Below are positions 1 through 64,000 of a stretch of DNA of 64,000 nucleotides, one piece after another. This DNA comes from an uncultured Dysosmobacter sp. (GTDB lineage: Bacteria; Bacillota; Clostridia; Oscillospirales; Oscillospiraceae): assembly GCF_947631165.1 (NCBI RefSeq), contig NZ_CANRKH010000003.1:62001-126000 (forward strand). The letters run 5' to 3'. The first letter of the stretch is position 1, and each line of letters begins with the position of its first letter. Below the pieces are notes generated by a model. It saw only the letters and a list, made by a program, of their open reading frames with translations. It was not told the DNA's origin and did not search any database. Both the position numbers and the translations under genes were made by a program.

Positions 1-139
1 GCGCCTCGGACAACATCCGGCTGATCAGGGGACGGGAGACCCCCAGCTCTCTGGCAATATCGCTCTGTTTCCAGTCCTCCAGATAATACCGGCGGGCCAC
101 ATGGGCCAGCCGTTTTTGCTTTTCCTGACTGATTTTCAC
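1..139 (-). CDS. SorC/DeoR-like transcriptional regulator, N-terminal fragment
   Basis: The gene runs off the left edge; about 46 residues are visible. Translation from a GTG at 137-139 gives a helix-turn-helix with a Tyr-Tyr-Leu-Glu-Asp-Trp lead-in followed by SDIARELGVSRPLISRMLSE. This resembles the N-terminal DNA-binding domain of SorC-type sugar-sensing regulators. The effector-binding domain lies outside the window, so ligand and targets cannot be named. A GAGGCG-like ribosome site precedes the GTG. An unrelated HTH family with a similar N-terminus remains possible. Confidence 0.6.
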   Translation of the reverse strand, partial: MKISQEKQKRLAHVARRYYLEDWKQSDIARELGVSRPLISRMLSEA

Positions 140-246
140 ATTAGCGCCTCTTTCGTTAAAGAGTTATTACATATGTTACTTATAATATAAATGGGATTCC
201 CGCACAATGTCAAGCCTGGAAAATGATTTGTGCTCCACAAGTCAAA

Positions 247-1449
247 TCATGCGGAGCCTTTCCTGCAATCAGGCTTCCGCGGACTTTCTGAAAAAAGGCC
301 GTCATCATCGCACAGGCCCGGCCATGTCAGATCACAGCTTTCCGCCTGCTGGAATTCCTCCGGTGTATTACAGTTCAAAAGGAGTTCCTCCGGGCCGTAA
401 TACTCGTAAACCGACCATTCCACCAGGTCCCGCAGCGCGCGGACCGGTGCGCTGCGCTCCGCGATCAGCGGTGCGATGACCTCTCCCACAGATTTATCGT
501 ACACACCGATCAACGGCTCTTGTTTGCCGTGATGCCCCAAAACGGTGACGCCCATCTCGTGAGCACAGCACATTTTAGAGAGGACCCACGCCGGGAGCAG
601 GGGCGTATCCACGGTCAAAACAATACACTGAGGATGCTCTGCCGTCTGCAGACACGCATGCAGCCCGCCCAGTGGGCCGCGCTCCTGCAGTATATCTGGT
701 ATGATCTTGGTTCCCGGCAAGGCGGGACAGTTGGCGCCGGAGAGCAGAATATCCGTGATGCCCAGGGCACGCAGCTTATCGGCCTGCCACTCCAGCAGTG
801 TTTTTCCATGCAGGAGCAGATTGGCCTTTTCGCGTCCCATACGGCTGGATTTTCCCCCTGCGAGAATCATGCCGCTGAACTGCCGTTTTTGCTTTTCTGC
901 CCGTTCCTTCTGCAAGTTGGCCCGCGCTATCCGGATCTCCAGCTCCGATACCTCCAACCGCTTTGCCAGCCGCACCGCGGCCGCCTGCTTGACCTGTGTG
1001 TCCTTGGGGGTATACTCCAGCAGTGCGGCGATCAGGAGCGCTCCGCACCAGCTGGGACAGCCGGGCATATAGCCTTCAAAATCGATTCCAAGCACTGTGC
1101 CCTGTTCCGCGTCCCACAGAAAATTCCGCAGATTCCCCTCCGCAGGCAACTGTCCCAGGGAGCGGCTGCACCCGGAGATCCATGCCGCCAGCGCGTCCCA
1201 GGGCTCTGGGCAAAATCCGGCGCGCTCCTGCCGCTCCAGCTCCTCCAGCAGCGTCGGCTGCGGGCAACGCGCCAGTGTCAGCATACCAGGCCGCGCTTCC
1301 AGCAGTTCCGGATGCGGCATCCGCAGGACACGGTAAACATCATATTCCCGCTGCCAATCCTCTATTTGCGTGAAGTGCTTTTCCACCGCACAGCGGCCGT
1401 TCCAGGTGACAGGATAGACCTGGTTCCGCCGGCTGAAAAAGAGAGTCAT
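247..1449 (-). CDS. mobA: Fusion of kinase-like N-terminal domain with MobA-type molybdenum cofactor guanylyltransferase
   Basis: The C-terminal half (about residues 192-375) is a MobA domain. It has the nucleotide-binding signature MILAGGKSSRMGREKANLLL, a GPLGGL segment and the metal-binding LTVDTPLLP. MobA attaches GMP to molybdopterin to make the MGD cofactor of DMSO-reductase-family enzymes. Residues 1-190 resemble a degenerate aminoglycoside/RIO-like phosphotransferase fold (EGNLRNFLWD and GIDFEGY). MobA is normally about 190-200 aa, so this 400-aa protein is roughly double length. The ATG overlaps the upstream stop as ATGA, implying translational coupling. The molybdoenzyme at 6927-9092 is a plausible client. 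The MobA assignment is solid; the role of the N-terminal domain is unknown. Confidence 0.85.
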   Translation of the reverse strand: MTLFFSRRNQVYPVTWNGRCAVEKHFTQIEDWQREYDVYRVLRMPHPELLEARPGMLTLARCPQPTLLEELERQERAGFCPEPWDALAAWISGCSRSLGQLPAEGNLRNFLWDAEQGTVLGIDFEGYMPGCPSWCGALLIAALLEYTPKDTQVKQAAAVRLAKRLEVSELEIRIARANLQKERAEKQKRQFSGMILAGGKSSRMGREKANLLLHGKTLLEWQADKLRALGITDILLSGANCPALPGTKIIPDILQERGPLGGLHACLQTAEHPQCIVLTVDTPLLPAWVLSKMCCAHEMGVTVLGHHGKQEPLIGVYDKSVGEVIAPLIAERSAPVRALRDLVEWSVYEYYGPEELLLNCNTPEEFQQAESCDLTWPGLCDDDGLFSESPRKPDCRKGSA

Positions 1450-1895
1450 GATATTTCGATCCGTGCGACATGGGACACGTTGCGCTTGCTGTTGGCGTCG
1501 CCGAAAACAATCAGCCGTGCGCCCTCTTCCTCTTCCAGCAGGTAGACCTCCCGCTCCCCATGCAGCTCCGCGAACGTGAGCTCCGCGTAGTATTCATCGT
1601 CCGCGATCACAGAGACGGTCTCATAGGATGTCACGCCGGCAGAGGCGAGAAGTTCTTCCAGCGGGAATCCCATAGCGTCTATCTCGAACGTCTCGCCCTT
1701 TGCGTTGGAAATGCTCCCTTGCACGGGGTGCAGTTCCAGCTCCGTCAGGCTGACAGAGACCGTTTTTTCTTCATACATGATCTGTATCTGACCCTCTTCG
1801 GTGCTGGTCCTTGTAGCCAGGTGGACACATGCCACCACGCCCGTCAGCAGGATGACCCCCGCCGCCAGCAGTACGCGTATATGTTTCTTTTTCAT
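1446..1895 (-). CDS. Small exported protein of the molybdenum-cofactor operon
   Basis: The 149-aa protein begins with a lysine-rich stretch and a hydrophobic segment (about residues 7-25), consistent with a signal peptide or membrane anchor. A beta-rich domain of about 110 residues follows. It vaguely recalls the molybdopterin-binding fold of sulfite-oxidase-like proteins, but I see no clear cofactor ligand. It lies between the S-component and MobA genes, overlapping both by ATGA junctions, so the three are co-translated. Function is not established; a periplasmic-side accessory to a molybdoenzyme is only an inference from context. Confidence 0.6.
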   Translation of the reverse strand: MKKKHIRVLLAAGVILLTGVVACVHLATRTSTEEGQIQIMYEEKTVSVSLTELELHPVQGSISNAKGETFEIDAMGFPLEELLASAGVTSYETVSVIADDEYYAELTFAELHGEREVYLLEEEEGARLIVFGDANSKRNVSHVARIEIS

Positions 1896-2473
1896 ACGGA
1901 AACACCATCCTTTATGGGTTTGATCTTAAAATCCTGCCTGATCTGCACACCGATCACAGGCGTCAGGCGCTGCGCGATCTTCGCGCCCAGCAGCCCGCAG
2001 AGGATCCCGGAGGAAAGCGCAATACAGGCATACAGAGCCAATACAATTCCGCTGAGGCGGAAGACGATGAGATTTGCCGTAGCGGCGGCGCTAATAGCGG
2101 CCAGCCCGTTGGCCAGTGCCATGCGGTCCGCCCGGGAGAGCGGTGTTTTGGCGGTCCCCTTCAGAACCAGGTCGATCACCAGCCCCGGGACGATATAGCC
2201 TACAGGTGCCAGTGCCCCCATGCTGCCCACCATGCCAAAGGATAACGCGATCACACTCTGCACAGCACCCATCAGCGTGCCGCAGAAGCCCCCCGGCACA
2301 AGAATAACGGCGATCACAAGGAACATCAGGGAAAAGCTGGTGGCGATGCCCCCCGGAACATGGAGCGCATCTGTGACAATATTCGTCAGGGGGGAGATCA
2401 GCCGTTTAGCAAACAGGCCCAGGTCACAGCACAGGGCCAGAAAGATTACAGTTCGCAAGCGATAATTTTTCAA
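1892..2473 (-). CDS. ECF-type transporter S component (putative)
   Basis: The 193-aa protein is strongly hydrophobic, with about five to six membrane segments, small-residue-rich helices and PGG turns such as VPGGIATSFSLMFLV and ILVPGGFCG. These are typical of substrate-binding S components of energy-coupling-factor transporters. I place the start at a TTG (2471-2473) after an AAAGGA ribosome site. A longer reading frame upstream would read through the leader hairpin. It is the first gene of the operon with MobA and lies directly behind a terminator-containing leader. This hints at a substrate linked to molybdenum cofactor supply, but the substrate cannot be read from sequence. Confidence 0.65.
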   Translation of the reverse strand: MKNYRLRTVIFLALCCDLGLFAKRLISPLTNIVTDALHVPGGIATSFSLMFLVIAVILVPGGFCGTLMGAVQSVIALSFGMVGSMGALAPVGYIVPGLVIDLVLKGTAKTPLSRADRMALANGLAAISAAATANLIVFRLSGIVLALYACIALSSGILCGLLGAKIAQRLTPVIGVQIRQDFKIKPIKDGVSV

Positions 2474-2502
2474 ATCACCATTTCCTTTCTCTAAAAAATG
2501 AT

Positions 2503-2534
2503 AAGAGCCGGAGGGCTTTTCCCTTCCGGCTCTT
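2503..2534 (-). terminator. Attenuator hairpin upstream of the S-component gene
   Basis: On the minus strand a 14-bp stem (AAGAGCCGGAAGGG against CCCTCCGGCTCTT, with a small mismatch) and an AAAA loop are followed by a T-rich tract (2493-2499). This intrinsic terminator sits about 30 bases before the TTG start of the operon's first gene. In that position it would act as a transcription-attenuation platform rather than as the end of a gene. Confidence 0.75.
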
Positions 2535-2712
2535 GCTGATCCAAGAGGAAAATGGCTGTAAAGGACAGGTCCCTTCCAGAGCGGCAGCTCTCGGACGGTC
2601 CTATCATACAGTCCCCTTCTCAAACACGGAAGGCCGCTTCGTTTCCGAAACGACCCAGGCCAGGCCGCCATGGTCTCCTTTAGGCGGGATGGCTCGGAGA
2701 TGATCTCGGTCA
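2535..2712 (-). promoter_or_regulatory. Structured leader RNA, candidate Moco-type riboswitch
   Basis: About 180 bases separate the upstream gene from the attenuator hairpin. The leader contains several complementary GC-rich blocks, including CTCCGAGCC, CCTAAAGGAGACC and GGCGGCCTGGCC near its 5' end. The layout of aptamer-like RNA, terminator, then ribosome site is that of a riboswitch. The operon contains MobA, so a molybdenum-cofactor aptamer is the leading candidate. I judged this by eye and by context. A covariance search against the Rfam Moco model would decide it. Confidence 0.5.
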
Positions 2713-2717
2713 AATTG

Positions 2718-3722
2718 TTACGCTTCCCACTGGTTCAGCAGCAGGGAAACGCCGCGGTTTTGCTCTTTTGCCCGCAAATAGGCCAGGTAGGCGCAGTTCA
2801 GATCATGAGCGCCCATTCCCATGTGGGTGGAAACGATGATCTCGGACGGGTCCTCGCGGCCCGGGCACTTTCCTGCCAGCACCTCTGTCATGTCTCCAAA
2901 CACGTCGTCGATGGACAGCGTCCCGTCCGGGTCCAGCTCAGGGTCCTCGATGATATCCATATCCGGTGGGCGGTAGCCCAGGAACCACTTTGCTTTTCTG
3001 GAAATTTCGGAGTCCATATCCCGGAAGCCCTCCATCCCGATGATGGTCATGCCGGGCTTCAGCTGGTCCGCCGTAAGCAGCGGCTTCATCGCACCAGAAG
3101 CCAGCAGCACCAGCAGGCTCCCCTCCAGCGCTTCCTGCGGAGTGGCGCAGCCCACGATCTCCGCCCGCTCCCTGTACGCATCCCGCACCTGCTGGATAGG
3201 GCCGCTGCTGCGGCTGAACACCCGCACCTGGCGGATCGTGGGGAACTGGGTCAGAAATCCCCTGATCCCCGCCCGGGCCTGCACGCCGCAGCCAAAAACG
3301 GATAAGACCTCCGGGTCCGGATTCGCCAGATGCTTCGCCTGCACCACACCGTGGCCGCCGGCTGTCCGCATGGCGGTAATGGCCGTAGCGCCGACGATGG
3401 CAAACGGAGACCCGGTGGTCGTGTCACTCAGGATCACCAGGTTGCCGTGGCTGAAGGGATAGCCGGGCTGAGGCGCGCCGAATGTGCTGATCCATTTCAG
3501 CCCGGCCACCTTCTTGTCCCGCAGCACGGCCGGCATGGAATGAAAATTATTGCTGCCGCCCTCATCTGTGACCATCAGGGACATCCTGCCCACCTCGATA
3601 TCGCCGGTCCCAATGTGGTAAAAAGTGCTCTCCGCCGCGGCGATGGCATCCGCAGGGGTCAGCAGTTCCCGCACGTCCTGTTCACTGAGAAACAGGATCT
3701 CTTCCGTCAGTTTGTTCGTCAT
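2718..3722 (-). CDS. Ornithine cyclodeaminase/mu-crystallin family protein
   Basis: The 334-aa protein has the family layout: an N-terminal substrate domain (EILFLSEQDVRELLTPADAI) and a Rossmann domain with GCGVQARA near residue 150. Members use NAD(P) for deamination/cyclisation of ornithine or for imine and ketimine reduction. The start is the ATG at 3722 behind GAGAGGA. It overlaps the end of the opine-dehydrogenase-like gene upstream, so the two are probably co-transcribed. That pairing suggests secondary-amine or opine-type chemistry rather than classical proline synthesis, but the substrate is not evident. Confidence 0.8.
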   Translation of the reverse strand: MTNKLTEEILFLSEQDVRELLTPADAIAAAESTFYHIGTGDIEVGRMSLMVTDEGGSNNFHSMPAVLRDKKVAGLKWISTFGAPQPGYPFSHGNLVILSDTTTGSPFAIVGATAITAMRTAGGHGVVQAKHLANPDPEVLSVFGCGVQARAGIRGFLTQFPTIRQVRVFSRSSGPIQQVRDAYRERAEIVGCATPQEALEGSLLVLLASGAMKPLLTADQLKPGMTIIGMEGFRDMDSEISRKAKWFLGYRPPDMDIIEDPELDPDGTLSIDDVFGDMTEVLAGKCPGREDPSEIIVSTHMGMGAHDLNCAYLAYLRAKEQNRGVSLLLNQWEA

Positions 3723-3733
3723 CCCGTGTCCTC

Positions 3734-4804
3734 TCAAGAAATACGGGCCACGATCTCGTCCATGGAGAGGGACTTGTCAAAGCCCAGGTTCTCCAGATTC
3801 CGGCCCTCCGCCGCATAGTCCGTGCCGTTGATGGAAGAGGCTAACTGGATGATGGCCCGCAGGGTCGGCATCGGCACGCCCAGCCGTTCCGCGCAGGACA
3901 GCGCCAGAGCGCCGCAGGCCCAGCAGTCCTCGGCAACGTAGCGGTGCGTCAGGCTGTCGGGACCGGTCAGCGTGCGGAAAACATCATATTCGGGATGGTT
4001 TTTCCAATCCCGCAGCTCTTCGAAAAACTCTGTGGCAGAGTCCCGCTCCTCCAGGCCGAATTTCGCCACCAGTGCCATCCGCTCCCGCCGGATGGCGTCC
4101 GTGCAGCGGATCGCGGCGTCGCTGAGGCCGTGCTGAAACAGGATGAAGTCCTCTCCCATGTCCTCGATCTTGGCGGCAGAGAGCAGCGTCGTGCCGATAT
4201 GCAGCACATAGTTGTCAGACAGCAGCGCCCCCTCAAACACATTGCGGTTGGGGACGAAATCCAGTACGCCCTCTGCAAAGCTGATGAATGCGGACGTTTT
4301 GCTGCCGGGAAGGGCGGCCACCTTCTTCTTGCGGATCGGCAGGCCGATGGTCACTTCCGCCTTGCCGCTGATCCGGCAGGGGCAGAGGTTGCCCTCCAGC
4401 TCGGCGATCATGTTCGCCTCGGGATCGATGCCGTGCCGGTCGAACACCCGCCGGACGGAGAAGGAGCCCAGATTACCGGGGGACAGCAGGATGTGCTGGC
4501 CAGGCTTCAAACAGGGGGCGATGGTATTCGCCACCTCTTCCTGTCTTGTGGCGGGCACGCAGACCACGATCAGCTCCGCGCCGGCCAGGGCCTTCTCCGG
4601 GTCCGTGGTGACCCCGGCAGGCTGATAGAAACCGCAGCCGGCGCTGCCGCGCATCAGCAGGCCGCCCGCCTCCCGGACGTTTTCCAGAACGTCGGAAAAC
4701 TTGTCGTTGTCGTACAGGGTTACGGAAAAGCCCTTTGCCGTGAAAAACGCCGTCGCGGCATAGCCGGTGGAGCCGCCGCCGATCACAGTGATATTTCGGA
4801 TCAT
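3734..4804 (-). CDS. NAD/NADP octopine/nopaline dehydrogenase family protein
   Basis: The 356-aa protein opens with a Rossmann nucleotide-binding motif (ITVIGGGSTGYAATAFF). The substrate half follows, with a histidine-containing segment, NHPEYDVFRTLTGPDS, and an alpha-helical C-terminus, as in opine dehydrogenases. These enzymes reductively condense an amino acid with a 2-oxo acid, or do the reverse. The ATG at 4804 has an ideal AAGGAGG site seven bases upstream. The next gene encodes an ornithine-cyclodeaminase homologue with related redox chemistry. The exact substrates are unknown. Confidence 0.8.
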   Translation of the reverse strand: MIRNITVIGGGSTGYAATAFFTAKGFSVTLYDNDKFSDVLENVREAGGLLMRGSAGCGFYQPAGVTTDPEKALAGAELIVVCVPATRQEEVANTIAPCLKPGQHILLSPGNLGSFSVRRVFDRHGIDPEANMIAELEGNLCPCRISGKAEVTIGLPIRKKKVAALPGSKTSAFISFAEGVLDFVPNRNVFEGALLSDNYVLHIGTTLLSAAKIEDMGEDFILFQHGLSDAAIRCTDAIRRERMALVAKFGLEERDSATEFFEELRDWKNHPEYDVFRTLTGPDSLTHRYVAEDCWACGALALSCAERLGVPMPTLRAIIQLASSINGTDYAAEGRNLENLGFDKSLSMDEIVARIS

Positions 4805-4978
4805 AATGAACCTCCTTTTCAATTTGGGGACCGTTTATCGATATCAATACCATACCACGGTTTTCACGGCTTGTGTTATCGCCTTTTTTGTTAGAGGCCT
4901 ACCGACAACTACTGTTGGACATCCCGCATGATAAAGGATAGTATTTTATCGAGCAGAATCCATTGGGAGGTTAGAAGT

Positions 4979-6253
4979 GTGAAAAATGCTGCAATTATTG
5001 GTTTCGGCTGCGCCGGCTATCACGCGGCCAAAGCTCTTAGGGAAAAATGTCCCGCATGCGATATCCATGTGTATTCCAACACCCATGAGGCTCCGGCAAA
5101 TCCCATGCTGACCACCTATTACGTCGCGGGAAAGCTTCCCCGCAGCGGTGTGTTCCCCCTCGGAACGAAGGAGGAGATCGTGTCCTCTCTGAACATCCGC
5201 CTCCATGAGGACACACCGGTGAAGCGGGTGCTCGCGGAGAAGCGGGCCGTGGTGCTGGAGGACGGTACGGAAACCGTTTATGACGAGATCATCCTGGCAA
5301 GCGGCTCCCATCCGTTCATGCCTCCGATCAAGGGATTGCCCAAGCGCAATGTGTACGTCATGCGGACGGTGGACGACGCAGATCTTCTTCTGAACGCCAT
5401 CCACGGCGGGATCTCCTCCGCCCTGGTCATCGGCGCGTCCTGGGTCGGCATCAAGGTCGTGGAGGCCCTGGCCGCCCATCAGGTTCCCACCACGATGGCG
5501 GATATGGCGCCCCGCATCTTCCCTACCGCTATTCTTCCGGATGTGGCGGACGTGATCCATGCCCGTTTGGAGGCCAAGGGCATCTCCCTGCTGTTTGGCC
5601 GGGGCATCGATTCCATGGAGGAACAGGAGGACGGCATCGTGTGCCGCTTCAGCGACGGCACCAGCATCAAAACGCAGATCGTGGCACTGTGCCTCGGCCT
5701 GCGCCCCAGCATTTCCTATCTGGACCCGGCTGAGATCAAAATCAACCGCGGCGTAGTCGTGGACATGAAAATGCGGACCAGTGTCCCCCATATTTACGCG
5801 GTGGGAGACTGCTGCGAGGCCAAAGAGATCATTCACGACCAGTATGTAGTGGTGAACCTGTGGGCGAACGCCGTGCGCCAGGGAACTGTCGCCGGCAGCA
5901 ACGCGGCAGGCGGAGACGAGTCCTTCCAGGGCAACTTTACCCACAATATCACCCACTTTCTTGGAATGGACTTCATCGGCATCGGCGACAACCGGGCGCA
6001 GGGCGACATTTTGGCCTATGAAAGCCCCAGCGGAGATGTAATGTTCCGTGCAATTATTGAAAACGGCAAAATCGCCTGCATCAATATTCTGGACAATTAC
6101 AAAATCAGCGGCGTTCTGAAAAACTATATGATTAAGCGTGTACTTGGCAGTGATGAACCCTTCGACGATAAAAGCAGAGTCCGAATCATGGAAGATCCGT
6201 TGGGCCGCGCTCTGGTTGACTTGCTGGAAACATCTGCCGCATCTGATATTTGA
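4979..6253 (+). CDS. FAD-dependent NAD(P)H oxidoreductase (pyridine nucleotide-disulfide reductase fold)
   Basis: The 424-aa protein has an N-terminal FAD dinucleotide motif (IIGFGCAGYHAAKAL), an LASGSHPFMPP segment, a second NAD(P)H motif (LVIGASWVGIKVVEAL, about residue 150) and the FAD-contacting IYAVGDC. No CxxxxC redox disulfide is visible, which points to the NADH oxidase/rubredoxin-reductase type. The GTG at 4979 is chosen because GGGAGG lies eight bases upstream. The next gene, 19 bases on, is a ferredoxin, so this enzyme probably feeds NAD(P)H electrons into it. Confidence 0.82.
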   Translation: MKNAAIIGFGCAGYHAAKALREKCPACDIHVYSNTHEAPANPMLTTYYVAGKLPRSGVFPLGTKEEIVSSLNIRLHEDTPVKRVLAEKRAVVLEDGTETVYDEIILASGSHPFMPPIKGLPKRNVYVMRTVDDADLLLNAIHGGISSALVIGASWVGIKVVEALAAHQVPTTMADMAPRIFPTAILPDVADVIHARLEAKGISLLFGRGIDSMEEQEDGIVCRFSDGTSIKTQIVALCLGLRPSISYLDPAEIKINRGVVVDMKMRTSVPHIYAVGDCCEAKEIIHDQYVVVNLWANAVRQGTVAGSNAAGGDESFQGNFTHNITHFLGMDFIGIGDNRAQGDILAYESPSGDVMFRAIIENGKIACINILDNYKISGVLKNYMIKRVLGSDEPFDDKSRVRIMEDPLGRALVDLLETSAASDI

Positions 6254-6272
6254 TCGAGAGGAGTAAACAATC

Positions 6273-6788
6273 ATGTCTTATGTTTTTGAATTTGATCCCG
6301 CCCGCTGCTCCGCCTGTGGTGCGTGTGCGGTGGCTTGTATGGATCAGAATGACATCGATATCAAAAGTCTGGAAGAGCCCTTCCGTGTGACCTGCGCCAT
6401 GGAGCGTCAAAGAAACGAATTCAATCAGATCACCTTTATGTCCGTGGCCTGCAACCACTGCGAGGATGCTCCCTGTATCAGTGCCTGCCCTTGCGGTTGC
6501 CTGTACAAGGACGAAGAGACCGGCTTCACCTTGTATGACACCACCAACTGCATTGGCTGCCACAGCTGCGCCATGGCCTGCCCCTTCGGTGCTCCTACCT
6601 ATGGTGCCGACGGCAAAATGAAAAAGTGCGACGGCTGCGTCACCCGTGTCCGCCTGGGTTTACAGCCCGCCTGCGTCCATAACTGCCCCACAGGCGCTCT
6701 TCGTCTTGTCCCCGCTGAGGAGTGGAAAGACGAACGGACCACTTCTGCCATGAAGCGGATTATGGATAAGATGGTCGAAGAACGCTAA
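6273..6788 (+). CDS. 4Fe-4S electron-transfer subunit (DmsB/NrfC-like)
   Basis: The 171-aa protein has four cysteine clusters: CSACGACAVAC, CNHCEDAPCISACP, CIGCHSCAMACP and CDGC...CVHNCP. This is the pattern of four-cluster ferredoxin subunits of DMSO-reductase-family complexes. There is no Tat or Sec signal, so it should act in the cytoplasm. It follows the FAD oxidoreductase and converges on the molybdoenzyme gene. The likely route is NAD(P)H to flavin to Fe-S to molybdenum. Pairing with the molybdoenzyme is inferred from proximity. Confidence 0.88.
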   Translation: MSYVFEFDPARCSACGACAVACMDQNDIDIKSLEEPFRVTCAMERQRNEFNQITFMSVACNHCEDAPCISACPCGCLYKDEETGFTLYDTTNCIGCHSCAMACPFGAPTYGADGKMKKCDGCVTRVRLGLQPACVHNCPTGALRLVPAEEWKDERTTSAMKRIMDKMVEER

Positions 6789-6828
6789 TTGACGTTTACC
6801 GCTTTTCAATAGCTTTCCTTTCTCTTTG

Positions 6829-6912
6829 CCGCCCTTTCTCTGTTACTGGAGAAGGGCGGCATCTCTACTAAAAGAGCACAGCGCCTGCCGGGGTTTTCCC
6901 GGCAGGCGCTGT
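6829..6912. terminator. Two tandem hairpins between convergent genes
   Basis: The first hairpin pairs GCCGCCCTT with AAGGGCGGC (6829-6861). The second is a perfect 15-bp stem, ACAGCGCCTGCCGGG with its complement, around a five-base loop (6878-6912). They separate the ferredoxin gene from the convergent molybdoenzyme gene and can serve both strands. T-runs are modest. Confidence 0.75.
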
Positions 6913-6926
6913 ACTCTCTTATATCA

Positions 6927-9092
6927 TCAGTCCCTGTTCAGATAACGCTGAGGCATCGGAATCTTTTCAATTTTGCAGCGGTTGGACTTGTAACCGGGGA
7001 AGCCGCTGTAAGGATCCAGATGCCAGCTGCCAACCAGGTCGTTGGCATTCGCCTCGCTGTATCCGTGGTAGAAGTGGACGTCACCCTTGCGGATCTTGGC
7101 AGAGGGGTTCACGGCAACTTCAATACTGCCGGAGGAGTTGGAAATGCGGATCCAATCATTGCTGGTGATGCCCAGTTCCTCAGCATCCTCCAAACTGATA
7201 TCAGCCATGGGATACTTTCTCATCTGCCGCAGCCAGGGCACCTCGTGCAGTCTGGAGTGAATGGTATTGGGTATGCGGGCTCCGGTATCCAGTGTGAAGG
7301 GATATTCCTCGGCATTAGCGTCATCGTCCAGAGGATCTCGGAAGGTGGGGATGGGATCCAGGCCATGGCTCTTCTGGAACTCCTCAACGATAGTGGACTT
7401 GAATTCGAACTTTCCTGTGGGAGTTTTGCAGCCGGCGGCGAGATACGCACCCGGAACGACTTCCTTGGCCTCAGGCACATGGATGGGCATATCGTTTGCC
7501 TTCATTTCTTCAATGGTAATGCTGAGATCCCGAGTCATAAAGCGGATTCCGGCCTCGTAGCCCTCTTTCAGCAAATCATCATCCAGATCCATGATCTTCG
7601 CCAAATCAGCCAGCATCTGTACATCGCTCTTGGACTGGTAAAGCGGATCGATGACAGGATTGGTATATGTGGCAAAGCCACCAGGGTACACCTTGAACTC
7701 GCCGCGCTCAAAAGAGGTACAAGCAGGCAGCACGATATCCGCATACTTGCAGGTATCGGTCATAAACAGCTCCGTATTGACAAAGAAATCAAGTTTTTTA
7801 AGCGCTTCATAGAAAGCGGGCGTATCGGGGAACATCTTGGCATTCATACCCATTGCAAACACAGCCTTGATGGGATAAGGCGTTCCCTCTTCAATCTGGC
7901 GGCACAGATCCATAGCCTGGAACTCAGGCACCAGACGGGTCCACAGCGGGAAGCGGCCGGCTCCGATCGCCTCGGTGCGGGGGCCGGGCTGTCTTTCCAG
8001 ATAATATTCATGCTCATGGGTGTCAAAGCCTGCGATCTGATCGTAGTAGGTCGCCCGTACAGGCAGGTTGCCGCCTGCACGGTCAAAGTTTCCGGTCAGC
8101 GCGTTCAGGCAGATGATGGCGCGATAGTTCTGAAAACCGTTGAGGTGATGGGTCACAGGGGAGGGGGAGTCATGGATGCAGGCAGGGCCGTTAGTGGCAT
8201 ACATCTCAGTAGCGCGATAAATGTCATCAGGGTCCAGGCCAGTGATTTTGGCAACCCGATCCAAATCAAACTGCTTTACATATTCCGCGTATTCCTCATA
8301 GCCGTAGGCGTACTTCTCAATGAACTCCTTATCCACCCAGCCGTTTTCGATGATGATCTTCGCCATGCCCAGGGCAAGGGCGCCATCTGTGCCGGGACGC
8401 AGCTGCAGATGGATATCTGCCAATTTTTCCGTGGCGGGCGTCCTCCTGGGGTCAACGATGATGAACTTCTTGCCCATCTCCTTCAGTTCCAGAAGTGCGG
8501 GGGCCACCGTATGGTTGGAGTAGAAGCCGTTCAGCGCCCAGCCCAGGATGGTGTTGGCGTTGCCGTAATCCGGCTCAATGATAGTGCCGCAGGTGGCCAT
8601 CCACGCCATCTCGGTGGACTTCCAGCACACGCTGCATTCGGAGCCATAGTTGATGCTGCCGAAGGAATAGGCAAAGCGGTGCAGAGTCTGGCGATACCAC
8701 TTGGTGAAGCCGGAGAAAAATGCAACAGAGTTTGCACCATACTGGGCACGGTAACCCAGCAGCTTGTCGGAAATCTCCCGATAAGCCTCATCCCAGGAAA
8801 TGGGTTCAAATTGACCCGATCCACGGGGACCCACTCGACGCAGAGGAGTCTGGACCCGGTCCGGCCTGTAAATGTACTGGCGGTTGGAGGAACCCTTCGG
8901 GCAAAGCTTGCCCTCGTTAAAAGGATGTCCTTCTGTGCCTTCTACCTTGATAATCTTGCCGTCTTTTACATAGGCATTGATTCCGCAATGCGTACCAGGA
9001 CAGCAAATATCACACAGCGTGTGTTTGACCTCAATCCCAGTCTCGGGACCGGGAATTTTGGCCTTGATCATTTCTTCAATCGTGGGTTTCAT
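6927..9092 (-). CDS. Molybdopterin oxidoreductase of the DMSO-reductase family
   Basis: The 721-aa protein has an N-terminal 4Fe-4S motif (C27, C31, C36 and C64, in CDICCPGTHC and KLCPKG). The molybdopterin-binding domains follow (ISWDEAYREISDKL, IIVDPRRTPATEKLADIHLQLRPGTDGALALGM), and then a C-terminal dinucleotide-binding barrel. YGSECSVCWKS near residue 155 could supply a cysteine molybdenum ligand. There is no Tat signal, so it is cytoplasmic. It is the third gene of an operon with PrpD-like and maleate-isomerase-like genes. Relatives include acetylene hydratase-like, transhydroxylase-like and gut dehydroxylase enzymes; the substrate is not determinable here. Confidence 0.85.
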   Translation of the reverse strand: MKPTIEEMIKAKIPGPETGIEVKHTLCDICCPGTHCGINAYVKDGKIIKVEGTEGHPFNEGKLCPKGSSNRQYIYRPDRVQTPLRRVGPRGSGQFEPISWDEAYREISDKLLGYRAQYGANSVAFFSGFTKWYRQTLHRFAYSFGSINYGSECSVCWKSTEMAWMATCGTIIEPDYGNANTILGWALNGFYSNHTVAPALLELKEMGKKFIIVDPRRTPATEKLADIHLQLRPGTDGALALGMAKIIIENGWVDKEFIEKYAYGYEEYAEYVKQFDLDRVAKITGLDPDDIYRATEMYATNGPACIHDSPSPVTHHLNGFQNYRAIICLNALTGNFDRAGGNLPVRATYYDQIAGFDTHEHEYYLERQPGPRTEAIGAGRFPLWTRLVPEFQAMDLCRQIEEGTPYPIKAVFAMGMNAKMFPDTPAFYEALKKLDFFVNTELFMTDTCKYADIVLPACTSFERGEFKVYPGGFATYTNPVIDPLYQSKSDVQMLADLAKIMDLDDDLLKEGYEAGIRFMTRDLSITIEEMKANDMPIHVPEAKEVVPGAYLAAGCKTPTGKFEFKSTIVEEFQKSHGLDPIPTFRDPLDDDANAEEYPFTLDTGARIPNTIHSRLHEVPWLRQMRKYPMADISLEDAEELGITSNDWIRISNSSGSIEVAVNPSAKIRKGDVHFYHGYSEANANDLVGSWHLDPYSGFPGYKSNRCKIEKIPMPQRYLNRD

Positions 9093-9108
9093 AGATTACC
9101 TCGCTTAC

Positions 9109-9819
9109 TCAGATAGTGAACAATTTGCCCAGTTCAGAGATCTTGGTGCCTACGCCAGAGTGGCGCAAAGCGCCCCACAGAGTCACCTGGTTGCTGGTGA
9201 GAACCGGCACATGATAGTCCTCCTCCGCCAGCCTGATCAGGTCCAGCACATTCAATCCGGTGCAGCTGATAAACAGGCAGTCGGCGCCAGTTTTGTCCAG
9301 CTGCTTGAGCTGGCGGTATACCAGGCTGGGCTGGATCTCGGCGATATCGTCCTCGGGATAGGTCATGCCCTTGATGTTGGTCACATGAACGCCGTTGGCC
9401 TCCAGGAACTGCTTCTCCACCTCATTGGTGTTATCGGGATAGGGCGTTATCACGGCGGCATGATTTACGCCAAGAGCGTGAAATGCCTCTACCAGAGCGC
9501 TGCTTGTGGTCATACCCGGGCAGCCGCTGGCCCGCTCAATGGTCTCAATGCAGGTCTTGTCAAAGCCGGGGCCGCCGATCAGGCTGCCGGATGTGCAGCC
9601 GAACATGACGCACTCGTGGGGTGAACCACGGAAGATCTTGGCAGTGTCCTCCAGGCAGTCCACCATATCCATCAAGCCTTCGGGAGACGGCATGCCGCTG
9701 AAGGGGATACGGGTCGTATTGATCCCGACGCCCTCGGGGATATACCGATGAAAGTCATTTTCCATATTTGGGCCTGTTCCCGGAGAGATCAGGCCGATCT
9801 GCGCACGCCAAAATAACAT
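9109..9819 (-). CDS. Maleate isomerase / Asp-Glu racemase superfamily protein
   Basis: The 236-aa protein carries both active-site cysteines of the superfamily: C75 in MFGCTSGSLIGG and C186 in FISCTGLN. Arylmalonate decarboxylases keep only the second, so a cis-trans isomerase or racemase is favoured. The ATG at 9819 follows GGAGGAATCGAT. An in-frame upstream extension lacks a ribosome site. It lies 31 bases after the PrpD-like gene and 16 bases before the molybdoenzyme. A C4-dicarboxylate or related substrate is likely but unproven. Confidence 0.75.
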   Translation of the reverse strand: MLFWRAQIGLISPGTGPNMENDFHRYIPEGVGINTTRIPFSGMPSPEGLMDMVDCLEDTAKIFRGSPHECVMFGCTSGSLIGGPGFDKTCIETIERASGCPGMTTSSALVEAFHALGVNHAAVITPYPDNTNEVEKQFLEANGVHVTNIKGMTYPEDDIAEIQPSLVYRQLKQLDKTGADCLFISCTGLNVLDLIRLAEEDYHVPVLTSNQVTLWGALRHSGVGTKISELGKLFTI

Positions 9820-9850
9820 ATCGATTCCTCCAAACTCAGAAAAATCAGGC

Positions 9851-11233
9851 TTACAGCGTAATATACTTTGCGACCTCACTCATGTCCTCGACGTTTTCGA
9901 TGTTGAAAATGAAGTCGCAGAGCGCGTTCTGCTTCTCTTCGCTCATCACGTCGCTGGTGGCCAGCTTGAACACGTCGATACACTCCTGACGGGTGTAATC
10001 GTTCTGGGGATGTCCCTTGGGGAACTGCATGGTCTCCTCATAGACCGTGCCGTCCTGCATAGTGATCTTCATGCCGTACACAGGATAGGAGCCCTTCTGG
10101 AATTTATCAAAGTTGTGGGGGATCAGAGATGTTTCGCCCACGCCATGGACCTTGGAGGCAAGCTCCAGGATCGCAGGATCGTTCAGATACTTGGCATCCA
10201 GCCAGTCGTAGCCGACTTTGGGCCCCTTCAAGTACATGGCCATGCAGAAGGGGATGCTGAACTGCGCACGGACCAGAGAGGCATAACCATCGGCGGGAGC
10301 CTCCTCGCTACGCTCGGGGATGTAGGGAGAGACCTCGATGCTGGCGATGCTGTCGGGGTCAAACTGATGCTTCCGATACAGCTTGTCGATCAGGTCCATG
10401 GGTGTCTGGATCCACATGTTCACGGGCCAGTTCTTCATCATCAATTCCATGATCATATGGCGTTTGCCCAGGTCTTTATCGTACCAATCCCAGTCGCACT
10501 GGTCAGAAACGCCCAAATAGTAACCGCCGTCATCCTCCAGGGAATTCATCAGCGTAGAGATGCCAGCTTCGGTGATCAGAGAGCACTCTACGCCCAGCTG
10601 AGCAGTTAGGCCATGGGTAAAGTGGTAGAAATCGCTGAAGCTGGAGTGGATCACGTTGATGGCAACAGGCGTCATGTGCGCTGCAGTTCCCAGCAGTTGG
10701 TTCATCTTGTCGCCTTTGATTCCCATCAGTTTACCAGCAGCGGCGGTGGGAGCAAAAATCTGCCAGCAGTGCAGGCCCCAGCCCTGTTCAAAACGCTCGT
10801 CAGAGGGCTGCACGGCCATGGCAACGCGCTGATAGATGTCGTAGCAGCCAACCAGCGCGGTCAGGTAATCCTTGCCGCTCTTATGGTAGGCCTCGGCGAC
10901 TGCCAGAGAGGCAGGAACAGCACCGGCGGAGGGATGGCCGGTCCAAGCGCAGTCCTCCCAGTCCAGCAGATCAGCCATCGTGCCGGTGGCCAGCACCGCA
11001 TTGGCAACACCAACTTTGGTGCCATCACCGATGATGGTGGCTTCCACGCCGCCTCCGCCCAGGGTCTTGGCGATCCGGATAATGTCCTGTGCGGACTTGG
11101 AGCGCATGGAGGACAGCGCCGCGCCGATGGTGTGCAGCGTCACCAACTTGGCCCGCTCCAAAACCTCCGCGGGGATATCCTCATATTTCAAGTCGGACAG
11201 ATAGTCGGCAAGGATCTTCGTGTACTGTTTCAT
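9851..11233 (-). CDS. MmgE/PrpD family protein
   Basis: The 460-aa protein fits the MmgE/PrpD family in length and sequence. It has an N-terminal helical domain with WEDCAWTGHPSAGAVPASLAVAEA and a C-terminal alpha/beta lid domain. Family members include 2-methylcitrate dehydratase, cis-aconitate decarboxylase and iminodisuccinate epimerase. No methylcitrate synthase or PrpB is present, so propionate catabolism is not indicated. It is the promoter-proximal gene of the operon divergent from the LysR gene. Together these suggest a pathway for a specific tricarboxylic or dicarboxylic acid. Confidence 0.82.
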   Translation of the reverse strand: MKQYTKILADYLSDLKYEDIPAEVLERAKLVTLHTIGAALSSMRSKSAQDIIRIAKTLGGGGVEATIIGDGTKVGVANAVLATGTMADLLDWEDCAWTGHPSAGAVPASLAVAEAYHKSGKDYLTALVGCYDIYQRVAMAVQPSDERFEQGWGLHCWQIFAPTAAAGKLMGIKGDKMNQLLGTAAHMTPVAINVIHSSFSDFYHFTHGLTAQLGVECSLITEAGISTLMNSLEDDGGYYLGVSDQCDWDWYDKDLGKRHMIMELMMKNWPVNMWIQTPMDLIDKLYRKHQFDPDSIASIEVSPYIPERSEEAPADGYASLVRAQFSIPFCMAMYLKGPKVGYDWLDAKYLNDPAILELASKVHGVGETSLIPHNFDKFQKGSYPVYGMKITMQDGTVYEETMQFPKGHPQNDYTRQECIDVFKLATSDVMSEEKQNALCDFIFNIENVEDMSEVAKYITL

Positions 11234-11308
11234 AATGACTGCTCCTTTACATTCTATTTTAAATCATGTATACTACTTAAAAAAATAAATTTATGTGGGG
11301 GGATATTT

Positions 11309-12229
11309 GTGCACGTTGAATATTTGCAGTATCTTGTGGAGGTATCAAACTGTTCCTCGATCTCCGCGGCGGCCAAAAAGCTGTATCTCAGCCAGACCAG
11401 CTTGAGCGCCATCATCTCATCTCTGGAAAAGGAACTGAACATCACCTTTTTCCGGCGGACCCACAAGGGCATCGTGGTGACGCCTGAGGGGAAGCAGGCT
11501 CTGGAGATCATCAAGGATATTCTGGAAAAAAACGACGAGCTGCGGAACATCTTCGATTCGAGCTCACGGATCAACTCCATCGTAAATGTGGCGGCATACC
11601 CCTCTGTCGCCACATCACTTTCCGTGTATTTGGCGCGGCGCTTTGTCGAGACCAATCCCGATGTTTCCCTGCAGGTGCATGAGCTGCCGTACAGCCGCAC
11701 TTTCAACGCCATCAGCGAGGGGCTGACCCATATCGCGGTCGCCGCTGAAAACAGTGACCTGATCGACATCCACCACGAAATGATCAAACGGGGCCTGGTC
11801 ATTGAGCCGCTTTATGAGGATCGTTTTGATCTGATCGTATCTTCGCAGTCCCGTCTGGCTGACCGGGAAAGCGTTGATATCTCGGAAATTCTGGAGGACC
11901 GCCTGGCTTTTACCCACGTATATCCCTCTCTGCGGGACCGTACGATTGCGCCCATCATACGAAAGTTCAGGACCTTTACGATCTTCAACAATATTGAGGC
12001 TTTGAAACAGGCAGTGGCGGACAACAGCGTCATTGCGTTCGTCCCGGGTCTTGCGACCCTGGGCGACCATCGGATCCAGCAGGGCCTCATCCGCCAGATC
12101 CCTATCACCGGCTTTCCCACCGGCCTGACCAACTACCTGCTCTATGAGAAATACAGTATGCTGAGTGTGGCTGAGAGAGCGGCACTCAGCGAGATCAAAG
12201 AGTTTTACCGCGCTCTCTCAGCCGTATGA
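11309..12229 (+). CDS. LysR-family transcriptional regulator
   Basis: The 306-aa protein has a canonical N-terminal winged HTH (YLVEVSNCSSISAAAKKLYLSQTSLSAIISSLEKEL) and a periplasmic-binding-protein-like effector domain. The GTG at 11309 places the HTH at the very N-terminus. The longer frame upstream runs antisense through the PrpD-like gene and is not credible. It is divergent from the PrpD/isomerase/molybdoenzyme operon across about 75 bases, the classic layout for a LysR activator of that operon. Confidence 0.9.
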   Translation: MHVEYLQYLVEVSNCSSISAAAKKLYLSQTSLSAIISSLEKELNITFFRRTHKGIVVTPEGKQALEIIKDILEKNDELRNIFDSSSRINSIVNVAAYPSVATSLSVYLARRFVETNPDVSLQVHELPYSRTFNAISEGLTHIAVAAENSDLIDIHHEMIKRGLVIEPLYEDRFDLIVSSQSRLADRESVDISEILEDRLAFTHVYPSLRDRTIAPIIRKFRTFTIFNNIEALKQAVADNSVIAFVPGLATLGDHRIQQGLIRQIPITGFPTGLTNYLLYEKYSMLSVAERAALSEIKEFYRALSAV

Positions 12230-12245
12230 GGTTTTATTCTATCTA

Positions 12246-13694
12246 TCAGATAATGTAACTTGCCACGATATACACCGCAATGGTAGGGATCAGGAAGCAT
12301 ACGCAGTAGACCAGACCATACTTATAGATATCTTTCGTAGTCAGCCACTTGTTGCTGTAAATGTAGGAAGCCATGCCGGAGGACCCCGGCAGGATGAAGC
12401 CCATGTTGGCAACCAGAATGATGGCCATGGCAATGACCATGGGGTTAAAGGACATCTGCTCTGCAATCGGAACAACGATAGTCAGCATGACCAAGCCAGT
12501 AGCCATATTACTCCCCAAATTGGTCAGGATCAGCATCACGATGATCACAACAGCGACAAACATGACAGGACTCATAGAACCCAAAATGGGAGCCAGGATA
12601 TTGGTCATAACGTCCTTGATACCAGTGCCATCAGAGGTCAATGCGCGGGCAGCCGGGATAACGGCGGCGCACATCAGCAGAATGTTCCAATCGGCGCCGT
12701 TTTTTACGACCTTGGGGAAGTCCATCAGGGGCTTGCCGTCCAGACGAACAATGATTGCCAGGCAGAAGACGATGGTGAACCAACCAACCTGCGTAACAGA
12801 GTCCAAGAAGGTGCGGATCACGTTACCGGTGGGGATCATAGTGGTGCCGATGATGTAAAAGACGATCAGGACGAAGCAGAGAATGTAGCCCTTGTGCTGC
12901 TTAGTCAGCTTGCTCATCTCTTCATTCTTCAAGGTGGTCACATCAATGGTCTTCAATTTTTCGAAATCGCACTTGAATATATATTTCATAGCCAGTACGA
13001 TCAGCGCGGACATCAGAGTCAAGGCAATGAGGCCCAGGAAGAAATACAAAACATGATTGAAAGCGATGCCGGTCATCTCCTGGAAGATCATGGCCAAGGC
13101 GATCAGCCAGCTCTGGAAGGAAAACAGGCCCTCATACATAATGGAGGTCAAAAAGCTGGCCAGGATCAGCATGGTGCTGTATCGCTCGCCCTTCTTGTAG
13201 CCAGCATACTCAGCGATGTAGTAGAAAATTGTCCAGGACAGGACGATGGTCACATTGGAGGTCACCAGCGGAGCGCAGATGCCAAATGCCACGATGTAGA
13301 TGAAAGTAAACAGCATCGGGCGGCCGTTCAGGACCTTTCTGGTAATGATCCAGCGAGCCATGACCTCACCTAAGCCGCTGGAGGCGATTCCCTCCGCCAG
13401 CACAAGCAGGATCAACATCATCCACACGATATCGCTGCCAAAGCCGGAAGCGATGGCGTCAGGGACGGAACAATAACCAGAGAGACCCAGCGCGACGATA
13501 GTCAGCATACTGGGCCAGATAATCTCTACCGCGCACAGCAGGTAGATCATGCCGATGAAGATGCCCAGAATTCTCATGCCCAATTCGGTAACGCCTGCAA
13601 TGGGCGGAAGGAATCCTACACCAAACATGATGATGATACCGATAAGACTTTTAATGTAATATGATGTGTCTTTGGATTCTGTTTGTAAACTCAT
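12246..13694 (-). CDS. DASS/SLC13-family sodium:dicarboxylate-type transporter
   Basis: The 482-aa integral membrane protein has about 12 hydrophobic segments. It carries the two family hairpin motifs: an SNMATG-type motif in TNLGSNMATGLVML and the FILPGSSGMASYIYSN segment near the C-terminus. Members import C4/C6 carboxylates or related anions with sodium. The ATG at 13694 has AAGGGAG seven bases upstream. It converges on the LysR gene and is divergent from a TRAP operon, giving the locus two independent organic-acid uptake routes. Confidence 0.85.
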   Translation of the reverse strand: MSLQTESKDTSYYIKSLIGIIIMFGVGFLPPIAGVTELGMRILGIFIGMIYLLCAVEIIWPSMLTIVALGLSGYCSVPDAIASGFGSDIVWMMLILLVLAEGIASSGLGEVMARWIITRKVLNGRPMLFTFIYIVAFGICAPLVTSNVTIVLSWTIFYYIAEYAGYKKGERYSTMLILASFLTSIMYEGLFSFQSWLIALAMIFQEMTGIAFNHVLYFFLGLIALTLMSALIVLAMKYIFKCDFEKLKTIDVTTLKNEEMSKLTKQHKGYILCFVLIVFYIIGTTMIPTGNVIRTFLDSVTQVGWFTIVFCLAIIVRLDGKPLMDFPKVVKNGADWNILLMCAAVIPAARALTSDGTGIKDVMTNILAPILGSMSPVMFVAVVIIVMLILTNLGSNMATGLVMLTIVVPIAEQMSFNPMVIAMAIILVANMGFILPGSSGMASYIYSNKWLTTKDIYKYGLVYCVCFLIPTIAVYIVASYII

Positions 13695-14055
13695 AGTTTT
13701 CTCCCTTTCTGTCAATGTTTCGGGTAACCCGGTTGTGGTTCCTTGCTCAAATATTACAAAGATTCAGAGCGCCCGTCCAATAGTTTGCCTTGCTAAGCGG
13801 TTACCAAAAAAACTGGAAGCACTATTCGTATTTCACGAAAAAGGCTCCTTGTATCAGGGCAAGATGCCTATAATCCCACCGTTTTATGCTTGGAGGACCA
13901 CAAACAAGTCTCTTTTGGAGGCTTATTTTTTATATACTGATTTTTACGCTATCCCGCCAACAAGAAAGTGGGTAACGTAAAACTTTGTTTTTGTGCTATT
14001 ATTCATGGTATCAAGTACATCCTTTTAAAAATAAAGGGAAAAGGAGATATTGGAT
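13695..14055. promoter_or_regulatory. Divergent intergenic region between DASS and TRAP transporter genes
   Basis: About 360 bases lack a credible gene. Both flanking transporters must start here. A TATTAT box at 13997-14002 could be the -10 element for the TRAP operon, though its -35 match is weak. The region is more AT-rich than the genes and contains short inverted repeats, but no site I can assign to a named regulator. Confidence 0.4.
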
Positions 14056-15078
14056 ATGATGAAGAAAATGATTGCCTGGGTACTTATTGTGGCGGCGGTC
14101 GTCGGCATCATGACTGGCTGCGGCGGATCCAAGCAGGCAGAGACCAGCAGTGACAAGATCGTTCTGAAATTCGGCCATCCCCAGACAGGCGACAGCATAT
14201 GGCAGTCCCTCGCAGAGTACATCAAGGAATATGTGGAGTCCCGGGACGAAACCATTGCCATCGATATCTATCCCGATTGCCAGCTGGGTGACGAATCCAC
14301 CATGATGCAGGCTGCTCTGGCGGGCACACTGGACATGGTTGGCCTGACATTCTCCGAGCTGACCAATGCGGTACCCGCCTGCAATGTCTGTGAGCTGCCC
14401 TTCTTTTATGGTACCATTGAGGACTATTTAAGGGTTCAGAACGACGAAACTTTTCACACCAAGCTGTGGAATGAGATCGAAGCTGTGGGCTTGATCCCCA
14501 TCGGAAACAGCGATATCGCCACTCGAAGCCTAAGCAACAAAAAACATACTGTTAAGACTCCTGCCGATCTCTCTGACCTGAAGATCCGCGTCATGACCAG
14601 TCCCATTTACTCTAAGCTGTGGGAGGCTATGGGAGCAACACCCGTTTCTCTGGGCTTCTCTGAAGTCTATACCGGCTTGCAGCAGGGCGTGATTGACGGT
14701 GAGGAGACCGGTTTGGAAACCATGGTTGACATGGGATTTCATGAACAGGAGAAATATCATACTGAACTGCACTACGTGATCTCCGGCGGCATGAATCTGA
14801 TGTCCAAGCAGGCATGGAGCAAGCTCAGCGAGGAACAGCAGGCCCTGATGCTGGAGGCTGGCGCTGCGGGTTTTGAGTATGCCCTGACCCTGTATGATGA
14901 TTATTATGCCGAACGCAGAGAGACCGCGCTGGAGAACGGCGTGGAGGTCATTGTCCCCACTGCCGAAGAATTGGCCGCTTTTTCTGATCGGGCACAGCCT
15001 GTGGTTGCAGAGATCGTCAATACAAATGCTTCCACCAAGGCACTCTACGAAATCGCCTGCGACATTTTGGAGAAATAA
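14056..15078 (+). CDS. dctP: TRAP transporter substrate-binding lipoprotein DctP
   Basis: The protein of about 340 aa starts with a lipoprotein signal ending in a lipobox-like MTGC, then a DctP/SBP domain. The signature RVMTSPIYSKLWEAMGATPVSLGFSEVYTGLQQGVIDGEE contains the arginine that normally binds a ligand carboxylate. It captures an organic acid outside the cell for DctQM. An ATG at 14056 is preferred over a TTG two codons earlier on ribosome-site spacing. Three co-directional genes form a complete TRAP system. Confidence 0.88.
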   Translation: MMKKMIAWVLIVAAVVGIMTGCGGSKQAETSSDKIVLKFGHPQTGDSIWQSLAEYIKEYVESRDETIAIDIYPDCQLGDESTMMQAALAGTLDMVGLTFSELTNAVPACNVCELPFFYGTIEDYLRVQNDETFHTKLWNEIEAVGLIPIGNSDIATRSLSNKKHTVKTPADLSDLKIRVMTSPIYSKLWEAMGATPVSLGFSEVYTGLQQGVIDGEETGLETMVDMGFHEQEKYHTELHYVISGGMNLMSKQAWSKLSEEQQALMLEAGAAGFEYALTLYDDYYAERRETALENGVEVIVPTAEELAAFSDRAQPVVAEIVNTNASTKALYEIACDILEK

Positions 15079-15120
15079 GGAGCAATTAGAGATTTTTAGT
15101 GGGGCGATGGAGGGAAGATT

Positions 15121-15639
15121 TTGAAAAAGATATTGAGAATCATAGATAAGATTACAAAATGGGAATCCATGCTGCTGGGAGCCGTTTTCTTAGCATTGAC
15201 CCTTATTGTATTCACACAGATTGTTTTGCGTACCACCAAGACCGGCAATCTCGTCTGGCTGGACGAACTTTGCCGTGTCATCATGGTAGATACCACTTTT
15301 GTGGGTGCCTGTGTAGCGCTGACCCGCGGTGAGCTGACTTCTTTAAATTTGGTCACGGATTTGCTCAGCGAAAAAAAGCGGAATATGCTGGCGGTTGTTA
15401 CCAATATCATCGGTGGTATCTTCAGTATCTGGTTAGGCACACGGGGCTGGACGGCTATGGTTGGCATGATCGAGCAGAATGTACGCACTGTTTCCCTGGG
15501 TGTTCCATACTGGGTCACATATCTGCCCATCGCAATCGCCTTGTTCGGCATGGGGGGCCGGTTTTTCCTGCTGACTTATGTCAGCTTTCTGCGGGCCTTC
15601 CGTCCGGACAATGACTTGCTGGAAGGGAGGATGGAATAA
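15121..15639 (+). CDS. dctQ: TRAP transporter small membrane subunit DctQ
   Basis: The 172-aa protein has four predicted membrane helices and the DctQ sequence WLDELCRVIMVDTTFVGACVALTRGELTSLNLV. The start is TTG at 15121, behind GGAGGG. Its stop directly abuts the start of DctM. It forms the membrane complex with DctM for sodium-driven uptake of the ligand delivered by DctP. Confidence 0.88.
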   Translation: MKKILRIIDKITKWESMLLGAVFLALTLIVFTQIVLRTTKTGNLVWLDELCRVIMVDTTFVGACVALTRGELTSLNLVTDLLSEKKRNMLAVVTNIIGGIFSIWLGTRGWTAMVGMIEQNVRTVSLGVPYWVTYLPIAIALFGMGGRFFLLTYVSFLRAFRPDNDLLEGRME

Positions 15640-16914
15640 ATGGCACTGGTCGGCATTGTCTTTATCGTGTTAATGGTGGTAGGCCTGCCTGTATCTGTGG
15701 GGATCCTGATCGCATCTGCCATTGGCGTTGTCCATGTGGTGGGTTTTGATGGTGTTACCATGCTCCAACAGATGTACTTTGGCTTGGACAACTTTTCCCT
15801 GCTTGCGATCCCGTTCTTCATCATCGCAGGCAATATCGCCTCTCGCGGCGAGACGGCGGAACGTCTGGTCAATGTGTTCCGTGCTTTTTTGGGCAGGATT
15901 CCTGGCAGCTTGGGAATCGCCACCATTTTTGCCTGTGCGTTCTTTGCGGCTATTTCCGGCACCACCTTTGCCACAATCCTGGCCATTGGTACTATCATGT
16001 ATCCCTATTTGGTGGAGGCGGGTTATCCTAAGTCCCTTTCCATCGGCATGATTACCGCAGGCGGCACACTGGGCATCCTGATTCCGCCCAGCATCCCCAT
16101 GGTGCTGCTGTCCATTGCAATGGGCTCCTCTGTTTCCAAGCAGTTTACCGCTGGCTTCGTTCCCGGCATCCTGTTGGCGATCATCTGGTGCTCCTGCGTA
16201 TTTTTCTATTCAAAAAAGCATGGCCTTGTAGAGGCAAAGGCTTATAGCTGGAAGGAAAAGTGTCAAGCGCTGGTAAAAGGGATTCCCGCCATCATGTTCC
16301 CAGTCATTGTATTGGGGGGCATTTACAGTGGGCTGACCACTGCCACTGAGGCAGCTGTCATCTCCATTGTCTACGTGCTCGTGCTGGAAATGTTTTTCTT
16401 TAAATCCCTTGACTTCAAAGGCCTTCTGAAAATCAGCGGAGACGCAATCATGATCTCGGCAAGTCTTTGCTTCCTGACGGCTGCCGCCCAAGCACTGACT
16501 TGGTTTATCACGATTGAGAAAGTTCCTCAGGCTATTGCCATGTTCATCCAGGCAATGATCCCCAATAAGATCCTGTTTCTGTTGGTACTGAATATTTTTC
16601 TGGCAATCTGCGGTTTCTTTTTGGATGTGACGCCTCTGGTCTTGATTCTGGGGCCAATTCTGTCCTCCACACTTGCAGGGTATCATGTCGACTTTGCCCA
16701 GTTTGGCATCATCTGTATCTTGAACTGCCAGCTTGGCACCATGACTCCGCCCTTTGGTACCTGTTTGTATCTGTCCATGGGAACTTTCAAGGAACCGATG
16801 AGCGTCGTTGGCAAAGGAGAACTGCCATTCATCATTACATTGTTTCTCTTCATATTGTTAATCACGTATGTTCCAGAAATTTCGCTATTCCTTCCAAAGC
16901 TTCTGGGCATGTAA
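15640..16914 (+). CDS. dctM: TRAP transporter large membrane subunit DctM
   Basis: The 424-aa protein has about 12 membrane segments and the DctM motifs FFAAISGTTFATILAIGTIMYP, GGTLGILIPPSIPMVLLSIAM and CQLGTMTPPFGTCLY. It is the transport channel of the TRAP system and the last gene of the dctPQM operon, which ends at the hairpin at 17009-17051. Substrate specificity resides mainly in DctP and is unknown. Confidence 0.9.
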   Translation: MALVGIVFIVLMVVGLPVSVGILIASAIGVVHVVGFDGVTMLQQMYFGLDNFSLLAIPFFIIAGNIASRGETAERLVNVFRAFLGRIPGSLGIATIFACAFFAAISGTTFATILAIGTIMYPYLVEAGYPKSLSIGMITAGGTLGILIPPSIPMVLLSIAMGSSVSKQFTAGFVPGILLAIIWCSCVFFYSKKHGLVEAKAYSWKEKCQALVKGIPAIMFPVIVLGGIYSGLTTATEAAVISIVYVLVLEMFFFKSLDFKGLLKISGDAIMISASLCFLTAAAQALTWFITIEKVPQAIAMFIQAMIPNKILFLLVLNIFLAICGFFLDVTPLVLILGPILSSTLAGYHVDFAQFGIICILNCQLGTMTPPFGTCLYLSMGTFKEPMSVVGKGELPFIITLFLFILLITYVPEISLFLPKLLGM

Positions 16915-17008
16915 GAAATAGCAGCCCATTTAACAAGACGGGTACAGCAAACAAAGAAACACTCCTCGGTGCATGAACAGGACCAGCAAAAACGGGCAAC
17001 AGGCAAAA

Positions 17009-17051
17009 CACCCCCTGATGTAGGAAAATGAAAGTACTACATCAGGGGGTG
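17009..17051 (+). terminator. Intrinsic terminator after dctM
   Basis: A perfect 15-bp stem pairs CACCCCCTGATGTAG with CTACATCAGGGGGTG around a 13-base AT-rich loop. It is followed by a T-rich run within TATACTAGTTTTCTTTT. It lies about 95 bases beyond the dctM stop. The rest of the 16,915-17,229 gap shows no gene. Confidence 0.85.
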
Positions 17052-17229
17052 TATACTAGTTTTCTTTTAACGGTTTTGAAACCTTCTCTCTATAAAACCA
17101 TTACTTTTGAAATACAGGCAATAACTGCCGGAGAAACATACATGAGTTCAAGCAATGTTGCAAAACAGTAAAATATACCGTATGATTTATTTCATCAGTA
17201 CGATAGGACACAGTGGGGGGATGCAGATT

Positions 17230-18054
17230 ATGAAACGTACTATCGAAAAACCAAATAAGGTGAACCACAAAATATATATTTGCCTTATTTCCCTCTTTTC
17301 AGGAACTCTTATGTTCTCTTTCTTTATCTCAGCGGGTATCTGCAGCACATTATCCGACATAATCAAAAACCTTTCGTATGGTTGTGTAGCATCTACCGTC
17401 GTTGCATGGATAATTGATTGTGCGACCACCAGGAATTTAAACAGGAAAGCAAACAGTATATACGATGCAGTATATGGAGAATTAAAGTTTCACATTGGTG
17501 CTTTTATCGGGACATGGGCAGAATTATGTGTTGTTTCATTCAAAGAGAAAGATTATCAAGAAGAAAAGCACACATGGAACGATTGGTTTAAAATAGTAAA
17601 AGAAAACTACGATAAATGTACGCCAGAACGCCAAGCGCATCTATTGAATTTTTTCTATAGGCAACTCACTGAAGCCGAAAAAGCTGTTAACAAGTCAATT
17701 GATTATCTCCAATCTCAAAGGTATATGTTAACATTAAACGATGTGATGAACGATGCTATGGATCGAATTCTCTCAGATTTTCGGTTTGAGTTTTATGCAT
17801 TAGATTTAGATTTATCTCGAAAGGATACTCCAGAAATGTTTTGGTCACATATGGATGCCATTACTTCAGATTTATTAAGATATATTCAGAATTGGCCGGA
17901 TATTAGGTATTACAATCATCTTCTTTTTCGCCCCCATAATTTTTTTCAAAATACAAACGACCTTCTTGCTGCGGTGTTGATAAGCGATTATGTTCCTGCC
18001 ACCGGAGGAAAGAAGGAATCTCTGATCTGCCGAATCAAAAAACATTTGAAATGA
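17230..18054 (+). CDS. Membrane protein of unknown function, AT-rich
   Basis: The 274-aa protein has two hydrophobic helices near the N-terminus (LISLFSGTLMFSFFISAGIC and YGCVASTVVAWIIDCATT). A soluble, charged helical region of about 200 residues follows. I recognise no family. The ATG at 17230 is chosen because GGGGGG lies nine bases upstream. Base composition is clearly more AT-rich than the neighbours, and codons such as ATA and AGA are common, suggesting horizontal acquisition. It stands alone between two terminators. A sensor or defence role is possible but not supported by any motif. Confidence 0.65.
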   Translation: MKRTIEKPNKVNHKIYICLISLFSGTLMFSFFISAGICSTLSDIIKNLSYGCVASTVVAWIIDCATTRNLNRKANSIYDAVYGELKFHIGAFIGTWAELCVVSFKEKDYQEEKHTWNDWFKIVKENYDKCTPERQAHLLNFFYRQLTEAEKAVNKSIDYLQSQRYMLTLNDVMNDAMDRILSDFRFEFYALDLDLSRKDTPEMFWSHMDAITSDLLRYIQNWPDIRYYNHLLFRPHNFFQNTNDLLAAVLISDYVPATGGKKESLICRIKKHLK

Positions 18055-18197
18055 GCGCAAGCCGCCTATTAAATGCATTGGATTTGACTAACCAGTTTTT
18101 GGGGATTTTATCAAAAGAACATTTGGAGGCATTATAGCACAACAGATAGCAAGCCTATAGCGCCCCATTCCTTATTACACTTATTGTGAAACAAAAA

Positions 18198-18253
18198 ACA
18201 GGAACAGCAACCCGGACAAATTCAAAAAATTTGTTCGCATTTGCTGCTCCTGT
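18198..18253 (-). terminator. Terminator of the GGDEF-EAL gene
   Basis: On the minus strand ACAGGAGCAGCAA pairs with TTGCTGTTCCTGT, with a second internal stem. A TTTTTTGTTTC tract follows. It lies about 35 bases past the stop of the signalling gene. The rest of the 18,055-18,286 gap contains nothing else I can identify. Confidence 0.75.
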
Positions 18254-18286
18254 TCAAACCGAAACACAAGATCGTGCCGCAGGAAT

Positions 18287-21118
18287 TTATGTTCCCATAT
18301 TTTCGCGGTAGAAATCCAGGAACTCCCCAATAGGAATGGGCCTGGAGGCATAGTAGCCCTGATAACAATCACCGGCGAGGGACGCGATCAGGTCGTGCTG
18401 TTCCCGCGTCTCGATCCCCTCCACGCAGGTGCGGAAGCCCGCCATCCGGGAGCCCCTCGTAATGCACTCCATCATATACCGATACTTCTGATCGGTAAAG
18501 ATATTGGAGAGAAAGACCCGGTCCACCTTCACCTCGTCGATGGGAAGCTGCAGCAGCAGTGTCAGGGAGGAGGTGCCTGTACCGAAGTCATCAAGGGCAA
18601 CGATGATGCCGTGGGAGCGGAAAAACTTCAATTCATCCGCCAAAAAGGCAAGGTCTAAGCGGCGGCAGCGCTCCGTAAGCTCAAGGCACAGATTCCGCGG
18701 AGGACAGCCCGTGTCGTCCAGAATATTCAGGACATCCTCGCGGAAGCCGCTGTGCTCCAGCTGGGTATCTGAGATATTGACATTCAGGATAAAATCAGGG
18801 TCGGCCTCGCGCATGGGCTTGGTCTCTTCGATCGCCTGACGAAGGATCCAGTTTCCAACCTGGATAAAGACAGGATCGTTTTCCAGCCAGGGAATGAAGC
18901 TGTCCGGCGGCACGACGCCGTAAGGCTCCTGCTTCCATCGAAGCAGCGCCTCAGCGCCGATGATTTTTCCCGTGGAGAAGGAGACGATAGGCTGATAGCA
19001 CAGGAAAAAGCTTCTGCAGCCCTCTATGGCGCTGCGGTGAATATCCGTGTGAAGTTGGACATTTTTGGTGTTGATGCCCTTGCGAATATCCTTGCTGAAG
19101 ACCAGCTGGTTGCGGTAGTTTTCCAAGGACTGCTCCATCGCGTAGATCAGGCTGCTGCGGACGATGGATGCATTATAAGAGTGGAAACTATCCAACAGCA
19201 CCGCGCCGCCGTAGATCCGCAGCGGGATCTGCAGGTTGTTGATTTGGATGTTGTTCTCCGCCAGCGTCTGGAGCTGACGGAAAAATTCCTGCGCCTCATC
19301 TTGATCGGCGCCGTATAGGTAGAGGGCAAACTTGGCCCCCTCCAGTCGAAACACGCGCCCCTTGCCGCCTACAAGCTCCTGGAGTTCCATGCCGAAAAGC
19401 CGCAGCACCTGGTTGCCGCCCTGCTGGCCATACATGGCGTTGATATGACGGAAATGCTCGATCCCCAGCTTGATCACACAGACATCTGTCTGCTCCTCGA
19501 CAAGGCGGTAAATGCTCTTGGTAAATTCCGCGTTGTTATGCAGATTGGTGATAGGGTCCACATCGTCCACAATGCCGTGATTGATGATCGTACCCGCAAA
19601 CAGGTCAGGGGCCATGCCGTCTCCCTTCAGCACCACGCCCCGGCAGGTACAAACGACGTATTCTCCCAGGCGGTTCTTGGCCCGGTATTCCAGCGCGTGG
19701 ACCTGACGGTGCCCGGAAAAGACCGCTGTGATATCTTCGTGGTACATTTCCCGGTCCTGTGGATGGATGTGGGACTCCCAAATTTTGCCGGCATTGAACA
19801 TATATTCACCCGGCAGGCCGAAATACTGCACCGCAGCCGGAGACCAGCGGGATACCCCGGTGTTCATGTTGCAGAGATAGATATAGCTGCGCTCCGAAGT
19901 GCCGGAAAAAGCTGTGAACGTCCGGTCAGTCAAGCCGCTGGTGTCCAACGCTGCCGAAGCGGACTCCTGGCCTTCCGTCAGGACCTGCCCGGAAGGCAGC
20001 GGTTCCTCGCGGAGCATGGTGTGAGGGATGGGGCCATATTTGATCTTATTGCGTTCCTTGTTGCGGTACAGGGCAGCATCCGCCGTCTGTACTGCATCTT
20101 CGAGGCTCTCACGGAATGGCTCATACTGGGCATAGCCCAGAGAGATGTATGGAAAATTCGGATCTGTTTTGCGGTGCTTCCCCATAGCGGATAGAAACTG
20201 TTCGTTCAGCGTATCCACCAGAGCGCCGGCTGTCTCCAAGATCACACAGAATTTATCACCTTCGATCCGGTAGCATTTTCCATAGTTCCCATAGGTGTTC
20301 CGGATGATGCTGCCGATGACCTGTAAACAGTGATCGCCGTAGAGACGGCCGTGCTGTTCATTGACTGATTTGAAAAGATCCACATCGAACAGCTGGATGA
20401 CAGCTGGCTCACGCAGCCGGGACAGCTGGTTATTGTAGCTGGTGCGGTTGAGCAGCATGGTCATCTTATCAATGCGCTGGATCATATCGTTATAAAAGAC
20501 ATAGATCAGCGCCACATCGATAGCGACTGTGAGCCAAGCGGACTTTATACTCTTGTCGATCTGGTTTGCGGCGACGCCGAACAGCAAAAAGAGCAGCAGC
20601 AGGACCAGGATGATCCGGTTCCGGTTCTGGTATTGACGGCTGACCTGATAGCCGGTCCACAGCACAAGGGCAGCACCGCACAAGTAGGTCGCCAGATAGA
20701 TCCAGTAAAAAGGACCGTGGCGGAAGAGGCCGCTGCTGTCCACATAGAAGATGAATCCGCTGAAAGCGGACAAGATCTCCACCCCGGCGTGCAGGATCAG
20801 AGCATGCCAGATCCACCGGGCTTTTTTGGACAGATCGGCGGAACAGTTCAGGATCTCCGCGCACAGGAGCGGGGCAACCGGCGTCAAAGAGAGCTCCAGC
20901 ACCTTGGTCCAGATGTGGACCTGCCGGAATCTCCCGCCGAAATGAACGGTCACAGTGCCCGACCACTCCGCAATGATCGCCAGGATCACACTGAGAAAGA
21001 GCAGCAGAAACAGTCTGCGTTTATGCTGCGGGAGCAGCTCATTGGTGTTTGCCATGATTGCAAGGATCGCCATTAAAAAAATGACTTCCAAAACAATCAC
21101 GCTATAAAAAACCAGCAT
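18287..21118 (-). CDS. Multidomain c-di-GMP phosphodiesterase (7TM, degenerate GGDEF, PAS, degenerate GGDEF, EAL)
   Basis: The 943-aa protein starts with about seven membrane helices (residues 1-215). A GGDEF-like domain follows whose signature is degenerate (YRIEGDKFC), then a PAS domain (about 390-500) and a second degenerate GGDEF (FRLEGAKFALYL). The C-terminal EAL domain keeps GAEALLRW, NVNISDTQLE, ELTER, ALDDFGTGTSS, KVDRVF, EGIET and QGYYASRP. It should therefore hydrolyse c-di-GMP rather than make it. The membrane module probably senses an extracellular signal. The neighbouring histidine kinases suggest a signalling island. Confidence 0.85.
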   Translation of the reverse strand: MLVFYSVIVLEVIFLMAILAIMANTNELLPQHKRRLFLLLFLSVILAIIAEWSGTVTVHFGGRFRQVHIWTKVLELSLTPVAPLLCAEILNCSADLSKKARWIWHALILHAGVEILSAFSGFIFYVDSSGLFRHGPFYWIYLATYLCGAALVLWTGYQVSRQYQNRNRIILVLLLLFLLFGVAANQIDKSIKSAWLTVAIDVALIYVFYNDMIQRIDKMTMLLNRTSYNNQLSRLREPAVIQLFDVDLFKSVNEQHGRLYGDHCLQVIGSIIRNTYGNYGKCYRIEGDKFCVILETAGALVDTLNEQFLSAMGKHRKTDPNFPYISLGYAQYEPFRESLEDAVQTADAALYRNKERNKIKYGPIPHTMLREEPLPSGQVLTEGQESASAALDTSGLTDRTFTAFSGTSERSYIYLCNMNTGVSRWSPAAVQYFGLPGEYMFNAGKIWESHIHPQDREMYHEDITAVFSGHRQVHALEYRAKNRLGEYVVCTCRGVVLKGDGMAPDLFAGTIINHGIVDDVDPITNLHNNAEFTKSIYRLVEEQTDVCVIKLGIEHFRHINAMYGQQGGNQVLRLFGMELQELVGGKGRVFRLEGAKFALYLYGADQDEAQEFFRQLQTLAENNIQINNLQIPLRIYGGAVLLDSFHSYNASIVRSSLIYAMEQSLENYRNQLVFSKDIRKGINTKNVQLHTDIHRSAIEGCRSFFLCYQPIVSFSTGKIIGAEALLRWKQEPYGVVPPDSFIPWLENDPVFIQVGNWILRQAIEETKPMREADPDFILNVNISDTQLEHSGFREDVLNILDDTGCPPRNLCLELTERCRRLDLAFLADELKFFRSHGIIVALDDFGTGTSSLTLLLQLPIDEVKVDRVFLSNIFTDQKYRYMMECITRGSRMAGFRTCVEGIETREQHDLIASLAGDCYQGYYASRPIPIGEFLDFYRENMGT

Positions 21119-21467
21119 AGGGATACCACCTTTGACACTTATATCCTATTGGAAGTATAGAACATATTTGAGGTAAATGCAAGAGGCGGTATGGCGCTGA
21201 AAAAGCGTACCGCGGCGGCTTTGTGCAGCAAATATTTTTGACCGCGAATCCCAGCGGAGCGAATCACAGTCGGAAGTGAAGAAATTCCCTGTCCAGCTAA
21301 GGATCCTCGCCGCAGGCAGGGATTTGTGCTAAACAGGGAATTTCTGAGTTGTATCAAGGAGAGAAATATACTATTTTGAGCAAGAGATTTCGGGGGAGGG
21401 TGTGCGGGACCGTTCTGCGCTTCCCCGCCTTACGCGGTCACACGCCCGTTTCAGCTAAACACAGCCA
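21119..21467. other. Intergenic region with an inverted repeat
   Basis: About 350 bases without a credible gene lie between the EAL gene and the first hybrid kinase. A perfect 12-bp inverted repeat (GAAATTCCCTGT at 21281-21292 and its complement at 21333-21344) could form a long hairpin, for example as the end of the kinase transcript. I looked for a c-di-GMP riboswitch upstream of the EAL gene and saw none. Confidence 0.4.
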
Positions 21468-24041
21468 TCAATCATCCATGTACTTTTTCAGGATACGGGT
21501 TACCTCACTGATGTCAATGGGCTTGGCCACGTGGGCGTTCATGCCGTGGCTCAAGCACCTCTGAATATCGTCGGAATATGCGTCCGCCGTCATGGCGATG
21601 ATAGGCAGCGCGGCATCCGGCCGGTCCATGGCGCGGATCGCGTCGGTCGCCTCGTAGCCGTCCATAATGGGCATCCGGATGTCCATCAGGATGGCGTCAT
21701 AGTATCCGGGATCGGAGCGCTGGAACATCTCCGTGCAGACCTCGCCGTTTTCCGCCCACTCCAGCTCAAGACCCAGATCGTGAAGCAGCTCATTGGCGAT
21801 CTCCCAATTCAGCTCATTGTCCTCCGCGACCAGGACACGCTTGTTGGAAAATTCCGGCGCTTGCTCCTCCTTGGCGGTCTGAACCTCCTCTGCGCCTACA
21901 TAGGGCTTTAATCCATAGAACAGGGTGGACCGGAACAGGGGCTTCATCAGGAAACCACTGATTCCCGCTGCCCGGGCCTCATCCTCGATCTCGGTCCAGT
22001 CGTAGGCGGACATCAGCAGGATAGGCACATCGCCGCCCAGCTGCCGCCGCAGCTCCCGTGCGGTCTGGATGCCGTCCATGTCCGGAAGCTTCCAGTCCAG
22101 CAGGATCACGTGATAATCATTATGCGCCTCATGATGCTGGGCAGCCATCCGAACGGCGTCCTCGCCATCCAGAACCCACTCCGCCCGGATGCCGATGGAG
22201 CGCAGGGAATCAACGGTGCTCTCGCAGAGCTGCTGGTCATCGTCCACCACCAGCATGACCCAGTCTGGCAGGAGCATATCCTCGACCTGCTCCACCGCCC
22301 GCTGCAGATCCAGGATCACCTGGAACTGGGTTCCCACGCCCTGCCGGCTGTCCACCGTGATCTCGCCGCCCATGGCGTCCACAATGTACTTGGTGATGGC
22401 CATGCCCAGGCCGGTGCCCTCGGTACGGTGGATCCGCTTGTTGTCCTCCCGGGAGAAAGATTCAAAGATATGGGTCTGGTACTCCTTGGACATACCGATA
22501 CCGGTATCCTTCACGCTGATGCGGATACGGACATAATCCCCTCCCTTGGGAGACTCTTCCTCGTAAATGGACACCTCGATGGAGCCGCCCTCCGGCGTAA
22601 ACTTGATGGCATTGGAGAGCAGATTCAGCAGCACCTGGTTCAGGCGTACGCTGTCGCAGTGCACGTTCTCCGAGGTAATGTTGAAGATAGAGATATTGAA
22701 TTTCTGATGCTTTGCCTTCACCTGCGGCTGCACGATGCTGACCATGCTGTCCATGACCTCCCGCAGGGATACCAGCTCCTCGTTGAGTGTCATCTTGCCG
22801 CTCTCGATCTTGGACATATCCAGCACGTCGTTGATCAGACCCAGCAGGTGACGGCTGGACATGGTAATCTTTTTCAGGCAGTTCTGCACCTGCTGGGGAT
22901 CATCGATATGTGCGGTGGCGATGGCCGTCATGCCCACAATGGCGTTCATAGGCGTGCGGATGTCATGGCTCATGTTGGAGAGGAACTCGCCTTTGGACCT
23001 GCTGGCTTTCTCAGCTGCAATCCGGGCCTCCTCAGCCAACCGCCGGGCCTCCTCCAATTCCTTCATCTGCGCCCGGTTCAGGGTGAAATACCGCAGGAAC
23101 ACGGCGATCAGGGACAGCAGGATCACCGCGCAGACGGCCGCGGAAGCGGATAAGGAGCGTGTTCCCATGCTCTCCACCGATTCGTTCAACGCGCCGTAGG
23201 GCATGAACGTCACCAGATACCACACACTGTTGGGCAGGCTGGACGCGTACATATGCTGCCGCACGCCATCCACCTGGACCATGGTGGAGTAATCGCTGCC
23301 GGCCTGCATGGCAGCCTCAAGCTCGGCAATGTAGTTCTCCGGGGTCTGGCCGTCCGTCTCTGCGTATACGGCGCGGACCCGGTCGAAATAGTTGTCCCGC
23401 ACCGCGGCGGAATTGCGGGCCACAAAGGTGCCGTCCTTGCGGATGACAAGAGAATAGATGAGGGTGCTTTTATCCTCCAGTGTGTCCAGCGAGAGTATTT
23501 CGGACAAATAACTGATCGGCAGCTCGCCTATCATGGCGACACAGTTCTCCATGCCCGGAACACTGAGTCTCACGGGCGCGCACATCAGCACGACCTGTTC
23601 CCCGGAGCCGTTATAGCCAACAGCGATCCGGCTCTCCCCGTTTTTCAACGTCTCCAGAAAGATTGGGGGCCCGGAGTACTGGAGTGGATCTCCGTAGATC
23701 GTCTCAAGGTTTCCCTCGTCATCACACCAGCTGATGGACTCATAGTCCCGGCTGTGCCCATAGTAGGTCATCCACTGGTAATATGCCTCCTTATTGTTCT
23801 CGCACGTGGGAGGAAGGTTTTCCGAAAATGTCGTCATCGGAATCAGGCACTGATCGCTGATGGCTTCGAAATGCTTGGAGATCCGTTCATTGATATTTGC
23901 CATATAAATGCTTCCCAATTGGGCGATGGCCTGTTCGTTTTGACGGTTCAAATAAACTGCCAGTGCCGCGAATGCCGTGATACACACAACACACACGACG
24001 GCGAGGCTGCCGGCCAGAAAATGCTTGATCTTGTCTTTCAT
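21468..24041 (-). CDS. Hybrid sensor histidine kinase with two receiver domains
   Basis: The 857-aa membrane protein has an N-terminal helix, a Cache-like extracytoplasmic sensor (about 30-300) and a second helix. It then has HisKA with the phospho-accepting histidine in [17 protein letters not shown], an ATPase domain ([32 protein letters not shown]) and two receivers. The receivers carry LLDWKLPDMDG and ILMDIRMPIMDG. No HPt domain is present, so a phosphorelay partner must be elsewhere. The gene is a diverged tandem paralogue of the kinase upstream, 31 bases away, and probably shares its operon. Confidence 0.88.
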   Translation of the reverse strand: MKDKIKHFLAGSLAVVCVVCITAFAALAVYLNRQNEQAIAQLGSIYMANINERISKHFEAISDQCLIPMTTFSENLPPTCENNKEAYYQWMTYYGHSRDYESISWCDDEGNLETIYGDPLQYSGPPIFLETLKNGESRIAVGYNGSGEQVVLMCAPVRLSVPGMENCVAMIGELPISYLSEILSLDTLEDKSTLIYSLVIRKDGTFVARNSAAVRDNYFDRVRAVYAETDGQTPENYIAELEAAMQAGSDYSTMVQVDGVRQHMYASSLPNSVWYLVTFMPYGALNESVESMGTRSLSASAAVCAVILLSLIAVFLRYFTLNRAQMKELEEARRLAEEARIAAEKASRSKGEFLSNMSHDIRTPMNAIVGMTAIATAHIDDPQQVQNCLKKITMSSRHLLGLINDVLDMSKIESGKMTLNEELVSLREVMDSMVSIVQPQVKAKHQKFNISIFNITSENVHCDSVRLNQVLLNLLSNAIKFTPEGGSIEVSIYEEESPKGGDYVRIRISVKDTGIGMSKEYQTHIFESFSREDNKRIHRTEGTGLGMAITKYIVDAMGGEITVDSRQGVGTQFQVILDLQRAVEQVEDMLLPDWVMLVVDDDQQLCESTVDSLRSIGIRAEWVLDGEDAVRMAAQHHEAHNDYHVILLDWKLPDMDGIQTARELRRQLGGDVPILLMSAYDWTEIEDEARAAGISGFLMKPLFRSTLFYGLKPYVGAEEVQTAKEEQAPEFSNKRVLVAEDNELNWEIANELLHDLGLELEWAENGEVCTEMFQRSDPGYYDAILMDIRMPIMDGYEATDAIRAMDRPDAALPIIAMTADAYSDDIQRCLSHGMNAHVAKPIDISEVTRILKKYMDD

Positions 24042-24071
24042 TGTCCTGCCCACCTTCCAGAAAGCCTCTGT

Positions 24072-26735
24072 TCACTTCAAGGCTTCCTTCAAAACCTCCA
24101 TCAAATTTGCAATGTTGATCGGCTTCACAATATGTCCGTTCAAACCGGCGTCCAGCGCTTTTTGGCGGTCCTCTTCAAAGGCGTTGGCCGTCATTGCGTA
24201 GATCGGGATAGCCGCCTTGTCCCCCAGAGAGCGGATCCGGCGGGTCGCCTCGTAACCGTCCATGCGCGGCATTTGGATGTCCATGAGGATGAGATCGTAT
24301 CGGCCCGCAGGCTCGGCTTCTACCTTCTCGACAGCCACGGTTCCATCCCCAGCCACATCGACCTCGAATCCCCTTTCCTCCAAAATGGTCGCCGCGATTT
24401 CCTGGTTCAGCGCATTGTCCTCCACCAGGAGGATCCGCTTGCCCTCGAAAAGCGCGTCAGACTCTTCCGGCTTCTCTGCAACTTTTTCAACGTGTCCCAG
24501 GAGGACATCCCGAAGCTCCGACATGAACAGCGGCTTTGAGCAGAAGGCCGTAACGCCTGCTTTCCTCGCCTCCTCCTCGATCTCTGTCCAGTCGTAGGCT
24601 GTCAGGATAATGATGGGCTTGCTGTCGCCGATGATCGCCCGGATGCGCCGGACCGTCTCGATCCCGTTCATATCCGGCATGACCCAATCGATGATGTAAA
24701 CGCTGAATTCGTCGTCGTTTTCCACGGCAAGCTGTGTGCGAAGGACGGCCTCTTTTCCGGAAGTGGTCCATTCCGCCCGCATGCCGATCTTCCCGAGCAT
24801 CCGGGTGACGCTGGCGCAGGTGTTGAAATCGTCGTCGGCCACCAGCGCGTGCAGGCCGGCCAGTTTGGGAATCTGTTCGCAGCGCACCGGACCGCCGCCG
24901 ATGCGGAATTGCAGGCACACCGTAAACTCTGATCCCTTGCCGACCTCGCTCTCCACGGAGATGGTCCCGCCCATCATGTCCACAATGTTCTTCGTGATCG
25001 CCATGCCGAGGCCTGTGCCCTGGATGCCGCTGACGGTGGAAGTCTGCTCCCGGGTAAACGCCTCGAAGATGTGCTTTTGGAACTCCTTGCTCATGCCGAT
25101 ACCGGAATCCTTCACCCGGAAGACATAGCTGGCGTAGCCGCTGGGTGCGTCGCTCTTCTCGATCACACGAATACTGATCATGCCGCCCGGCTTTGTAAAT
25201 TTCACGGAGTTGCTGACCAGATTCAACAGGACCTGGTTCAGCCTCAACTTGTCGCAGATGATATCCTCGTGAACCACGTCGGCGGTATCGATAAAGATCT
25301 CAAGCTGCTTCGCGTGCACGTTTGTCTGAATAATGGTTCGGAGATCGTGGAGGACGTCTGGGAGATGCACGTCTTTTTCCTCGATCTTGACCTTGCCGCT
25401 CTCGATCCGGCTCATGTCCAGAACGTCGTTGATCAGGGAGAGCAGGTGTTCACTGGACACCGATATCTTTCCCAGGTAGTCCGCCACCTGCTTTTTGTTG
25501 TCAATGTGCGCCGCCGCAAGGGCGGTAAAGCCGATGATGGCGTTCATCGGGGTGCGGATGTCGTGGGACATATTGTTGAGGAAGGTGGTCTTGGCCCTGT
25601 TCGCGTGCTCCGCAGCAGCCAGTGCGTCCTGTAGGGCCTTCCTCTGCTCTTCCTCCGCCCTGACTTCCGCGTCCGCGTTGCGGATGCCCAGAATCAGATG
25701 CCGTCTGTCACCGCTCGCTGTGACGATCTTCACCTGATAGTGATGGACTTCGCCCTCCAGTGTCGCCCGAAAGGGAATCACCAGCGCATCCGCGTCTTTC
25801 AGTGCGCATTCGACTGCCGGAGCGGAAATTCTCTTCCGAAACATTTCACGGTCCGCCGGATACACATATTTTTCAATCACCCACGCCCAGGTCTGATCAT
25901 ACGGATGGACTTTCCTGTGGCCATCATCGACCATCTCGCCCTGCGACTTGAAGGGGACGGACGTGTTTTCCTCCAAATCAACCTGGGTGATCTCCGTATA
26001 ATCGCGGCTGAGCGCTTTGACGATATCCACCTGCTCCAGCTTGATTTTCGTCTCTCTCTCCTCGGAGACATCCATGAAGCTGACCAGCGCATGGTCAGCG
26101 TCTATGCCGCGATTCACCTCGAAACGGACCCACCGTCCACCTTTTTCTGGACGCTCTCGGACCACCACTGCATACCGCGCATCTTCTTGAAGCCGTTTCC
26201 GCATCATCTCGATCCGGCTGGCCTGAAAGAGCTTTTCCTGATCGTCCTTATAGATAAAATCGCGGATATAGTCGTCAAAGCTCTCCCAACGGTTGTCTCG
26301 GCCGAACCGCTCTTCAAGGCTCCTTTTGCGGATAAACACCGAATAGGTCCCCGAGGAAAATTCCACATAATAGGCAGATAAAAAGACATGGCAGTACGCG
26401 TCAAAGAAGCCGACGGAGCGCTCGATCTGCTTCTTCATATGTTCGCTCTCCACGCCCACCTTGTGGCGCGTCACGCAGTATTTACCCCCGGTCAGCTCGC
26501 AGAAGGCAGCCTCCACAAATCCGTCGTAGAAGGAATCATAGTACATCACGGAAGGATTGTCCGAGCGGTCCGCAATTGGGCAGTGGGCGCACGGCGCATC
26601 CCGGTTCATGACGGCCCGGTAGCACAGATCGCCCACCCGGATTCCCGGATAACGATCCGCCACCGCCTTGTCAAATTCCACAAGGTGAAAATTTCGGTCT
26701 ATAATATAAATATTGTTTTCATAATTTATATTCAT
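24072..26735 (-). CDS. Hybrid sensor histidine kinase, PAS-type, with two receiver domains
   Basis: The 887-aa protein has no membrane helix. Its N-terminus contains a PAS-like region with a cysteine cluster ([15 protein letters not shown]), then further PAS-like segments. HisKA ([17 protein letters not shown]), an ATPase domain ([16 protein letters not shown]) and two receivers ([23 protein letters not shown]) follow. The ATG at 26735 has GGAGG seven bases upstream. The Cys-x-x-Cys motif could bind a metal or sense redox state. The kinase core is closely similar to the next gene, indicating a tandem duplication with exchanged sensor modules. Confidence 0.87.
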
Positions 26736-26856
26736 CCGCCAACCTCCAGACTTCTTCCAGTAATAGGACTCTCTCTTGGATATACCGGTGTTCAAGGCAA
26801 TCTTTCCCGCTTATCTGCCCTGAATGGTTCCTTTTATGAATCAAACCGCCGACAAT

Positions 26857-27054
26857 CTATATCTTCCGGCCAATTTTCGCATCTAGTTCATCAATTGTCA
26901 GTTTCCCATTGTTCCCCCGCTTGTAGCCAAAGCAGACAAATTCGGCGTAACCAGAGGTGCCATTTTCAAACTCTCGTTTGATCCACCATCTGATATTCCG
27001 GCCCACATCCTCGCTCTCCGCTTGAGTGAGAACACACCATGCAATTGGCCGCAC
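26857..27054 (-). pseudogene. Large serine recombinase remnant
   Basis: A fragment of about 65 codons carries NIRWWIKREFENGTSGYAEFVCFGYKRGNNGKLTIDE cut into short recognisable blocks. It matches the linker before the recombinase domain of large serine recombinases (typically about 500 aa). The catalytic N-terminal serine domain and the C-terminus are absent. I read it as debris of an older mobile element at the edge of the integration hot spot. Confidence 0.55.
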
Positions 27055-27422
27055 TTAAATCTGCTGTTCATTAAGCCACATATTTTCCCGCTCAAGGTAG
27101 ACCTCTATTCCTGAGCCACGCGGGTTCTGCAATGCCTCATCATATCAAAGGTATTCCGCCTAAAGCGGCTACTAGAATTTATCAGAGCCGGGTCAATTTA
27201 CCTTGTTCAGTTAATTTTATCAAAGTGCAAAACTCTTGGCAACCGTATTTTCAGGATTCTTAGCTCGTTTACGTTTTTCCTGTTGCACAGCCATGAAGAT
27301 TTTATCAAAAATAATGGCTTCATGAGAGTCGGTGTGGAGATACCGTTCCATGAAGCCATCTATCATCCAGCCCAAGAACAGTTTATTGACCGTCTGGCTG
27401 CTGATTTTTTGATTGATTTTCC
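27055..27422. other. Degraded mobile-element DNA
   Basis: This AT-richer stretch has no complete gene. A minus-strand open frame (stop at 27220) reads like a C-terminus (NKLFLGWMIDGFMERYL...) but has no clear start or family. It lies between two recombinase fragments and is best described as relic sequence. Confidence 0.4.
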
Positions 27423-27602
27423 AGCCTACAATACTACCCAGAATACTCCCCTGTCTGGCCGGATGGCAAGAAATATCCCAGGAATGTCTATGCCCACAGT
27501 GAGGCTGAGTGCGGGGAACTGTTAGCAAAATTGATAGTTGAGATGAAAGCGGAAATCACCGCTGAACGGGAGCGATTTAAAAATGAAACGAAAGCAAGTT
27601 AA
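27423..27602 (+). pseudogene. Gene remnant resembling an integrase N-terminal arm region
   Basis: About 59 codons end at TAA 27600-27602 and contain EYSPVWPDGKKYPRNVYAH and EAECGELLAKLIVEMKAEI. This style (short beta strand, NVYA, charged helix) resembles arm-binding regions near the start of some Clostridial tyrosine integrases. No start codon or downstream domains are present, so it is a relic. The family call is from memory of motif style only. Confidence 0.35.
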
Positions 27603-27722
27603 TAGCAAAGAGCGGCCCATCAGGAAGCAAATCCCGGCAGGCCGTTTTTTGCTGTCTGTAGCTTGTGGTCAACGGCAAATGCCTCAAATTCAATCCAGAG
27701 AAAAGGTGCAAAAAAGCAAAGA

Positions 27723-27756
27723 AAAGCCAGCCCTTTCAGCAGAAAAGGCTGGCTTT
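27723..27756 (+). terminator. Hairpin beside the left attachment repeat
   Basis: AAAGCCAGCC pairs with GGCTGGCTTT, followed by TTTTA, two bases before the left att core. In a normal chromosome this would be the terminator just after the tRNA-Thr 3' end. A hairpin also precedes the right att core, at 35297-35321. Confidence 0.65.
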
Positions 27757-27758
27757 TA

Positions 27759-27781
27759 TGGAGCTGCTGGGCGGATTCGAA
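27759..27781 (-). repeat. Left attachment site core (tRNA-Thr 3' end copy)
   Basis: Twenty-three bases are identical to 35330-35352. They read, on the minus strand, as a T-arm and acceptor end finishing in TCCA. The match stops abruptly after GGATTCGAA. It is the displaced 3' end left by integration of the 7.6-kb element into a tRNA-Thr gene. GGGAAA-type direct repeats lie nearby (27799-27818 and 27889-27907) and recur near the right site, consistent with integrase arm sites. Confidence 0.7.
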
Positions 27782-28389
27782 TTGCGCGAAGCAATTTTCC
27801 CGCACAGTTTCCCGCTCCTTTTAGTCCCTTGTTTCAACGGTTTTATGGTATCGCGTGGTGTTTTCTTCCTAGTGCCTGGAATCGCTTAAAGGGAAAAATA
27901 AAGGGAAACTTTTACCCCCGATTGCCCGGATTTCTAAGCGTAAATTTTTCACCCCTCGCAGCTGGGCTGTGTGGCCGCTCCGTGCTTCCTAAGGGCCGCC
28001 CGTGGTTCCTTGGACGGCTTTCCCAATGGCGTCCTTCTGCGGGTCTCCTGTAGCCATTCAGCGGCCCTGACTATCTGTGTTTTTTCTTGCCGGGGGACTT
28101 CCTTACGCGCCCACACGGCACCGCGCGCCCACGAGGCTTTTTCTCTTGTCCTGGACCCGTTGCGATTGGATGCCGACTAGGATTTGGCATTTTTCCACAC
28201 CGGGGGCACGCTCCAGCGTGGGGAAAAAATCTCTCACGAAGGGGGGCCTGCGGTCTTTCACACAGTCCACCCAAACTTTTTTTGACCGGGGGGAGGGCTG
28301 CAAGGAACCCCGCGCACGCACACACAAGCACCTGCAAGCCCAAAGCTGCGCCATTTTTTGCGTCGCGGACCGCCGTTTTTTCGCCTGTT
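27782..28389. other. Non-coding left end of the integrated element
   Basis: About 600 bases contain no convincing gene; the open frames here are GC-rich shadows without ribosome sites. GGGAAA repeats near 27800-27910 resemble integrase arm sites. Poly-T and hairpin blocks between 28060 and 28390, downstream of the rolling-circle Rep gene, could include a replication origin, but no nick motif is certain. Confidence 0.4.
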
Positions 28390-28602
28390 TTAGCTGATTT
28401 TCCGCAGCGTCACACGGTCCAGGCTCTCCCCTGCCCGGATATCAACCACGCTTTCCCGCTTGCAATGGCGGCAATAGATCACAAGCCCCGCCGCGCTTGT
28501 GTCTGGCTGAAGCCGCAGCATCTTCCCATGTCTGCATACCGGGCAGGGAACGAACACGCCAGACGGCGTTAATTTGCAAATCACAACGGCTTTCCTGTTC
28601 AT
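28390..28602 (-). CDS. Cysteine-rich zinc-ribbon protein (Cys-rich KTR-like)
   Basis: The 70-aa protein has CPVCRHGKMLRL and YCRHCKRESVVDI, a two-CxxC zinc ribbon of the type often found as small passengers of Clostridial mobile elements. The ATG at 28602 follows AAAGGAG. An in-frame extension upstream lacks a ribosome site. It is the last gene on the minus strand of the element. Function in the family is unknown; nucleic-acid binding is plausible. Confidence 0.65.
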   Translation of the reverse strand: MNRKAVVICKLTPSGVFVPCPVCRHGKMLRLQPDTSAAGLVIYCRHCKRESVVDIRAGESLDRVTLRKIS

Positions 28603-28748
28603 GAAACCGCTCCTTTCTGGGCAGGCCTCCCGCACATGCGCGCCCGCGCGGTTTGGCCCCTTGTGATTTCATGGTAGCCCTTTTGTGGTTCTCCTTCAAG
28701 CCTTTGCGGGTCTTTTCTCTGGCCCCATTCCTAAAGTTATATCTTATT

Positions 28749-29516
28749 TCAAGTAAGTAAAAAGGCTTCCAATCGGCCTTTTTCTCCGGCTGTCACCCAC
28801 CCGGGCGGCTCCTTGTATCCCCTGGGTAACCTGTACTTAATGTAGCAATAGTTCCCAAACTCCGTCACCTTCTCTTCCCGCTCAATGATATGGCAGCCCA
28901 CCGGCACAGCCAGCATGGTATCATTGGGAACGTAGGCGGTTTTCACGATAGGCTTCTTCATGTTCCTGCTTGCGGTCCACATTTGCGCCCCCACGGGCCG
29001 CCCGGTCACGCTTTCCTTTGTCACATATTCCGCCAGTGTCTCATAACCGAATTTCCCGACATACTCCAAGTCCACAATATCCCCAAACGGCCACAAGCTA
29101 CGTATGATCTCTATGTCCTCCCCGTTGGAACTCACCACCAAATGATGATGCAGGCGGGCCTCCCCGTGCTTTTCTTCCGTGGTGTATATGTACTTCAACT
29201 CCTGGCCTCTGGCCTTTCGGTGCTCCCGAAACAGCTTCAGAAAATGCCGCACATTTTTGACCGCTGCGGCCCGGTTGGCTGGTAGATCAGTGTCACGGTA
29301 TGTCAATGTAATAAAGAGGTCCCGTCCGGTGAAATTCGCCGCCAGCAGCATTTCCAAGCGTCCACGGGCCGTCTTGTCGTTCATTGCCTTTTGCGCGGCG
29401 GAGGTCATGCGGGACTTCTCCGCCCTGGCTCTCTTGCCGTCCTGCGGCTCCGGAGCCGTATATATGATGGTTTTCACGATTGGTCCGGCTATGATGGTCT
29501 TTTTCCGTTTTGCCAT
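28749..29516 (-). CDS. Rolling-circle replication initiator (HUH endonuclease)
   Basis: The 255-aa protein contains the three Rep motifs: motif 1 LFITLTYRD (about residue 66), the HUH metal site LHHHLVV (about residue 120) and a tyrosine motif YETLAEYVTKE (about residue 160). Such proteins nick one strand at an origin and start rolling-circle replication. In an integrated element it would copy the excised circle. No relaxase or coupling protein accompanies it. The start follows a GGGGG site. Confidence 0.75.
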   Translation of the reverse strand: MAKRKKTIIAGPIVKTIIYTAPEPQDGKRARAEKSRMTSAAQKAMNDKTARGRLEMLLAANFTGRDLFITLTYRDTDLPANRAAAVKNVRHFLKLFREHRKARGQELKYIYTTEEKHGEARLHHHLVVSSNGEDIEIIRSLWPFGDIVDLEYVGKFGYETLAEYVTKESVTGRPVGAQMWTASRNMKKPIVKTAYVPNDTMLAVPVGCHIIEREEKVTEFGNYCYIKYRLPRGYKEPPGWVTAGEKGRLEAFLLT

Positions 29517-29528
29517 ACTTGCCCCCTG

Positions 29529-30176
29529 TCATTGACATATAAACTCCCGCAGCCGTCCGGCTGTGTCCATCTTTCGCAGCCGCTTTAACGCACTGGCTGT
29601 CTTGTTGGCGATTGCCTGATGTGATATACCCTCCTCCGCCGCAATCTGCTTCATTCTTTTCCCCCACCAGTATCTCATCTTTAGAATCCGCCGCCAGTCG
29701 GTTGGCAGCTTCTCCAGCGCGTCCACCAGGGCAGTGCATAGCTGTTCGCGCCATATCTCTTCTTCTGCATCCTCTAGGCCCGTATCAGGCCCCGGCAGCA
29801 CATCCGCCAGGGTGTCCCCTCCTGGCTCTCCGATGGGCTGTGAGAGGCTTACCGCCCATTGCAGCGGTTCCCGGTAGTCCCGTACCCTGCGAACGCCCAG
29901 GGCCTCATTAAAGGCGGTTTTCAGGTGCAAATCCAGTCATCCCAGGAAGGTCATGCGCCCGCCGCGCTGGTAGGTTTCCACCGCCCGCAGAAATGCGATA
30001 AAACCTTCTTGTATCAGGTCCTCCATCTCCACGGAACAAAGTGCCCCTCCGGTCTGGGATGCCCGCACGCGGCGGCGGGCCTGTTTTACCACAAATGGCT
30101 TCACGCTGTCCCACATCTCCGGCAAATGTTCCCGGTTTCCGCTCTGAATTTCCTCCAAAAAAGCCTCGTTTACCAT
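29529..30176 (-). pseudogene. Sigma-70-family factor interrupted by an in-frame TGA
   Basis: The frame from ATG 30176 encodes a region-2-like segment (VKPFVVKQARRRV, MEDLIQEGFIAFLRAVETYQRGG). After TGA at 29937-29939 the same frame continues LDLHLKTAFNEALGVRR and a region-4 HTH (LPTDWRRILKMRYWWGKRMKQIAAEEGISHQAIANKTASALKRL). The stop sits where related factors have Trp (FLG-stop-LDLHLK), so a single TGG-to-TGA change explains it. Without it the protein would be 215 aa. It may be a pseudogene, a read-through product, or two polypeptides, with TTG 29930 as a possible restart. Confidence 0.7.
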
Positions 30177-30240
30177 GCGTTGCCCTCGCCCCCGTAAAAG
30201 CACGTTTAGCCCTGCCGTCTCCGGCAAGGCTAATTCGTGC

Positions 30241-30369
30241 TTATTTTTTCGTGGTTTCCTCCTGCTGCGGTCCGCTTTCCGCCTGAAGAATGGCTGCGAT
30301 CAGGAGCATATCCCGCCGCTGTCTCTCCGTCAGCATGGCGGCCAGCCGTCGCGCCTGTGCTTCACTCAT
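30241..30369 (-). CDS. Small helical protein of the element
   Basis: The 42-aa protein begins MSEAQARRLAAMLTERQRRDM. Its ATG overlaps the stop of the upstream (frameshifted) gene as ATGA, the junction style used throughout this operon. It is mostly alpha-helical and charged. No family recognised. Confidence 0.5.
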   Translation of the reverse strand: MSEAQARRLAAMLTERQRRDMLLIAAILQAESGPQQEETTKK

Positions 30370-30640
30370 GCACATACTTCTTTTTCTTCCGCATCATGGA
30401 GCATAGCGTCCAACTCTTCCGCCTCCGTTTCCGCCTTACTCAGCATAGACGATATGACGTGCAGCAGCACCTGGACATTTCCGGCGTTGTGATTGATAAG
30501 GGCTTGCAATTCTCCGTACCGCCCATCTTGGAAGTGATACTCCACATAGGTTTCCACGCCCTGGAGGACGGCCTTGCCTTGGAAACCTCCGCCGCAACAT
30601 CGGACAACTTATTGTAAATACTGGTTTCCGCTCCGCTCAT
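30366..30640 (-). pseudogene. Hypothetical gene broken by a 5-bp tandem duplication
   Basis: The start MSGAETSIYNKLSDVAAEVSKA is in one frame, and METYVEYHFQDGRYGELQAL through to a glutamate-rich end is in another. At 30571-30580 the plus strand has GCCTT twice. Removing one copy restores a single 89-aa frame (SKAVLQGVETYVEY). The ATG overlaps the upstream stop as ATGA, and the stop overlaps the next ATG, so the ancestral gene was part of a coupled operon. Function unknown. Confidence 0.7.
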
Positions 30641-31008
30641 GCTTTTGCATCTCCTTTTTGACTTTCCGCAGCGGCGGAGGTCTCAATTCCCGCGGCAATT
30701 TCCGCCGCTGCCGTCAGAACGTCCGCCGCAAAAGACTGGCCTAGCGCACGGGCAACATTCTCCCAGTCCTGCCCTTGCATCTGCTGCGGGCATCCCTTGC
30801 CGCCGATATAAAAGCCCCAGGGCTTTCCTGGCTCCATCTGTCGCCGGAACACTTCGACGCCTCTAGGGTCAAACGGGACAAAGTTTGCAAAGGAAACCGC
30901 CACGTCATCATAGGCAAAGATAAGCCGGTCTTGCTTCATGGCATAGCGGGACAGCTCAATCATTCGCGTTTCTACGAAATCCCGCCCGTACTCTGTCAGT
31001 TCTGCCAT
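30637..31008 (-). CDS. Hypothetical protein of the element
   Basis: The 123-aa protein begins MAELTEYGRDFVETRMIELSR, has a central globular part (FDPRGVEVFRRQMEPGKPWGFYIGGKG) and an Ala-rich helical tail. I recognise no family. Its ATG overlaps the stop of the excisionase-like gene (TGATG), and its own stop overlaps the next gene, showing operon coupling. Confidence 0.55.
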   Translation of the reverse strand: MAELTEYGRDFVETRMIELSRYAMKQDRLIFAYDDVAVSFANFVPFDPRGVEVFRRQMEPGKPWGFYIGGKGCPQQMQGQDWENVARALGQSFAADVLTAAAEIAAGIETSAAAESQKGDAKA

Positions 31009-31196
31009 CACACCGCCGCCCCCTCTCCTGTGGCCTGTTTAAGTACCCAGGCCCGCAGGCCCTCCACAGAAATGATAGTGCGGTTCCCGGTTTTGAAGGC
31101 CGGGAAATCCGCCCGCCGCGTGAGCTGATAGACGCTTTTGGGGCACATCCCCAGCATCTCCGCCGCCTCTGGGACTGAAATTGCTATCTTTTCCAT
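31008..31196 (-). CDS. Excisionase-like helix-turn-helix protein
   Basis: The 62-aa protein reads ISVPEAAEMLGMCPKSVYQLTRRADFPAFKTGNRTIISVEGLRAWV in overlapping motif pieces. This is the winged HTH of the MerR/excisionase-like family. It probably binds near the attachment site to bias the integrase toward excision, or acts as a small regulator. It follows AAAGGATG and sits about 1.3 kb from the integrase gene on the opposite strand. Confidence 0.75.
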   Translation of the reverse strand: MEKIAISVPEAAEMLGMCPKSVYQLTRRADFPAFKTGNRTIISVEGLRAWVLKQATGEGAAV

Positions 31197-31237
31197 GTTT
31201 TACATCCTTTCTATAAGCTTCCGCCGCGCGGCGGAGG

Positions 31238-31504
31238 TCATTTTGCACATTCTGTCATGAGCCGGACAGCCACCCGGAAGCCGTTCAGAAAGCCCAGTTC
31301 CTCCCGAGCAGATTCCAGCTCCGTCATCATGTCCAGCAGTGCCGCCCGCTCCGGGGCATATGACCCGTCATCCAGACCCAGGGCCTTTTCCAGAGCATCC
31401 ACCGCCGCCTTTGTCCGGTCGTTCTCATCTCTGCAAATCTCCTCAATGGACGGATTTACAAAGCCCTTGCTGCTGTCCCTGATTGCCTCGATCACGCTTT
31501 TCAT
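31238..31504 (-). CDS. Hypothetical helical protein
   Basis: The 88-aa acidic helical protein begins MKSVIEAIRDSSKGFVNPS and has an ideal AAAGGAG site. No recognised family. It lies between the Cro-like regulator and the excisionase-like gene in the leftward transcript of the element's divergent switch. Confidence 0.55.
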   Translation of the reverse strand: MKSVIEAIRDSSKGFVNPSIEEICRDENDRTKAAVDALEKALGLDDGSYAPERAALLDMMTELESAREELGFLNGFRVAVRLMTECAK

Positions 31505-31522
31505 GTTTCCGCTCCTTTCTGG

Positions 31523-31723
31523 TTATGTGTCCAAATCGGACACAAGGTCACCAACTGAACATCCTAACGCCTTTGCAATATGGGCAATACGCGAAATCGG
31601 AGGATGCCGTTTCCCTGCTTCATATTGTGAAATTGCGTTCTGGGAAACAGATAATTTCCCAGCTAAATCCGCCTGTGTCAAGCCATTGTCAATTCTATAC
31701 TGTCTCAAATATTCTCCAAACAC
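31523..31723 (-). CDS. XRE-family regulator, Cro-like
   Basis: The 66-aa protein is essentially one HTH: MFGEYLRQYRIDNGL, then TQADLAGKLSVSQNAISQYE. The GTG at 31723 is chosen because AAAGGAG lies eight bases upstream. The longer frame would start inside the operator. It is divergent from the repressor at 31873 and is the first gene of the leftward operon, the usual position of a Cro-type switch protein. Confidence 0.75.
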   Translation of the reverse strand: MFGEYLRQYRIDNGLTQADLAGKLSVSQNAISQYEAGKRHPPISRIAHIAKALGCSVGDLVSDLDT

Positions 31724-31763
31724 TTGAACAACTCCTTTTATTGCGGAATATCTCATTTTGTTC

Positions 31764-31803
31764 TTGACAGGAACATTTTAACATGATAAAATTCCACTGT
31801 CAA
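31764..31803. promoter_or_regulatory. Symmetric divergent promoters and operators of the element switch
   Basis: Rightward: TTGACA (31764-31769), 17 bases, TAAAAT (31787-31792). Leftward: TTGACA (31798-31803 on the minus strand), 17 bases, TAAAAT (31775-31780). Each -35 lies in a copy of TGTTCTTGACAG; the two copies form a 12-bp inverted repeat, with a diverged third copy near 31833-31848. Repressor binding would cover both promoters together. Confidence 0.75.
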
Positions 31804-31872
31804 GAACATTTTCAAATCATATTGCTATTTTGTTCCTAACAGGATACAATGCCACAAAGGATGGTGGTGTAT

Positions 31873-32361
31873 ATGCTAGGTGAAAACATTCGAAAATCCC
31901 GAAAAAAAGCTTCAATAACTCAGGAACAATTAGCCAAAATGATAGGAGTCAAACGTTCTGTGATATCAAAATACGAAAACGGAATGGTAGACCCCTCTTT
32001 TTCACAGCTTCAGCGTATTGCGGATTCTCTTGGTATCAATATTACCGAACTTGTTGATATCAATGACGTTAGTCCTTCTCTTAACGCCGCAATTCCCCTA
32101 GTTAATAAAGCCAAAGAAATTTCTAAAAGGTCTCGTGCCGGAGGCGCAATTATTCTTTCAGATGAAGATAAATCTGCTCTAACAGAACTTGCTGCACTTC
32201 TTGGAAAGGTTCCTGACGAAATTTCAAACAACAAAATAATATCTGATGAGTTAAAACACGAATATGACAATCTCTTTGACGCGCTAAATCTTCATGGTAA
32301 GGCTTTGGCCGTTACAATAGTTGCCGCCTTAGCAAGTGATCCAAATTTGCAAGGAGAATAA
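31873..32361 (+). CDS. XRE-family repressor (CI-like)
   Basis: The 162-aa protein has an N-terminal HTH (MLGENIRKSRKK, TQEQLAKMIGVKRSVISKYENG) and a helical C-terminal domain of about 90 residues. It lacks a LexA/CI peptidase signature, so derepression by RecA-type self-cleavage is not indicated. The ATG at 31873 places the HTH at the N-terminus. Its low GC content differs from the adjacent integrase. It probably represses the leftward Cro/Rep/sigma operon through the shared operators. Confidence 0.78.
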   Translation: MLGENIRKSRKKASITQEQLAKMIGVKRSVISKYENGMVDPSFSQLQRIADSLGINITELVDINDVSPSLNAAIPLVNKAKEISKRSRAGGAIILSDEDKSALTELAALLGKVPDEISNNKIISDELKHEYDNLFDALNLHGKALAVTIVAALASDPNLQGE

Positions 32362-32487
32362 GAAAACCGCCCCGGCGCTACCAACACCGGGACGGCAAGC
32401 ATAACCAGACACCCACACGCTAATATAGGCCCTGTATGCCTTTTTATCATAGCACACCGGGCCGCAAAAAGAAAGGAGTTTTTTCAC

Positions 32488-33684
32488 ATGGCAAGGCGGT
32501 CCGCAAATGGAACCGGCACGATCAGAAAGAAAACCGTCACACGCGGCGGAAAGAAATACGAATACTGGGAGGCCCGTTATACAGAGGGGGCAGACCCAGG
32601 CACCGGCAAGCAGGTGCAGCGCTCCATCACTGGCAAGACGCAGAAGGAGGTAGCCCAGAAGCTGAAGGCGGCAACTGCCGCCATTGACAGCGGCACCTAT
32701 ACCGCCCCCAGCAAGCAGACAGTGGGCCAATGGCTAGATGCCTGGATAGAAACCTACTGCGGCAGCATCAAGCCCCGTACTCTGGAAATCTACAAAACGG
32801 ATATTCGAGTACACATCAAGCCCGCCCTGGGCGCTGTCCGTCTGGAGGCCCTTACCACACAGATGATACAGAGCTTTTATAACGACCTGGGCAAGCCCGC
32901 AAAAGAACGCCCGGAGGGGCTTTCCCCTAAGACGGTAAAAAATATCCACGGTGTCCTTCACAAGGCATTGCAGCAGGCCGTTTTGATTGGTTCCCTGCGC
33001 TTCAATCCCACGGAGGCCTGCACGCTCCCACGCCAGGAGAAACGGGAGCTTGCGCCCCTGGATGATGAGCAAATAACCGCCTTTCTGGCCGCTATCCAGG
33101 ATTCCCCGTTGAAAACGCTCCTGACGGTCACGCTGTTTACAGGCATGAGGGAAGGTGAAATTCTGGGCCTGATGTGGGATTGTGTGGACTTCAACGCCGG
33201 GACGATCACCATCAACAAGCAGCTCCAGCGATACCGGGAATCCGGCGGCGGTGTTTACCGCCTATCTGTCCCCAAGAACAGCAAGGGCCGCACGATCACC
33301 CCCGCCGCATCCGTCATGGCCCTCCTGAAGCAGCACAGGGCCATCCAGGCGGCCCAGCGGCTCCGTGCCGGGAGGCTCTGGGAGGATAGCGGCTTTGCGT
33401 TCACGGACGAGCTGGGCCACCACTTGACAAACTCCATCGTATACCGTGCTTTCAAACGCGCGGCGGCGGAGATCGGCAGGCCGGACGCCCGTTTTCACGA
33501 TCTGCGCCACTCCTACGCCGTGGCCTCCATCCGCTCCGGGGACGATATCAAGACAGTGCAGGAGAATCTAGGGCACGCCACAGCCTCCTTCACTCTGGAC
33601 GTTTACGGCCACGTGACAAAGCAAATGAAGCAGGCCAGCGCGGGCCGCATGGAGGCATATATCAAAAGCGTTTCCAGCAAATAG
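32488..33684 (+). CDS. int: Tyrosine recombinase/integrase
   Basis: The 398-aa protein has an N-terminal arm-binding domain (RKKTVTRGGKKYEYWEARY), a core-binding domain and the catalytic domain. The catalytic residues are Arg in TLFTGMREGEILGL, HDLRHSYA, a conserved His in LGHATASFTLDVY, and the nucleophile Tyr in DVYGH. It should recombine the 23-bp tRNA-Thr repeats bounding the element. AAAGGAG precedes the ATG, and a strong hairpin follows the stop. Confidence 0.92.
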   Translation: MARRSANGTGTIRKKTVTRGGKKYEYWEARYTEGADPGTGKQVQRSITGKTQKEVAQKLKAATAAIDSGTYTAPSKQTVGQWLDAWIETYCGSIKPRTLEIYKTDIRVHIKPALGAVRLEALTTQMIQSFYNDLGKPAKERPEGLSPKTVKNIHGVLHKALQQAVLIGSLRFNPTEACTLPRQEKRELAPLDDEQITAFLAAIQDSPLKTLLTVTLFTGMREGEILGLMWDCVDFNAGTITINKQLQRYRESGGGVYRLSVPKNSKGRTITPAASVMALLKQHRAIQAAQRLRAGRLWEDSGFAFTDELGHHLTNSIVYRAFKRAAAEIGRPDARFHDLRHSYAVASIRSGDDIKTVQENLGHATASFTLDVYGHVTKQMKQASAGRMEAYIKSVSSK

Positions 33685-33689
33685 ACAGT

Positions 33690-33724
33690 GCCGCCCCTGT
33701 GCCCGAATCGGGCACAAGGGCGGC
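33690..33724 (+). terminator. Terminator after the integrase gene
   Basis: A long stem centred on the palindrome GTGCCCGAATCGGGCAC is extended by GCCGCCC/GGGCGGC arms and followed by TTTCGT. A near-copy of the same hairpin ends the gene at 34821-35090. Confidence 0.8.
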
Positions 33725-33786
33725 TTTCGTGTATTTCTCCAGGCGGCGATAAAAAGAAGCACCGGACAGATTGTCCGGCGCTCTTG

Positions 33787-34038
33787 TCAATATCGGTTAT
33801 ATATCTGTCCTCTGTTTCCGGCGTCAATGACGTATACGATCAACTCTCCACTGTCCACCGTGTAGATAATGCGGTATTCCCCCACACGCAGGCGGAGCAG
33901 CCCCGCATGGCCTTTCAGCTGCTTGATATCCTCACCGTTCGGCAGCTGCTCAATGGCCGCGACAACCCGCCTTTTTTCATTCACGGGCAGTTTGTCAATA
34001 AACTTTTTGGCTTTCTTCTTAACGATGATCCGGTACAT
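33787..34038 (-). CDS. RelE/ParE-type toxin
   Basis: The 83-aa basic protein (YRIIVKKKAKKFIDKLPVNEKRRV, GLLRLRVGEYRIIYTV, LIVYVIDAGNRGQIY) has the RelE-superfamily fold pattern and length. Relatives cleave mRNA at the ribosome or poison gyrase. Its ATG overlaps the stop of the upstream antitoxin gene. This forms a type II toxin-antitoxin pair that would stabilise the integrated element. Confidence 0.85.
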   Translation of the reverse strand: MYRIIVKKKAKKFIDKLPVNEKRRVVAAIEQLPNGEDIKQLKGHAGLLRLRVGEYRIIYTVDSGELIVYVIDAGNRGQIYNRY

Positions 34039-34253
34039 CAGTCAAGCCCCCACGCCTTTTTGCACTCTTCCAGAGAATAGCTCTCATCCTTTTCCGGGTC
34101 AGGGTCATTTTCATAGTTTTCAATCATCCGTTCGCAAAAGGCGTCATCCGCCTCTTCATCGGCGGTGATGCCCTGCACATAGGCCAGCACATAGCCCATC
34201 TTGTATTCTGGCACGTTATCCAGTAATTCAATGATTCTCTCACGGTTGCTCAT
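34038..34253 (-). CDS. Antitoxin partner of the RelE-like toxin
   Basis: The 71-aa acidic protein (MSNRERIIELLDNVPEYKMGYVLAYVQGI, then many Glu/Asp) overlaps the toxin gene by one base. Small size, acidity and position identify it as the antitoxin. Its N-terminal part resembles Clostridial RelE-partner antitoxins rather than the classical RelB ribbon-helix-helix. Confidence 0.75.
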   Translation of the reverse strand: MSNRERIIELLDNVPEYKMGYVLAYVQGITADEEADDAFCERMIENYENDPDPEKDESYSLEECKKAWGLD

Positions 34254-34269
34254 ATGGCTTTCCTCCTTT

Positions 34270-34491
34270 TTACTGGCCCTCTGCTGGCCGCTGCGCGGTG
34301 CTGTCCCGCTGCATGGTCTCCATAATCGCTCGGTTGATAAAGGCGTTCACGCTCTCTCCCTGGGCTGCTGCGTGGGCTTTTATGATGTCCTTATGACCTT
34401 TCATGTTGAACGTTACAAGCACACGATCATATTTTTCTTTCACATATTTATTAACAGCTTTCTGCTGCGCTTTTGACACCGGCATACCCAT
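34270..34491 (-). CDS. Ribbon-helix-helix (Arc-like) DNA-binding protein
   Basis: The 73-aa protein has a basic helix, a strand VLVTFNMKG and helices HKDIIKAHAAAQGESVNAFINRAIM, as in Arc/CopG-type regulators. It is encoded 16 bases upstream of the antitoxin gene and probably shares its transcript. The AT-rich palindromic repeats just upstream (34557-34654) are candidate operators. Confidence 0.7.
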   Translation of the reverse strand: MGMPVSKAQQKAVNKYVKEKYDRVLVTFNMKGHKDIIKAHAAAQGESVNAFINRAIMETMQRDSTAQRPAEGQ

Positions 34492-34556
34492 GCTTCCTTT
34501 CCTGGGGAGGTTTGATTTTAGTATGCACCTCTTCCATTATAGCCTTATTATACCCA

Positions 34557-34654
34557 AAAATATATTTATATCAATATATAAAATGCACAATCTATTTATA
34601 TAAATATTGTCTATTTTGCCTATTGATATATTTATATAAATATAGTAATATATA
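34557..34654. repeat. AT-rich palindromic repeats
   Basis: Three copies of a TATTTATAT(A/C)AATA-like palindrome fall within 100 bases in an otherwise GC-rich element. They lie upstream of the ribbon-helix-helix/toxin-antitoxin operon and may be its operators. A replication or bending site is an alternative. Confidence 0.5.
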
Positions 34655-34820
34655 ATCACAGTAAGGGAACAGAGAGCTGCGACGGACGGACCGGGGACGA
34701 GCCGGGTATTCCCTCTACAATCTCTCTGATACCGAACAAGGGCGGGCCTGCTTAGTGAAGGCCGGGGACGTTCCGGAGAGCACCAAACCAGCCGCCAGAC
34801 GAAACAAGGAGGAAAACAGT

Positions 34821-35090
34821 ATGAGCATCAACGAACTGGAAGCCAAGGCGCGGGAGCTGCGCCAGCTCCAAGCCCTGATTGACGAAGCCCAGGCAGAGGC
34901 CGAGGCCCTGAAAGACGCCATCAAGGCCGCTATGGGAGATCAGGACAGCATCCAGGCCGGGGAGTACCGTATCACCTGGAAGCCCGTCACTTCCGTCAGA
35001 ATCGACACGGCGGCCCTGCGAAAAGCCCTGCCGGACGTAGCGGCGCACTTTACCAAGAAGATCACCGCCCGCCGCTTCTGCGTGGCGTGA
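34821..35090 (+). CDS. Hypothetical coiled-coil protein
   Basis: The 89-aa protein begins MSINELEAKARELRQLQALIDEAQAEAEALKDAI, a clear coiled coil. A short beta segment (YRITWKPVTSVRIDTAALRKALPD) and a basic end follow. This resembles small phage/plasmid proteins of the DUF1278/Gam-fragment style, but no function is assignable. The ATG at 34821 has GGAGG nine bases upstream. About 150 bases of GC-rich leader precede it. Confidence 0.6.
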   Translation: MSINELEAKARELRQLQALIDEAQAEAEALKDAIKAAMGDQDSIQAGEYRITWKPVTSVRIDTAALRKALPDVAAHFTKKITARRFCVA

Positions 35091-35137
35091 GATATGCACC
35101 GCCAGGCGGCGGAGGCCCCCGCCCCTCCGGGCCTGCT

Positions 35138-35171
35138 GCGGTCCTTGTGCCCGATTCGGGCACAGGGCCGC
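35138..35171 (+). terminator. Terminator with the GTGCCCGA palindrome
   Basis: GTGCCCGATTCGGGCAC with extended GCGG/CCGC arms is followed by TTTTGCTTTT. It is nearly the same hairpin as that after the integrase gene, so a repeated terminator element is used twice in the element's right end. Confidence 0.8.
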
Positions 35172-35296
35172 TTTTGCTTTTCCTGGATTGCCAAGGAAAT
35201 CCGTAAGCGACTGCGGATTTGACGCTGAAAATACCCTTCCAAAAGCTGAAAAGGGAAAAAATAAGGGAAAACAATCCTCAAAGTAGCAAGAAAAAA

Positions 35297-35321
35297 CCTT
35301 GTAGTCATTGAAACTACAAGG
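35297..35321 (+). terminator. Hairpin beside the right attachment core
   Basis: CCTTGTAGT pairs with ACTACAAGG around a seven-base loop, then CTTTCTTG. It precedes the right att core by eight bases. GGGAAA repeats (35248-35270) just before it match those at the left end and may be integrase arm sites. Confidence 0.6.
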
Positions 35322-35329
35322 CTTTCTTG

Positions 35330-35374
35330 TGGAGCTGCTGGGCGGATTCGAACCGCCGACCTCATCCTTACCAA
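35330..35374 (-). tRNA. tRNA-Thr (GGT) 3' half only, at the junction of two elements
   Basis: On the minus strand the 45 bases read anticodon loop TTGGTAA, stem GGATG, variable AGGTC, T-arm GGCGG-TTCGAAT-CCGCC, acceptor and TCCA. The 5' anticodon-stem strand (expected CATCC) is missing; the bases there are GACAG. The acceptor-side 23 bases are the right core of the 7.6-kb element. The clean break at the anticodon loop fits a second integrase crossover, making this also the left end of the prophage. It is not a functional tRNA. Confidence 0.75.
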
Positions 35375-35657
35375 CTGTCTTGGCTATATTTTTTGTATTT
35401 TAGTGAACTTCCAAAACCCTTGTGTATCAAGGGCTTGGAGGTTTTTGCTTTTTGTGTACCTTCTTCAATTTTGCCTGTTTTAGCGTCCTCGGACGCTAAA
35501 CGGACGCTAAAACCAGCCGTTCAAAATCTCAATATTCGCGGGCCGCCCCGCAGGGGAAAAGGCGTCAAAAATTATTGTATCGAAATTCGATATTTTGTAA
35601 CAATTCCAAGCGAAACGGTAAAATTATCGTTATACTGTATCGCAAAGGAGAACGGCT

Positions 35658-35918
35658 ATGATTAGGATTTTACTGTCAACCCGACTTGGCGAACGACGGT
35701 TGACGCAGGCAGACCTTTCCCGTATGACCGGGATACGAAAGAACACAATCAGTGAGCTTTACAACGAAATGGCTACACGGGTCAGTCTGGACCATCTGGA
35801 TTTGATATGTGAAGCCCTCAACTGTGAGCTTACTGATCTGCTGGAGCTGGTCCCCAACAGTGCGCCCCGAACTAAAACCCGGAGGGGCGACCCAAAGTCT
35901 GATAAGGCTAAAGAGTAA
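35658..35918 (+). CDS. XRE-family regulator (HTH_26 type)
   Basis: The 86-aa protein has an HTH: ILLSTRLGERRLTQADLSRMTGIRKNTISELYN, then LDLICEALNCELTDLLELV. It ends in a basic tail. A good AAAGGAG site precedes the ATG. A strong terminator follows the stop, so it is a single-gene unit at the left end of the prophage. Target sites may be the GTGACA array just beyond the terminator, but this is only positional. Confidence 0.78.
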   Translation: MIRILLSTRLGERRLTQADLSRMTGIRKNTISELYNEMATRVSLDHLDLICEALNCELTDLLELVPNSAPRTKTRRGDPKSDKAKE

Positions 35919-35933
35919 CCGTACTTCCTTGCG

Positions 35934-35955
35934 CCCGGACGTTCCAACGTCCGGG
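35934..35955 (+). terminator. Intrinsic terminator
   Basis: CCCGGACGTT and AACGTCCGGG form a perfect 10-bp stem with a two-base loop, followed by seven T residues. Confidence 0.88.
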
Positions 35956-35968
35956 TTTTTTTATGCCC

Positions 35969-36226
35969 TGTGACAGTTGTGACAGCTTTTTCGCGCGCGT
36001 ATACATACGGGCGCATTAAGCGCATTAAACGGTATTTTTCTCTTTAATCCGTATATTTCATAATAGGTACTGTCACAACTGTCACAAGCCCTTAAAATTC
36101 GCTTCAAAACCTTGAGGTGCAAGCATTTTTCGTGTGACAATGGACTGTCACAAGGTTGTCACCACAGTCACAGGTTTGTGACAGTTGTGACACAAGTGAC
36201 AGTCTGATTTTGCAGCTTCTGTCACA
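35969..36226. repeat. Array of twelve GTGAC/GTCAC sites
   Basis: TGTGACA or its complement TGTCACA, with a few one-base variants, occurs twelve times in 258 bases. Starts include 35969, 35978, 36071, 36080, 36133, 36146, 36157, 36166, 36177, 36186, 36195 and 36220. Several are paired at nine-base spacing. No gene lies here. Multi-site operator, iteron-type origin or partition site are the obvious possibilities. Confidence 0.65.
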
Positions 36227-36229
36227 GCC

Positions 36230-36454
36230 TTATGAAGTCGGGGAGTTATCCCCGGCTTCTTTTATATACTCCATGATGTCTCCAGGCTGGCAGTCCATAA
36301 TTTCGCATAAGCGAATAATGGTGGACGTGTTTACGTCACTGTTTTTTACAAGGCGGTCTACGATAGTAGGTGAGATACCTAGTTTCCGCAGATCATATTT
36401 CTTGATTTTCTTACTGTCCATCAGTTCAAAAAGTTTCCTATAAGATATCGGCAT
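36230..36454 (-). CDS. XRE-family regulator
   Basis: The 74-aa protein (MPISYRKLFELMDSKKIKKYDLRKLGISPTIVDRLVKN...IIRLCEIMDCQPGDIMEYI) is a Cro/CI-type HTH of the HTH_26 class. The ATG at 36454 follows a GGGGG site. It is divergent from the small plus-strand genes across an intergenic region holding TGTACA repeats, and its 3' end borders the GTGACA array. It probably controls the rightward cargo transcript. Confidence 0.78.
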   Translation of the reverse strand: MPISYRKLFELMDSKKIKKYDLRKLGISPTIVDRLVKNSDVNTSTIIRLCEIMDCQPGDIMEYIKEAGDNSPTS

Positions 36455-36490
36455 GGCATACACCCCCTTATTGGGTATTGTATCGAATTA

Positions 36491-36591
36491 TGTACAAAAT
36501 GTCAAGCGCACGACGTACATAAAAGTGTACAAAATATATTGTACATTTTTGTGTACAGTATCAATTGTATTTTTGTATCGTATAGTGTACA
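36491..36591. promoter_or_regulatory. TGTACA operator cluster and promoter region
   Basis: TGTACA occurs at 36491, 36526, 36540, 36552 and 36586, and GTACAT at 36515, all within 101 AT-rich bases between divergent transcripts. The palindromes overlap candidate -35/-10 boxes (TTGTAT...TATAGT). They are likely binding sites of the adjacent XRE regulator. Confidence 0.6.
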
Positions 36592-36690
36592 ATAATAACT
36601 GTCAGGAGGGAAAACCACAGGAAATCCCGAACGACAAAAAAATCCGCCGCCCCGGTGAGGCAACACCGGAACGGCAGAAAGGAGGGCAAC

Positions 36691-36795
36691 ATGAGGCACT
36701 TCAACGGCTTGTGGTGGTACAAAGGCCAGTCCTACGCCACCCTCCATGACGCTCTGCTGAGCGTCTGGCCGAAGTCCTGCGAGAAGGCTTCGTAA
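36691..36795 (+). CDS. Small prophage protein (34 aa)
   Basis: ATG at 36691 follows AGAAAGGAGGGCAAC, a near-perfect ribosome site. The peptide MRHFNGLWWYKGQSYATLHD continues for 14 more residues. No family recognised. It is the first gene of the rightward cargo set and is preceded by a CCCCGGTG...CACCGG hairpin similar to those before other genes here. Confidence 0.5.
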   Translation: MRHFNGLWWYKGQSYATLHDALLSVWPKSCEKAS

Positions 36796-36905
36796 AACCC
36801 GCACCCCGGGGGCCCGGCCCAAAGCCGGGTCCCCACCGGGGGACACATACAGTGTAGCACTCCCCGGACACAATTTCAAGACAAAAATACGGGAGGTTTT
36901 TCAAA

Positions 36906-37523
36906 ATGATGATGTCTGAGTTCATCGAGCGCACCGGCTTCCTGCCCATGGCCTTTGAGTATGAGAAGATTGAGGAAGCCTATTACAATTTCGACGGTGA
37001 CAAGGATGCCTTCTGCCGGGCCTTTGTAAAGGCTGGCGGCGAGAAAAAGGTCTACCAGGCCCGCGCCCTTGAGATCGAGCGGTTGAACAGCCGAATCCTG
37101 GAGCTGGACCGCGCCTGCAAGCGGGACGGTGAAGTATATGAAAAGCGGCTGGCGTTTCTCCAAGCCGAGCTTGACCGGGAGCTGGAGTGGAAGCCCTATG
37201 AGTTCACGCAGAACATTTCCCAGGCGCAATATACGGAGCTGGCGGAGAGTGTTCCCGGCGGGGCCGCGCACTACATGACCGACGATGAAGCTCTGGACTG
37301 GGTTTGCGGGGAGTTCGGATTTGACCGCAGCCAAGTTACCATCCTCCATGAAATCAATGAGCAGGAGATCAACCGCCACAACCAATGCCGCGCCAGTGGC
37401 CGGAAGATCGACCGTCGCCCCATCTACTGCGCCACGGATTATCACTACATCCGCTTCAACGTCGGCCGCGGGGGATGGCAGTGGGAAGCCTGGAATGGCC
37501 AGATCCGCCCGTTCTACGATTGA
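36906..37523 (+). CDS. Hypothetical prophage protein
   Basis: The 205-aa protein has a central coiled coil (ARALEIERLNSRILELDRACKRD) and an aromatic C-terminus (YCATDYHYIRFNVGRGGWQWEAWNGQIRPFYD). No family is evident. A GGAGG site precedes the ATG; two further in-frame ATGs follow at once, so the exact start is uncertain by up to two codons. It belongs to the plus-strand cargo series. Confidence 0.6.
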   Translation: MMMSEFIERTGFLPMAFEYEKIEEAYYNFDGDKDAFCRAFVKAGGEKKVYQARALEIERLNSRILELDRACKRDGEVYEKRLAFLQAELDRELEWKPYEFTQNISQAQYTELAESVPGGAAHYMTDDEALDWVCGEFGFDRSQVTILHEINEQEINRHNQCRASGRKIDRRPIYCATDYHYIRFNVGRGGWQWEAWNGQIRPFYD

Positions 37524-37569
37524 TACACAGCCCGCCCCGGAGGTCACGAGGGCAGAGAGGTGAAAAACT

Positions 37570-37773
37570 ATGAAGCTGAAGTATATCAAAGAGACGGCCA
37601 ACGGCACCGGCGGCCGGCCGTACACCCGGACCGAGATCACCAGGGCGGAGGCTCTGGAATACGTCACCGCCGAGGACCTGGCAACTATGGAGAAGAACGT
37701 CCGGCGGGCCCCCGGAATCGGGGAGCTGCTGGAGGTGGGGCCCGGCACCTACGTCGGCGTGGACTCCCACTGA
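37570..37773 (+). CDS. Hypothetical small prophage protein
   Basis: The 67-aa protein begins MKLKYIKETANGTGGRPYTRTEITRAEALEY. No family recognised. It is preceded by an intergenic leader (CCCGCCCCGGAGGTCACGAG) that recurs almost identically before the next gene, including the ribosome site. Confidence 0.55.
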   Translation: MKLKYIKETANGTGGRPYTRTEITRAEALEYVTAEDLATMEKNVRRAPGIGELLEVGPGTYVGVDSH

Positions 37774-37831
37774 AAAAATAACTGATACACCGCCCGCCCC
37801 GGAGGCCACGAGGGCAGAAAGGAATCTGAGG

Positions 37832-38068
37832 ATGAAATTTACAAAGAAACGTGGTTACGACGGCACTATCCGCAAGGTATGGAGCGACGATAAAGAAGTA
37901 TGTTTTGGTGTCGTTGGAACTGTTGGGGACTTTTTGAAAGAGGGTATTCTTGAGTATTGCGACTATTCTCCGGATACCTGGTGCTATCTTCCGGCCCCTG
38001 GCGTACTCCAGCATCCCCGATTCGGGAAAACCCGTGAAGCTGCCCTGGAGAATCTTCCCAAGGTCTAA
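37832..38068 (+). CDS. Hypothetical small prophage protein
   Basis: The 78-aa protein begins MKFTKKRGYDGTIRKVWSDDKEVC and ends EAALENLPKV. No recognised family. It carries the same conserved leader as the preceding gene (GAGGCCACGAGGGCAGAAAGG), which supplies its ribosome site. Confidence 0.55.
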   Translation: MKFTKKRGYDGTIRKVWSDDKEVCFGVVGTVGDFLKEGILEYCDYSPDTWCYLPAPGVLQHPRFGKTREAALENLPKV

Positions 38069-38102
38069 TCAGGAATAGGGCGTTTTGAGGAGGCACAAGG
38101 CT

Positions 38103-38267
38103 ATGACAAGAGATGATTACTACCGGATTCTCAAAGAAAAGCATGCTAAAACCGATTGGAACAACCTCAAAAGCATCAAAGAATATAACCGTTTCCGCCG
38201 GATGCTTCAAAAGCTGCTGGATGATGGGGACTCGCCTCAGAAATCACGGGAGCAGATCCAGTCCTGA
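38103..38267 (+). CDS. Hypothetical small basic prophage protein
   Basis: The 54-aa helical protein (MTRDDYYRILKEKHAKTDWN, SIKEYNRFRRMLQKLLDDGD) has its ATG at 38103 behind GGAGG. The longer frame lacks a ribosome site. No family recognised. It converges on the XRE gene at 38289. Confidence 0.55.
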   Translation: MTRDDYYRILKEKHAKTDWNNLKSIKEYNRFRRMLQKLLDDGDSPQKSREQIQS

Positions 38268-38288
38268 CGGGGAAAGCGCCGCAGGACA

Positions 38289-38495
38289 TCAACCCTGCGG
38301 CGCTTTAATCTCTATGACAGCCTCTATGGGGCATCCGAGATCGGTACAGATACGGTCCAGAACCTCCAAGGCCACATATTCATTTCTCCCCAGCTTCGCC
38401 AGCGTTGCTGTCGAAACGGTTCCCCTTTTAACCAAATCCATCTTTTTCAGGTCAAGGGTCAACAGAGTATGCCAAAGGGGTTTATAGCTGACCAT
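38289..38495 (-). CDS. XRE-family regulator (HTH_26 type)
   Basis: The 68-aa protein begins MVSYKPLWHTLLTLDLKKMDLVKRG, then TVSTATLAKLGRNEYVALEVLDRICTDLGC, a typical HTH_26 single-domain regulator. It is divergent from the gene at 38669. Identical operator half-sites overlap the -35 boxes of both promoters between them, so it probably represses itself and the rightward genes. Confidence 0.8.
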   Translation of the reverse strand: MVSYKPLWHTLLTLDLKKMDLVKRGTVSTATLAKLGRNEYVALEVLDRICTDLGCPIEAVIEIKAPQG

Positions 38496-38517
38496 GTAAC
38501 CACCTCCTGTAAATCGT

Positions 38518-38605
38518 ATGATACCACATTAGTTTTAACTTGTCAAAACTTTTTTTAGATTTTTTGAAAAAAACCATTGACAAGTTAAAAGGGCTATGGT
38601 ACATT
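38518..38605. promoter_or_regulatory. Divergent consensus promoters with inverted operators
   Basis: Rightward: TTGACA (38577-38582), 17 bases, TACATT (38600-38605). Leftward: TTGACA (38541-38546, minus strand), 17 bases, TATCAT (38518-38523). Each -35 begins a copy of TTGACAAGTTAAAA; the copies at 38533-38546 and 38577-38590 form a perfect 14-bp inverted repeat. One bound regulator could therefore block both promoters. Confidence 0.82.
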
Positions 38606-38668
38606 ATCATTACAGCGAACGCAAAACAAATTTTTAACTACTTAAAACTTATATAGGAGGCCGCAAAA

Positions 38669-39253
38669 ATGAAGTACATCGACATCAACAGGAAGTTCAC
38701 CGAGCGGGTCAACCAGTATCTTGCCAGCGGGTACATCTTCAACTCCGCCAGCATGAGGGGCAGCCAGGGTGAGCGCGCTCACATCGACCTCACCAACGGG
38801 ACCGAGATCATCCGCATTCTGGTGACTGATTTCTCCGCGTGGACCGACACGGACCACCTGGAGGGCGTCGAGGTCATTGCCGGCCGGGTCCCCAGCAACA
38901 CCGTTCCCCACGTCGAGGATGATTACAATACCATCTGGAACCAAGAGCTTGAAATCCTCAGCCGCGACCGTTTCTACGTCCTGGGCGAGAGCCGCAAGAG
39001 CGGCAAGTTCTACGGGACCGAAGAAGAGGCTCTCGCCGCCAGCAAGACCCGCATTGAGCATTGGGTCCGTAAGGCCCGCAGCAACGCCCCCTCCGAGCTT
39101 CCTCTCACCGCCGAGCGCATGAAAATTGCCAAGCACATCATCCGTAACCGGCTCGGCGTCAAGCGCCGTATCAACGAGGCCGACGTGAGGGTTTGCAAGT
39201 CCAGCAGGGGCTACACCGTAAGCTACAAAGCCAAGGCCTGTCACCTTGGTTAA
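38669..39253 (+). CDS. Hypothetical prophage protein
   Basis: The 194-aa protein begins MKYIDINRKFTERVNQYLASGY and has mixed alpha/beta character with a basic C-terminal third (RNRLGVKRRINEADVRVCKSSRGYTV). No family recognised. It is the first gene after the strong regulated promoter at 38577-38605, with an AGGAGG site. Its stop overlaps the next open frame, but the next start is placed 17 bases downstream. Confidence 0.6.
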   Translation: MKYIDINRKFTERVNQYLASGYIFNSASMRGSQGERAHIDLTNGTEIIRILVTDFSAWTDTDHLEGVEVIAGRVPSNTVPHVEDDYNTIWNQELEILSRDRFYVLGESRKSGKFYGTEEEALAASKTRIEHWVRKARSNAPSELPLTAERMKIAKHIIRNRLGVKRRINEADVRVCKSSRGYTVSYKAKACHLG

Positions 39254-39269
39254 GAAAGGAGAGCTGCCC

Positions 39270-39542
39270 ATGAGCAACTACAAGGAAATCCGCCGCCTGT
39301 CCGCCTACGACCTCCGGGCCCTCTGCATTACCCAAAATTGGTACACCAGAGGCACCCAGCAAGAGTACAGCCACCTGCTGTACGACCTCGCCGCTCACAA
39401 GTCCCACCTAACCACTCAGGATATCATCGAGATTGCCCAGGATATCCTCACTCACAGCGAACTCCCCGACGGCTATGATGCGGGAGCTATCGCTTGGGAA
39501 GTCAACCGCGTTTGCAATGTCTGCTTCATCCAGGAGCAGTAA
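39270..39542 (+). CDS. Hypothetical prophage protein
   Basis: The 90-aa protein (MSNYKEIRRLSAYDLRALCI, then HLLYDLAAHKSHLTTQDIIEIAQDILTHSELPD) is helical and has no recognised family. The ATG at 39270 has AAAGGAG eight bases upstream and is preferred over an upstream GTG. It is co-transcribed with its neighbours. Confidence 0.58.
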   Translation: MSNYKEIRRLSAYDLRALCITQNWYTRGTQQEYSHLLYDLAAHKSHLTTQDIIEIAQDILTHSELPDGYDAGAIAWEVNRVCNVCFIQEQ

Positions 39543-39599
39543 ACCACAAATCATCATACAGCCTGTCCTACCGGGCCAACGGGGAGAAAGGAAAACATC

Positions 39600-40031
39600 A
39601 TGACTAAGACTGAGTACACCACCGCTATCGCCACCAACCAGACCGCGATTGCCGCCCTCCGCGCCGACCTCCACAAGCTCCGCAGCATCGAGAAGCTGTC
39701 CAAGCACTTCGCCGATCTGGAGCTGGTGAACTCCGACACCCTGACCGCTACCATCACCGCGAAGAAGGGCGAGCTGAACAAGCTCCGCGCCGAGCTGAGC
39801 AAGGCCCGCCGCATCGTCAAGCGCATGAGCGAGATCGAGGACATCGAGGCGGGCAAGACCACCGAGAAGAAGGCCAAGAAGGCCACCGGCGGGAAGAAGG
39901 CCGAGGCCCCCGCCGCCAAACCCGCTGACCCCAAGAATCCGGCCGAGAAGAAGGCCACCGCCAAGAAGTCCACGGCGAAGGCCAAGCAGACCGCCGGCAG
40001 CGCGGAGGCCAAGGAAGCTCCCGCCGCCTGA
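39600..40031 (+). CDS. Coiled-coil protein with Lys/Ala-rich histone-like tail
   Basis: The 143-aa protein has an N-terminal coiled coil (about residues 10-80). From about residue 85 it has a low-complexity Lys/Ala/Pro tail (EKKAKKATGGKKAEAPAAKP and similar) like histone-H1-type nucleoid proteins. DNA binding is plausible but unproven. The leader CTACCGGGCCAACGGGGAGAAAGG recurs before the next gene. A long antisense frame over this gene is only a compositional artefact. Confidence 0.6.
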   Translation: MTKTEYTTAIATNQTAIAALRADLHKLRSIEKLSKHFADLELVNSDTLTATITAKKGELNKLRAELSKARRIVKRMSEIEDIEAGKTTEKKAKKATGGKKAEAPAAKPADPKNPAEKKATAKKSTAKAKQTAGSAEAKEAPAA

Positions 40032-40078
40032 ATCCAAACACCTGACCTACCGGGTATACGGGGAGAAAGGAGCTTTTC

Positions 40079-40486
40079 ATGTACCGTTACTACTCCGTCA
40101 TGCGGCCTATTGCCCCCGGCACATTCCCCAGGACGCAGACCGTGAAGGAGGTTGTCAATTTCGACAGCCGCCGGTATATTCCGGAAATCAGCCGCGAGGC
40201 TTGGGGCTACATCGACTACGTTGGCCCGCTTACCGAGAGGCAGGCCGCAGACTATGAGCTGGTGTCGCCCGCCGTTGAGTATCGGAATCCGGAGGTAGGG
40301 CATATCGTTCAGATCCTGGTTGACCGGGACGGGGTTTCCGAGCGGGAAGCCCAGCAGATGGTTGACGCTTGCCGCCAGCGGCTTCTTAGCGAGGCCGTCC
40401 CCTCCGGGGATTCCGATTTGGCCGAAGAAATCCTGTCTGAAGAACTCGGCTTGGAGCTGGACTATTTGATGGACCTGTTGTTTTGA
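40079..40486 (+). CDS. Hypothetical prophage protein
   Basis: The 135-aa acidic protein begins MYRYYSVMRPIAPGTFPRTQ and ends LGLELDYLMDLLF. No family recognised. It is preceded by a repeat-type leader (CTACCGGGTATACGGGGAGAAAGG). A 71-bp repeat begins directly after its stop, and a second copy follows the next gene. Confidence 0.57.
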   Translation: MYRYYSVMRPIAPGTFPRTQTVKEVVNFDSRRYIPEISREAWGYIDYVGPLTERQAADYELVSPAVEYRNPEVGHIVQILVDRDGVSEREAQQMVDACRQRLLSEAVPSGDSDLAEEILSEELGLELDYLMDLLF

Positions 40487-40557
40487 CCCGCAAGGCCGAC
40501 GGCATCCGCCGCCGCTGGTGCAAGTCCAGCCGCCCCGCCGGGGCGGGCGCTCATGGG
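40487..40557 (+). repeat. 71-bp intergenic repeat, copy 1
   Basis: The sequence is identical to 40808-40878 except for one base. It contains a GC-rich palindrome (CCGCCCCG-CC-GGGGCGGG) and starts one base after a stop codon. It may be a 3'-UTR hairpin or processing element shared by two neighbouring genes. Confidence 0.8.
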
Positions 40558-40594
40558 CCACAAAACCCAAAACCACAAAACGGAGGTACACAAA

Positions 40595-40801
40595 ATGTAT
40601 ACAGTATTTACCCCTGTAGAGCGCCCCGTCTGGAAGAACCACAAAATCATTGGCTACGTCACCATGTCGCGGGCCGAGGCAGACCGATTGAACGCCTCGC
40701 ATGTTGCGCAGGTTTATTATGGTTTTACCGAAGAAGAACACCGCCTGTTGCAACGCGGCACGGAGGAAGAACTTGTAAAGGCCGGATTTTTAAGCTACTG
40801 A
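40595..40801 (+). CDS. Hypothetical small prophage protein
   Basis: The 68-aa protein begins MYTVFTPVERPVWKNHKIIG and has a YVTMSRAEADRLNAS helix. The ATG at 40595 has GGAGG eight bases upstream. No family recognised. It is bracketed by two near-identical 71-bp repeats, so it looks like a cassette inserted or duplicated with its flanks. Confidence 0.58.
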   Translation: MYTVFTPVERPVWKNHKIIGYVTMSRAEADRLNASHVAQVYYGFTEEEHRLLQRGTEEELVKAGFLSY

Positions 40802-40807
40802 CCCCAG

Positions 40808-40878
40808 CCCGCAAGGCCGACGGCAACCGCCGCCGCTGGTGCAAGTCCAGCCGCCCCGCCGGGGCGGGCGCTCATGGG
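40808..40878 (+). repeat. 71-bp intergenic repeat, copy 2
   Basis: Near-identical to 40487-40557 (one mismatch). It starts seven bases after the stop of the 40595 gene. The shared palindrome could be a terminator core, but no T-run follows either copy. Confidence 0.8.
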
Positions 40879-40982
40879 TATACCCCACGGCCACGGGGGA
40901 GTCAATCGCCGCCCCGTTTGAAATATACCGCACCTTGAAAACCGAACACCGTTGAAGCAACTCCTCCCGGACATAAAGAAAA

Positions 40983-41010
40983 CCCCGATGTCGGAAATCC
41001 GACATCGGGG
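40983..41010 (+). terminator. Hairpin at the end of the plus-strand cargo genes
   Basis: CCCCGATGTCGG pairs perfectly with CCGACATCGGGG around AAAT. The following T-run is weak. It is the first strong hairpin after the last plus-strand cargo gene. Confidence 0.6.
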
Positions 41011-41035
41011 CTGTCTGAGCTATATTTCCAAAGGC

Positions 41036-41150
41036 GGGGCGCCCGTTCCCAGGGCGATTCCCGCCGCCTCCCGCCCCGTGGGGCGCAGTTTAGGGCGAGG
41101 GCGGGTATTTATATTCCCGGAGCCTCCCCGCCCTCCACGGGGCGGTCACG
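41036..41150. repeat. Flanking repeat, copy 1 (left of toxin-antitoxin locus)
   Basis: This GC-rich, imperfect direct repeat of about 115 bases matches 41555-41669. Shared blocks include CCCGCCGCCTCCCGCCCCGT, ATTTATATT and CGCCCTCCACGGGGC. The two copies bracket the small toxin-antitoxin locus. No open frame is shared. Confidence 0.65.
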
Positions 41151-41179
41151 GGCATTCCTATGAAAGTTCAAATTCCCTC

Positions 41180-41209
41180 TTGCGTATACTATTCTAGCTG
41201 TGCTATAAT
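41180..41209 (+). promoter_or_regulatory. Promoter of the antisense antitoxin RNA
   Basis: TTGCGT (41180-41185), 18 bases, TATAAT (41204-41209), with the predicted start at about 41216. The -35 context TTGCGTAT is shared with the toxin promoter on the other strand. Confidence 0.7.
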
Positions 41210-41215
41210 AAGCAC

Positions 41216-41300
41216 AGCTAAGAAGCTGAGTTGAGTCCACTCGCTCACAAAAGGCAGACCCCCGGAGAGGTAGGCACTCTCCGGGGGTCAAACCTTGCTG
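41216..41300 (+). ncRNA. Predicted antisense antitoxin RNA (RNA II-like)
   Basis: An RNA of about 75-85 nt would begin AGCTAAGAAG (41216-41225), contain TCCACTCGCTCAC (41236-41248) and end at the hairpin 41257-41289. Both segments recur at 41392-41401 and 41406-41418. There they are the complement of the toxin mRNA over its GTG start and codons 4-6. The RNA could therefore pair with and block the toxin's translation start. This is the layout of the plasmid par/Fst locus: convergent RNAs, shared terminator, direct repeats. Confidence 0.65.
41257..41289. terminator. Bidirectional terminator shared by toxin mRNA and antisense RNA
   Basis: A perfect 13-bp stem pairs GACCCCCGGAGAG with CTCTCCGGGGGTC around a seven-base loop. 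Convergent transcripts enter from both sides. On the minus strand a TTTTG run follows. Confidence 0.8.
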
Positions 41301-41308
41301 GGGTGGGC

Positions 41309-41410
41309 TTACTGCTCCTTGTCATGGTCGTGCCGATCAAGCCACTTGCAGATATAGTAGGCAGCTATACCCGCTCCGACCGACACTAGGAAGCTAAGAA
41401 GGATTTCCAC
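41309..41410 (-). CDS. Fst-like type I toxin (33 aa)
   Basis: The GTG at 41408-41410 follows AGGGGG seven bases upstream. The peptide starts MEILLSFLVSVGAGIAAYYI and continues CKWLDRHDHDKEQ. It has one hydrophobic membrane helix, then a Trp-Leu-Asp and a charged tail. Size (33 aa) and architecture match the Fst family of membrane-damaging type I toxins. A convergent antisense RNA and shared terminator lie just downstream. It sits between the phage lysis genes and the cargo genes, so prophage maintenance or phage exclusion is likely. Confidence 0.68.
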   Translation of the reverse strand: MEILLSFLVSVGAGIAAYYICKWLDRHDHDKEQ

Positions 41411-41459
41411 TCGCTCACCCCCTCTCTGCTACCAGTTTAGGGGTAGGGGCAGCGAAAAT

Positions 41460-41488
41460 ATAATAGCAGTATTCGACCAAATACGCAA
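41460..41488 (-). promoter_or_regulatory. Promoter of the Fst-like toxin mRNA
   Basis: On the minus strand TTGCGT (41483-41488), 17 bases, TATTAT (41460-41465). The start would lie about 43 bases before the GTG, giving a short 5' leader containing an inverted CCCCTA/TAGGGG-like element. Confidence 0.7.
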
Positions 41489-41496
41489 GAAGAAAA

Positions 41497-41530
41497 GCCC
41501 CCTCGCAGGATCATTACCTGCAAGGGGGGC
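41497..41530 (-). terminator. Terminator of the phage late/lysis operon
   Basis: GCCCCCcTTGCAGG and CCTGCgAGGGGGC pair around a seven-base loop. On the minus strand TTTTCTTCTT follows. It lies 165 bases after the endolysin stop and insulates the toxin promoter from late transcription. Confidence 0.78.
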
Positions 41531-41554
41531 CCCTTTTTGGCATTTACGATGTCG

Positions 41555-41669
41555 CGGCGGGCCGCCCACTTCTAAGGGCGAATCCCGCCGCCTCCCGCCC
41601 CGTCTGGCGACGTTTTGGGCGGGGACGTGAATTTATATTACCGGGGCCGCCCCGCCCTCCACGGGGCTG
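41555..41669. repeat. Flanking repeat, copy 2 (right of toxin-antitoxin locus)
   Basis: Imperfect direct copy of 41036-41150 (roughly three quarters identical by eye), ending just short of the endolysin gene. Together with copy 1 it suggests insertion or duplication of the region carrying the Fst-like locus. Confidence 0.65.
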
Positions 41670-41694
41670 TCAGCGCCTCCTACGGGGTCCGCCG

Positions 41695-43152
41695 TTATAC
41701 CCTGGTGCAGTAGTCCAGACTTACCCAGCCAGCCCCGGATTTCAGTTTGCCCCATCCGGTGGAAGAGCCGGTACCCGGAGATTCCTCAACGATGGTATAA
41801 ATACCGGGAGAAATGAAGCCCCTGCTGGCGTATCCCTTACCGGGGCCGCTCCGGATATAGAGGTCGCGGATACTGATTCTGACCGTGTACGGACTGAACG
41901 CAGCGACAGGGTAAATTGCCTTGCCGTTTTCGTCGAACACCGAATAGCCGGGGTGGGCATCCGCAGACCGTTTGGCGTTGTCCAGGAGGGTGTACGCCCC
42001 GATCTGGGAGCCGGCGTCGGCCCAGGTCTTTCTAACCCGGTACAGGGTATCCTTACCGGCGGGGGTGCTGCCGCCGGAGGCCCCCAGCCGCTTGTTGACC
42101 TCTGCAGCGATAGCGCCGTGCCGCTCATACAGATAGGTGCCGGGGCAGCTCTTGTTGGCATAGTCCCGATGAACGGTCATGTTACACCCATTCAGGTGCT
42201 TCATGCGCTCGTTTTTGTTCGTGGACCACACCAGTTTCTTGATCCCGTTTCGGCGGCAGATGTCGGTGACAAGGTTCAGCAGGGCGGCATACGCTTTGTC
42301 GGTGACGGCGTAGGGCTCTACCGTGTCGCTGGCTACCTCGATGGTGACAGCCCGGTTGTCGTTCTCACTGCTGGAGGTACACCAGGAGCGGTCCTTCTCT
42401 TCCGTACACAGGCCGATGTCGCCATCCTTGCCGACAACGTAATTACACGATGCCTGCCTGCTGGTTGGCAGGAATACCTCGCACCCACGTTTGGCCGTCA
42501 CCTGGCCGACAAAGCAGTGGATGGTGATGGTGTCCAGCGCGTGGTTGCGGGGACTGCTCCTGTTGGGCGAAAGCATGGTGACAGTCACCAGAGGACTGTT
42601 GGTATAGCTCGGCATTTTGTTCGCACTTCCTTCCTGTTTCTTTGCGTACTTATCGTAGATGGCCTGTCCGAAGCCGGCCCGCTTGGCTTTGGCGGTTTCA
42701 CCCTGATCCGCAGGGCGCTCATAGTTGAGCAGAACGGCATCCGACGCGGCCTTTACGGTATCAGTGGTTTTCAAGAGATCCAGGAGTCCCTTGTACCCGG
42801 CCAGGCTCTCCAGCAGGTAGTCGAGCTGCATTTCCAGATCACCAACAGAACGGCCGGCGGATTTTGCGTAGGCAAGGAGGGCCTGCTTCAAACTCCAAAA
42901 AGTCCACTGACACAGGCCGTATCCGGCGCCGTCGTGAATGAAATTCGTGTAGGAGCCGTTGTCTACCGCCGCCGTGTAGGTGGCGTCGGTGTACCCCAGC
43001 TTCTTTTCGTAGGTGTTCTGAAGGTTGGTGGAGGAAAAGCCGCTCTCCGCCTGGATGTTCCCCATCAGGCCAGCAGCCCCGCAGGGGGATAACCCCTTGG
43101 CAATCAGGTAGTTCCAGATTTTTTGTTCATTCGTAGTTCCCGTGAGTGGCAT
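41695..43152 (-). CDS. Phage endolysin: tail-lysozyme domain, amidase domain, SH3/SPOR-like C-terminus
   Basis: The 485-aa protein has an N-terminal phage-tail-lysozyme domain (about 1-165; AAGLMGNIQAESGFSS and GAGYGLCQWTFW). A zinc amidase_2 domain follows (about 190-345) with histidine ligands in TITIHCFVG and MTVHRDYANKSCPG. The C-terminus (about 365-485) is a SPOR/SH3-like wall-binding region. It should cut both glycan and the peptide-sugar bond. It is the last gene of the late operon, behind two or three small membrane proteins that form the lysis cassette. Confidence 0.88.
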   Translation of the reverse strand: MPLTGTTNEQKIWNYLIAKGLSPCGAAGLMGNIQAESGFSSTNLQNTYEKKLGYTDATYTAAVDNGSYTNFIHDGAGYGLCQWTFWSLKQALLAYAKSAGRSVGDLEMQLDYLLESLAGYKGLLDLLKTTDTVKAASDAVLLNYERPADQGETAKAKRAGFGQAIYDKYAKKQEGSANKMPSYTNSPLVTVTMLSPNRSSPRNHALDTITIHCFVGQVTAKRGCEVFLPTSRQASCNYVVGKDGDIGLCTEEKDRSWCTSSSENDNRAVTIEVASDTVEPYAVTDKAYAALLNLVTDICRRNGIKKLVWSTNKNERMKHLNGCNMTVHRDYANKSCPGTYLYERHGAIAAEVNKRLGASGGSTPAGKDTLYRVRKTWADAGSQIGAYTLLDNAKRSADAHPGYSVFDENGKAIYPVAAFSPYTVRISIRDLYIRSGPGKGYASRGFISPGIYTIVEESPGTGSSTGWGKLKSGAGWVSLDYCTRV

Positions 43153-43166
43153 TTCTGCCCTCCTTC

Positions 43167-43568
43167 CTATCCAACGCCGCCGGGATCATCCTCCCCGGTC
43201 AGCTTTTGCTTGTACGGGTTTCCCTCGGTATCCACCCCATACTTGTTCCTGCTGTTTTTCAATCCGAACTGATAGAGGCAGTACGACAAAACGCCGCCGA
43301 CCACGATTTGCAGGCTCGTGGTGGCGACGCTGGCATCCGGATAAAAGCCCCTAAATACTGCTACCCAATAGGCTACAATGGACCCCCCACCTAGAAGGAC
43401 GCAGATAACGGCTAAAACCGTCGATTTCTCAATGTGGCGGCTCTTCCTCTTTGCCTTTTTACTGCGATTACCGTTCCAGGAAGCACTCTTTTCACCCACA
43501 TGGTAGCCAAGTCCGAGGCAAACTATCATGCAGACGGTGAAAAGCAGTGCTACTTCAGGCCCGTTCAT
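43167..43568 (-). CDS. Small membrane protein of the lysis cassette
   Basis: The 133-aa protein has a helix at residues 5-23, a lysine/arginine-rich loop, and two more hydrophobic segments (about 50-75 and 83-98). Size, topology and position before the endolysin suggest a holin or holin-associated protein, but I cannot match a named family. It overlaps the upstream gene. Confidence 0.6.
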   Translation of the reverse strand: MNGPEVALLFTVCMIVCLGLGYHVGEKSASWNGNRSKKAKRKSRHIEKSTVLAVICVLLGGGSIVAYWVAVFRGFYPDASVATTSLQIVVGGVLSYCLYQFGLKNSRNKYGVDTEGNPYKQKLTGEDDPGGVG

Positions 43569-43872
43569 TGGTATTGGTTTCCGCCACGGTCAACACCGCT
43601 TTATTATTGAGCCCGAGCCGGGAGATAACTTCTTTTGTCACGGCCTCACCCAATTCCTCTGCATCTACAGGGCTGGTATCCGAAGGAGTGGGCGTAGGAT
43701 CAGTCCCCTTCTGCGACTGCGTTCCGAAATAGAAGGAAATGATTACCGTGTAAACCAGCATAAAATTCTGGTCCAGATGGCCCTTGATGCTCATAGCGGC
43801 GAACACAAGGGTCAGAACGATAGTGACGATGGATTTGACCGACACCAGGCGATTGACGATCTTTTCTTTCAT
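43555..43872 (-). CDS. Phage holin (putative)
   Basis: The 105-aa protein has a basic N-terminus and two hydrophobic segments (about 14-30 and 37-52, with FYFGTQSQKG after the second). An acidic helical tail follows. FYFGTQSQ-type sequence after the last helix is common in small phage holins. It would form the membrane lesion that lets the endolysin reach the wall. Confidence 0.65.
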   Translation of the reverse strand: MKEKIVNRLVSVKSIVTIVLTLVFAAMSIKGHLDQNFMLVYTVIISFYFGTQSQKGTDPTPTPSDTSPVDAEELGEAVTKEVISRLGLNNKAVLTVAETNTNERA

Positions 43873-43884
43873 GGGGAATCCTCC

Positions 43885-44193
43885 TTAATTCAAATGGTCT
43901 GCGGCCTGTTCATTGAGAAAGGCCAGATACTTCTTTCGGGCTTCTTCATAGGCCGTGATAGCATCCTCTACCTCGCCGTTGGCGTGGCCGCGCTTCATGG
44001 CCATAGCCACAGCATAGGACATCTTTGCGGTGGCCATTTGCATTTCCAGCGACAGCAGACTTTCTTTCTTCCGGGCGGCGGCCTGCTCCTTAAGCTCTTC
44101 CTCCCGCTTTTTCTGCTTCGCGTTAAAGAACATCATAACGAGGCTCACGCACAGCGAAGGGAGGGCTGCGACAAAAAGGGTTTCAAGGGTCAT
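43885..44193 (-). CDS. Small membrane/coiled-coil phage protein
   Basis: The 102-aa protein has one N-terminal membrane helix (LFVAALPSLCVSLVMMFF) and a charged coiled coil (KQKKREEELKEQAAARKKES). It starts at 44193 and precedes the holin-like gene. It may be a spanin-like or holin-regulating protein. The name is uncertain. Confidence 0.6.
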   Translation of the reverse strand: MTLETLFVAALPSLCVSLVMMFFNAKQKKREEELKEQAAARKKESLLSLEMQMATAKMSYAVAMAMKRGHANGEVEDAITAYEEARKKYLAFLNEQAADHLN

Positions 44194-44317
44194 GTTTCTT
44201 CACCTGCCAAATAAAAATAGGGAGGCCGGCGCCCCGGACTCCCTTTTCCGAAATATTGATCCTGCCCGGTGCCGCCGGGCTTATCTCTTGCCTTCCACAT
44301 ACGCATACCTCCCGCAT

Positions 44318-44353
44318 AAAAAAGGGAACGGTGGACGCTTATCCATCGTTCCC
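44318..44353 (-). terminator. Terminator overlapping the end of the reverse transcriptase gene
   Basis: GGGAACGATGGA and TCCACCGTTCCC pair (one mismatch) on the minus strand, followed by six T residues. The RT stop codon lies inside the hairpin. It would end the DGR transcript before the lysis genes. Confidence 0.8.
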
Positions 44354-45517
44354 ATTATTTTTATCGCTGTTTCGCCGGAGGACAAACCAGCCCTCCGTCC
44401 ACTCGGTATCACTGTATTCCCCAAAGATGGCCTTGCGCAGCTGGTAGCTGTCGCAGTGGGACAGGAGGCCAAGATAGGAATTGACCGTCATTTGCGCCCG
44501 CTCCAGCGTAATCTCCCCGTCCGCATACAGCTGTTGGATCTTCTTCAGCCGCTTTTTCATCCGCAGGGCGGTGGACTTCTTCAACCTTATGTGGTCCGGG
44601 AACACCCGGTACTGGCAGAAGTCTATCCCCTGGTTTATGGGCTGGATGAAGGATTTTTTGGGGTTCAGCTCCAGCTTCAGCCGGTCCTCCATGAACTCTT
44701 CAATCCGTTGGCGCCACTCTACAAGCTGATCTTTGCTGTCGGACAGGATCACGATATCATCCATGTACCGGACGTAGTAGTGGATGCGCAGCGTCCGCTT
44801 GGCAAAGTGGTCTACCTCGTTTTGGTTCACGTTCGCCAGCATCTGATTAAGCAGGCTCCCGACCGCCAGCCCCTTGTCCTCCAGCATTTCCTCCGGGGAC
44901 ACGTCCCCCACGCCTTTTCCCGGAGGAAAGCCGAATTTCTCCCCGGGGGCGTTGACGAACAGATCCATAAGCCACATAAGCCACGGGTCATATCCGCACT
45001 TCCGGCCTACTAAATCAAGGGACACTTGGTGATCTATCCTGTAAAAATATTTGCTGGTGTCCAGCTTTTCCAGATAAAAGCGCCGGCGGAGGCGGCCATT
45101 TTCATCCCGCCCCGCGCTTTTCTCTGCCCGCCCGGCCTGCTGCATGAAGTAGAATAGCCGCTGGGCCGCCGCGTCGGAGCCGCGGCCCTTGATGCAGGCG
45201 TAGGAATCCTCAATGTAACTTCGGACAAAACCAGGGTTGATGATCTGATACACGGCCCATTGTACCACGCGGTGGATAAAGGCCTGCCACATGATAAGCC
45301 TCTCCACCGGATCATGAATAACGCGCCTGAAATATCGTCCTGGCACATAGGTTTGGTCGATTAACCCTTCCTGTATCCAGTGGAGGTAATCTTCCAGATT
45401 AGCGGAAAACTCCAGCACTTCATCCCGAAAGCGTTTGTTTCTCCGGGCGTGAAGGTAGGCCTTATACAGATTGTCGTAATCCGTGACCTGCTCCTTGATG
45501 TGCTTGATGGTTTTCAT
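44339..45517 (-). CDS. Diversity-generating retroelement reverse transcriptase
   Basis: The 392-aa protein has the retroelement RT core. VGSLLNQ (residues 219-225) is the DGR form of motif 4, where retroviral and group II enzymes have QGxxxSP. The catalytic YMDD is at 251-254 (YYVRYMDDIVILSD), and a thumb region (about 300-360) follows. There is no maturase or nuclease domain. The enzyme copies the template repeat RNA with adenine-specific errors, and the cDNA replaces the variable repeat of the target gene. The ATG follows GGAG by six bases. Avd, two templates and a target lie directly upstream. Confidence 0.95.
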   Translation of the reverse strand: MKTIKHIKEQVTDYDNLYKAYLHARRNKRFRDEVLEFSANLEDYLHWIQEGLIDQTYVPGRYFRRVIHDPVERLIMWQAFIHRVVQWAVYQIINPGFVRSYIEDSYACIKGRGSDAAAQRLFYFMQQAGRAEKSAGRDENGRLRRRFYLEKLDTSKYFYRIDHQVSLDLVGRKCGYDPWLMWLMDLFVNAPGEKFGFPPGKGVGDVSPEEMLEDKGLAVGSLLNQMLANVNQNEVDHFAKRTLRIHYYVRYMDDIVILSDSKDQLVEWRQRIEEFMEDRLKLELNPKKSFIQPINQGIDFCQYRVFPDHIRLKKSTALRMKKRLKKIQQLYADGEITLERAQMTVNSYLGLLSHCDSYQLRKAIFGEYSDTEWTEGWFVLRRNSDKNNGNDG

Positions 45518-45697
45518 GTCCGACTCCGTAAAAAAGTTCGTGTGTCACGGCTCTCGCCCGGCCTGCGCCGGACTACTGGCGGCTTCCACGAGGTTTTTGT
45601 TTTTTGCCGCTGGAATGGTCTGCATGGGGGACAGCCCCCTTTATCCCCTCCGCACTGAAACAAAGCCCTTGAGCTTTGAGTATCTGGCCGCGAGGGT
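45518..45697 (-). ncRNA. Spacer of template cassette A (DGR RNA 3' region)
   Basis: The 180 bases between template A and the RT start have no gene. In DGR RNAs this spacer is structured and helps prime cDNA. Blocks such as CCCCTTTATCCCCTC and CAAAGCCCTTGAGCT recur in the region at about 45840-46000 beside template B, so the whole cassette is duplicated. Confidence 0.7.
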
Positions 45698-45812
45698 AAA
45701 GCGGCGCGGAAACCGACATTCTGATTGGAGATCAGCCGGGTGTTGTTCAAATTGAGCGCGAACACACCAGCGCGAGAAGTTTCATTCCAATTGCCGCCGC
45801 GCAAAGGCAGCC
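45698..45812 (-). repeat. Template repeat A (TR-A)
   Basis: The 115-bp sequence aligns without gaps to the variable repeat at 46835-46949. There are nine differences. In every one the template has T on the plus strand (A on the coding strand): AAT to CAT, AAT to TAT, GAA to GAT, AAC to GAC, AAC to CAC, ATC to CTC, AAT to ACT and AAT to TCT (two changes). About 20 adenines are available in the template. This marks it as the template used to diversify the target. Confidence 0.95.
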
Positions 45813-45839
45813 CAGGGCCGCCCCCAGTTTGCCGGGAGA

Positions 45840-46112
45840 TTCATGTGTGACGGTGCTCACCCGGTTTCCCGGATTACTCACGGCCTCCATGAAGATTTTG
45901 TTTTTTTGCAGACAGTTCCGTTGGCAGGGAGGCAGGCCCCTTTATCCCCTCTGCTCTGAAACAAAGCCCTTGAGCTCTGAATATCTGGCTGGGAGGGTAG
46001 AGCGGCGCGGAAACCGACATTGGTATTGGAGGCCACCCGGCTGTTGTTCAGATTGAGCGCGAACACACCAGCGCCGGCACCATTATTCCAATTGCCGCCG
46101 CGCAAAGGCAGC
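45840..46112 (-). repeat. Second template cassette with template repeat B (TR-B)
   Basis: TR-B (46001-46112) is homologous to TR-A, and its downstream spacer (about 45840-46000) is homologous to that of TR-A; the cassette period is about 302 bp. TR-B is rich in AAT/AAC codons (N-W-N-N, N-L-N-N, N-T-N). It differs from both TR-A and the variable repeat at G and C positions too. It is therefore not a mutated product of TR-A and is not the parent of the present variable repeat. It may serve another target gene. Confidence 0.85.
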
Positions 46113-46135
46113 TATGGCCTGTCCCCCATAGGTAT

Positions 46136-46663
46136 TTACTTTTTCCCTTTTTCCTTGCGCTGGCATTTGTAGCACAGCGCTCTTCCGAAGTGTTTCATGG
46201 AATATTGGTATGCTTTTTCTGGCATCTCTGCGGAGCAGTCCGCGCAGTACCGCTTTTCAGCGTCTGGGCCGGGGTCCGGCATCTCCTGGGACTTGATCCA
46301 GCCGCCCACCATCTTGCCAACCTCAACTGCCATTCCGGACCACACTTCGTATTTTTTTGGCGGTAGATACTGAAGGTCATACGCGATACGCAGGTAGACC
46401 TTCAGCGAGGCCACTTCCACGTCTAAATCCCGAAGGGTGGTACGCTTGGTGTATTTCTTGTTGGCGGTGATGGTCAGCCGCATAATTTGATCCAGACACC
46501 GTTTGATATCTTGGGCCAAACTGAATTTTTGGGACCGGGGGAATTGTTCCAGTGCAGGATACCCATAAAGGATCATGTCATAAATTCGCTGTTGAATCTG
46601 CAAGTCTTTTTTCTTGATGTCCGTTTCCTGCTGATCCTCTTGAAGCTCCTGGTCCTCGTCCAT
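46136..46663 (-). CDS. avd: DGR accessory variability determinant (Avd) with zinc-ribbon-like tail
   Basis: The 175-aa protein contains the Avd four-helix region (IYDMILYGYPALEQFPRSQK, RLTITANKKYTKRTTLRDLD, YLPPKKYEVWSGMAVEVGK). Avd binds the RT and template RNA. After about residue 125 a tail carries CADC and CYKC (C140, C143, C164, C167), a probable zinc site absent from the shorter Bordetella phage protein. The ATG at 46663 follows AAAGGGGG. It lies between the target gene and the templates, the usual DGR order. Confidence 0.9.
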   Translation of the reverse strand: MDEDQELQEDQQETDIKKKDLQIQQRIYDMILYGYPALEQFPRSQKFSLAQDIKRCLDQIMRLTITANKKYTKRTTLRDLDVEVASLKVYLRIAYDLQYLPPKKYEVWSGMAVEVGKMVGGWIKSQEMPDPGPDAEKRYCADCSAEMPEKAYQYSMKHFGRALCYKCQRKEKGKK

Positions 46664-46749
46664 ATCGTTCCCCCTTTTGTGTCTCAATCTCCGTCGATTG
46701 TATCACAACCGGGCCGGATACGCTACCCCCGATTTTCAAATTTTGCGCG

Positions 46750-46798
46750 ACCCCGCCGGGGCAAAGCCCCGGCGGGGTGAACCGTCGCTACCGCGACG
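46750..46798 (-). promoter_or_regulatory. Hairpins downstream of the variable repeat
   Basis: A perfect 13-bp stem with a three-base loop (46750-46778; ACCCCGCCGGGGC and its complement) and a six-bp stem with a four-base loop (46783-46798; CGTCGC/GCGACG) lie 37-85 bases past the end of the variable repeat. DGR targets often need a hairpin or cruciform just after the repeat for efficient homing. Termination of the target transcript is the other possibility. Confidence 0.6.
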
Positions 46799-46821
46799 AA
46801 AAACAGATTACGAAAAACAGA

Positions 46822-47961
46822 TTACAGATTTACAAAAGCGGCGCGGAAACCGACAGACTGAGTGGAGAGCAGCCGGGTGTGGTCCAAATTGAGCGCGAAC
46901 ACACCAGCGCGAGAAGTATCATACCAATGGCCGCCGCGCAAAGGCAGCCGTTCCCCGTAGTTACGACACCAGAACCAATCACCGTTAAGTGCATCGGCGG
47001 TGGATTCAACGGGGTACACACCGAGGATTTTGGCGATATCAGGAACGGTGGTAATACTCGCGTTTTTCCCAATGGTGCCGAAGGCCCGGTTGTTCGATGC
47101 GTAATAAGGGTTGGTGCTGGAATCGCCGGTATAGAAGGGGTGCTCCCGTTTGGTGTTGAGCTCTACGTCATTGGCATACTGATGATCCGTCGTTTGGGCG
47201 TCCCCTTCGGTGGGGCTGTCGTAATACAGCGTCCCCTCTCCGGTTGCGGGTTCGACCAAAGAACCATCCTCGGCCTTGATAGCTTTCCATGCCTCAGAAG
47301 TGTCGCTCATATCGGGATTGGTGGCCGCGTCGTTATCCTTGACAACCTGAATCTGCCCCTCCTTCACCCGGAGTCCAGACACCCACTCCCACACATTGCC
47401 GCACAGGTCGTAGATACCCGCCGGCGTATGGTCGTGCGCCCAGGTAGCAGGTCCGGAGCCGGTCAGCGTCCGCCCGATACGCTTTACAGCCGAGTCCATA
47501 TAGGTATAGCTGGCGATACCGTGTTCATGCTGGTCTGTAAAATCGCGGCCGAAATTGCAGTTGCCGTGGGGGATGGTGCCATGCTTCTTGCACCAAAAGG
47601 CCAGGGCCATCCACTCCGGATTGCTCATAAGGTGCCATCCCTTACCCTTGGCCTTGCAATAGGAAAGCGCCTGATCGTAAGTGACCAGAGCGCGCGGGTC
47701 ACGGCCGGGGAGGCTGTACGCCCGCTCTCCCACAACGATGTTTTGATACTTGGAGATGTAGACTTCATCAACTTCCTTGCCGTCCACAATGAAGGCCGGG
47801 AATACGTCCGTCTCGGCGCCTTTGTATTCCGGAAATACGTCTTTGATATAGAATTTCGGAACACGCACCATAATAGACGGCATTCCTACATCATCCAGAA
47901 GGACCGTGTTATTGGGGAGGGCCGACTCAACGGCCAATTTCATTGTGTCAAAGTAGTTCAT
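46822..47961 (-). CDS. DGR target: C-type-lectin (formylglycine-generating-enzyme-like) phage adhesin
   Basis: The 379-aa protein has an N-terminal phage-attachment part and a formylglycine-generating-enzyme/C-type-lectin-fold domain (about 100-379) with GIYDLCGNVWEWVSG. The final 38 residues (from PLRGGHW to the GFRAAF end) are encoded by the variable repeat. Eight residues there differ from the template-encoded ones. It follows the tail-fibre genes, so it is probably the receptor-binding tip displayed by the phage. GGAGG precedes the ATG. Diversification would alter host recognition. Confidence 0.92.
   Translation of the reverse strand: MNYFDTMKLAVESALPNNTVLLDDVGMPSIMVRVPKFYIKDVFPEYKGAETDVFPAFIVDGKEVDEVYISKYQNIVVGERAYSLPGRDPRALVTYDQALSYCKAKGKGWHLMSNPEWMALAFWCKKHGTIPHGNCNFGRDFTDQHEHGIASYTYMDSAVKRIGRTLTGSGPATWAHDHTPAGIYDLCGNVWEWVSGLRVKEGQIQVVKDNDAATNPDMSDTSEAWKAIKAEDGSLVEPATGEGTLYYDSPTEGDAQTTDHQYANDVELNTKREHPFYTGDSSTNPYYASNNRAFGTIGKNASITTVPDIAKILGVYPVESTADALNGDWFWCRNYGERLPLRGGHWYDTSRAGVFALNLDHTRLLSTQSVGFRAAFVNL
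46835..46949 (-). repeat. Variable repeat (VR)
   Basis: Aligned to TR-A it has nine substitutions, all at template adenines, and no indels. The GC-rich invariant end (46835-46853, about AAAGCGGCGCGG plus GAAACCGACA) corresponds to the initiation-of-mutagenic-homing region. The gene stop codon comes just after the repeat. Confidence 0.95.
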
Positions 47962-47964
47962 GCC

Positions 47965-48300
47965 TCAGTCCTCCACGCTCCACAGGGTCAGTTTGACCTT
48001 GTCCATGTCCAGGGGGTCAGCCTCCGGAACCTGAACCTCCTGGCCGTCCTCGTCCTGATAGCCGGCGTCTGCCATGTGATAGGTGCGGGGCGGGATGTCG
48101 ATCTGGGCCACATACTTCCCGGCCGCATCGGGGACTCCGTTCACCAGATTGCCGTAGGCATCACGGCAGATGTCCAGGTGGTTGGCATCGTCCCGCTCAT
48201 ACTTGGCGAGGTTACACATAATTTCATCGTCAAAAGTGATCTTGGTCCCGGTGACTTCATAGGGGATTTTCTTGCCCTCGTTTTTGTTAATGATAATCAT
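47965..48300 (-). CDS. Tail-fibre-associated hypothetical protein
   Basis: The 111-aa protein begins MIIINKNEGKKIPYEVTGTKITFDD and is beta-rich with an acidic C-terminus. It overlaps the tail-fibre gene upstream by four bases (ATGA) and lies just before the DGR target. It may link or chaperone the variable adhesin. No family recognised. Confidence 0.6.
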   Translation of the reverse strand: MIIINKNEGKKIPYEVTGTKITFDDEIMCNLAKYERDDANHLDICRDAYGNLVNGVPDAAGKYVAQIDIPPRTYHMADAGYQDEDGQEVQVPEADPLDMDKVKLTLWSVED

Positions 48301-49091
48301 GCCTTCATACCTCCAGACACATAATATTTGATGGTGGCCGAAGTAGCCGACCCATCAATCTTGATCTTAAAACCATTGAGCTGCTTATCGTACACCTCAA
48401 TGGCCTGGACATTCCCCGTGGCTTTGGAAATCTCCGTTACAACGGTGTAGTCCAGGGTTTTACGCTGGGTTTGCAGGTTGACAGTCTCCGGGTCCAGGGG
48501 GAAGGGATAGGGCTGGGTATTGGTAATCGTGACCGTTCCGATTTCCGAAGCGGTATCTTCCTCCAAGGCCGCCAGCTCCTTCCGGATATCCTGGTGCGCG
48601 TCCTCAGCTTCATTGTGCTGCTGCATCTTCTTTTCCAGGAACTCGATATTGACAATTCCCGTTTTATCGACAGTAACAATGAAGCGCCCCACGTTGTTGA
48701 TGTTCAAATGGGTGTAGATATTCAGCATGAAGGTTGGCGCGGTGTTGTCGGGAACGGAGATCGGGTCCCTATCCTGGAGGATAAACAGCAGCTTTTCCTC
48801 TTCGTCCCCGTCCCGCAGCCTGCCAAAAACGCCGATCTGCTCCAGCTTGTAGGATTCCTCGGCATTCCCGATCTGGATGGCAATGGTCCGCCCCTGCTTG
48901 TCCACCACATCGTCGATAACGCTCAGGTCCTGCTTTTTCTGCTGCAAGTCCGTCTGTGCATGCAGCTGGTCCTCCTGCACCGTGCCGGTGCCTCCAGCGG
49001 CCTTTGTGACTTCGACATACCGCCCCGCCATCATCTCGTTCAGCAGTTCATTCCCTGCATCGGTAACGGCGGCTTCCGTAAAATGAGCCAT
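48297..49091 (-). CDS. Phage tail fibre (tail-collar fibre) protein
   Basis: The 264-aa protein has an N-terminal region (AHFTEAAVTDAGNELLNEMMAGRYVEVTKAAGG) like phage tail-collar fibre proteins that attach to the gpI baseplate end. A helical and a beta-rich C-terminal part (TIKYYVSGG) follow. It sits immediately after gpI, as in P2-like phages. It probably anchors the adhesin complex. Confidence 0.78.
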   Translation of the reverse strand: MAHFTEAAVTDAGNELLNEMMAGRYVEVTKAAGGTGTVQEDQLHAQTDLQQKKQDLSVIDDVVDKQGRTIAIQIGNAEESYKLEQIGVFGRLRDGDEEEKLLFILQDRDPISVPDNTAPTFMLNIYTHLNINNVGRFIVTVDKTGIVNIEFLEKKMQQHNEAEDAHQDIRKELAALEEDTASEIGTVTITNTQPYPFPLDPETVNLQTQRKTLDYTVVTEISKATGNVQAIEVYDKQLNGFKIKIDGSATSATIKYYVSGGMKA

Positions 49092-49092
49092 A

Positions 49093-50052
49093 CTACCCCT
49101 CCTTAATTGTTGTATCTATGCTCATGCAGATAGCCCCAACGCCGACGCCCAGCGGGGCGTACACGGCATACCGGGGGACTTCTGCATTAACATGGATTTC
49201 ACTTGTTCCGAGTTTCGCTTCTATGACGCTGACCGCAACGCCGGGCGCGGCCCGCTGGTGATAAACCGGGATCTCCTGCCGTGCCTCAATCTGTTTGGCA
49301 GAAGCCTCGATTGCCATACCCAGCGCCCCGATACAGTTCCCGGTCTGAACACGATACGTCGGAGCGTCTTTTTTCATATCCACGGGGACCGTTGCGATTT
49401 TTGCCTCCATGGTTTTAACCGCAACGCCGGTTACTGCCTGCACCTGATAGGCTGGGATGGGCTTTGGCTCCGTCGGCACTCGCACATCCAGCTTGGAGAA
49501 GCACCCGGTATACAGGACACTGGCCTTCACCTGCGGCATCGCGTCCAGCTCGGTAAAGTAGCGGATACCGTCGTTATGACTGCGGAGGCTTTTGTAATAG
49601 TTCAATCGGTCCAGCACCCGGCGCATACGCTCTGAATCAACATCGTCATTGGTCAAGTTGATCCACAGCCGAAAATGGAACGGGTCCCCGCCGTATTCAA
49701 ACCATTCTTCCAGTGTCGTATGCGGGTATACTGCGGATATGGCCGTTACGACGGCGGCCTTTGTCCCCAGCAGCTTGTGTACCCTCCAGCTGTCTTTCAG
49801 CGTTTTCCGCTTTTCTTCCAGCGTGTAATCCGCATCCCACCAATCTACTTTGAAATCGTGGGCGAGGATATCCAGCAGCGGCCCGTCCAGCTTGTCAATA
49901 GCCGGGTAAAGGAGCAACCGTTTGATTTCCTCCGGACGCTGGGACAGCAGGTCGGCCACCGCCTCAGCCAGCGCCACCGCAGAAGGATCTTTCTGCAAAG
50001 CAGGCGGCAGCGTGGCCACAAGGTTTTCACGGGTAAGGCCATGTTTATTCAT
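49093..50052 (-). CDS. P2 gpI-like tail protein
   Basis: The 319-aa protein begins MNKHGLTRENLVATLPPALQKDPSAVALAEAV, the N-terminal pattern of P2 gpI (LLPPxL.....lA). RVHKLLGTKAAVVTAISAVY then follows. The C-terminal 150 residues are an extension absent from P2 gpI and contain three related ~45-residue units (each ...VYAPLGVGVGAICMSID, YHQRAAPGVAVSVIEAKL or similar). The ATG at 50052 follows GGGGG. It forms the baseplate edge to which fibres attach. Confidence 0.82.
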   Translation of the reverse strand: MNKHGLTRENLVATLPPALQKDPSAVALAEAVADLLSQRPEEIKRLLLYPAIDKLDGPLLDILAHDFKVDWWDADYTLEEKRKTLKDSWRVHKLLGTKAAVVTAISAVYPHTTLEEWFEYGGDPFHFRLWINLTNDDVDSERMRRVLDRLNYYKSLRSHNDGIRYFTELDAMPQVKASVLYTGCFSKLDVRVPTEPKPIPAYQVQAVTGVAVKTMEAKIATVPVDMKKDAPTYRVQTGNCIGALGMAIEASAKQIEARQEIPVYHQRAAPGVAVSVIEAKLGTSEIHVNAEVPRYAVYAPLGVGVGAICMSIDTTIKEG

Positions 50053-51181
50053 CCTCATAGCCCCCGTTCGTAATGGTGACAGTCCCCACCTTTGCTACCT
50101 GCGGTACGGTCTTGTCCCGCCCATCCCGCAGCGGGGTAAAGGTGGGGGCCGTCAGCTCGATCCGCTTAATGCCGGTATGATAGAGGTATTCCCGCAGTTC
50201 GTCAGGATTGATGTCCCTGCCCAGCTTGCCGCACTGCCACGCTTTGTACCGCTCAACCGCTTCATTTACCGCCTCCGCGACTTCCGCCGCGCTCTTGGTG
50301 CGGCCTGTCTGGAGGTAATAGGTAAACTTGATGTCATAGGGCACCTCTTCCGCATCCTCCACAAATACCTGATCGGTAAGAGGGCGCCGTTCCTCGGCGC
50401 TGCAAGCGGCCAGCACCCGGTTCTTGAGTTCCTCTTTCGCCAGGGTCCCATCGTTCATCAGGACATAGAGCTTCACCACGCCGGGAGTTGGCGAGTTTGC
50501 CACCACGTCCGCGATCAGAGTGGATTCCTGCTTGGCCCAGTAAATGTACCCGCCCCTGGCCCCGGCACAGCTGTAAGCGTCCATAGAGGCCCGCATCAGC
50601 TCGTAATATTCATCGTCCGTGGCCCGGTCCGCGCCGCCCTCAGATTCCGTGATATTCCGGCATTCAGAGTAGTAGTCATAGATATCCACCAAGGCGTTGA
50701 TCTGCCCGGCGGCGTAACCGTTGCCGACCACGCCCGGCGTTTGGCACTGTGCCTGCGTCTCTACGCTGGTATCACCAATGGGTACATAGACATCCTCTAC
50801 GGTTTCCCAGGTGAGGGTGCCGCTCACGTCGGTAATACGGGTGCCGGCGGGAATCAGGATTGCGCTCTCCTGCGCCTCCGAAATATAAAAGCGCATCTTG
50901 CACGTAGAGGGCCTGCTTTCCGGCCGTTCTTTGAGATACATCAATGATGCAAGCGCGTCCAGGTTCTCTCCCTCGGCCCGGCTGGGAATGTTCTGATTGC
51001 CGGTATAGTTGTTCAAAACCCGCTCCTGGATAATGACATTTCCCGTCCAGCGGATAAACAGCATTTCCGGACTGGCTGGCTGTACCACCGTTCCGGTGAT
51101 CTTTTCGTAGAGCGCAACCAGCAGCGAGATAATATCCCCGGCATTCGTGGGAATGAACTGGTATTCGATATTCCTACTCAA
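50045..51181 (-). CDS. Baseplate protein J-like
   Basis: The 378-aa protein matches Mu gp47/P2 gpJ-type baseplate wedge proteins. It has a helical N-terminus with EGENLDALASLMYL, then GTLTWETVEDVYVPIG, GVVGNGYAAGQINALVD, and RATDDEYYELMRASMDAYSCAGARGGYIYWAK. The start is a TTG overlapping the stop of the gp25-like gene. It is part of the contractile-tail baseplate. Confidence 0.87.
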   Translation of the reverse strand: MSRNIEYQFIPTNAGDIISLLVALYEKITGTVVQPASPEMLFIRWTGNVIIQERVLNNYTGNQNIPSRAEGENLDALASLMYLKERPESRPSTCKMRFYISEAQESAILIPAGTRITDVSGTLTWETVEDVYVPIGDTSVETQAQCQTPGVVGNGYAAGQINALVDIYDYYSECRNITESEGGADRATDDEYYELMRASMDAYSCAGARGGYIYWAKQESTLIADVVANSPTPGVVKLYVLMNDGTLAKEELKNRVLAACSAEERRPLTDQVFVEDAEEVPYDIKFTYYLQTGRTKSAAEVAEAVNEAVERYKAWQCGKLGRDINPDELREYLYHTGIKRIELTAPTFTPLRDGRDKTVPQVAKVGTVTITNGGYEDE

Positions 51182-51494
51182 GATGGATCTCCACCTCCAC
51201 TGTTGGAATCAGCTTCCCCGGCTGTGATGGGTCACTCCGGGGATAAACATTGAGCACCGTCGCCCTGGACTCCCACTTTTGGATAGCCTCGCGCACCGGG
51301 GCAACCATCAGCACCTCCGCGACTGGCCGGGGCTTATCTACAAAGCTCATATCCAGACCGAAATCCCGGTATTGCGGAACGGTCCCCCTGGGGGTGGATA
51401 GAATCACCGCGATATTCTGAAGCACGGAATTGACGGCCTCCAGCTCATTGAACTGTAGGTGTCCCAAATCCGTTGCAGATACGGTATAACTCAT
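51174..51494 (-). CDS. Baseplate wedge protein W/gp25-like
   Basis: The 106-aa protein (MSYTVSATDLGHLQFNELE, VLQNIAVILSTPRGTVPQYRDFGLDMSFVDKP) fits the gp25/gpW family, with the characteristic RG-PxxxDFG segment. The ATG at 51494 has GGGAGG eight bases upstream. The longer frame overlaps the upstream gene without support. Confidence 0.85.
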   Translation of the reverse strand: MSYTVSATDLGHLQFNELEAVNSVLQNIAVILSTPRGTVPQYRDFGLDMSFVDKPRPVAEVLMVAPVREAIQKWESRATVLNVYPRSDPSQPGKLIPTVEVEIHLE

Positions 51495-51498
51495 ACGG

Positions 51499-51900
51499 TC
51501 AACCTCCCAGGTATTCTTGCAGGCTGACAGATACAACCGCCGTGTGTACGTCGCCGTTCCCAAAAAACGCCTGCATTTTCATATCGTGCTTGATTATGTT
51601 CCATCGGTATTTTCCGTAACCTTTTGTGCCAATGGTCAAGGGCACCGCTTCTCCGCTGCGCTCGATGTTCCAGAGTTTCACCACTTCCGCAATAGGGTCA
51701 ACGCCCAGGTCGGCCGACAGAGTAATATCGAAAGTGATTTTGTCCGGGTCCAGCCCTGTAAACTCAGTGAGAGCGTTGGTTAGGTGCCGGTTATGCGTAG
51801 CATACCGGGCGGAGCCGGACCAGGTCATGTTGTCCAGCGTTCGCACCACGCTCCGGGAAACGGTAAATATCACGTTCCCCAGGCAACCGATAATCGCCAT
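51499..51900 (-). CDS. P2 gpU-like tail protein
   Basis: The 133-aa protein begins MAIIGCLGNVIFTVSRSVVRTLDNM and contains ARYATHNRHLTNALTEFTGLDPDKITFDITL, the gpU pattern. gpU-like proteins cap or complete contractile tails. Its place between the V-like and W-like genes differs from the P2 order, which is common in Firmicute phages. Confidence 0.8.
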   Translation of the reverse strand: MAIIGCLGNVIFTVSRSVVRTLDNMTWSGSARYATHNRHLTNALTEFTGLDPDKITFDITLSADLGVDPIAEVVKLWNIERSGEAVPLTIGTKGYGKYRWNIIKHDMKMQAFFGNGDVHTAVVSVSLQEYLGG

Positions 51901-51918
51901 GCCGCCGCCTCCTTTCCG

Positions 51919-52281
51919 CTACTGATCTTCCCACTGTTTGAGCTTGCCCAGCGCCCCGATTTCCCCCAGGATAAAGCCGTCCCCATCCAGAATAGGGAGA
52001 TACACAGTCAGGACTACGGCGTTGACACGGGGCATCCAGGGCTTAATCTTTAGGTCGTGATCGTGGTCCTCAAATGCGGCGTCGCCGCTGCCTCCCGCCC
52101 GCTTTTCTGTTTTCTGCAGTACATCGTAATCCGGCACATAGGGACGGTTTGCCAGGACATAGAGTAAACCGGAGGATTGGCCGGAGTCCTCAAACTTCAC
52201 ACGGGCTACACGATTAACCGGGTCGGCCATTGTGACAGTGCCAATGCGCACTAATCGGGACAGGATTTTTTCTACGTCCAT
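51919..52281 (-). CDS. Baseplate assembly/spike protein (gpV-like)
   Basis: The 120-aa protein has an OB-fold-like N-terminus (LVRIGTVTMADPVNRVARVKFEDSGQ) as in phage baseplate V/spike proteins. It is short and lacks a long spike tail. The ATG at 52281 overlaps the upstream stop (TGATG) with GGAGGGG before it. Confidence 0.7.
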   Translation of the reverse strand: MDVEKILSRLVRIGTVTMADPVNRVARVKFEDSGQSSGLLYVLANRPYVPDYDVLQKTEKRAGGSGDAAFEDHDHDLKIKPWMPRVNAVVLTVYLPILDGDGFILGEIGALGKLKQWEDQ

Positions 52282-53348
52282 CAATACCCCTCCAGTACCC
52301 GCCGAAGTTTGATCTGCGTCGTATAGCCGGATTCTCCAACCGTGTGAACCGCCTGGGAAATGATATACTTTCCATCGAAAGCGCCCCAGCCTTTCAGTTC
52401 AACAGTGACGCCGGCCACCAACGCCGGATTGCCGGGCAGCGTGAATGTCGCGGATTTGGAATACTTGTTATGCAGCCGCAGGTGTTTTTCCGCAAGGGTT
52501 TTGGCCTCTTCCGCAGAGGCTACCTTTGCTTTTACCTCCAACTGCTGATTGTTTTTCGCGTCGGCGTTGTAATCCTCAATTTTGGCGGTTGCCTCGATAC
52601 ACTTCCCGGACGCCGGGTCCACATAACTGACACGGCAGGAAGAATACTGAGAATCGGCCGCGCCCACGCTCAGCTTATATTGGATATACCCGCCGTTTTT
52701 ACCCTTCTGGATGGTAAAAACGGAGCTTTTGGCTTCATAAGTCGCTTGGTCGAAGAACACAAGGATACTGCTGGTGGCCTTGAGACTGATTCCCGCATCA
52801 TGGCTCAGACGGGATAGAAAATCAATGTCGCTGGAGTCAACCTGTTCCACCCGGTTATAAAACGGGTCGTAGGTCGATTCATACATACACTGCATCCCAT
52901 TGGCCCCGGCAAGCTCTTTGGCGATTGCAGAAAGCGTGGTATTCTCCCATGCCTTGTTCTTCTTGGTTTGCCGGACCGGAGAACTGAATGGGAGCGACGT
53001 ACCCTTGAGGTTGATAATGGCCGGGGGGCCGGACAGGACCACATTATCTAGCTCAAATTCCCCACAGGGGAGAACTATGTCCTTTCCGCCCCCCTGCCAG
53101 TTTTCCCGGACAATCACCGCATCCATTTTCAGCTTCGCGGCGGATGCTGCCTCTATTGCATCAGTAAGCCATTTTTCCATCCAGATAGCGTCACGGTCAT
53201 GGAGCTGGATTTGAAGATCATCCGCCTTGTCCGTTTCGTTATCCGTATAGGTCACTGATTTGAGATAGGGACGCATGGATTTAGTGATATCCGTTCCAGC
53301 GAAAGCGATCTCCACCGCCGCGCGACGGGATAGGTTTTTGTCACTCAC
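52281..53348 (-). CDS. Tail hub protein, P2 gpD-like
   Basis: The 355-aa protein resembles P2 gpD/T4 gp27 hub proteins: RAAVEIAFAGTDITKSMRPYLKSVTYTDNETDKADDLQIQL in short pieces, then DRDAIWMEKW and SSDIDFLSRLSHDAGISLK. GTG at 53348 overlaps the stop of the LysM-like gene. It forms the central hub onto which the spike and tube are assembled. Confidence 0.85.
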   Translation of the reverse strand: MSDKNLSRRAAVEIAFAGTDITKSMRPYLKSVTYTDNETDKADDLQIQLHDRDAIWMEKWLTDAIEAASAAKLKMDAVIVRENWQGGGKDIVLPCGEFELDNVVLSGPPAIINLKGTSLPFSSPVRQTKKNKAWENTTLSAIAKELAGANGMQCMYESTYDPFYNRVEQVDSSDIDFLSRLSHDAGISLKATSSILVFFDQATYEAKSSVFTIQKGKNGGYIQYKLSVGAADSQYSSCRVSYVDPASGKCIEATAKIEDYNADAKNNQQLEVKAKVASAEEAKTLAEKHLRLHNKYSKSATFTLPGNPALVAGVTVELKGWGAFDGKYIISQAVHTVGESGYTTQIKLRRVLEGY

Positions 53349-53554
53349 GTCTGCACCTGCTTCCACGGGGGCAGCGAATTACTGGTGTTCTCAGGAATAT
53401 CCGGCAGCACCAAAACAATCCCGGCGGGAAAAAGGTAATATTCCCGATATTGCAGATTGGCGTTTATGAGCTTGTCGGTATGGGCCACATCACCCAACTG
53501 GGCGTATGCGATACGGTCCCACATATCCCCTTGGACAGTCGTATAAGTTTTCAT
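53345..53554 (-). CDS. LysM-like tail protein X
   Basis: The 69-aa protein (MKTYTTVQGDMWDRIAYAQLGD, YREYYLFPAGIVLVLPDI) is the small LysM-type protein X of P2-like tails. It overlaps the tape-measure stop by ATGA and precedes the hub gene. Confidence 0.88.
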   Translation of the reverse strand: MKTYTTVQGDMWDRIAYAQLGDVAHTDKLINANLQYREYYLFPAGIVLVLPDIPENTSNSLPPWKQVQT

Positions 53555-56500
53555 CGGAATGCCCCCCTCGCCTCGTCCACTTCCGCGTCCTCAATACTGT
53601 CCATGACGCGGGCCACGATTTCATCCGCAAATGTCCGCAGATCCCGGACCGTCTCGGGGGTAGCGTCGCCGCTGATCTGGAAGGTGACAGACACCGGGGG
53701 CTTGGACCGCGCAGCCGGGGCCAGGAGAGCGGATTCCGCTCTGGCCCCCACCGCCGCAGTCTGCGCCGCCGACAAAACTTTCTCGCCGCCGTTGAAGAAA
53801 ACCAGCTCCGGGCCGTCCTCGCCTACCAGAGCCACGCCCTGGGCGGCGTTGGTAGTGCCAGAAGCGTATGCGCGCGGAACCGTCCCCAGGCCGCTGTTTC
53901 CTGCCGCCAGCGCGTTCTTTGCCGCCCTTCCCAGGTTGCTATAAGCTGTCCGCACGTTCGGGAGCATATCGTTGGCGCCGTCGATATAGCCCTGGATGGT
54001 GGCCCGCCCGCTGGCGGCCGCCTCCGTTCCCAGGTCCATAGCCTCGATGTCCTCGGCAAGCGCGGTCTGGAGCTCGTCCATAGTCTGGGTAAAATCGGTC
54101 TGGAGATCGGCGATACTGCCGGACGCGGCCTCCTGCTCCTTCTGGAGCTCTTGCCAGTTGGCTACCATCGCCGCCAGGTCCTCGTCGCTGGCATTGGCAA
54201 GGCCGGCAATAGCATTCACGCTGTCTGCGCTGCCATCGGCGAAACTGGCGATCACGTCGCTCAACCCTTCAATGTCCCCGGCCCTCTCGGACAGGGATTG
54301 CAGGTTGGCGTTATAATCCTGCCAGTAGGTGATCTGGCTCTCCAGGGCGCTATTGATGTCGGCGGCGCTGGTGGCCGCTACCTCGGCGGCCTGATCCCAT
54401 AGGGCATACTGGCCGCTGATACTCTCATAAGCAGCGCCGTAGGCCTCGTTATAAGCTTCGGTAAGGGCCTGGACCTGCTCCATGGTGCTGTTGATTCTGC
54501 CGTCCAGTTCCTCGCTCTGGCGGGCTGCCTCGGCCTCCGCTTCGGTCATTTCCTCCGTGGCGCCAGTCACCCGCTCATAGGCTTCCTTGGCAATGGCAAG
54601 CTCTGCATCTGCGGCGGCCTGCGCTTCCGCATCTTCCTCAATGGCCTTATTGAGATTCTTGATGGTTTTCTCCGCCTGGCTGATTTCACGGTCATAGTCG
54701 TAGAGGGAATTTTGCAGCTCGTAGTATTCATTGGAGAGGTATTCTCCCGATTCAGCGGATTCCAGCTGGAGTTCATTCATCCGCTCAACTGCGGCCGCGC
54801 GGTTTTTTTCCGCCCTTTCTATCTTGATCTGAGCTTCAGTCAGCTTCATGGAGTTAGAAGCCGCCTCTTCCATGACCGCATTGTACTGGCCGTACACACT
54901 GTTCATGTACTCCTGGTAGGCCTGCGCTTCGGCATTTTCCTTCCAGGCGTCAACCTGTTCCCGAAGCGCGGCAGTACCGCCCTCGATGGCCCCGGTTTCC
55001 AGGTTCACATATTCGGTCAATTCCGGGATAGCGTTACAGAGCAGCCCCAGGGTATTGAGGTAAGTCTGGCTATGCTCGTTCGATGCGTCGGTGCCCTCGC
55101 CCAATTCCTCCAGCTTGGAAATATAGCTGTCTGCAACCTGAGCGGTGGCAAGCGTCTGGTCGGAAGTCTGCTGGAACGTACTTCCGGCCTCGTCCATGGC
55201 CGCATTCATATCCTGCGCCGCCTCGGTCAATTCCTTGACAGAAGGGACTCCCTCATTGGCGGCGGCCACCAAAGCGACAATACCAGCGGTCAACCCGGCC
55301 ACCGCACCAACAGCCAGCATAACCGGCCCGGCCACCGCGAACACAGACGCCAGATTGAGTGCGGCCGCTACTTTCGTAATGGCTACATAGGCGGTAATGC
55401 CGGCGGTCGCAAGCCCAACCACGCCAACAAAGGTCATGGCGGCCTTTACCAAGGCGGGGTGATCTTGGAGAAATTCATTCCCTGCGGTCAACACGTCGGT
55501 TGCAATTTCCGCCAGGCCCTGCAGCTCCGGATTAAACTCTTCCCCGATGGTGGTTTTTAGCGCGTCCCAGGCGGAGTTCATCAACGTGAGCTGGCCGTTC
55601 AAATTATCCAATTTAATGGACGCCATCCGGGACGCGGCCCCGGAGCAATTCGTAATGTTGTTGTAAAGGCTCTCAAAATCGCCGTCGGCGGAGTTCATCA
55701 AAGCGATAAATCCGGTCATGGCCCGCTCTCCGACAAGCGTTTCAGCGTTTGCCATTTTCTCGGCGTCGGTCATTACAGCAAACCGCGCCCGCAGATCGGT
55801 AATCACATCAGACAAGCTCCGCATGGTGCCGTCGGCGTTTTGGGTTTTCACCGTAACGTCTCCAAAAGCCGCGCTGGACAGCTCCGCGCCGTCTACCAGC
55901 TTACTGAACATATTGCGCAGCGCGGTTCCCGCCATGCTCCCCTTAATACCGGAGTTGGCCATCAGGCCAATCATGGTAGCTACATCCTCCACGGAGTAGC
56001 CGAGAGCGCCGGCAAGCGGCGCAGCGTACTTGAAGGTATCTCCCATCGTGGCAACATTGGTGTTGGACTTCGTTGCCGTCATAGCCAGGACATCCGCGAA
56101 ATGCGCCGTATCTGCCGCTGTGAGGCCGAATGCGGTTAGGCTGTCGGTGACGATATCCGACACCATAGCCAGATCCTCCCCGGAGGCGGCGGCCAGCTGG
56201 AGAACGCCATCCATGCCGCTGAGCATTTCCTGGGCGTCCCACCCGGCCATGCCCATATAGGTCATAGCCTCGGCGCTTTCCTTGGCGGTGAATTTCGTGG
56301 TGGCGCCCAGCTCCTTGGCCTCAGCTGATAGCGCCGCCATTTCCTCAGCATTGGCCCCGGACAAAGCCTCCACGGTGGACATCGTTTCTTGAAAATCGGC
56401 GGCAATATCCACGCAGGCTACATAGCCGTCATAAATCTCTTTCAGAGCGGTGGCAATCCCTGCGGCGGCAATCGCCCCTTGGATTGCCCCAAACGCCGCT

Positions 56501-56994
56501 GTGGTCCTTTCGCCGAAGGTGGAGGCGCCGCTGGCCGCTTGATCCTGTTCCGCCTCCAGCTCCTTGATTTTGGCCGTCAGTTCTTGGTCCTTCTGGGCCA
56601 AATTCGCAGTATCAACACCTGCTTCCTGCAACCTCGCGCTGGTAGCCTGGAGCTTTTGGGTCTGGCGTTCCAGTGCCGTTTCCGTATCCTTGATACGCTG
56701 TTCCAGCTTGACGCTCTCCCGCTCCTGGGCGGTAGTGGAGCCGTTGGTTTCACTGATCTCTTTTTGGAGAAGATCATGCTGTTTTTGCAGACTTTCCAAT
56801 CTGGACCGGGTGCTTTCTACGGCGGTCTGCTGCTTTTGATAGGAGCTGATGTCCCCTTGGAGCCGGTGAAGGTCCTGGATTTCTTTACCTAACCTGGAGA
56901 ACTCCGATTGCGCTTTAGAAAAGGTATTGGAAAAGCCGCCATTCATCTGCGCATTGAGCGCGAATAGCATTTCATATTCCTTCCTGCCCGCCAT
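53551..56994 (-). CDS. Phage tail tape measure protein
   Basis: The 1147-aa protein begins with a coiled coil (about 15-160). It contains the tape-measure core (FTAKESAEAMTYMGMAGWD, YSVEDVATMIGLMANSGIKG), a hydrophobic region (about 535-600), a second long coiled coil (about 700-850) and a short basic end. It sets tail length during assembly. Its length predicts a tail on the order of 170 nm by the usual 0.15 nm per residue rule. It follows the frameshifted chaperone gene. Confidence 0.92.
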   Translation of the reverse strand: MAGRKEYEMLFALNAQMNGGFSNTFSKAQSEFSRLGKEIQDLHRLQGDISSYQKQQTAVESTRSRLESLQKQHDLLQKEISETNGSTTAQERESVKLEQRIKDTETALERQTQKLQATSARLQEAGVDTANLAQKDQELTAKIKELEAEQDQAASGASTFGERTTAAFGAIQGAIAAAGIATALKEIYDGYVACVDIAADFQETMSTVEALSGANAEEMAALSAEAKELGATTKFTAKESAEAMTYMGMAGWDAQEMLSGMDGVLQLAAASGEDLAMVSDIVTDSLTAFGLTAADTAHFADVLAMTATKSNTNVATMGDTFKYAAPLAGALGYSVEDVATMIGLMANSGIKGSMAGTALRNMFSKLVDGAELSSAAFGDVTVKTQNADGTMRSLSDVITDLRARFAVMTDAEKMANAETLVGERAMTGFIALMNSADGDFESLYNNITNCSGAASRMASIKLDNLNGQLTLMNSAWDALKTTIGEEFNPELQGLAEIATDVLTAGNEFLQDHPALVKAAMTFVGVVGLATAGITAYVAITKVAAALNLASVFAVAGPVMLAVGAVAGLTAGIVALVAAANEGVPSVKELTEAAQDMNAAMDEAGSTFQQTSDQTLATAQVADSYISKLEELGEGTDASNEHSQTYLNTLGLLCNAIPELTEYVNLETGAIEGGTAALREQVDAWKENAEAQAYQEYMNSVYGQYNAVMEEAASNSMKLTEAQIKIERAEKNRAAAVERMNELQLESAESGEYLSNEYYELQNSLYDYDREISQAEKTIKNLNKAIEEDAEAQAAADAELAIAKEAYERVTGATEEMTEAEAEAARQSEELDGRINSTMEQVQALTEAYNEAYGAAYESISGQYALWDQAAEVAATSAADINSALESQITYWQDYNANLQSLSERAGDIEGLSDVIASFADGSADSVNAIAGLANASDEDLAAMVANWQELQKEQEAASGSIADLQTDFTQTMDELQTALAEDIEAMDLGTEAAASGRATIQGYIDGANDMLPNVRTAYSNLGRAAKNALAAGNSGLGTVPRAYASGTTNAAQGVALVGEDGPELVFFNGGEKVLSAAQTAAVGARAESALLAPAARSKPPVSVTFQISGDATPETVRDLRTFADEIVARVMDSIEDAEVDEARGAFR

Positions 56995-57175
56995 CGTTGC
57001 CCTCCTTTCCCTCTTTGATGATAGCGTTGTTGGTTTTTATCCAGGACCACAGCGCGATTAGTGGCTGAGATTGCCAAAACGAAACATCGGTGTTGTTGTT
57101 TTTTGCCAGGATTAAGTATTGCTTACGGAGCCATAGCCCATCTTCGCCGGTTATGACCCCGCACGCAGCAAAAAA
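56972..57175 (-). CDS. -1 frameshift extension of the tail chaperone (gpGT-like)
   Basis: From the slippery site the -1 frame is open to TGA at 56972-56974. It adds about 65 residues (AACGVITGEDGLWLRKQYLI, then FWQSQPLIALWSWIK). It has no start codon of its own and overlaps the tape-measure start. This is the conserved layout for making a small fraction of long chaperone that binds the tape measure. Occurrence is predicted, not shown. Confidence 0.75.
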   Translation of the reverse strand, partial: FFAACGVITGEDGLWLRKQYLILAKNNNTDVSFWQSQPLIALWSWIKTNNAIIKEGKEGNDGGQEGI

Positions 57176-57552
57176 GAGCGTGCCTTTTTGCAGATTCTTT
57201 GGAAATCCCGGATGCTCATGCTCTTTAGAGCGTCCCGCTTTAACAGGCGAACGCCGTTTTCATCCCGCAGAGTGCAGGCGCGGATAGCCATACCCCACAG
57301 AAAATCGCTGGAAAACTCCGGCGTCACCAGCGTTCTCCCCCGCATCAAAAGCTCGTTCTCGATATCCAGATGATCGGTGCCAGTCAGCTTGCCCCAGTCA
57401 AATGTCAGCCTTTCGATGGTAAGGCCCTGGTAGTCGAACGGCTTTATAAATGTGTGGACATAGACGCTGGTATCCGGCTCAGAAGCGGCTTCGCGTTCTG
57501 CCTCAACTGCGGCCTCCGCTCCCGTACCTTCGGTGTTAAACAGTTCGTCCAT
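57151..57552 (-). CDS. Tail assembly chaperone, short form (gpG-like)
   Basis: The 133-aa protein precedes the tape measure, as lambda gpG or P2 gpE do. It contains TIERLTFDWGKLTGTDHLDIENELLMRGRTL and ends KKARSFLLRAGS. Near its end the slippery heptamer T-TTT-TTG (57175-57169) can shift ribosomes to the -1 frame. The short form ends at TAA 57151. Confidence 0.82.
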   Translation of the reverse strand: MDELFNTEGTGAEAAVEAEREAASEPDTSVYVHTFIKPFDYQGLTIERLTFDWGKLTGTDHLDIENELLMRGRTLVTPEFSSDFLWGMAIRACTLRDENGVRLLKRDALKSMSIRDFQRICKKARSFLLRAGS

Positions 57553-57617
57553 AGTGAACCTCCTTCAAAAAATTGGCCCGGAGCGGCATAGTAACCGCAC
57601 CGGGCCATATTGCTTGT

Positions 57618-58136
57618 TTAGGTCAAGCCGATAGCTTTCCGCACATCTGCCGCGCAGTCCTTGCCGTTGACATCATGGACCTGGTTGAACTGGTCCAGAT
57701 CAATGACCTTCTTCCCCGCCTTATACACCGTGTATTTGCACACGCTGTATGCGCCGGAGGCATCGGCGGCGGAGGCGGTGCCGATGGTGCCCAGATTGGT
57801 TTCCGTGGGGCGGATGGACATCTCAAACCGGGTCTGCTCGATCTCCTCCCTGCGGTTCACGGAATCAAAATACTGCTCGGCCACATACAGAGACACGTCA
57901 TGCCACTCGTTGGACCCCAGCTCCACAACGGCGTCGGTGACGCTGCTGAACTGGATATTGGCAAGCATGGCCTCAATCATGCCCGCCAGAGGAATCGTGA
58001 CGTCGCCCATAAGCCCGGCACCCGTCGCGGTGACAGTCTTATACTTGATTGTCGGCACAGTCACCTTGGCGACGCCGATCAGGGCGCCGCCGTTTTTGTA
58101 CATCATGTAATCTACATGACCGTTCGGATAAATCAT
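57618..58136 (-). CDS. Phage tail tube protein (P2 FII-like)
   Basis: The 172-aa protein follows the sheath gene and has tail-tube pattern sequence: AGLMGDVTIPLAGMIEAMLANIQFSS, WHDVSLYVAEQYFDSVNRREEIEQ. It polymerises into the inner tube of the contractile tail. The long plus-strand frame opposite is a shadow. Confidence 0.85.
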   Translation of the reverse strand: MIYPNGHVDYMMYKNGGALIGVAKVTVPTIKYKTVTATGAGLMGDVTIPLAGMIEAMLANIQFSSVTDAVVELGSNEWHDVSLYVAEQYFDSVNRREEIEQTRFEMSIRPTETNLGTIGTASAADASGAYSVCKYTVYKAGKKVIDLDQFNQVHDVNGKDCAADVRKAIGLT

Positions 58137-58148
58137 CTTGTTTCCTCC

Positions 58149-59990
58149 TTATGCCGTCAACGCCGTCTCCATATAGGAAACATCGTACTCCAGGATAAAG
58201 TCGATCAGCTGAGCGGGGACGGGCGGCGCATTGTAGACGTGCAGAGTAATGTGCCCGGCCAAAAGGCTGGTCAGGGGGTTTTCCTCCGCCAGCAGGACAC
58301 AGCGCGCCCCGTAGAGGTAGCCGCTCCCGCACAGGCCGCCCAGCCAGATATTGCAGGTCTGGAGAATGGAATCCCGCAGGGGCGTGGTCAAAGGCTTGTC
58401 CTGCTTGGGCCAGAACGTCCGGATCAGGGTGTTGCCGATGAAATCGAACATCCGGCTCACGGGAATAAACTGGTCCTTCACGTCGGTATTTCCGGGGAAG
58501 CAGGCCGTGTAGTTGCCTTTGGCAACCCAGCCGCTATCCATGAAATTGACAGCGGTGACAACGCCCCAGTCGCCGGCCACCATCTCCACCTGGGGCCACG
58601 TCAGGTTGACCTCCGTACCATCAGCCAGACAGCAGGTATCCATCTTGAGATTTTTGTTGGACGGACTCTCATAGGGAACGCCCCGGTTGTCCGTATCCAC
58701 ACTGGCCATCAGTCCGCACAGCTGCGTGGACAGGTGGAACATATAGTCCCCCAGTTTCACCATAGGCCAGCACACGATCTGGTCTACATCCACGAAGTTG
58801 TTTTTGTTCTTATAACCAGACAGGGCGGAATACTCGGTGACGCCCTTCTCACTGCTGTCAATGTCAATGACAGCCTTGCCCTTGAAAAGCCCGCTGATAG
58901 CGGCGGCCTTGGTAGCCATCACCGCCGCCACAACGGTATTGCTGGACCAACCAGGGGCACAGAGCAGATCAGGCACCGTGCCTACCACCGTCATAGCCGC
59001 ATCTACCTGGCCCACGCCCTCCACGATGTCGGCTACCGCCACTTTTTCGGGGGTGACGGCATCGTAGCTGATATTGAGCGAGGATTCCTCATAGGCGGCC
59101 CCGGTTTCCAACAGCTCAATCTGGCATACGTTCTCACCATCATCGTAGAGAACGCTGTAGTCCTCGTCCGGATAGAGATATTCGGGGCCGTGGCCATTCT
59201 TCAGGTAAACGGTGTACGTCTCGACCAGAGACAACTCCGTGGGATAGGTTTCCGCACTCTCAGCGGCAGGGCAGCTATACAGGCTCACTTTGATTTCACC
59301 CGTATAGTTGGACAGGTTGATGCCGGCGCCCCCGTCTGCCTTGACCCCATCCACAAAGTCGATCTGCTTGCCGGCCAGGGTGAAGTAGAGCTTCAGATGT
59401 TCCGACTTCGGACTGTAAACGCCGTAGTTTTTACCCTCGACCTCGACAACAAACAGGTGCCCCTCCTTACCGTCAGGCTTGGTGTCGAAAATCTTGTAGA
59501 AGGTGTATTCCCCGCAGTCGGTGACTTTCTCGCCCACGCGGGACAGAACGGCGTTGCCCATGTCCTTTGTGACAGTCAGGCCCAGGCTGGGATAGTTGTC
59601 CGGGCCGCGCTTGATTTTGATGGAACTCCCAATGGCTTCAAACGGCAGCGTGACCGTATGCTCGGTCACGGAGTAGTCCTTTGCCATTACGGAGTCCTTC
59701 ATTTTCTCAGGGTCCAGAACATTACAGAAGATCGCGGGCTGGCACCCGAACAGCTGGAAGTGACTGTACATCGCCTCGCAGAGCGTGTACTTTGCCCAGT
59801 CATAAGAAAAACCCAGCTTCTCCACAACCTCGTCCCAGCTGGTAGCCAGAACGGGGGTGTTGACTTTAGCGGGCTTTTCCGCCATATAAACAGGAGCGGT
59901 GCCTACAAAGTAGGGCACGCCCACCTTCGCCACGTTGGGGGTGCTGACCGACGTAGCCTGTTCATAAACTCGAACACCGAGATTTGCCAT
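58149..59990 (-). CDS. Contractile tail sheath protein
   Basis: The 613-aa protein begins ANLGVRVYEQATSVSTPNVAKVGVPYFVGTAPV and ends with the conserved sheath C-terminal domain (RMFDFIGNTLIRTFWPKQDKPLTTPLRDSI...). P2 sheath is about 400 aa. The extra ~200 residues lie around 105-330 and look like a beta-rich insertion. The gene establishes that the phage is a myovirus type. Confidence 0.92.
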   Translation of the reverse strand: MANLGVRVYEQATSVSTPNVAKVGVPYFVGTAPVYMAEKPAKVNTPVLATSWDEVVEKLGFSYDWAKYTLCEAMYSHFQLFGCQPAIFCNVLDPEKMKDSVMAKDYSVTEHTVTLPFEAIGSSIKIKRGPDNYPSLGLTVTKDMGNAVLSRVGEKVTDCGEYTFYKIFDTKPDGKEGHLFVVEVEGKNYGVYSPKSEHLKLYFTLAGKQIDFVDGVKADGGAGINLSNYTGEIKVSLYSCPAAESAETYPTELSLVETYTVYLKNGHGPEYLYPDEDYSVLYDDGENVCQIELLETGAAYEESSLNISYDAVTPEKVAVADIVEGVGQVDAAMTVVGTVPDLLCAPGWSSNTVVAAVMATKAAAISGLFKGKAVIDIDSSEKGVTEYSALSGYKNKNNFVDVDQIVCWPMVKLGDYMFHLSTQLCGLMASVDTDNRGVPYESPSNKNLKMDTCCLADGTEVNLTWPQVEMVAGDWGVVTAVNFMDSGWVAKGNYTACFPGNTDVKDQFIPVSRMFDFIGNTLIRTFWPKQDKPLTTPLRDSILQTCNIWLGGLCGSGYLYGARCVLLAEENPLTSLLAGHITLHVYNAPPVPAQLIDFILEYDVSYMETALTA

Positions 59991-59998
59991 GTGCTACC

Positions 59999-60301
59999 TC
60001 ACTTTCCCGCCAGCTTTTTGTAGCTGGCGTACAGGGCGTTGCCGGGGGTCTTAACCTTCAATCGCGCCGCCGGCAGCGCGTCGCCGGACACAATCAGGTT
60101 CTTTACCAGGGGATTCTTCTCAATCGCGGCGGCGGCCTTCTGGTACGCATCCTCACGATTCCCCCGGTAGATGGTCCCGGTCTGGATCAGGCCCTTAATA
60201 TTCGGGCCAATGTAGATGTAGAAACCGGAGCCGTTGGTTTCTGCCGCAGGTGCCGCGGCCGGCCTTGTGACCGCCACGGGCTGCTTACTGTTTTTCGCCA
60301 T
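59999..60301 (-). CDS. Hypothetical phage protein upstream of the sheath
   Basis: The 100-aa protein has an Ala/Pro-rich start, then GFYIYIGPNIKGLIQTGTIYRG and a basic helical C-terminus. A small gene here is common in contractile-tail clusters. No function is assigned. It overlaps the preceding gene by 17 bases. Confidence 0.65.
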   Translation of the reverse strand: MAKNSKQPVAVTRPAAAPAAETNGSGFYIYIGPNIKGLIQTGTIYRGNREDAYQKAAAAIEKNPLVKNLIVSGDALPAARLKVKTPGNALYASYKKLAGK

Positions 60302-60869
60302 GCTCTTCGCTTCCTTTCAGTCCAATAATTTCTTCCAGATGTCGTGCGTTCGGGTCCCATGGGGGCATCCCGTGGATAACCCGCGTAGTGTCAAGCCGCT
60401 TCACAGGCGGCAAATGCCAAGTAGTTACCATTTCTCCCGCATAATAGGGGGCGGTGTCCTCCGGATAAACCAGGACTTCTATTCCTGCCTCCAGGTCCAG
60501 CCGGAATTGCGCTCCAACCACTACCCGCTCCAGAAAAGAGATGCGCAACTGGTCCATGAGGGACAGCAGAGCGACACCGCCTTGCTGTTCGTCGGGGTGA
60601 TAGACACAGAAAATCGTGCGGACTACGGCCTCAGAATCAAGCAGTATGCCCTCATTTTGCGCGTCTTTATTGGTCATGATCTGATGCAAAATATAGGGTG
60701 CCTTTTTCTTTGCCGCTTTACTGTCTGGCAAACGCGCACGAAATACCTCGGCGGCCCTGGGTGGGGGCGGTTCCGGGTCCCCTTTCTGATACGATACTGG
60801 GAGAATGATGTTTCTCGTGGCATTTTCGGTAAATTCCTTCAGCTGCTCCAGCAGAATTACCATGCTCAA
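60285..60869 (-). CDS. Putative tail terminator/completion protein
   Basis: The 194-aa protein (SMVILLEQLKEFTENATRNIILPV, FCVYHPDEQQGGVALLSLMDQLRISFLER) resembles Firmicute tail-completion proteins that cap the tail next to the neck. The start is TTG at 60869 with GGGGGG eight bases upstream. The assignment rests mainly on gene order and pattern. Confidence 0.62.
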   Translation of the reverse strand: MSMVILLEQLKEFTENATRNIILPVSYQKGDPEPPPPRAAEVFRARLPDSKAAKKKAPYILHQIMTNKDAQNEGILLDSEAVVRTIFCVYHPDEQQGGVALLSLMDQLRISFLERVVVGAQFRLDLEAGIEVLVYPEDTAPYYAGEMVTTWHLPPVKRLDTTRVIHGMPPWDPNARHLEEIIGLKGSEEHGEKQ

Positions 60870-60872
60870 TCG

Positions 60873-61484
60873 TTATACCCCCCAGCCGTTGAGAACACGC
60901 AAAATTTCATGGTCAATACGCTTCTCGTAGGTTTCGGCCATTTTGCGGTCAATTTCATCTGTCACCGCTTCATTGGCAAGCATCATCTGCGGAGTGGCCG
61001 GCCCGTAAAGCTCCTTGATTGGGAACCGGCTCACACCAACACGCTCAAAGATACCTCGATGCCCGCTTATTTGCGCAGAAAAGGCCCGGTTCAGCGTTTC
61101 CGCTGTTCCGGACCTTTTGACCTGTGTAACAATTTGGCCGCTGCCGTTGACCCTGGTGTTGAACTTTATCAGCGGGATCACGTTGCCTCGGAATCCGAAT
61201 ACCACGGAGATCCCGCCCCCGGTTTCCCGAACAAAATGGTTGATGTTCTTAGTACGGGCCAAAAACTCGCTCTGGCTGATGGTGTATTCTTTCGTGACAG
61301 CCCCTTTAGCGGCGGTTTTACCAGAAGCCGCAGCGCGGGACAACGCACTTCCCACCGCCTTATAGACTCCGCCGCTGATACCGGCCAAAAGCCTTGTCGC
61401 CTTATCCAAGCTGTCCTCGGCGATATCAACCATAACGCCGCCATCATAATAGCTCCGGCGGTCTGCGCGGTAGACGTCACTCAT
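60873..61484 (-). CDS. Minor tail protein, gpZ-like
   Basis: The 203-aa protein (ADRRSYYDGGVMVDIAEDSLDKATRLLAGI, VYKAVGSALSRAAASGKTAAKGAVTKEYTISQSEFL) fits the lambda gpZ/prophage minor tail Z family at the head-tail interface. It overlaps the upstream gene by ATGA. Confidence 0.75.
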   Translation of the reverse strand: MSDVYRADRRSYYDGGVMVDIAEDSLDKATRLLAGISGGVYKAVGSALSRAAASGKTAAKGAVTKEYTISQSEFLARTKNINHFVRETGGGISVVFGFRGNVIPLIKFNTRVNGSGQIVTQVKRSGTAETLNRAFSAQISGHRGIFERVGVSRFPIKELYGPATPQMMLANEAVTDEIDRKMAETYEKRIDHEILRVLNGWGV

Positions 61485-61846
61485 TCGTCTATCGCCTCCA
61501 ATTCTACCCGCAGCATACCCATTTCGCAGACGGAAGAGGCGACGTAAAATTCCCGGAAGAATCCGCCGCCGCCTTCCTCGTCATTGATACGGATACGCAT
61601 ACCCTTTTCCGGCTGCTTGCCCCCCAGGTCGCTGATAGCGCAGTGGAGGACGGCGGACACAAGGTAGAGCCCCTGGACGTGATCGGATACCAATTGCCGA
61701 CGGTCCTTTTCCTTCAGCCCGGAGAGGACAATCGGGATATCCTCATAGCGTTCACCGTCATATTCCACAGTGCGCTTCTCCGCGAACTCGTCCAGGTTCA
61801 GAAACACACCATGAATATCAGCGGCTACCATGTCCTTAAAGCTCAT
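61481..61846 (-). CDS. Head-tail joining protein (putative)
   Basis: The 121-aa protein begins MSFKDMVAADIHGVFLNLDEFAEKRTVEYDGERY. This start is typical of small head-tail joining proteins between capsid and tail genes of Firmicute prophages. It has ATGA overlaps with both neighbours. Confidence 0.7.
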   Translation of the reverse strand: MSFKDMVAADIHGVFLNLDEFAEKRTVEYDGERYEDIPIVLSGLKEKDRRQLVSDHVQGLYLVSAVLHCAISDLGGKQPEKGMRIRINDEEGGGGFFREFYVASSVCEMGMLRVELEAIDE

Positions 61847-62376
61847 ACCACCGGCGCCTCCGCTCCCAGATCGGGCGGGGCTTCGGTATCAGCCTCCGGC
61901 GGCTCTCCCACCTCAACCGCCGCCAGCAGGGTAGCGATTTCAGTCTTGTTCTTACACTTGCTGACATTTACGCCCAGGTCCTCCGCCAGCTTCTCCAGGT
62001 TTGTACGGGTCATTCCCATCAAACTTTCTTTGGTGAAATGACCGTCCACAATATCCAGCGTTTCCGTCGAACTTGGCAGGTCCCTACAGGAAAGGCCTTT
62101 CCCGCCGTTTTCCGGGTCCTCCAGGGGCGGGGTTTCGCGGGGCGGGTCGATACCCGGCCCGCCCCCGTCCCCGCTATCCACGGAGCTGTCAGCGACGGGA
62201 GGAACCGTTGCCGGGGTCGCCCCCGTGTCCTCCCCGATAATCTCAGCCACCCGAAGGGTGGAGAGGCGGACGGCCTCGGCATCCTCCACGGATACTCGCT
62301 CACCCCGGTACGCCACAGCGGATCTTCCGTTGCGGATATAGCTGTATCCTCCGCCGAGAATCTTTACAGTTTTCAT
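61843..62376 (-). CDS. Head completion/connector protein with Rho-N-like domain
   Basis: The 177-aa protein has a beta-rich start (VKILGGGYSYIRNGRSAVAYRGERV), a low-complexity Pro/Gly linker, and a C-terminal SAP/Rho-N-like helix pair (TRTNLEKLAEDLGVNVSKCKNKTEIATLL). Proteins of this build occur between the capsid and joining genes. GGAGGAG precedes the ATG. Confidence 0.65.
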   Translation of the reverse strand: MKTVKILGGGYSYIRNGRSAVAYRGERVSVEDAEAVRLSTLRVAEIIGEDTGATPATVPPVADSSVDSGDGGGPGIDPPRETPPLEDPENGGKGLSCRDLPSSTETLDIVDGHFTKESLMGMTRTNLEKLAEDLGVNVSKCKNKTEIATLLAAVEVGEPPEADTEAPPDLGAEAPVV

Positions 62377-62380
62377 CGGC

Positions 62381-62734
62381 TTACTCCTCCTCCAGTTTCA
62401 AACCAGCGGCGCTGTAAACTTCCTTTGTGCCTCCGGAAGTGACTTCCAGCGTGTCGGCGGTACTGTTCACCTTCCAGACCAGGAACCGATCATCCGGCTC
62501 CAAATCCTTCTCTGGGGACCCGGTGCTGGATTTGATGTGTACCTGCTCGTCGGGCTGGGTCACAAGGTTGAAAGCAAGGAAGTTACCGCTTGCATCCGCG
62601 CCGTACTCCGGGTAGCTATCCAAATGGTGCAAGGTCCCATGGAATGTATTGGAGCTGTCAATCTTGACACCAGATTGCAGCTCGGATACCTTCTTCCCAT
62701 ACAGTTTCGTGTCGGGCGGGAAGAAGGTAATCAA
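62381..62734 (-). CDS. Hypothetical phage structural protein
   Basis: The 117-aa beta-rich protein (KVSELQSGVKIDSSNTFHGTLHHLDSYPEY) starts at a TTG overlapping the capsid stop. Position suggests a capsid-associated or head-fibre protein. No family recognised. Confidence 0.6.
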   Translation of the reverse strand: MITFFPPDTKLYGKKVSELQSGVKIDSSNTFHGTLHHLDSYPEYGADASGNFLAFNLVTQPDEQVHIKSSTGSPEKDLEPDDRFLVWKVNSTADTLEVTSGGTKEVYSAAGLKLEEE

Positions 62735-63825
62735 GGGTTTGCGCCGATAACTTCCTTGGCGTAGATGTACGGGCAGTAGTTCTTGGGCGTGGCCAGGGGG
62801 CGGGTGCCCAGACGCAGCTTGCGCTGGTCGTTCTCCTGATCCACCACCAGCTTAGGCACCCGGCGGGAGGTGTAGGTGCTGGGCATGGTGGCGCCGTAGT
62901 CGATCTGGGTGATCCGGCCATACTTCAGACTACCGCAGTTGGGGGCGGTAACAATAACGTCCTTGGCGCCCAGCATGGGCTGGTCCTTGCCCTCGTCATC
63001 CAGATACCGCTCATCCACGGAGAACACGTTGAGGTTGTGGCCGCCGAAGTTCAGCACACCCATGAAGGTCACGCCGTCATAGGCGGTCAGCTGCTCCCGG
63101 ATGCCGTTGCCCAGGAAAACGCCGCTGTTCTTGTCCAGCAGCTCGGCGGTCCGCTTATCCTCCAGAATAAAATCGGCCACCTCGGACCCCAGGAGCAGGT
63201 CGGCGGCGGGCAGGCCGCGCTTGGACAGCATCCGGCACATGGCCTTCACGTCGAAACGGTAGTTGCCTTTTTCAGTGTCCCACTTGTTGGACACCGTAAA
63301 GGTGTGCTCAGATACTTCGCCGTCGTAGAAATTGACGAACAGCTTCTCGCCCTTGGTGGCGGCGTCCACATAGGTCTGCATCTCGCAGGCGTTGTGGATC
63401 ATTACCTGGGCGCACATCCACTCCTCCCGGCGCTGGATAAAGTTCTCCAGATCGGTGAGGTCGTCGCGGATCAGCCGGGCGGCCCGCTCGGCAGGGGTGG
63501 AGTTGGCGTAGAGGGCTTCGCCGAAGCCCCGCTTCTGAAGATCATCCAGGGTCAGGATACGGCTGGGCGCGATATACGCGGGCTCCAGCTCATGAACGGT
63601 GTAACCCCGGCGGTCCATGGGGATGTCACCCACCCGCTGGGAGACGAAGGGCGCCATGCGGCGGTCACCCTTACGGTACTCCACCAGCACCTTATCGGCA
63701 CCGAAAACGTCCCCCGCCCCGGTGGAGAAATAGCGGTCACGGAAGAAGGATGCGCGGGGCAGAACTTCCTCCATGATGGCGATCATCAGGTAGGTATCAA
63801 AGAAATTGAGAGTGTTGTTAGGCAT
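62731..63825 (-). CDS. Major capsid protein (lambda gpE-like)
   Basis: The 364-aa protein has the pattern of the phage major capsid protein E family: NTLNFFDTYLMIAIMEEVLPRASFFRDRYF, VLVEYRKGDRRMAPFVS, ANSTPAERAARLIRDDL. It forms the head shell. The decoration-protein gene is upstream, as in lambda, while the tail is P2-like, so the virion genes are mosaic. Confidence 0.88.
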   Translation of the reverse strand: MPNNTLNFFDTYLMIAIMEEVLPRASFFRDRYFSTGAGDVFGADKVLVEYRKGDRRMAPFVSQRVGDIPMDRRGYTVHELEPAYIAPSRILTLDDLQKRGFGEALYANSTPAERAARLIRDDLTDLENFIQRREEWMCAQVMIHNACEMQTYVDAATKGEKLFVNFYDGEVSEHTFTVSNKWDTEKGNYRFDVKAMCRMLSKRGLPAADLLLGSEVADFILEDKRTAELLDKNSGVFLGNGIREQLTAYDGVTFMGVLNFGGHNLNVFSVDERYLDDEGKDQPMLGAKDVIVTAPNCGSLKYGRITQIDYGATMPSTYTSRRVPKLVVDQENDQRKLRLGTRPLATPKNYCPYIYAKEVIGANP

Positions 63826-63840
63826 AGGTTTTTCCTCCTA

Positions 63841-64000
63841 TCAGTTTTCAGCCGTCTCGATAGGAACGGCGGCTTTGAAGAGGATACCCTTCATGCGCAG
63901 GGTGTTCCGCGCCTTGGCGTCCAGTTCGATGGGCTTGCCGTCCTTATCCAGCACTTTCGCGGGGTCAAAGCACCCCGCAACGTACACGGTAACCGCAACA
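63841..64000 (-). CDS. Head decoration protein (partial, C-terminal end)
   Basis: The last 52 codons are visible and the gene runs off the right edge. The end reads AVTVYVAGCFDPAKVLD...LRMKGILFKAAVPIETAEN. This resembles the C-terminus of lambda gpD-type decoration proteins. Position before the E-like capsid gene supports this. Confidence 0.6.
   Translation of the reverse strand, partial: VAVTVYVAGCFDPAKVLDKDGKPIELDAKARNTLRMKGILFKAAVPIETAEN

What the first reader, a model, noticed from the sequence alone, without database searches (positions are those of the whole stretch)
44339..47961. Complete phage DGR with an adenine-only template-to-variable-repeat signature
Template A (45698-45812) and the variable repeat (46835-46949) align over 115 bp with no gaps and nine differences. 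Every difference is at a coding-strand adenine of the template. Eight codons of a phage adhesin change (N to H, Y, D, D-or-H, T, S; E to D; I to L). This indicates that mutagenic retrohoming has occurred in the lineage. The target is the last tail-tip gene, so host range is the probable trait under diversification.
Basis: partly seen in the sequence, partly recalled or inferred. Interest (0 to 1): 0.85.

Follow-up and report, generated by a model that had tools for sequence, protein, structure and literature searches.

The report
Phage mutator with swappable templates
A prophage carries a known kind of gene-scrambling element, but with two stored templates in a row instead of one, and in several relatives the scrambled end of the tail protein is pieced together from two or three stored templates.

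Summary
TR-A and the VR differ at 9 of 115 positions, all at template adenines, beside an intact RT gene, avd and a lectin-type target gene in a prophage: a diversity-generating retroelement (DGR).

The larger point is a second complete template, TR-B. Each template is followed by a copy of the Rfam RT-14 RNA (just below the curated cut-off).

Relatives show a family of template-array DGRs: 13 loci with 2-4 tandem templates, 12 of them in one RT clade, while 98 tallied relatives have one template. The VR is readable in 10 array loci. In 4, the window included, it matches one unit; in 4 it is a mosaic of two or three units with adenine-only changes inside each segment (one exception in L006); 2 are explained only in part. 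Other loci's arrays fit far worse: at least 10 non-adenine mismatches in 88 pairings, against 0-1 for the own array in 8 of 10.

So templates can be chosen and recombined as well as mutated. This is a new variant of a known kind. Use of TR-B in the window itself is inferred, not shown.

The parts
44339..45517 (-). reverse transcriptase gene (392 aa, YMDD, motif VGSLLNQ)
   Evidence: open frame; RVT_1 44 bits, PHROG RT 378 bits
45539..45700 (-). RT-14-like RNA behind TR-A (DGR spacer position)
   Evidence: Rfam RF02921, 43.4 bits, E 0.00093, below gathering score 48.1; same place above that score in many relatives
45698..45812 (-). template repeat A (RT-proximal unit), donor of the present VR
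   Evidence: 9 differences to VR, all at A; 0 non-A mismatches
45847..46002 (-). RT-14-like RNA behind TR-B
   Evidence: Rfam RF02921, 41.8 bits, E 0.0018, below gathering score 48.1
45999..46113 (-). template repeat B, second full template; not the source of the present VR
   Evidence: 23 differences to VR, 10 at A; 17 differences to TR-A; 8 Asn codons, no stop
46136..46663 (-). avd gene (175 aa), bAvd domain plus C-terminal CxxC...CxxC tail
   Evidence: PF22296 108 bits, NF033474 117 bits above cut-off; tail matched by phrog_13782
46751..46777 (.). GC-rich inverted repeat downstream of the VR and target stop codon; possible counterpart of the BPP-1 hairpin/cruciform
   Evidence: read by eye in the sequence; no tool tested it
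46835..46949 (-). variable repeat, at the 3' end of the target gene
46822..47961 (-). target gene (379 aa), FGE-type C-type-lectin protein
   Evidence: FGE-sulfatase, phrog_2889 435 bits, PDB 5vf4 E 4e-72 over residues 5-377

Best explanation
This is a prophage DGR of a template-array type. A tandem row of template units (2 here, up to 4 in relatives) lies between avd and the RT gene. A unit is a template repeat, in most arrays followed by its own RT-14 spacer RNA, the likely RT/Avd loading and priming element. Each template has three conserved, nearly adenine-free cores (5', middle, 3') that frame two variable modules. The RT copies template RNA with errors at adenines and the cDNA replaces the VR at the 3' end of the lectin-type tail gene. 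Because the units share the cores, a VR can be rewritten by any unit, or by pieces of two or three units joined at or near a core, either in one pass (RT or cDNA changes unit) or by successive partial rewritings. The element can thereby change the fixed scaffold, the set of mutable positions and, where units differ, module length (25 or 28 nt). Shown: the two units and their RNA matches, the A-only relation of VR to TR-A, and donor choice and mosaics in relatives. Inferred: that TR-B works, how units are switched, and the benefit to the phage.
For: TR-A to VR 9 of 9 changes at A. Duplicated unit with RT-14 behind each template. 13 array loci among the relatives. Donor analysis of the 10 array loci with a readable VR: one unit, 0 non-A mismatches, in window (unit 2 of 2), L077 (2 of 4), L176 (2 of 4), L019 (3 of 4, exact copy); mosaics L016 5>0 and L152 10>0 with one switch, L006 7>1 with one, L153 11>2>0 with two; null simulations 0 of 5000 in each of these four. 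Foreign arrays: 88 pairings, minimum 10, median 20. L153 and L176 have arrays 97.6% identical over 595 bp but different donors. Array loci cluster in the RT tree.
Against: No direct sign that TR-B was ever used in the window. L004 and L081 VRs are not explained by their own arrays (minimum 6 and 7 non-A mismatches with up to 3 switches). L006 keeps 1 non-A mismatch. L019's VR is an exact copy of one unit with no A change, so it is no evidence of mutagenic use. Within the array clade L013, L080 and L020 show one unit; the tree needs 6 changes of state with my labels, and L081 lies outside the clade. Window RT-14 matches are below the gathering score.
Confidence: 0.85

Rival explanations
1. For the window alone: an ordinary one-template DGR; TR-B is an unused tandem duplication and only RT-proximal TR-A is copied.
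For: The present VR is wholly explained by TR-A; no VR trace of TR-B was found in the genome.
Against: TR-B keeps reading frame, 8 Asn codons and an RT-14 match nearly as good as TR-A's. In relatives units other than the RT-proximal one are donors: L077 and L176 unit 2 of 4, L016 unit 1 of 2, L006 unit 2 of 3, L152 unit 3 of 4.
Confidence: 0.2
2. Mechanism A: mosaics arise in one pass. The RT starts at the RT-proximal spacer and jumps between units at the shared cores, or a long cDNA anneals to the VR through cores of different units.
For: L016, L006 and L152 have the 3' module from the RT-proximal unit and the 5' module from the unit just upstream. In L152, L153 and L176 only the last unit has an RT-14 match although inner units are donors.
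Against: L153 runs u3>u1>u2 (5' to 3'), which one upstream jump cannot give.
Confidence: 0.45
3. Mechanism B: mosaics arise by successive ordinary homings from different units, each replacing only the 3' part of the VR.
For: In BPP-1 cDNA integration starts at the 3' end and the 5' join only needs TR/VR homology (PMC3240598, passages). It can give any order, that of L153 included.
Against: Does not by itself explain how inner units without an own RT-14 match are copied in L152, L153, L176.
Confidence: 0.4
4. Mosaics come from plain DNA recombination between VR and units, with no role for the RT.
For: L019 holds a 112-bp exact copy of its VR in the array; L005 and L015 look like VR-array deletions without avd.
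Against: In the four mosaics every segment differs from its donor unit at adenines only, apart from one position in L006. In a reconstituted BPP-1 DGR, TR-VR recombination without active RT was rare (PMC12875486, passages).
Confidence: 0.12
5. Arrays are assembly artefacts of repeated sequence.
For: L014 has an N gap at the VR, L005 and L015 show doubtful joins; L018 and L079 end inside the array.
Against: 13 separate records show arrays, units differ strongly in their modules and keep frame, and array loci cluster in the RT tree.
Confidence: 0.04

Closest known systems
Bordetella phage BPP-1 DGR (mtd-avd-TR-brt)
   Same: Gene order target-avd-TR-RT, Avd, A-specific TR to VR change, C-terminal lectin-type target, spacer between TR and RT
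   Different: BPP-1 has one TR (recalled and as described in PMC3240598 and PMC12875486, passages); here two complete TR+RT-14 units, and mosaic VRs in relatives
Thermus aquaticus prophage DGR, variable protein TaqVP (PDB 5vf4)
   Same: Target homologous over its length; same order of parts in the paper's Fig. 1 legend (PMC6328139, passages)
   Different: One TR described there
Zeta crAss-like phages Lera and ct1yV3 with TR1-TR3 and VR1-VR3 (PMC12386605, passages); multi-TR DGRs counted in PMC6642488 (passages)
   Same: More than one TR for one RT
   Different: Described there as several TR-VR pairs, or several VRs; here several tandem TRs serve one VR and mosaics occur
Rfam RT-14 RNA (RF02921)
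   Same: Matches stand directly behind template units, in the place of the DGR spacer
   Different: Catalogued as an sRNA without stated function in the Rfam line shown; I found no paper in the held library that links it to DGR templates
Silent-cassette antigenic variation (for instance pilin or VSG gene conversion)
   Same: One expressed site rewritten from several silent copies, giving mosaics (recalled; VSG mosaics seen as a title)
   Different: Here copying shows the adenine signature of an error-prone RT; works like it, is not a member

Membership tests
Diversity-generating retroelement (DGR) | Reverse transcriptase of DGR type beside the repeats | tested here: met
   RVT_1, PHROG RT 378 bits; profile match to chain 8ub7, E 1.2e-36, named only 'Reverse transcriptase' in the output (that it is the BPP-1 RT is recalled). 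Domain motif is VGSLLNQ, not the GxxxSQ of most DGR RTs (typical, not defining)
Diversity-generating retroelement (DGR) | TR and VR that differ at template adenines | tested here: met
   9 of 9 at A, p 2.4e-8
Diversity-generating retroelement (DGR) | VR at the 3' end of a target gene with a ligand-binding scaffold (C-type lectin or similar) | tested here: met
   VR 46835-46949 in target 46822-47961; 5vf4 E 4e-72. By sequence only; structure prediction did not run
Diversity-generating retroelement (DGR) | Accessory protein (Avd or other) | tested here: met
   NF033474 117.3 bits against cut-off 80
Diversity-generating retroelement (DGR) | IMH at the VR end, IMH* at the TR end, hairpin behind the VR | tested here: inconclusive
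   Identity stops just behind the 3' core; inverted repeat 46751-46777 seen by eye only
Diversity-generating retroelement (DGR) | Active mutagenic retrohoming | not testable with these tools
   No reads or expression data
Rfam RT-14 RNA (RF02921) | Score at or above the gathering score (48.1 bits) | tested here: inconclusive
   Window copies 43.4 and 41.8 bits over the full model; the same place in L006, L014, L016, L019, L077, L081, L152, L153 and L176 scores 48.6 to 79.0

The most novel reading that the evidence does not exclude
The array is a rewritable library. Template units are themselves overwritten by mutated cDNA or by the VR, so the phage keeps earlier binding-site versions as adenine-poor units and later recalls or recombines them: hypermutation, cassette shuffling and heritable storage in one retroelement. 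Hints: L019 holds an exact 112-bp copy of its VR in the array; one unit of L014, three of L019 and one of L176 have no Asn codon; the L015 unit differs from the L005/L014 unit at two A positions by the same two changes as the L005 VR; the last unit of L077 differs from that of L079 partly by N>Y and N>H. L014, L005 and L015 may be assembly faults.
Probability: 0.2. Interest if true: 0.88.

Novelty: new variant of a known kind. Interest (0 to 1): 0.72.

Why it matters
A classical DGR changes only the positions that its one template marks with adenines, on one scaffold of one length. A row of exchangeable templates lifts those limits: scaffold residues, the choice of variable positions and, where units differ, module length can change by unit choice, and modules can be combined. 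It is a phage parallel to combining gene segments with hypermutation. It also offers natural experiments on open questions of DGR mechanism: whether the RT changes template, where cDNA starts and ends, what keeps homing directed to the VR, and what the RT-14 RNA does.

Tried and rejected
TR-B as template of a second VR elsewhere: rejected, the assembly held has only TR-B, TR-A and the VR. Arrays as chance or as one bad assembly: rejected (13 records). Modules diverging faster than spacers, as a sign of selection on templates: not claimed; 34% against 25% over 18 unit pairs in 7 loci, with several pairs equal or reversed. 'Write-back' of VRs into arrays: left open, since the L014 VR is mostly N and the L005/L015 joins may be assembly faults. 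A further template elsewhere in the L004 record: not found, 4 matches only, the VR and its three units. L034 and L037 (one template, 10 and 12 non-A differences) looked at by eye, not explained. More array loci by an exact TR-flank pattern: one contig, already known. Genome sampling gave one new array locus, L077. Plasmid and phage records hold no RT of 60% identity or more to the queries given (P0001; L176 and L077 RTs, phages only). Structure prediction never started: machine busy. Ten literature searches listed no paper on tandem templates for one VR or on mosaic VRs; lists were capped at 8-20 rows and the library lacks most subscription papers.
Full report
Check of the observation. On the coding (minus) strand the order is target gene with VR, avd, TR-B, TR-A, RT. 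TR-A and VR align over 115 nt without gaps with 9 differences, all at template A; the chance of that is 2.4e-8. The proteins match RVT_1, bAvd / DivGenRetAVD and FGE-sulfatase and PHROG families for RT and Avd. The target is related over its length to PDB 5vf4, the T. aquaticus DGR variable protein (PMC6328139, passages). An integrase, a repressor-like HTH protein, a tape measure, baseplate proteins and a capsid protein lie in the window, so I take it for a prophage. The assembly has 3.16 Mb in 95 contigs. G046, of the same genus, has a contig of the same length and match as the record titled uncultured Oscillibacter, so the host is probably Oscillibacter-like.

What was missed. A second template, TR-B, lies 301 bp upstream of TR-A within a duplicated unit. 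It differs from the VR at 23 positions, 10 of them template A, so it is not the source of the present VR. Rfam's RT-14 RNA matches behind each template with similar scores, both below the gathering score. RT-14 also stands behind the single template of two more distant loci, L045 and L047, of 14 such loci scanned at the gathering score. It holds the place of the spacer that in BPP-1 recruits RT-Avd and primes cDNA (PMC12875486, passages). Twenty-four unit RNAs aligned give a consensus fold in which 16 of 28 pairs have changes on both sides (no shuffle control was run).

Survey of relatives. Searches with RT queries (several lists capped at 80 or sampled) gave 160 loci with an RT match after leaving out 16 duplicate or short stretches, 128 distinct at the RT start, 105 with at least 1200 nt upstream, 102 of these with a repeat pair. 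The window is not in these counts and L014 was merged with L005. The script's own array flag named L004, L005, L015, L016, L019, L028, L152, L153, L176; I do not count L005, L015 and L028, where the VR lies next to a single template, and it misses longer arrays. By reading I count 13 array loci: the window (2 units), L004 (3), L006 (3), L014 (3), L016 (2), L018 (2 whole and the RNA of a third at the contig edge), L019 (4), L077 = L078 (4), L079 (2 whole and the RNA of a third), L081 (3), L152 (4), L153 (3 whole), L176 (4). In a careful RT tree of 62 rows the array loci then known lie in one clade of 15 rows (100/99). In a quick tree of 57 rows with the later ones they lie in a clade of 18 rows (SH-aLRT 98) with L081 outside; that clade also holds L013, L020, L080, L005 and L015 with one visible unit and two cut-off loci, L014 is not in it as a row, and my labels need at least 6 changes.

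Unit anatomy. A unit has a 5' core, a module of 25 or 28 nt, a middle core, a second module and a 3' core; the cores are free of adenine but for the middle core of one L019 unit. The units found by these patterns read without stops in the target's frame around a GVF motif, although they lie outside genes. RT-14 matches stand behind each unit in L077 (4), L006 (3), L081 (3), L016 (2) and the window (2); behind two of three in L004 and L014, whose first unit has a short spacer; behind two of four in L019; and only behind the last unit in L152, L153 and L176.

Who donates to the VR. In 10 array loci the VR can be read (L014's is mostly N; L018 and L079 are cut). Counting only mismatches not at a template A, and allowing the donor to change along the VR: four VRs match one unit with 0 such mismatches (window unit 2 of 2, L077 unit 2 of 4, L176 unit 2 of 4, L019 unit 3 of 4, the last an exact copy without A changes). 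Four are mosaics: L016 falls from 5 to 0 with one switch, L006 from 7 to 1 with one, L152 from 10 to 0 with one, L153 from 11 to 2 to 0 with two, using all three units. Best single donor plus the same number of random non-A changes reached the observed fit in 0 of 5000 simulations in each of the four, and in 0 of 20001 in another run for L016 and L006. The switch of L006, L016 and L152 and the first of L153 can lie at the middle core; L153's second lies inside the second module. L004 (10, 10, 7, 6 for 0-3 switches) and L081 (9, 9, 7, 7) are explained only in the first module. L004's second module fits a unit of L005/L014 with 0 non-A mismatches that is absent from the L004 record.

Controls. 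With up to two switches, each VR offered the arrays of other loci gives a minimum of 10 and a median of 20 over 88 pairings, against 0 or 1 for the own array in 8 of 10. The two L153/L176 pairings are left out of the 88 because these arrays are 97.6% identical over 595 bp; they gave 5 and 0. One of these two phages has a three-unit mosaic, the other a one-unit copy. One-template relatives behave classically: 488 of 527 VR-TR differences at A in 36 loci (tallied by hand; L073, RT 25% identical, left out) and 763 of 802 in 62 further loci. Six of these 98 have 4 or more non-A differences (L034, L037, L094, L110, L119, L127; only the first two were looked at).

How it most likely works. Template RNA is bound through its spacer and copied with errors at adenines; the cDNA replaces the VR through the shared cores. 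Any unit can be donor and the VR can end as a mosaic. Whether RT or cDNA changes unit in one pass, or successive homings each replace the 3' part, is open. The 3' module from the RT-proximal unit with the 5' module from the unit upstream (L016, L006, L152), and donors without their own RT-14 match, favour switching within one array RNA; the order in L153 needs more than one event. For the window, the last full rewriting came from TR-A; TR-B is a second scaffold, probably usable by analogy.

Known and new. It meets the DGR features that could be tested. DGRs with more than one TR have been reported (PMC6642488, PMC12386605, passages), there with several TR-VR pairs or VRs. Ten searches listed no report of tandem template units serving one VR or of mosaic VRs. 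Roux et al. 2021 (PMC8144416) was checked by term search only. Wu et al. 2018 and Weinberg et al. 2017 are not held, so prior mention cannot be excluded.

Limits. No reads, no expression data, no structure model. Short-read assemblies can fail at repeats; the claim does not rest on the doubtful joins in L005, L014 and L015.

Noticed in passing
46136-46663: The Avd protein has a C-terminal CxxC...CxxC tail beyond the bAvd domain, matched by phrog_13782; avd alignments of L152, L153, L176, L019 and L077 run into it, that of L081 stops before it.
   Followed up: partly
44339-45517: The RT has VGSLLNQ, invariant in the 9 RTs of A1, where most DGR RTs have GxxxSQ (PMC12386605, passage); L006 and L021 have VGSLSSQ.
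   Followed up: partly
45539-45700 and 45847-46002: The Rfam RT-14 RNA seems to be the DGR spacer RNA of this RT group; L045 and L047 with one template have it too.
   Followed up: partly
L005 3601-4163; L015 5428-5993: Target joined directly to the spacer of an inner unit, avd missing, L015 RT with an in-frame stop: VR-array deletion or assembly fault.
   Followed up: partly
L014 4258-4433: An N gap covers most of the VR in an assembly titled as strain G3, which may reflect VR variation in the culture.
   Followed up: no
L062 and L063: One template and two near-identical 1.76-kb target copies in tandem, both with VRs.
   Followed up: no
L034 509-1215; L037 2775-3505: One-template DGRs with 10 and 12 non-A differences, clustered in L034 in the 3' half; perhaps lost or changed templates.
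   Followed up: partly
28749-29516: REP_ORF2-G2P replication-associated protein (PF23343) outside the DGR, left of the repressor and integrase genes.
   Followed up: no
L015 11087-11171: Twister-sister ribozyme match, 82.3 bits, about 4 kb downstream of the DGR.
   Followed up: no
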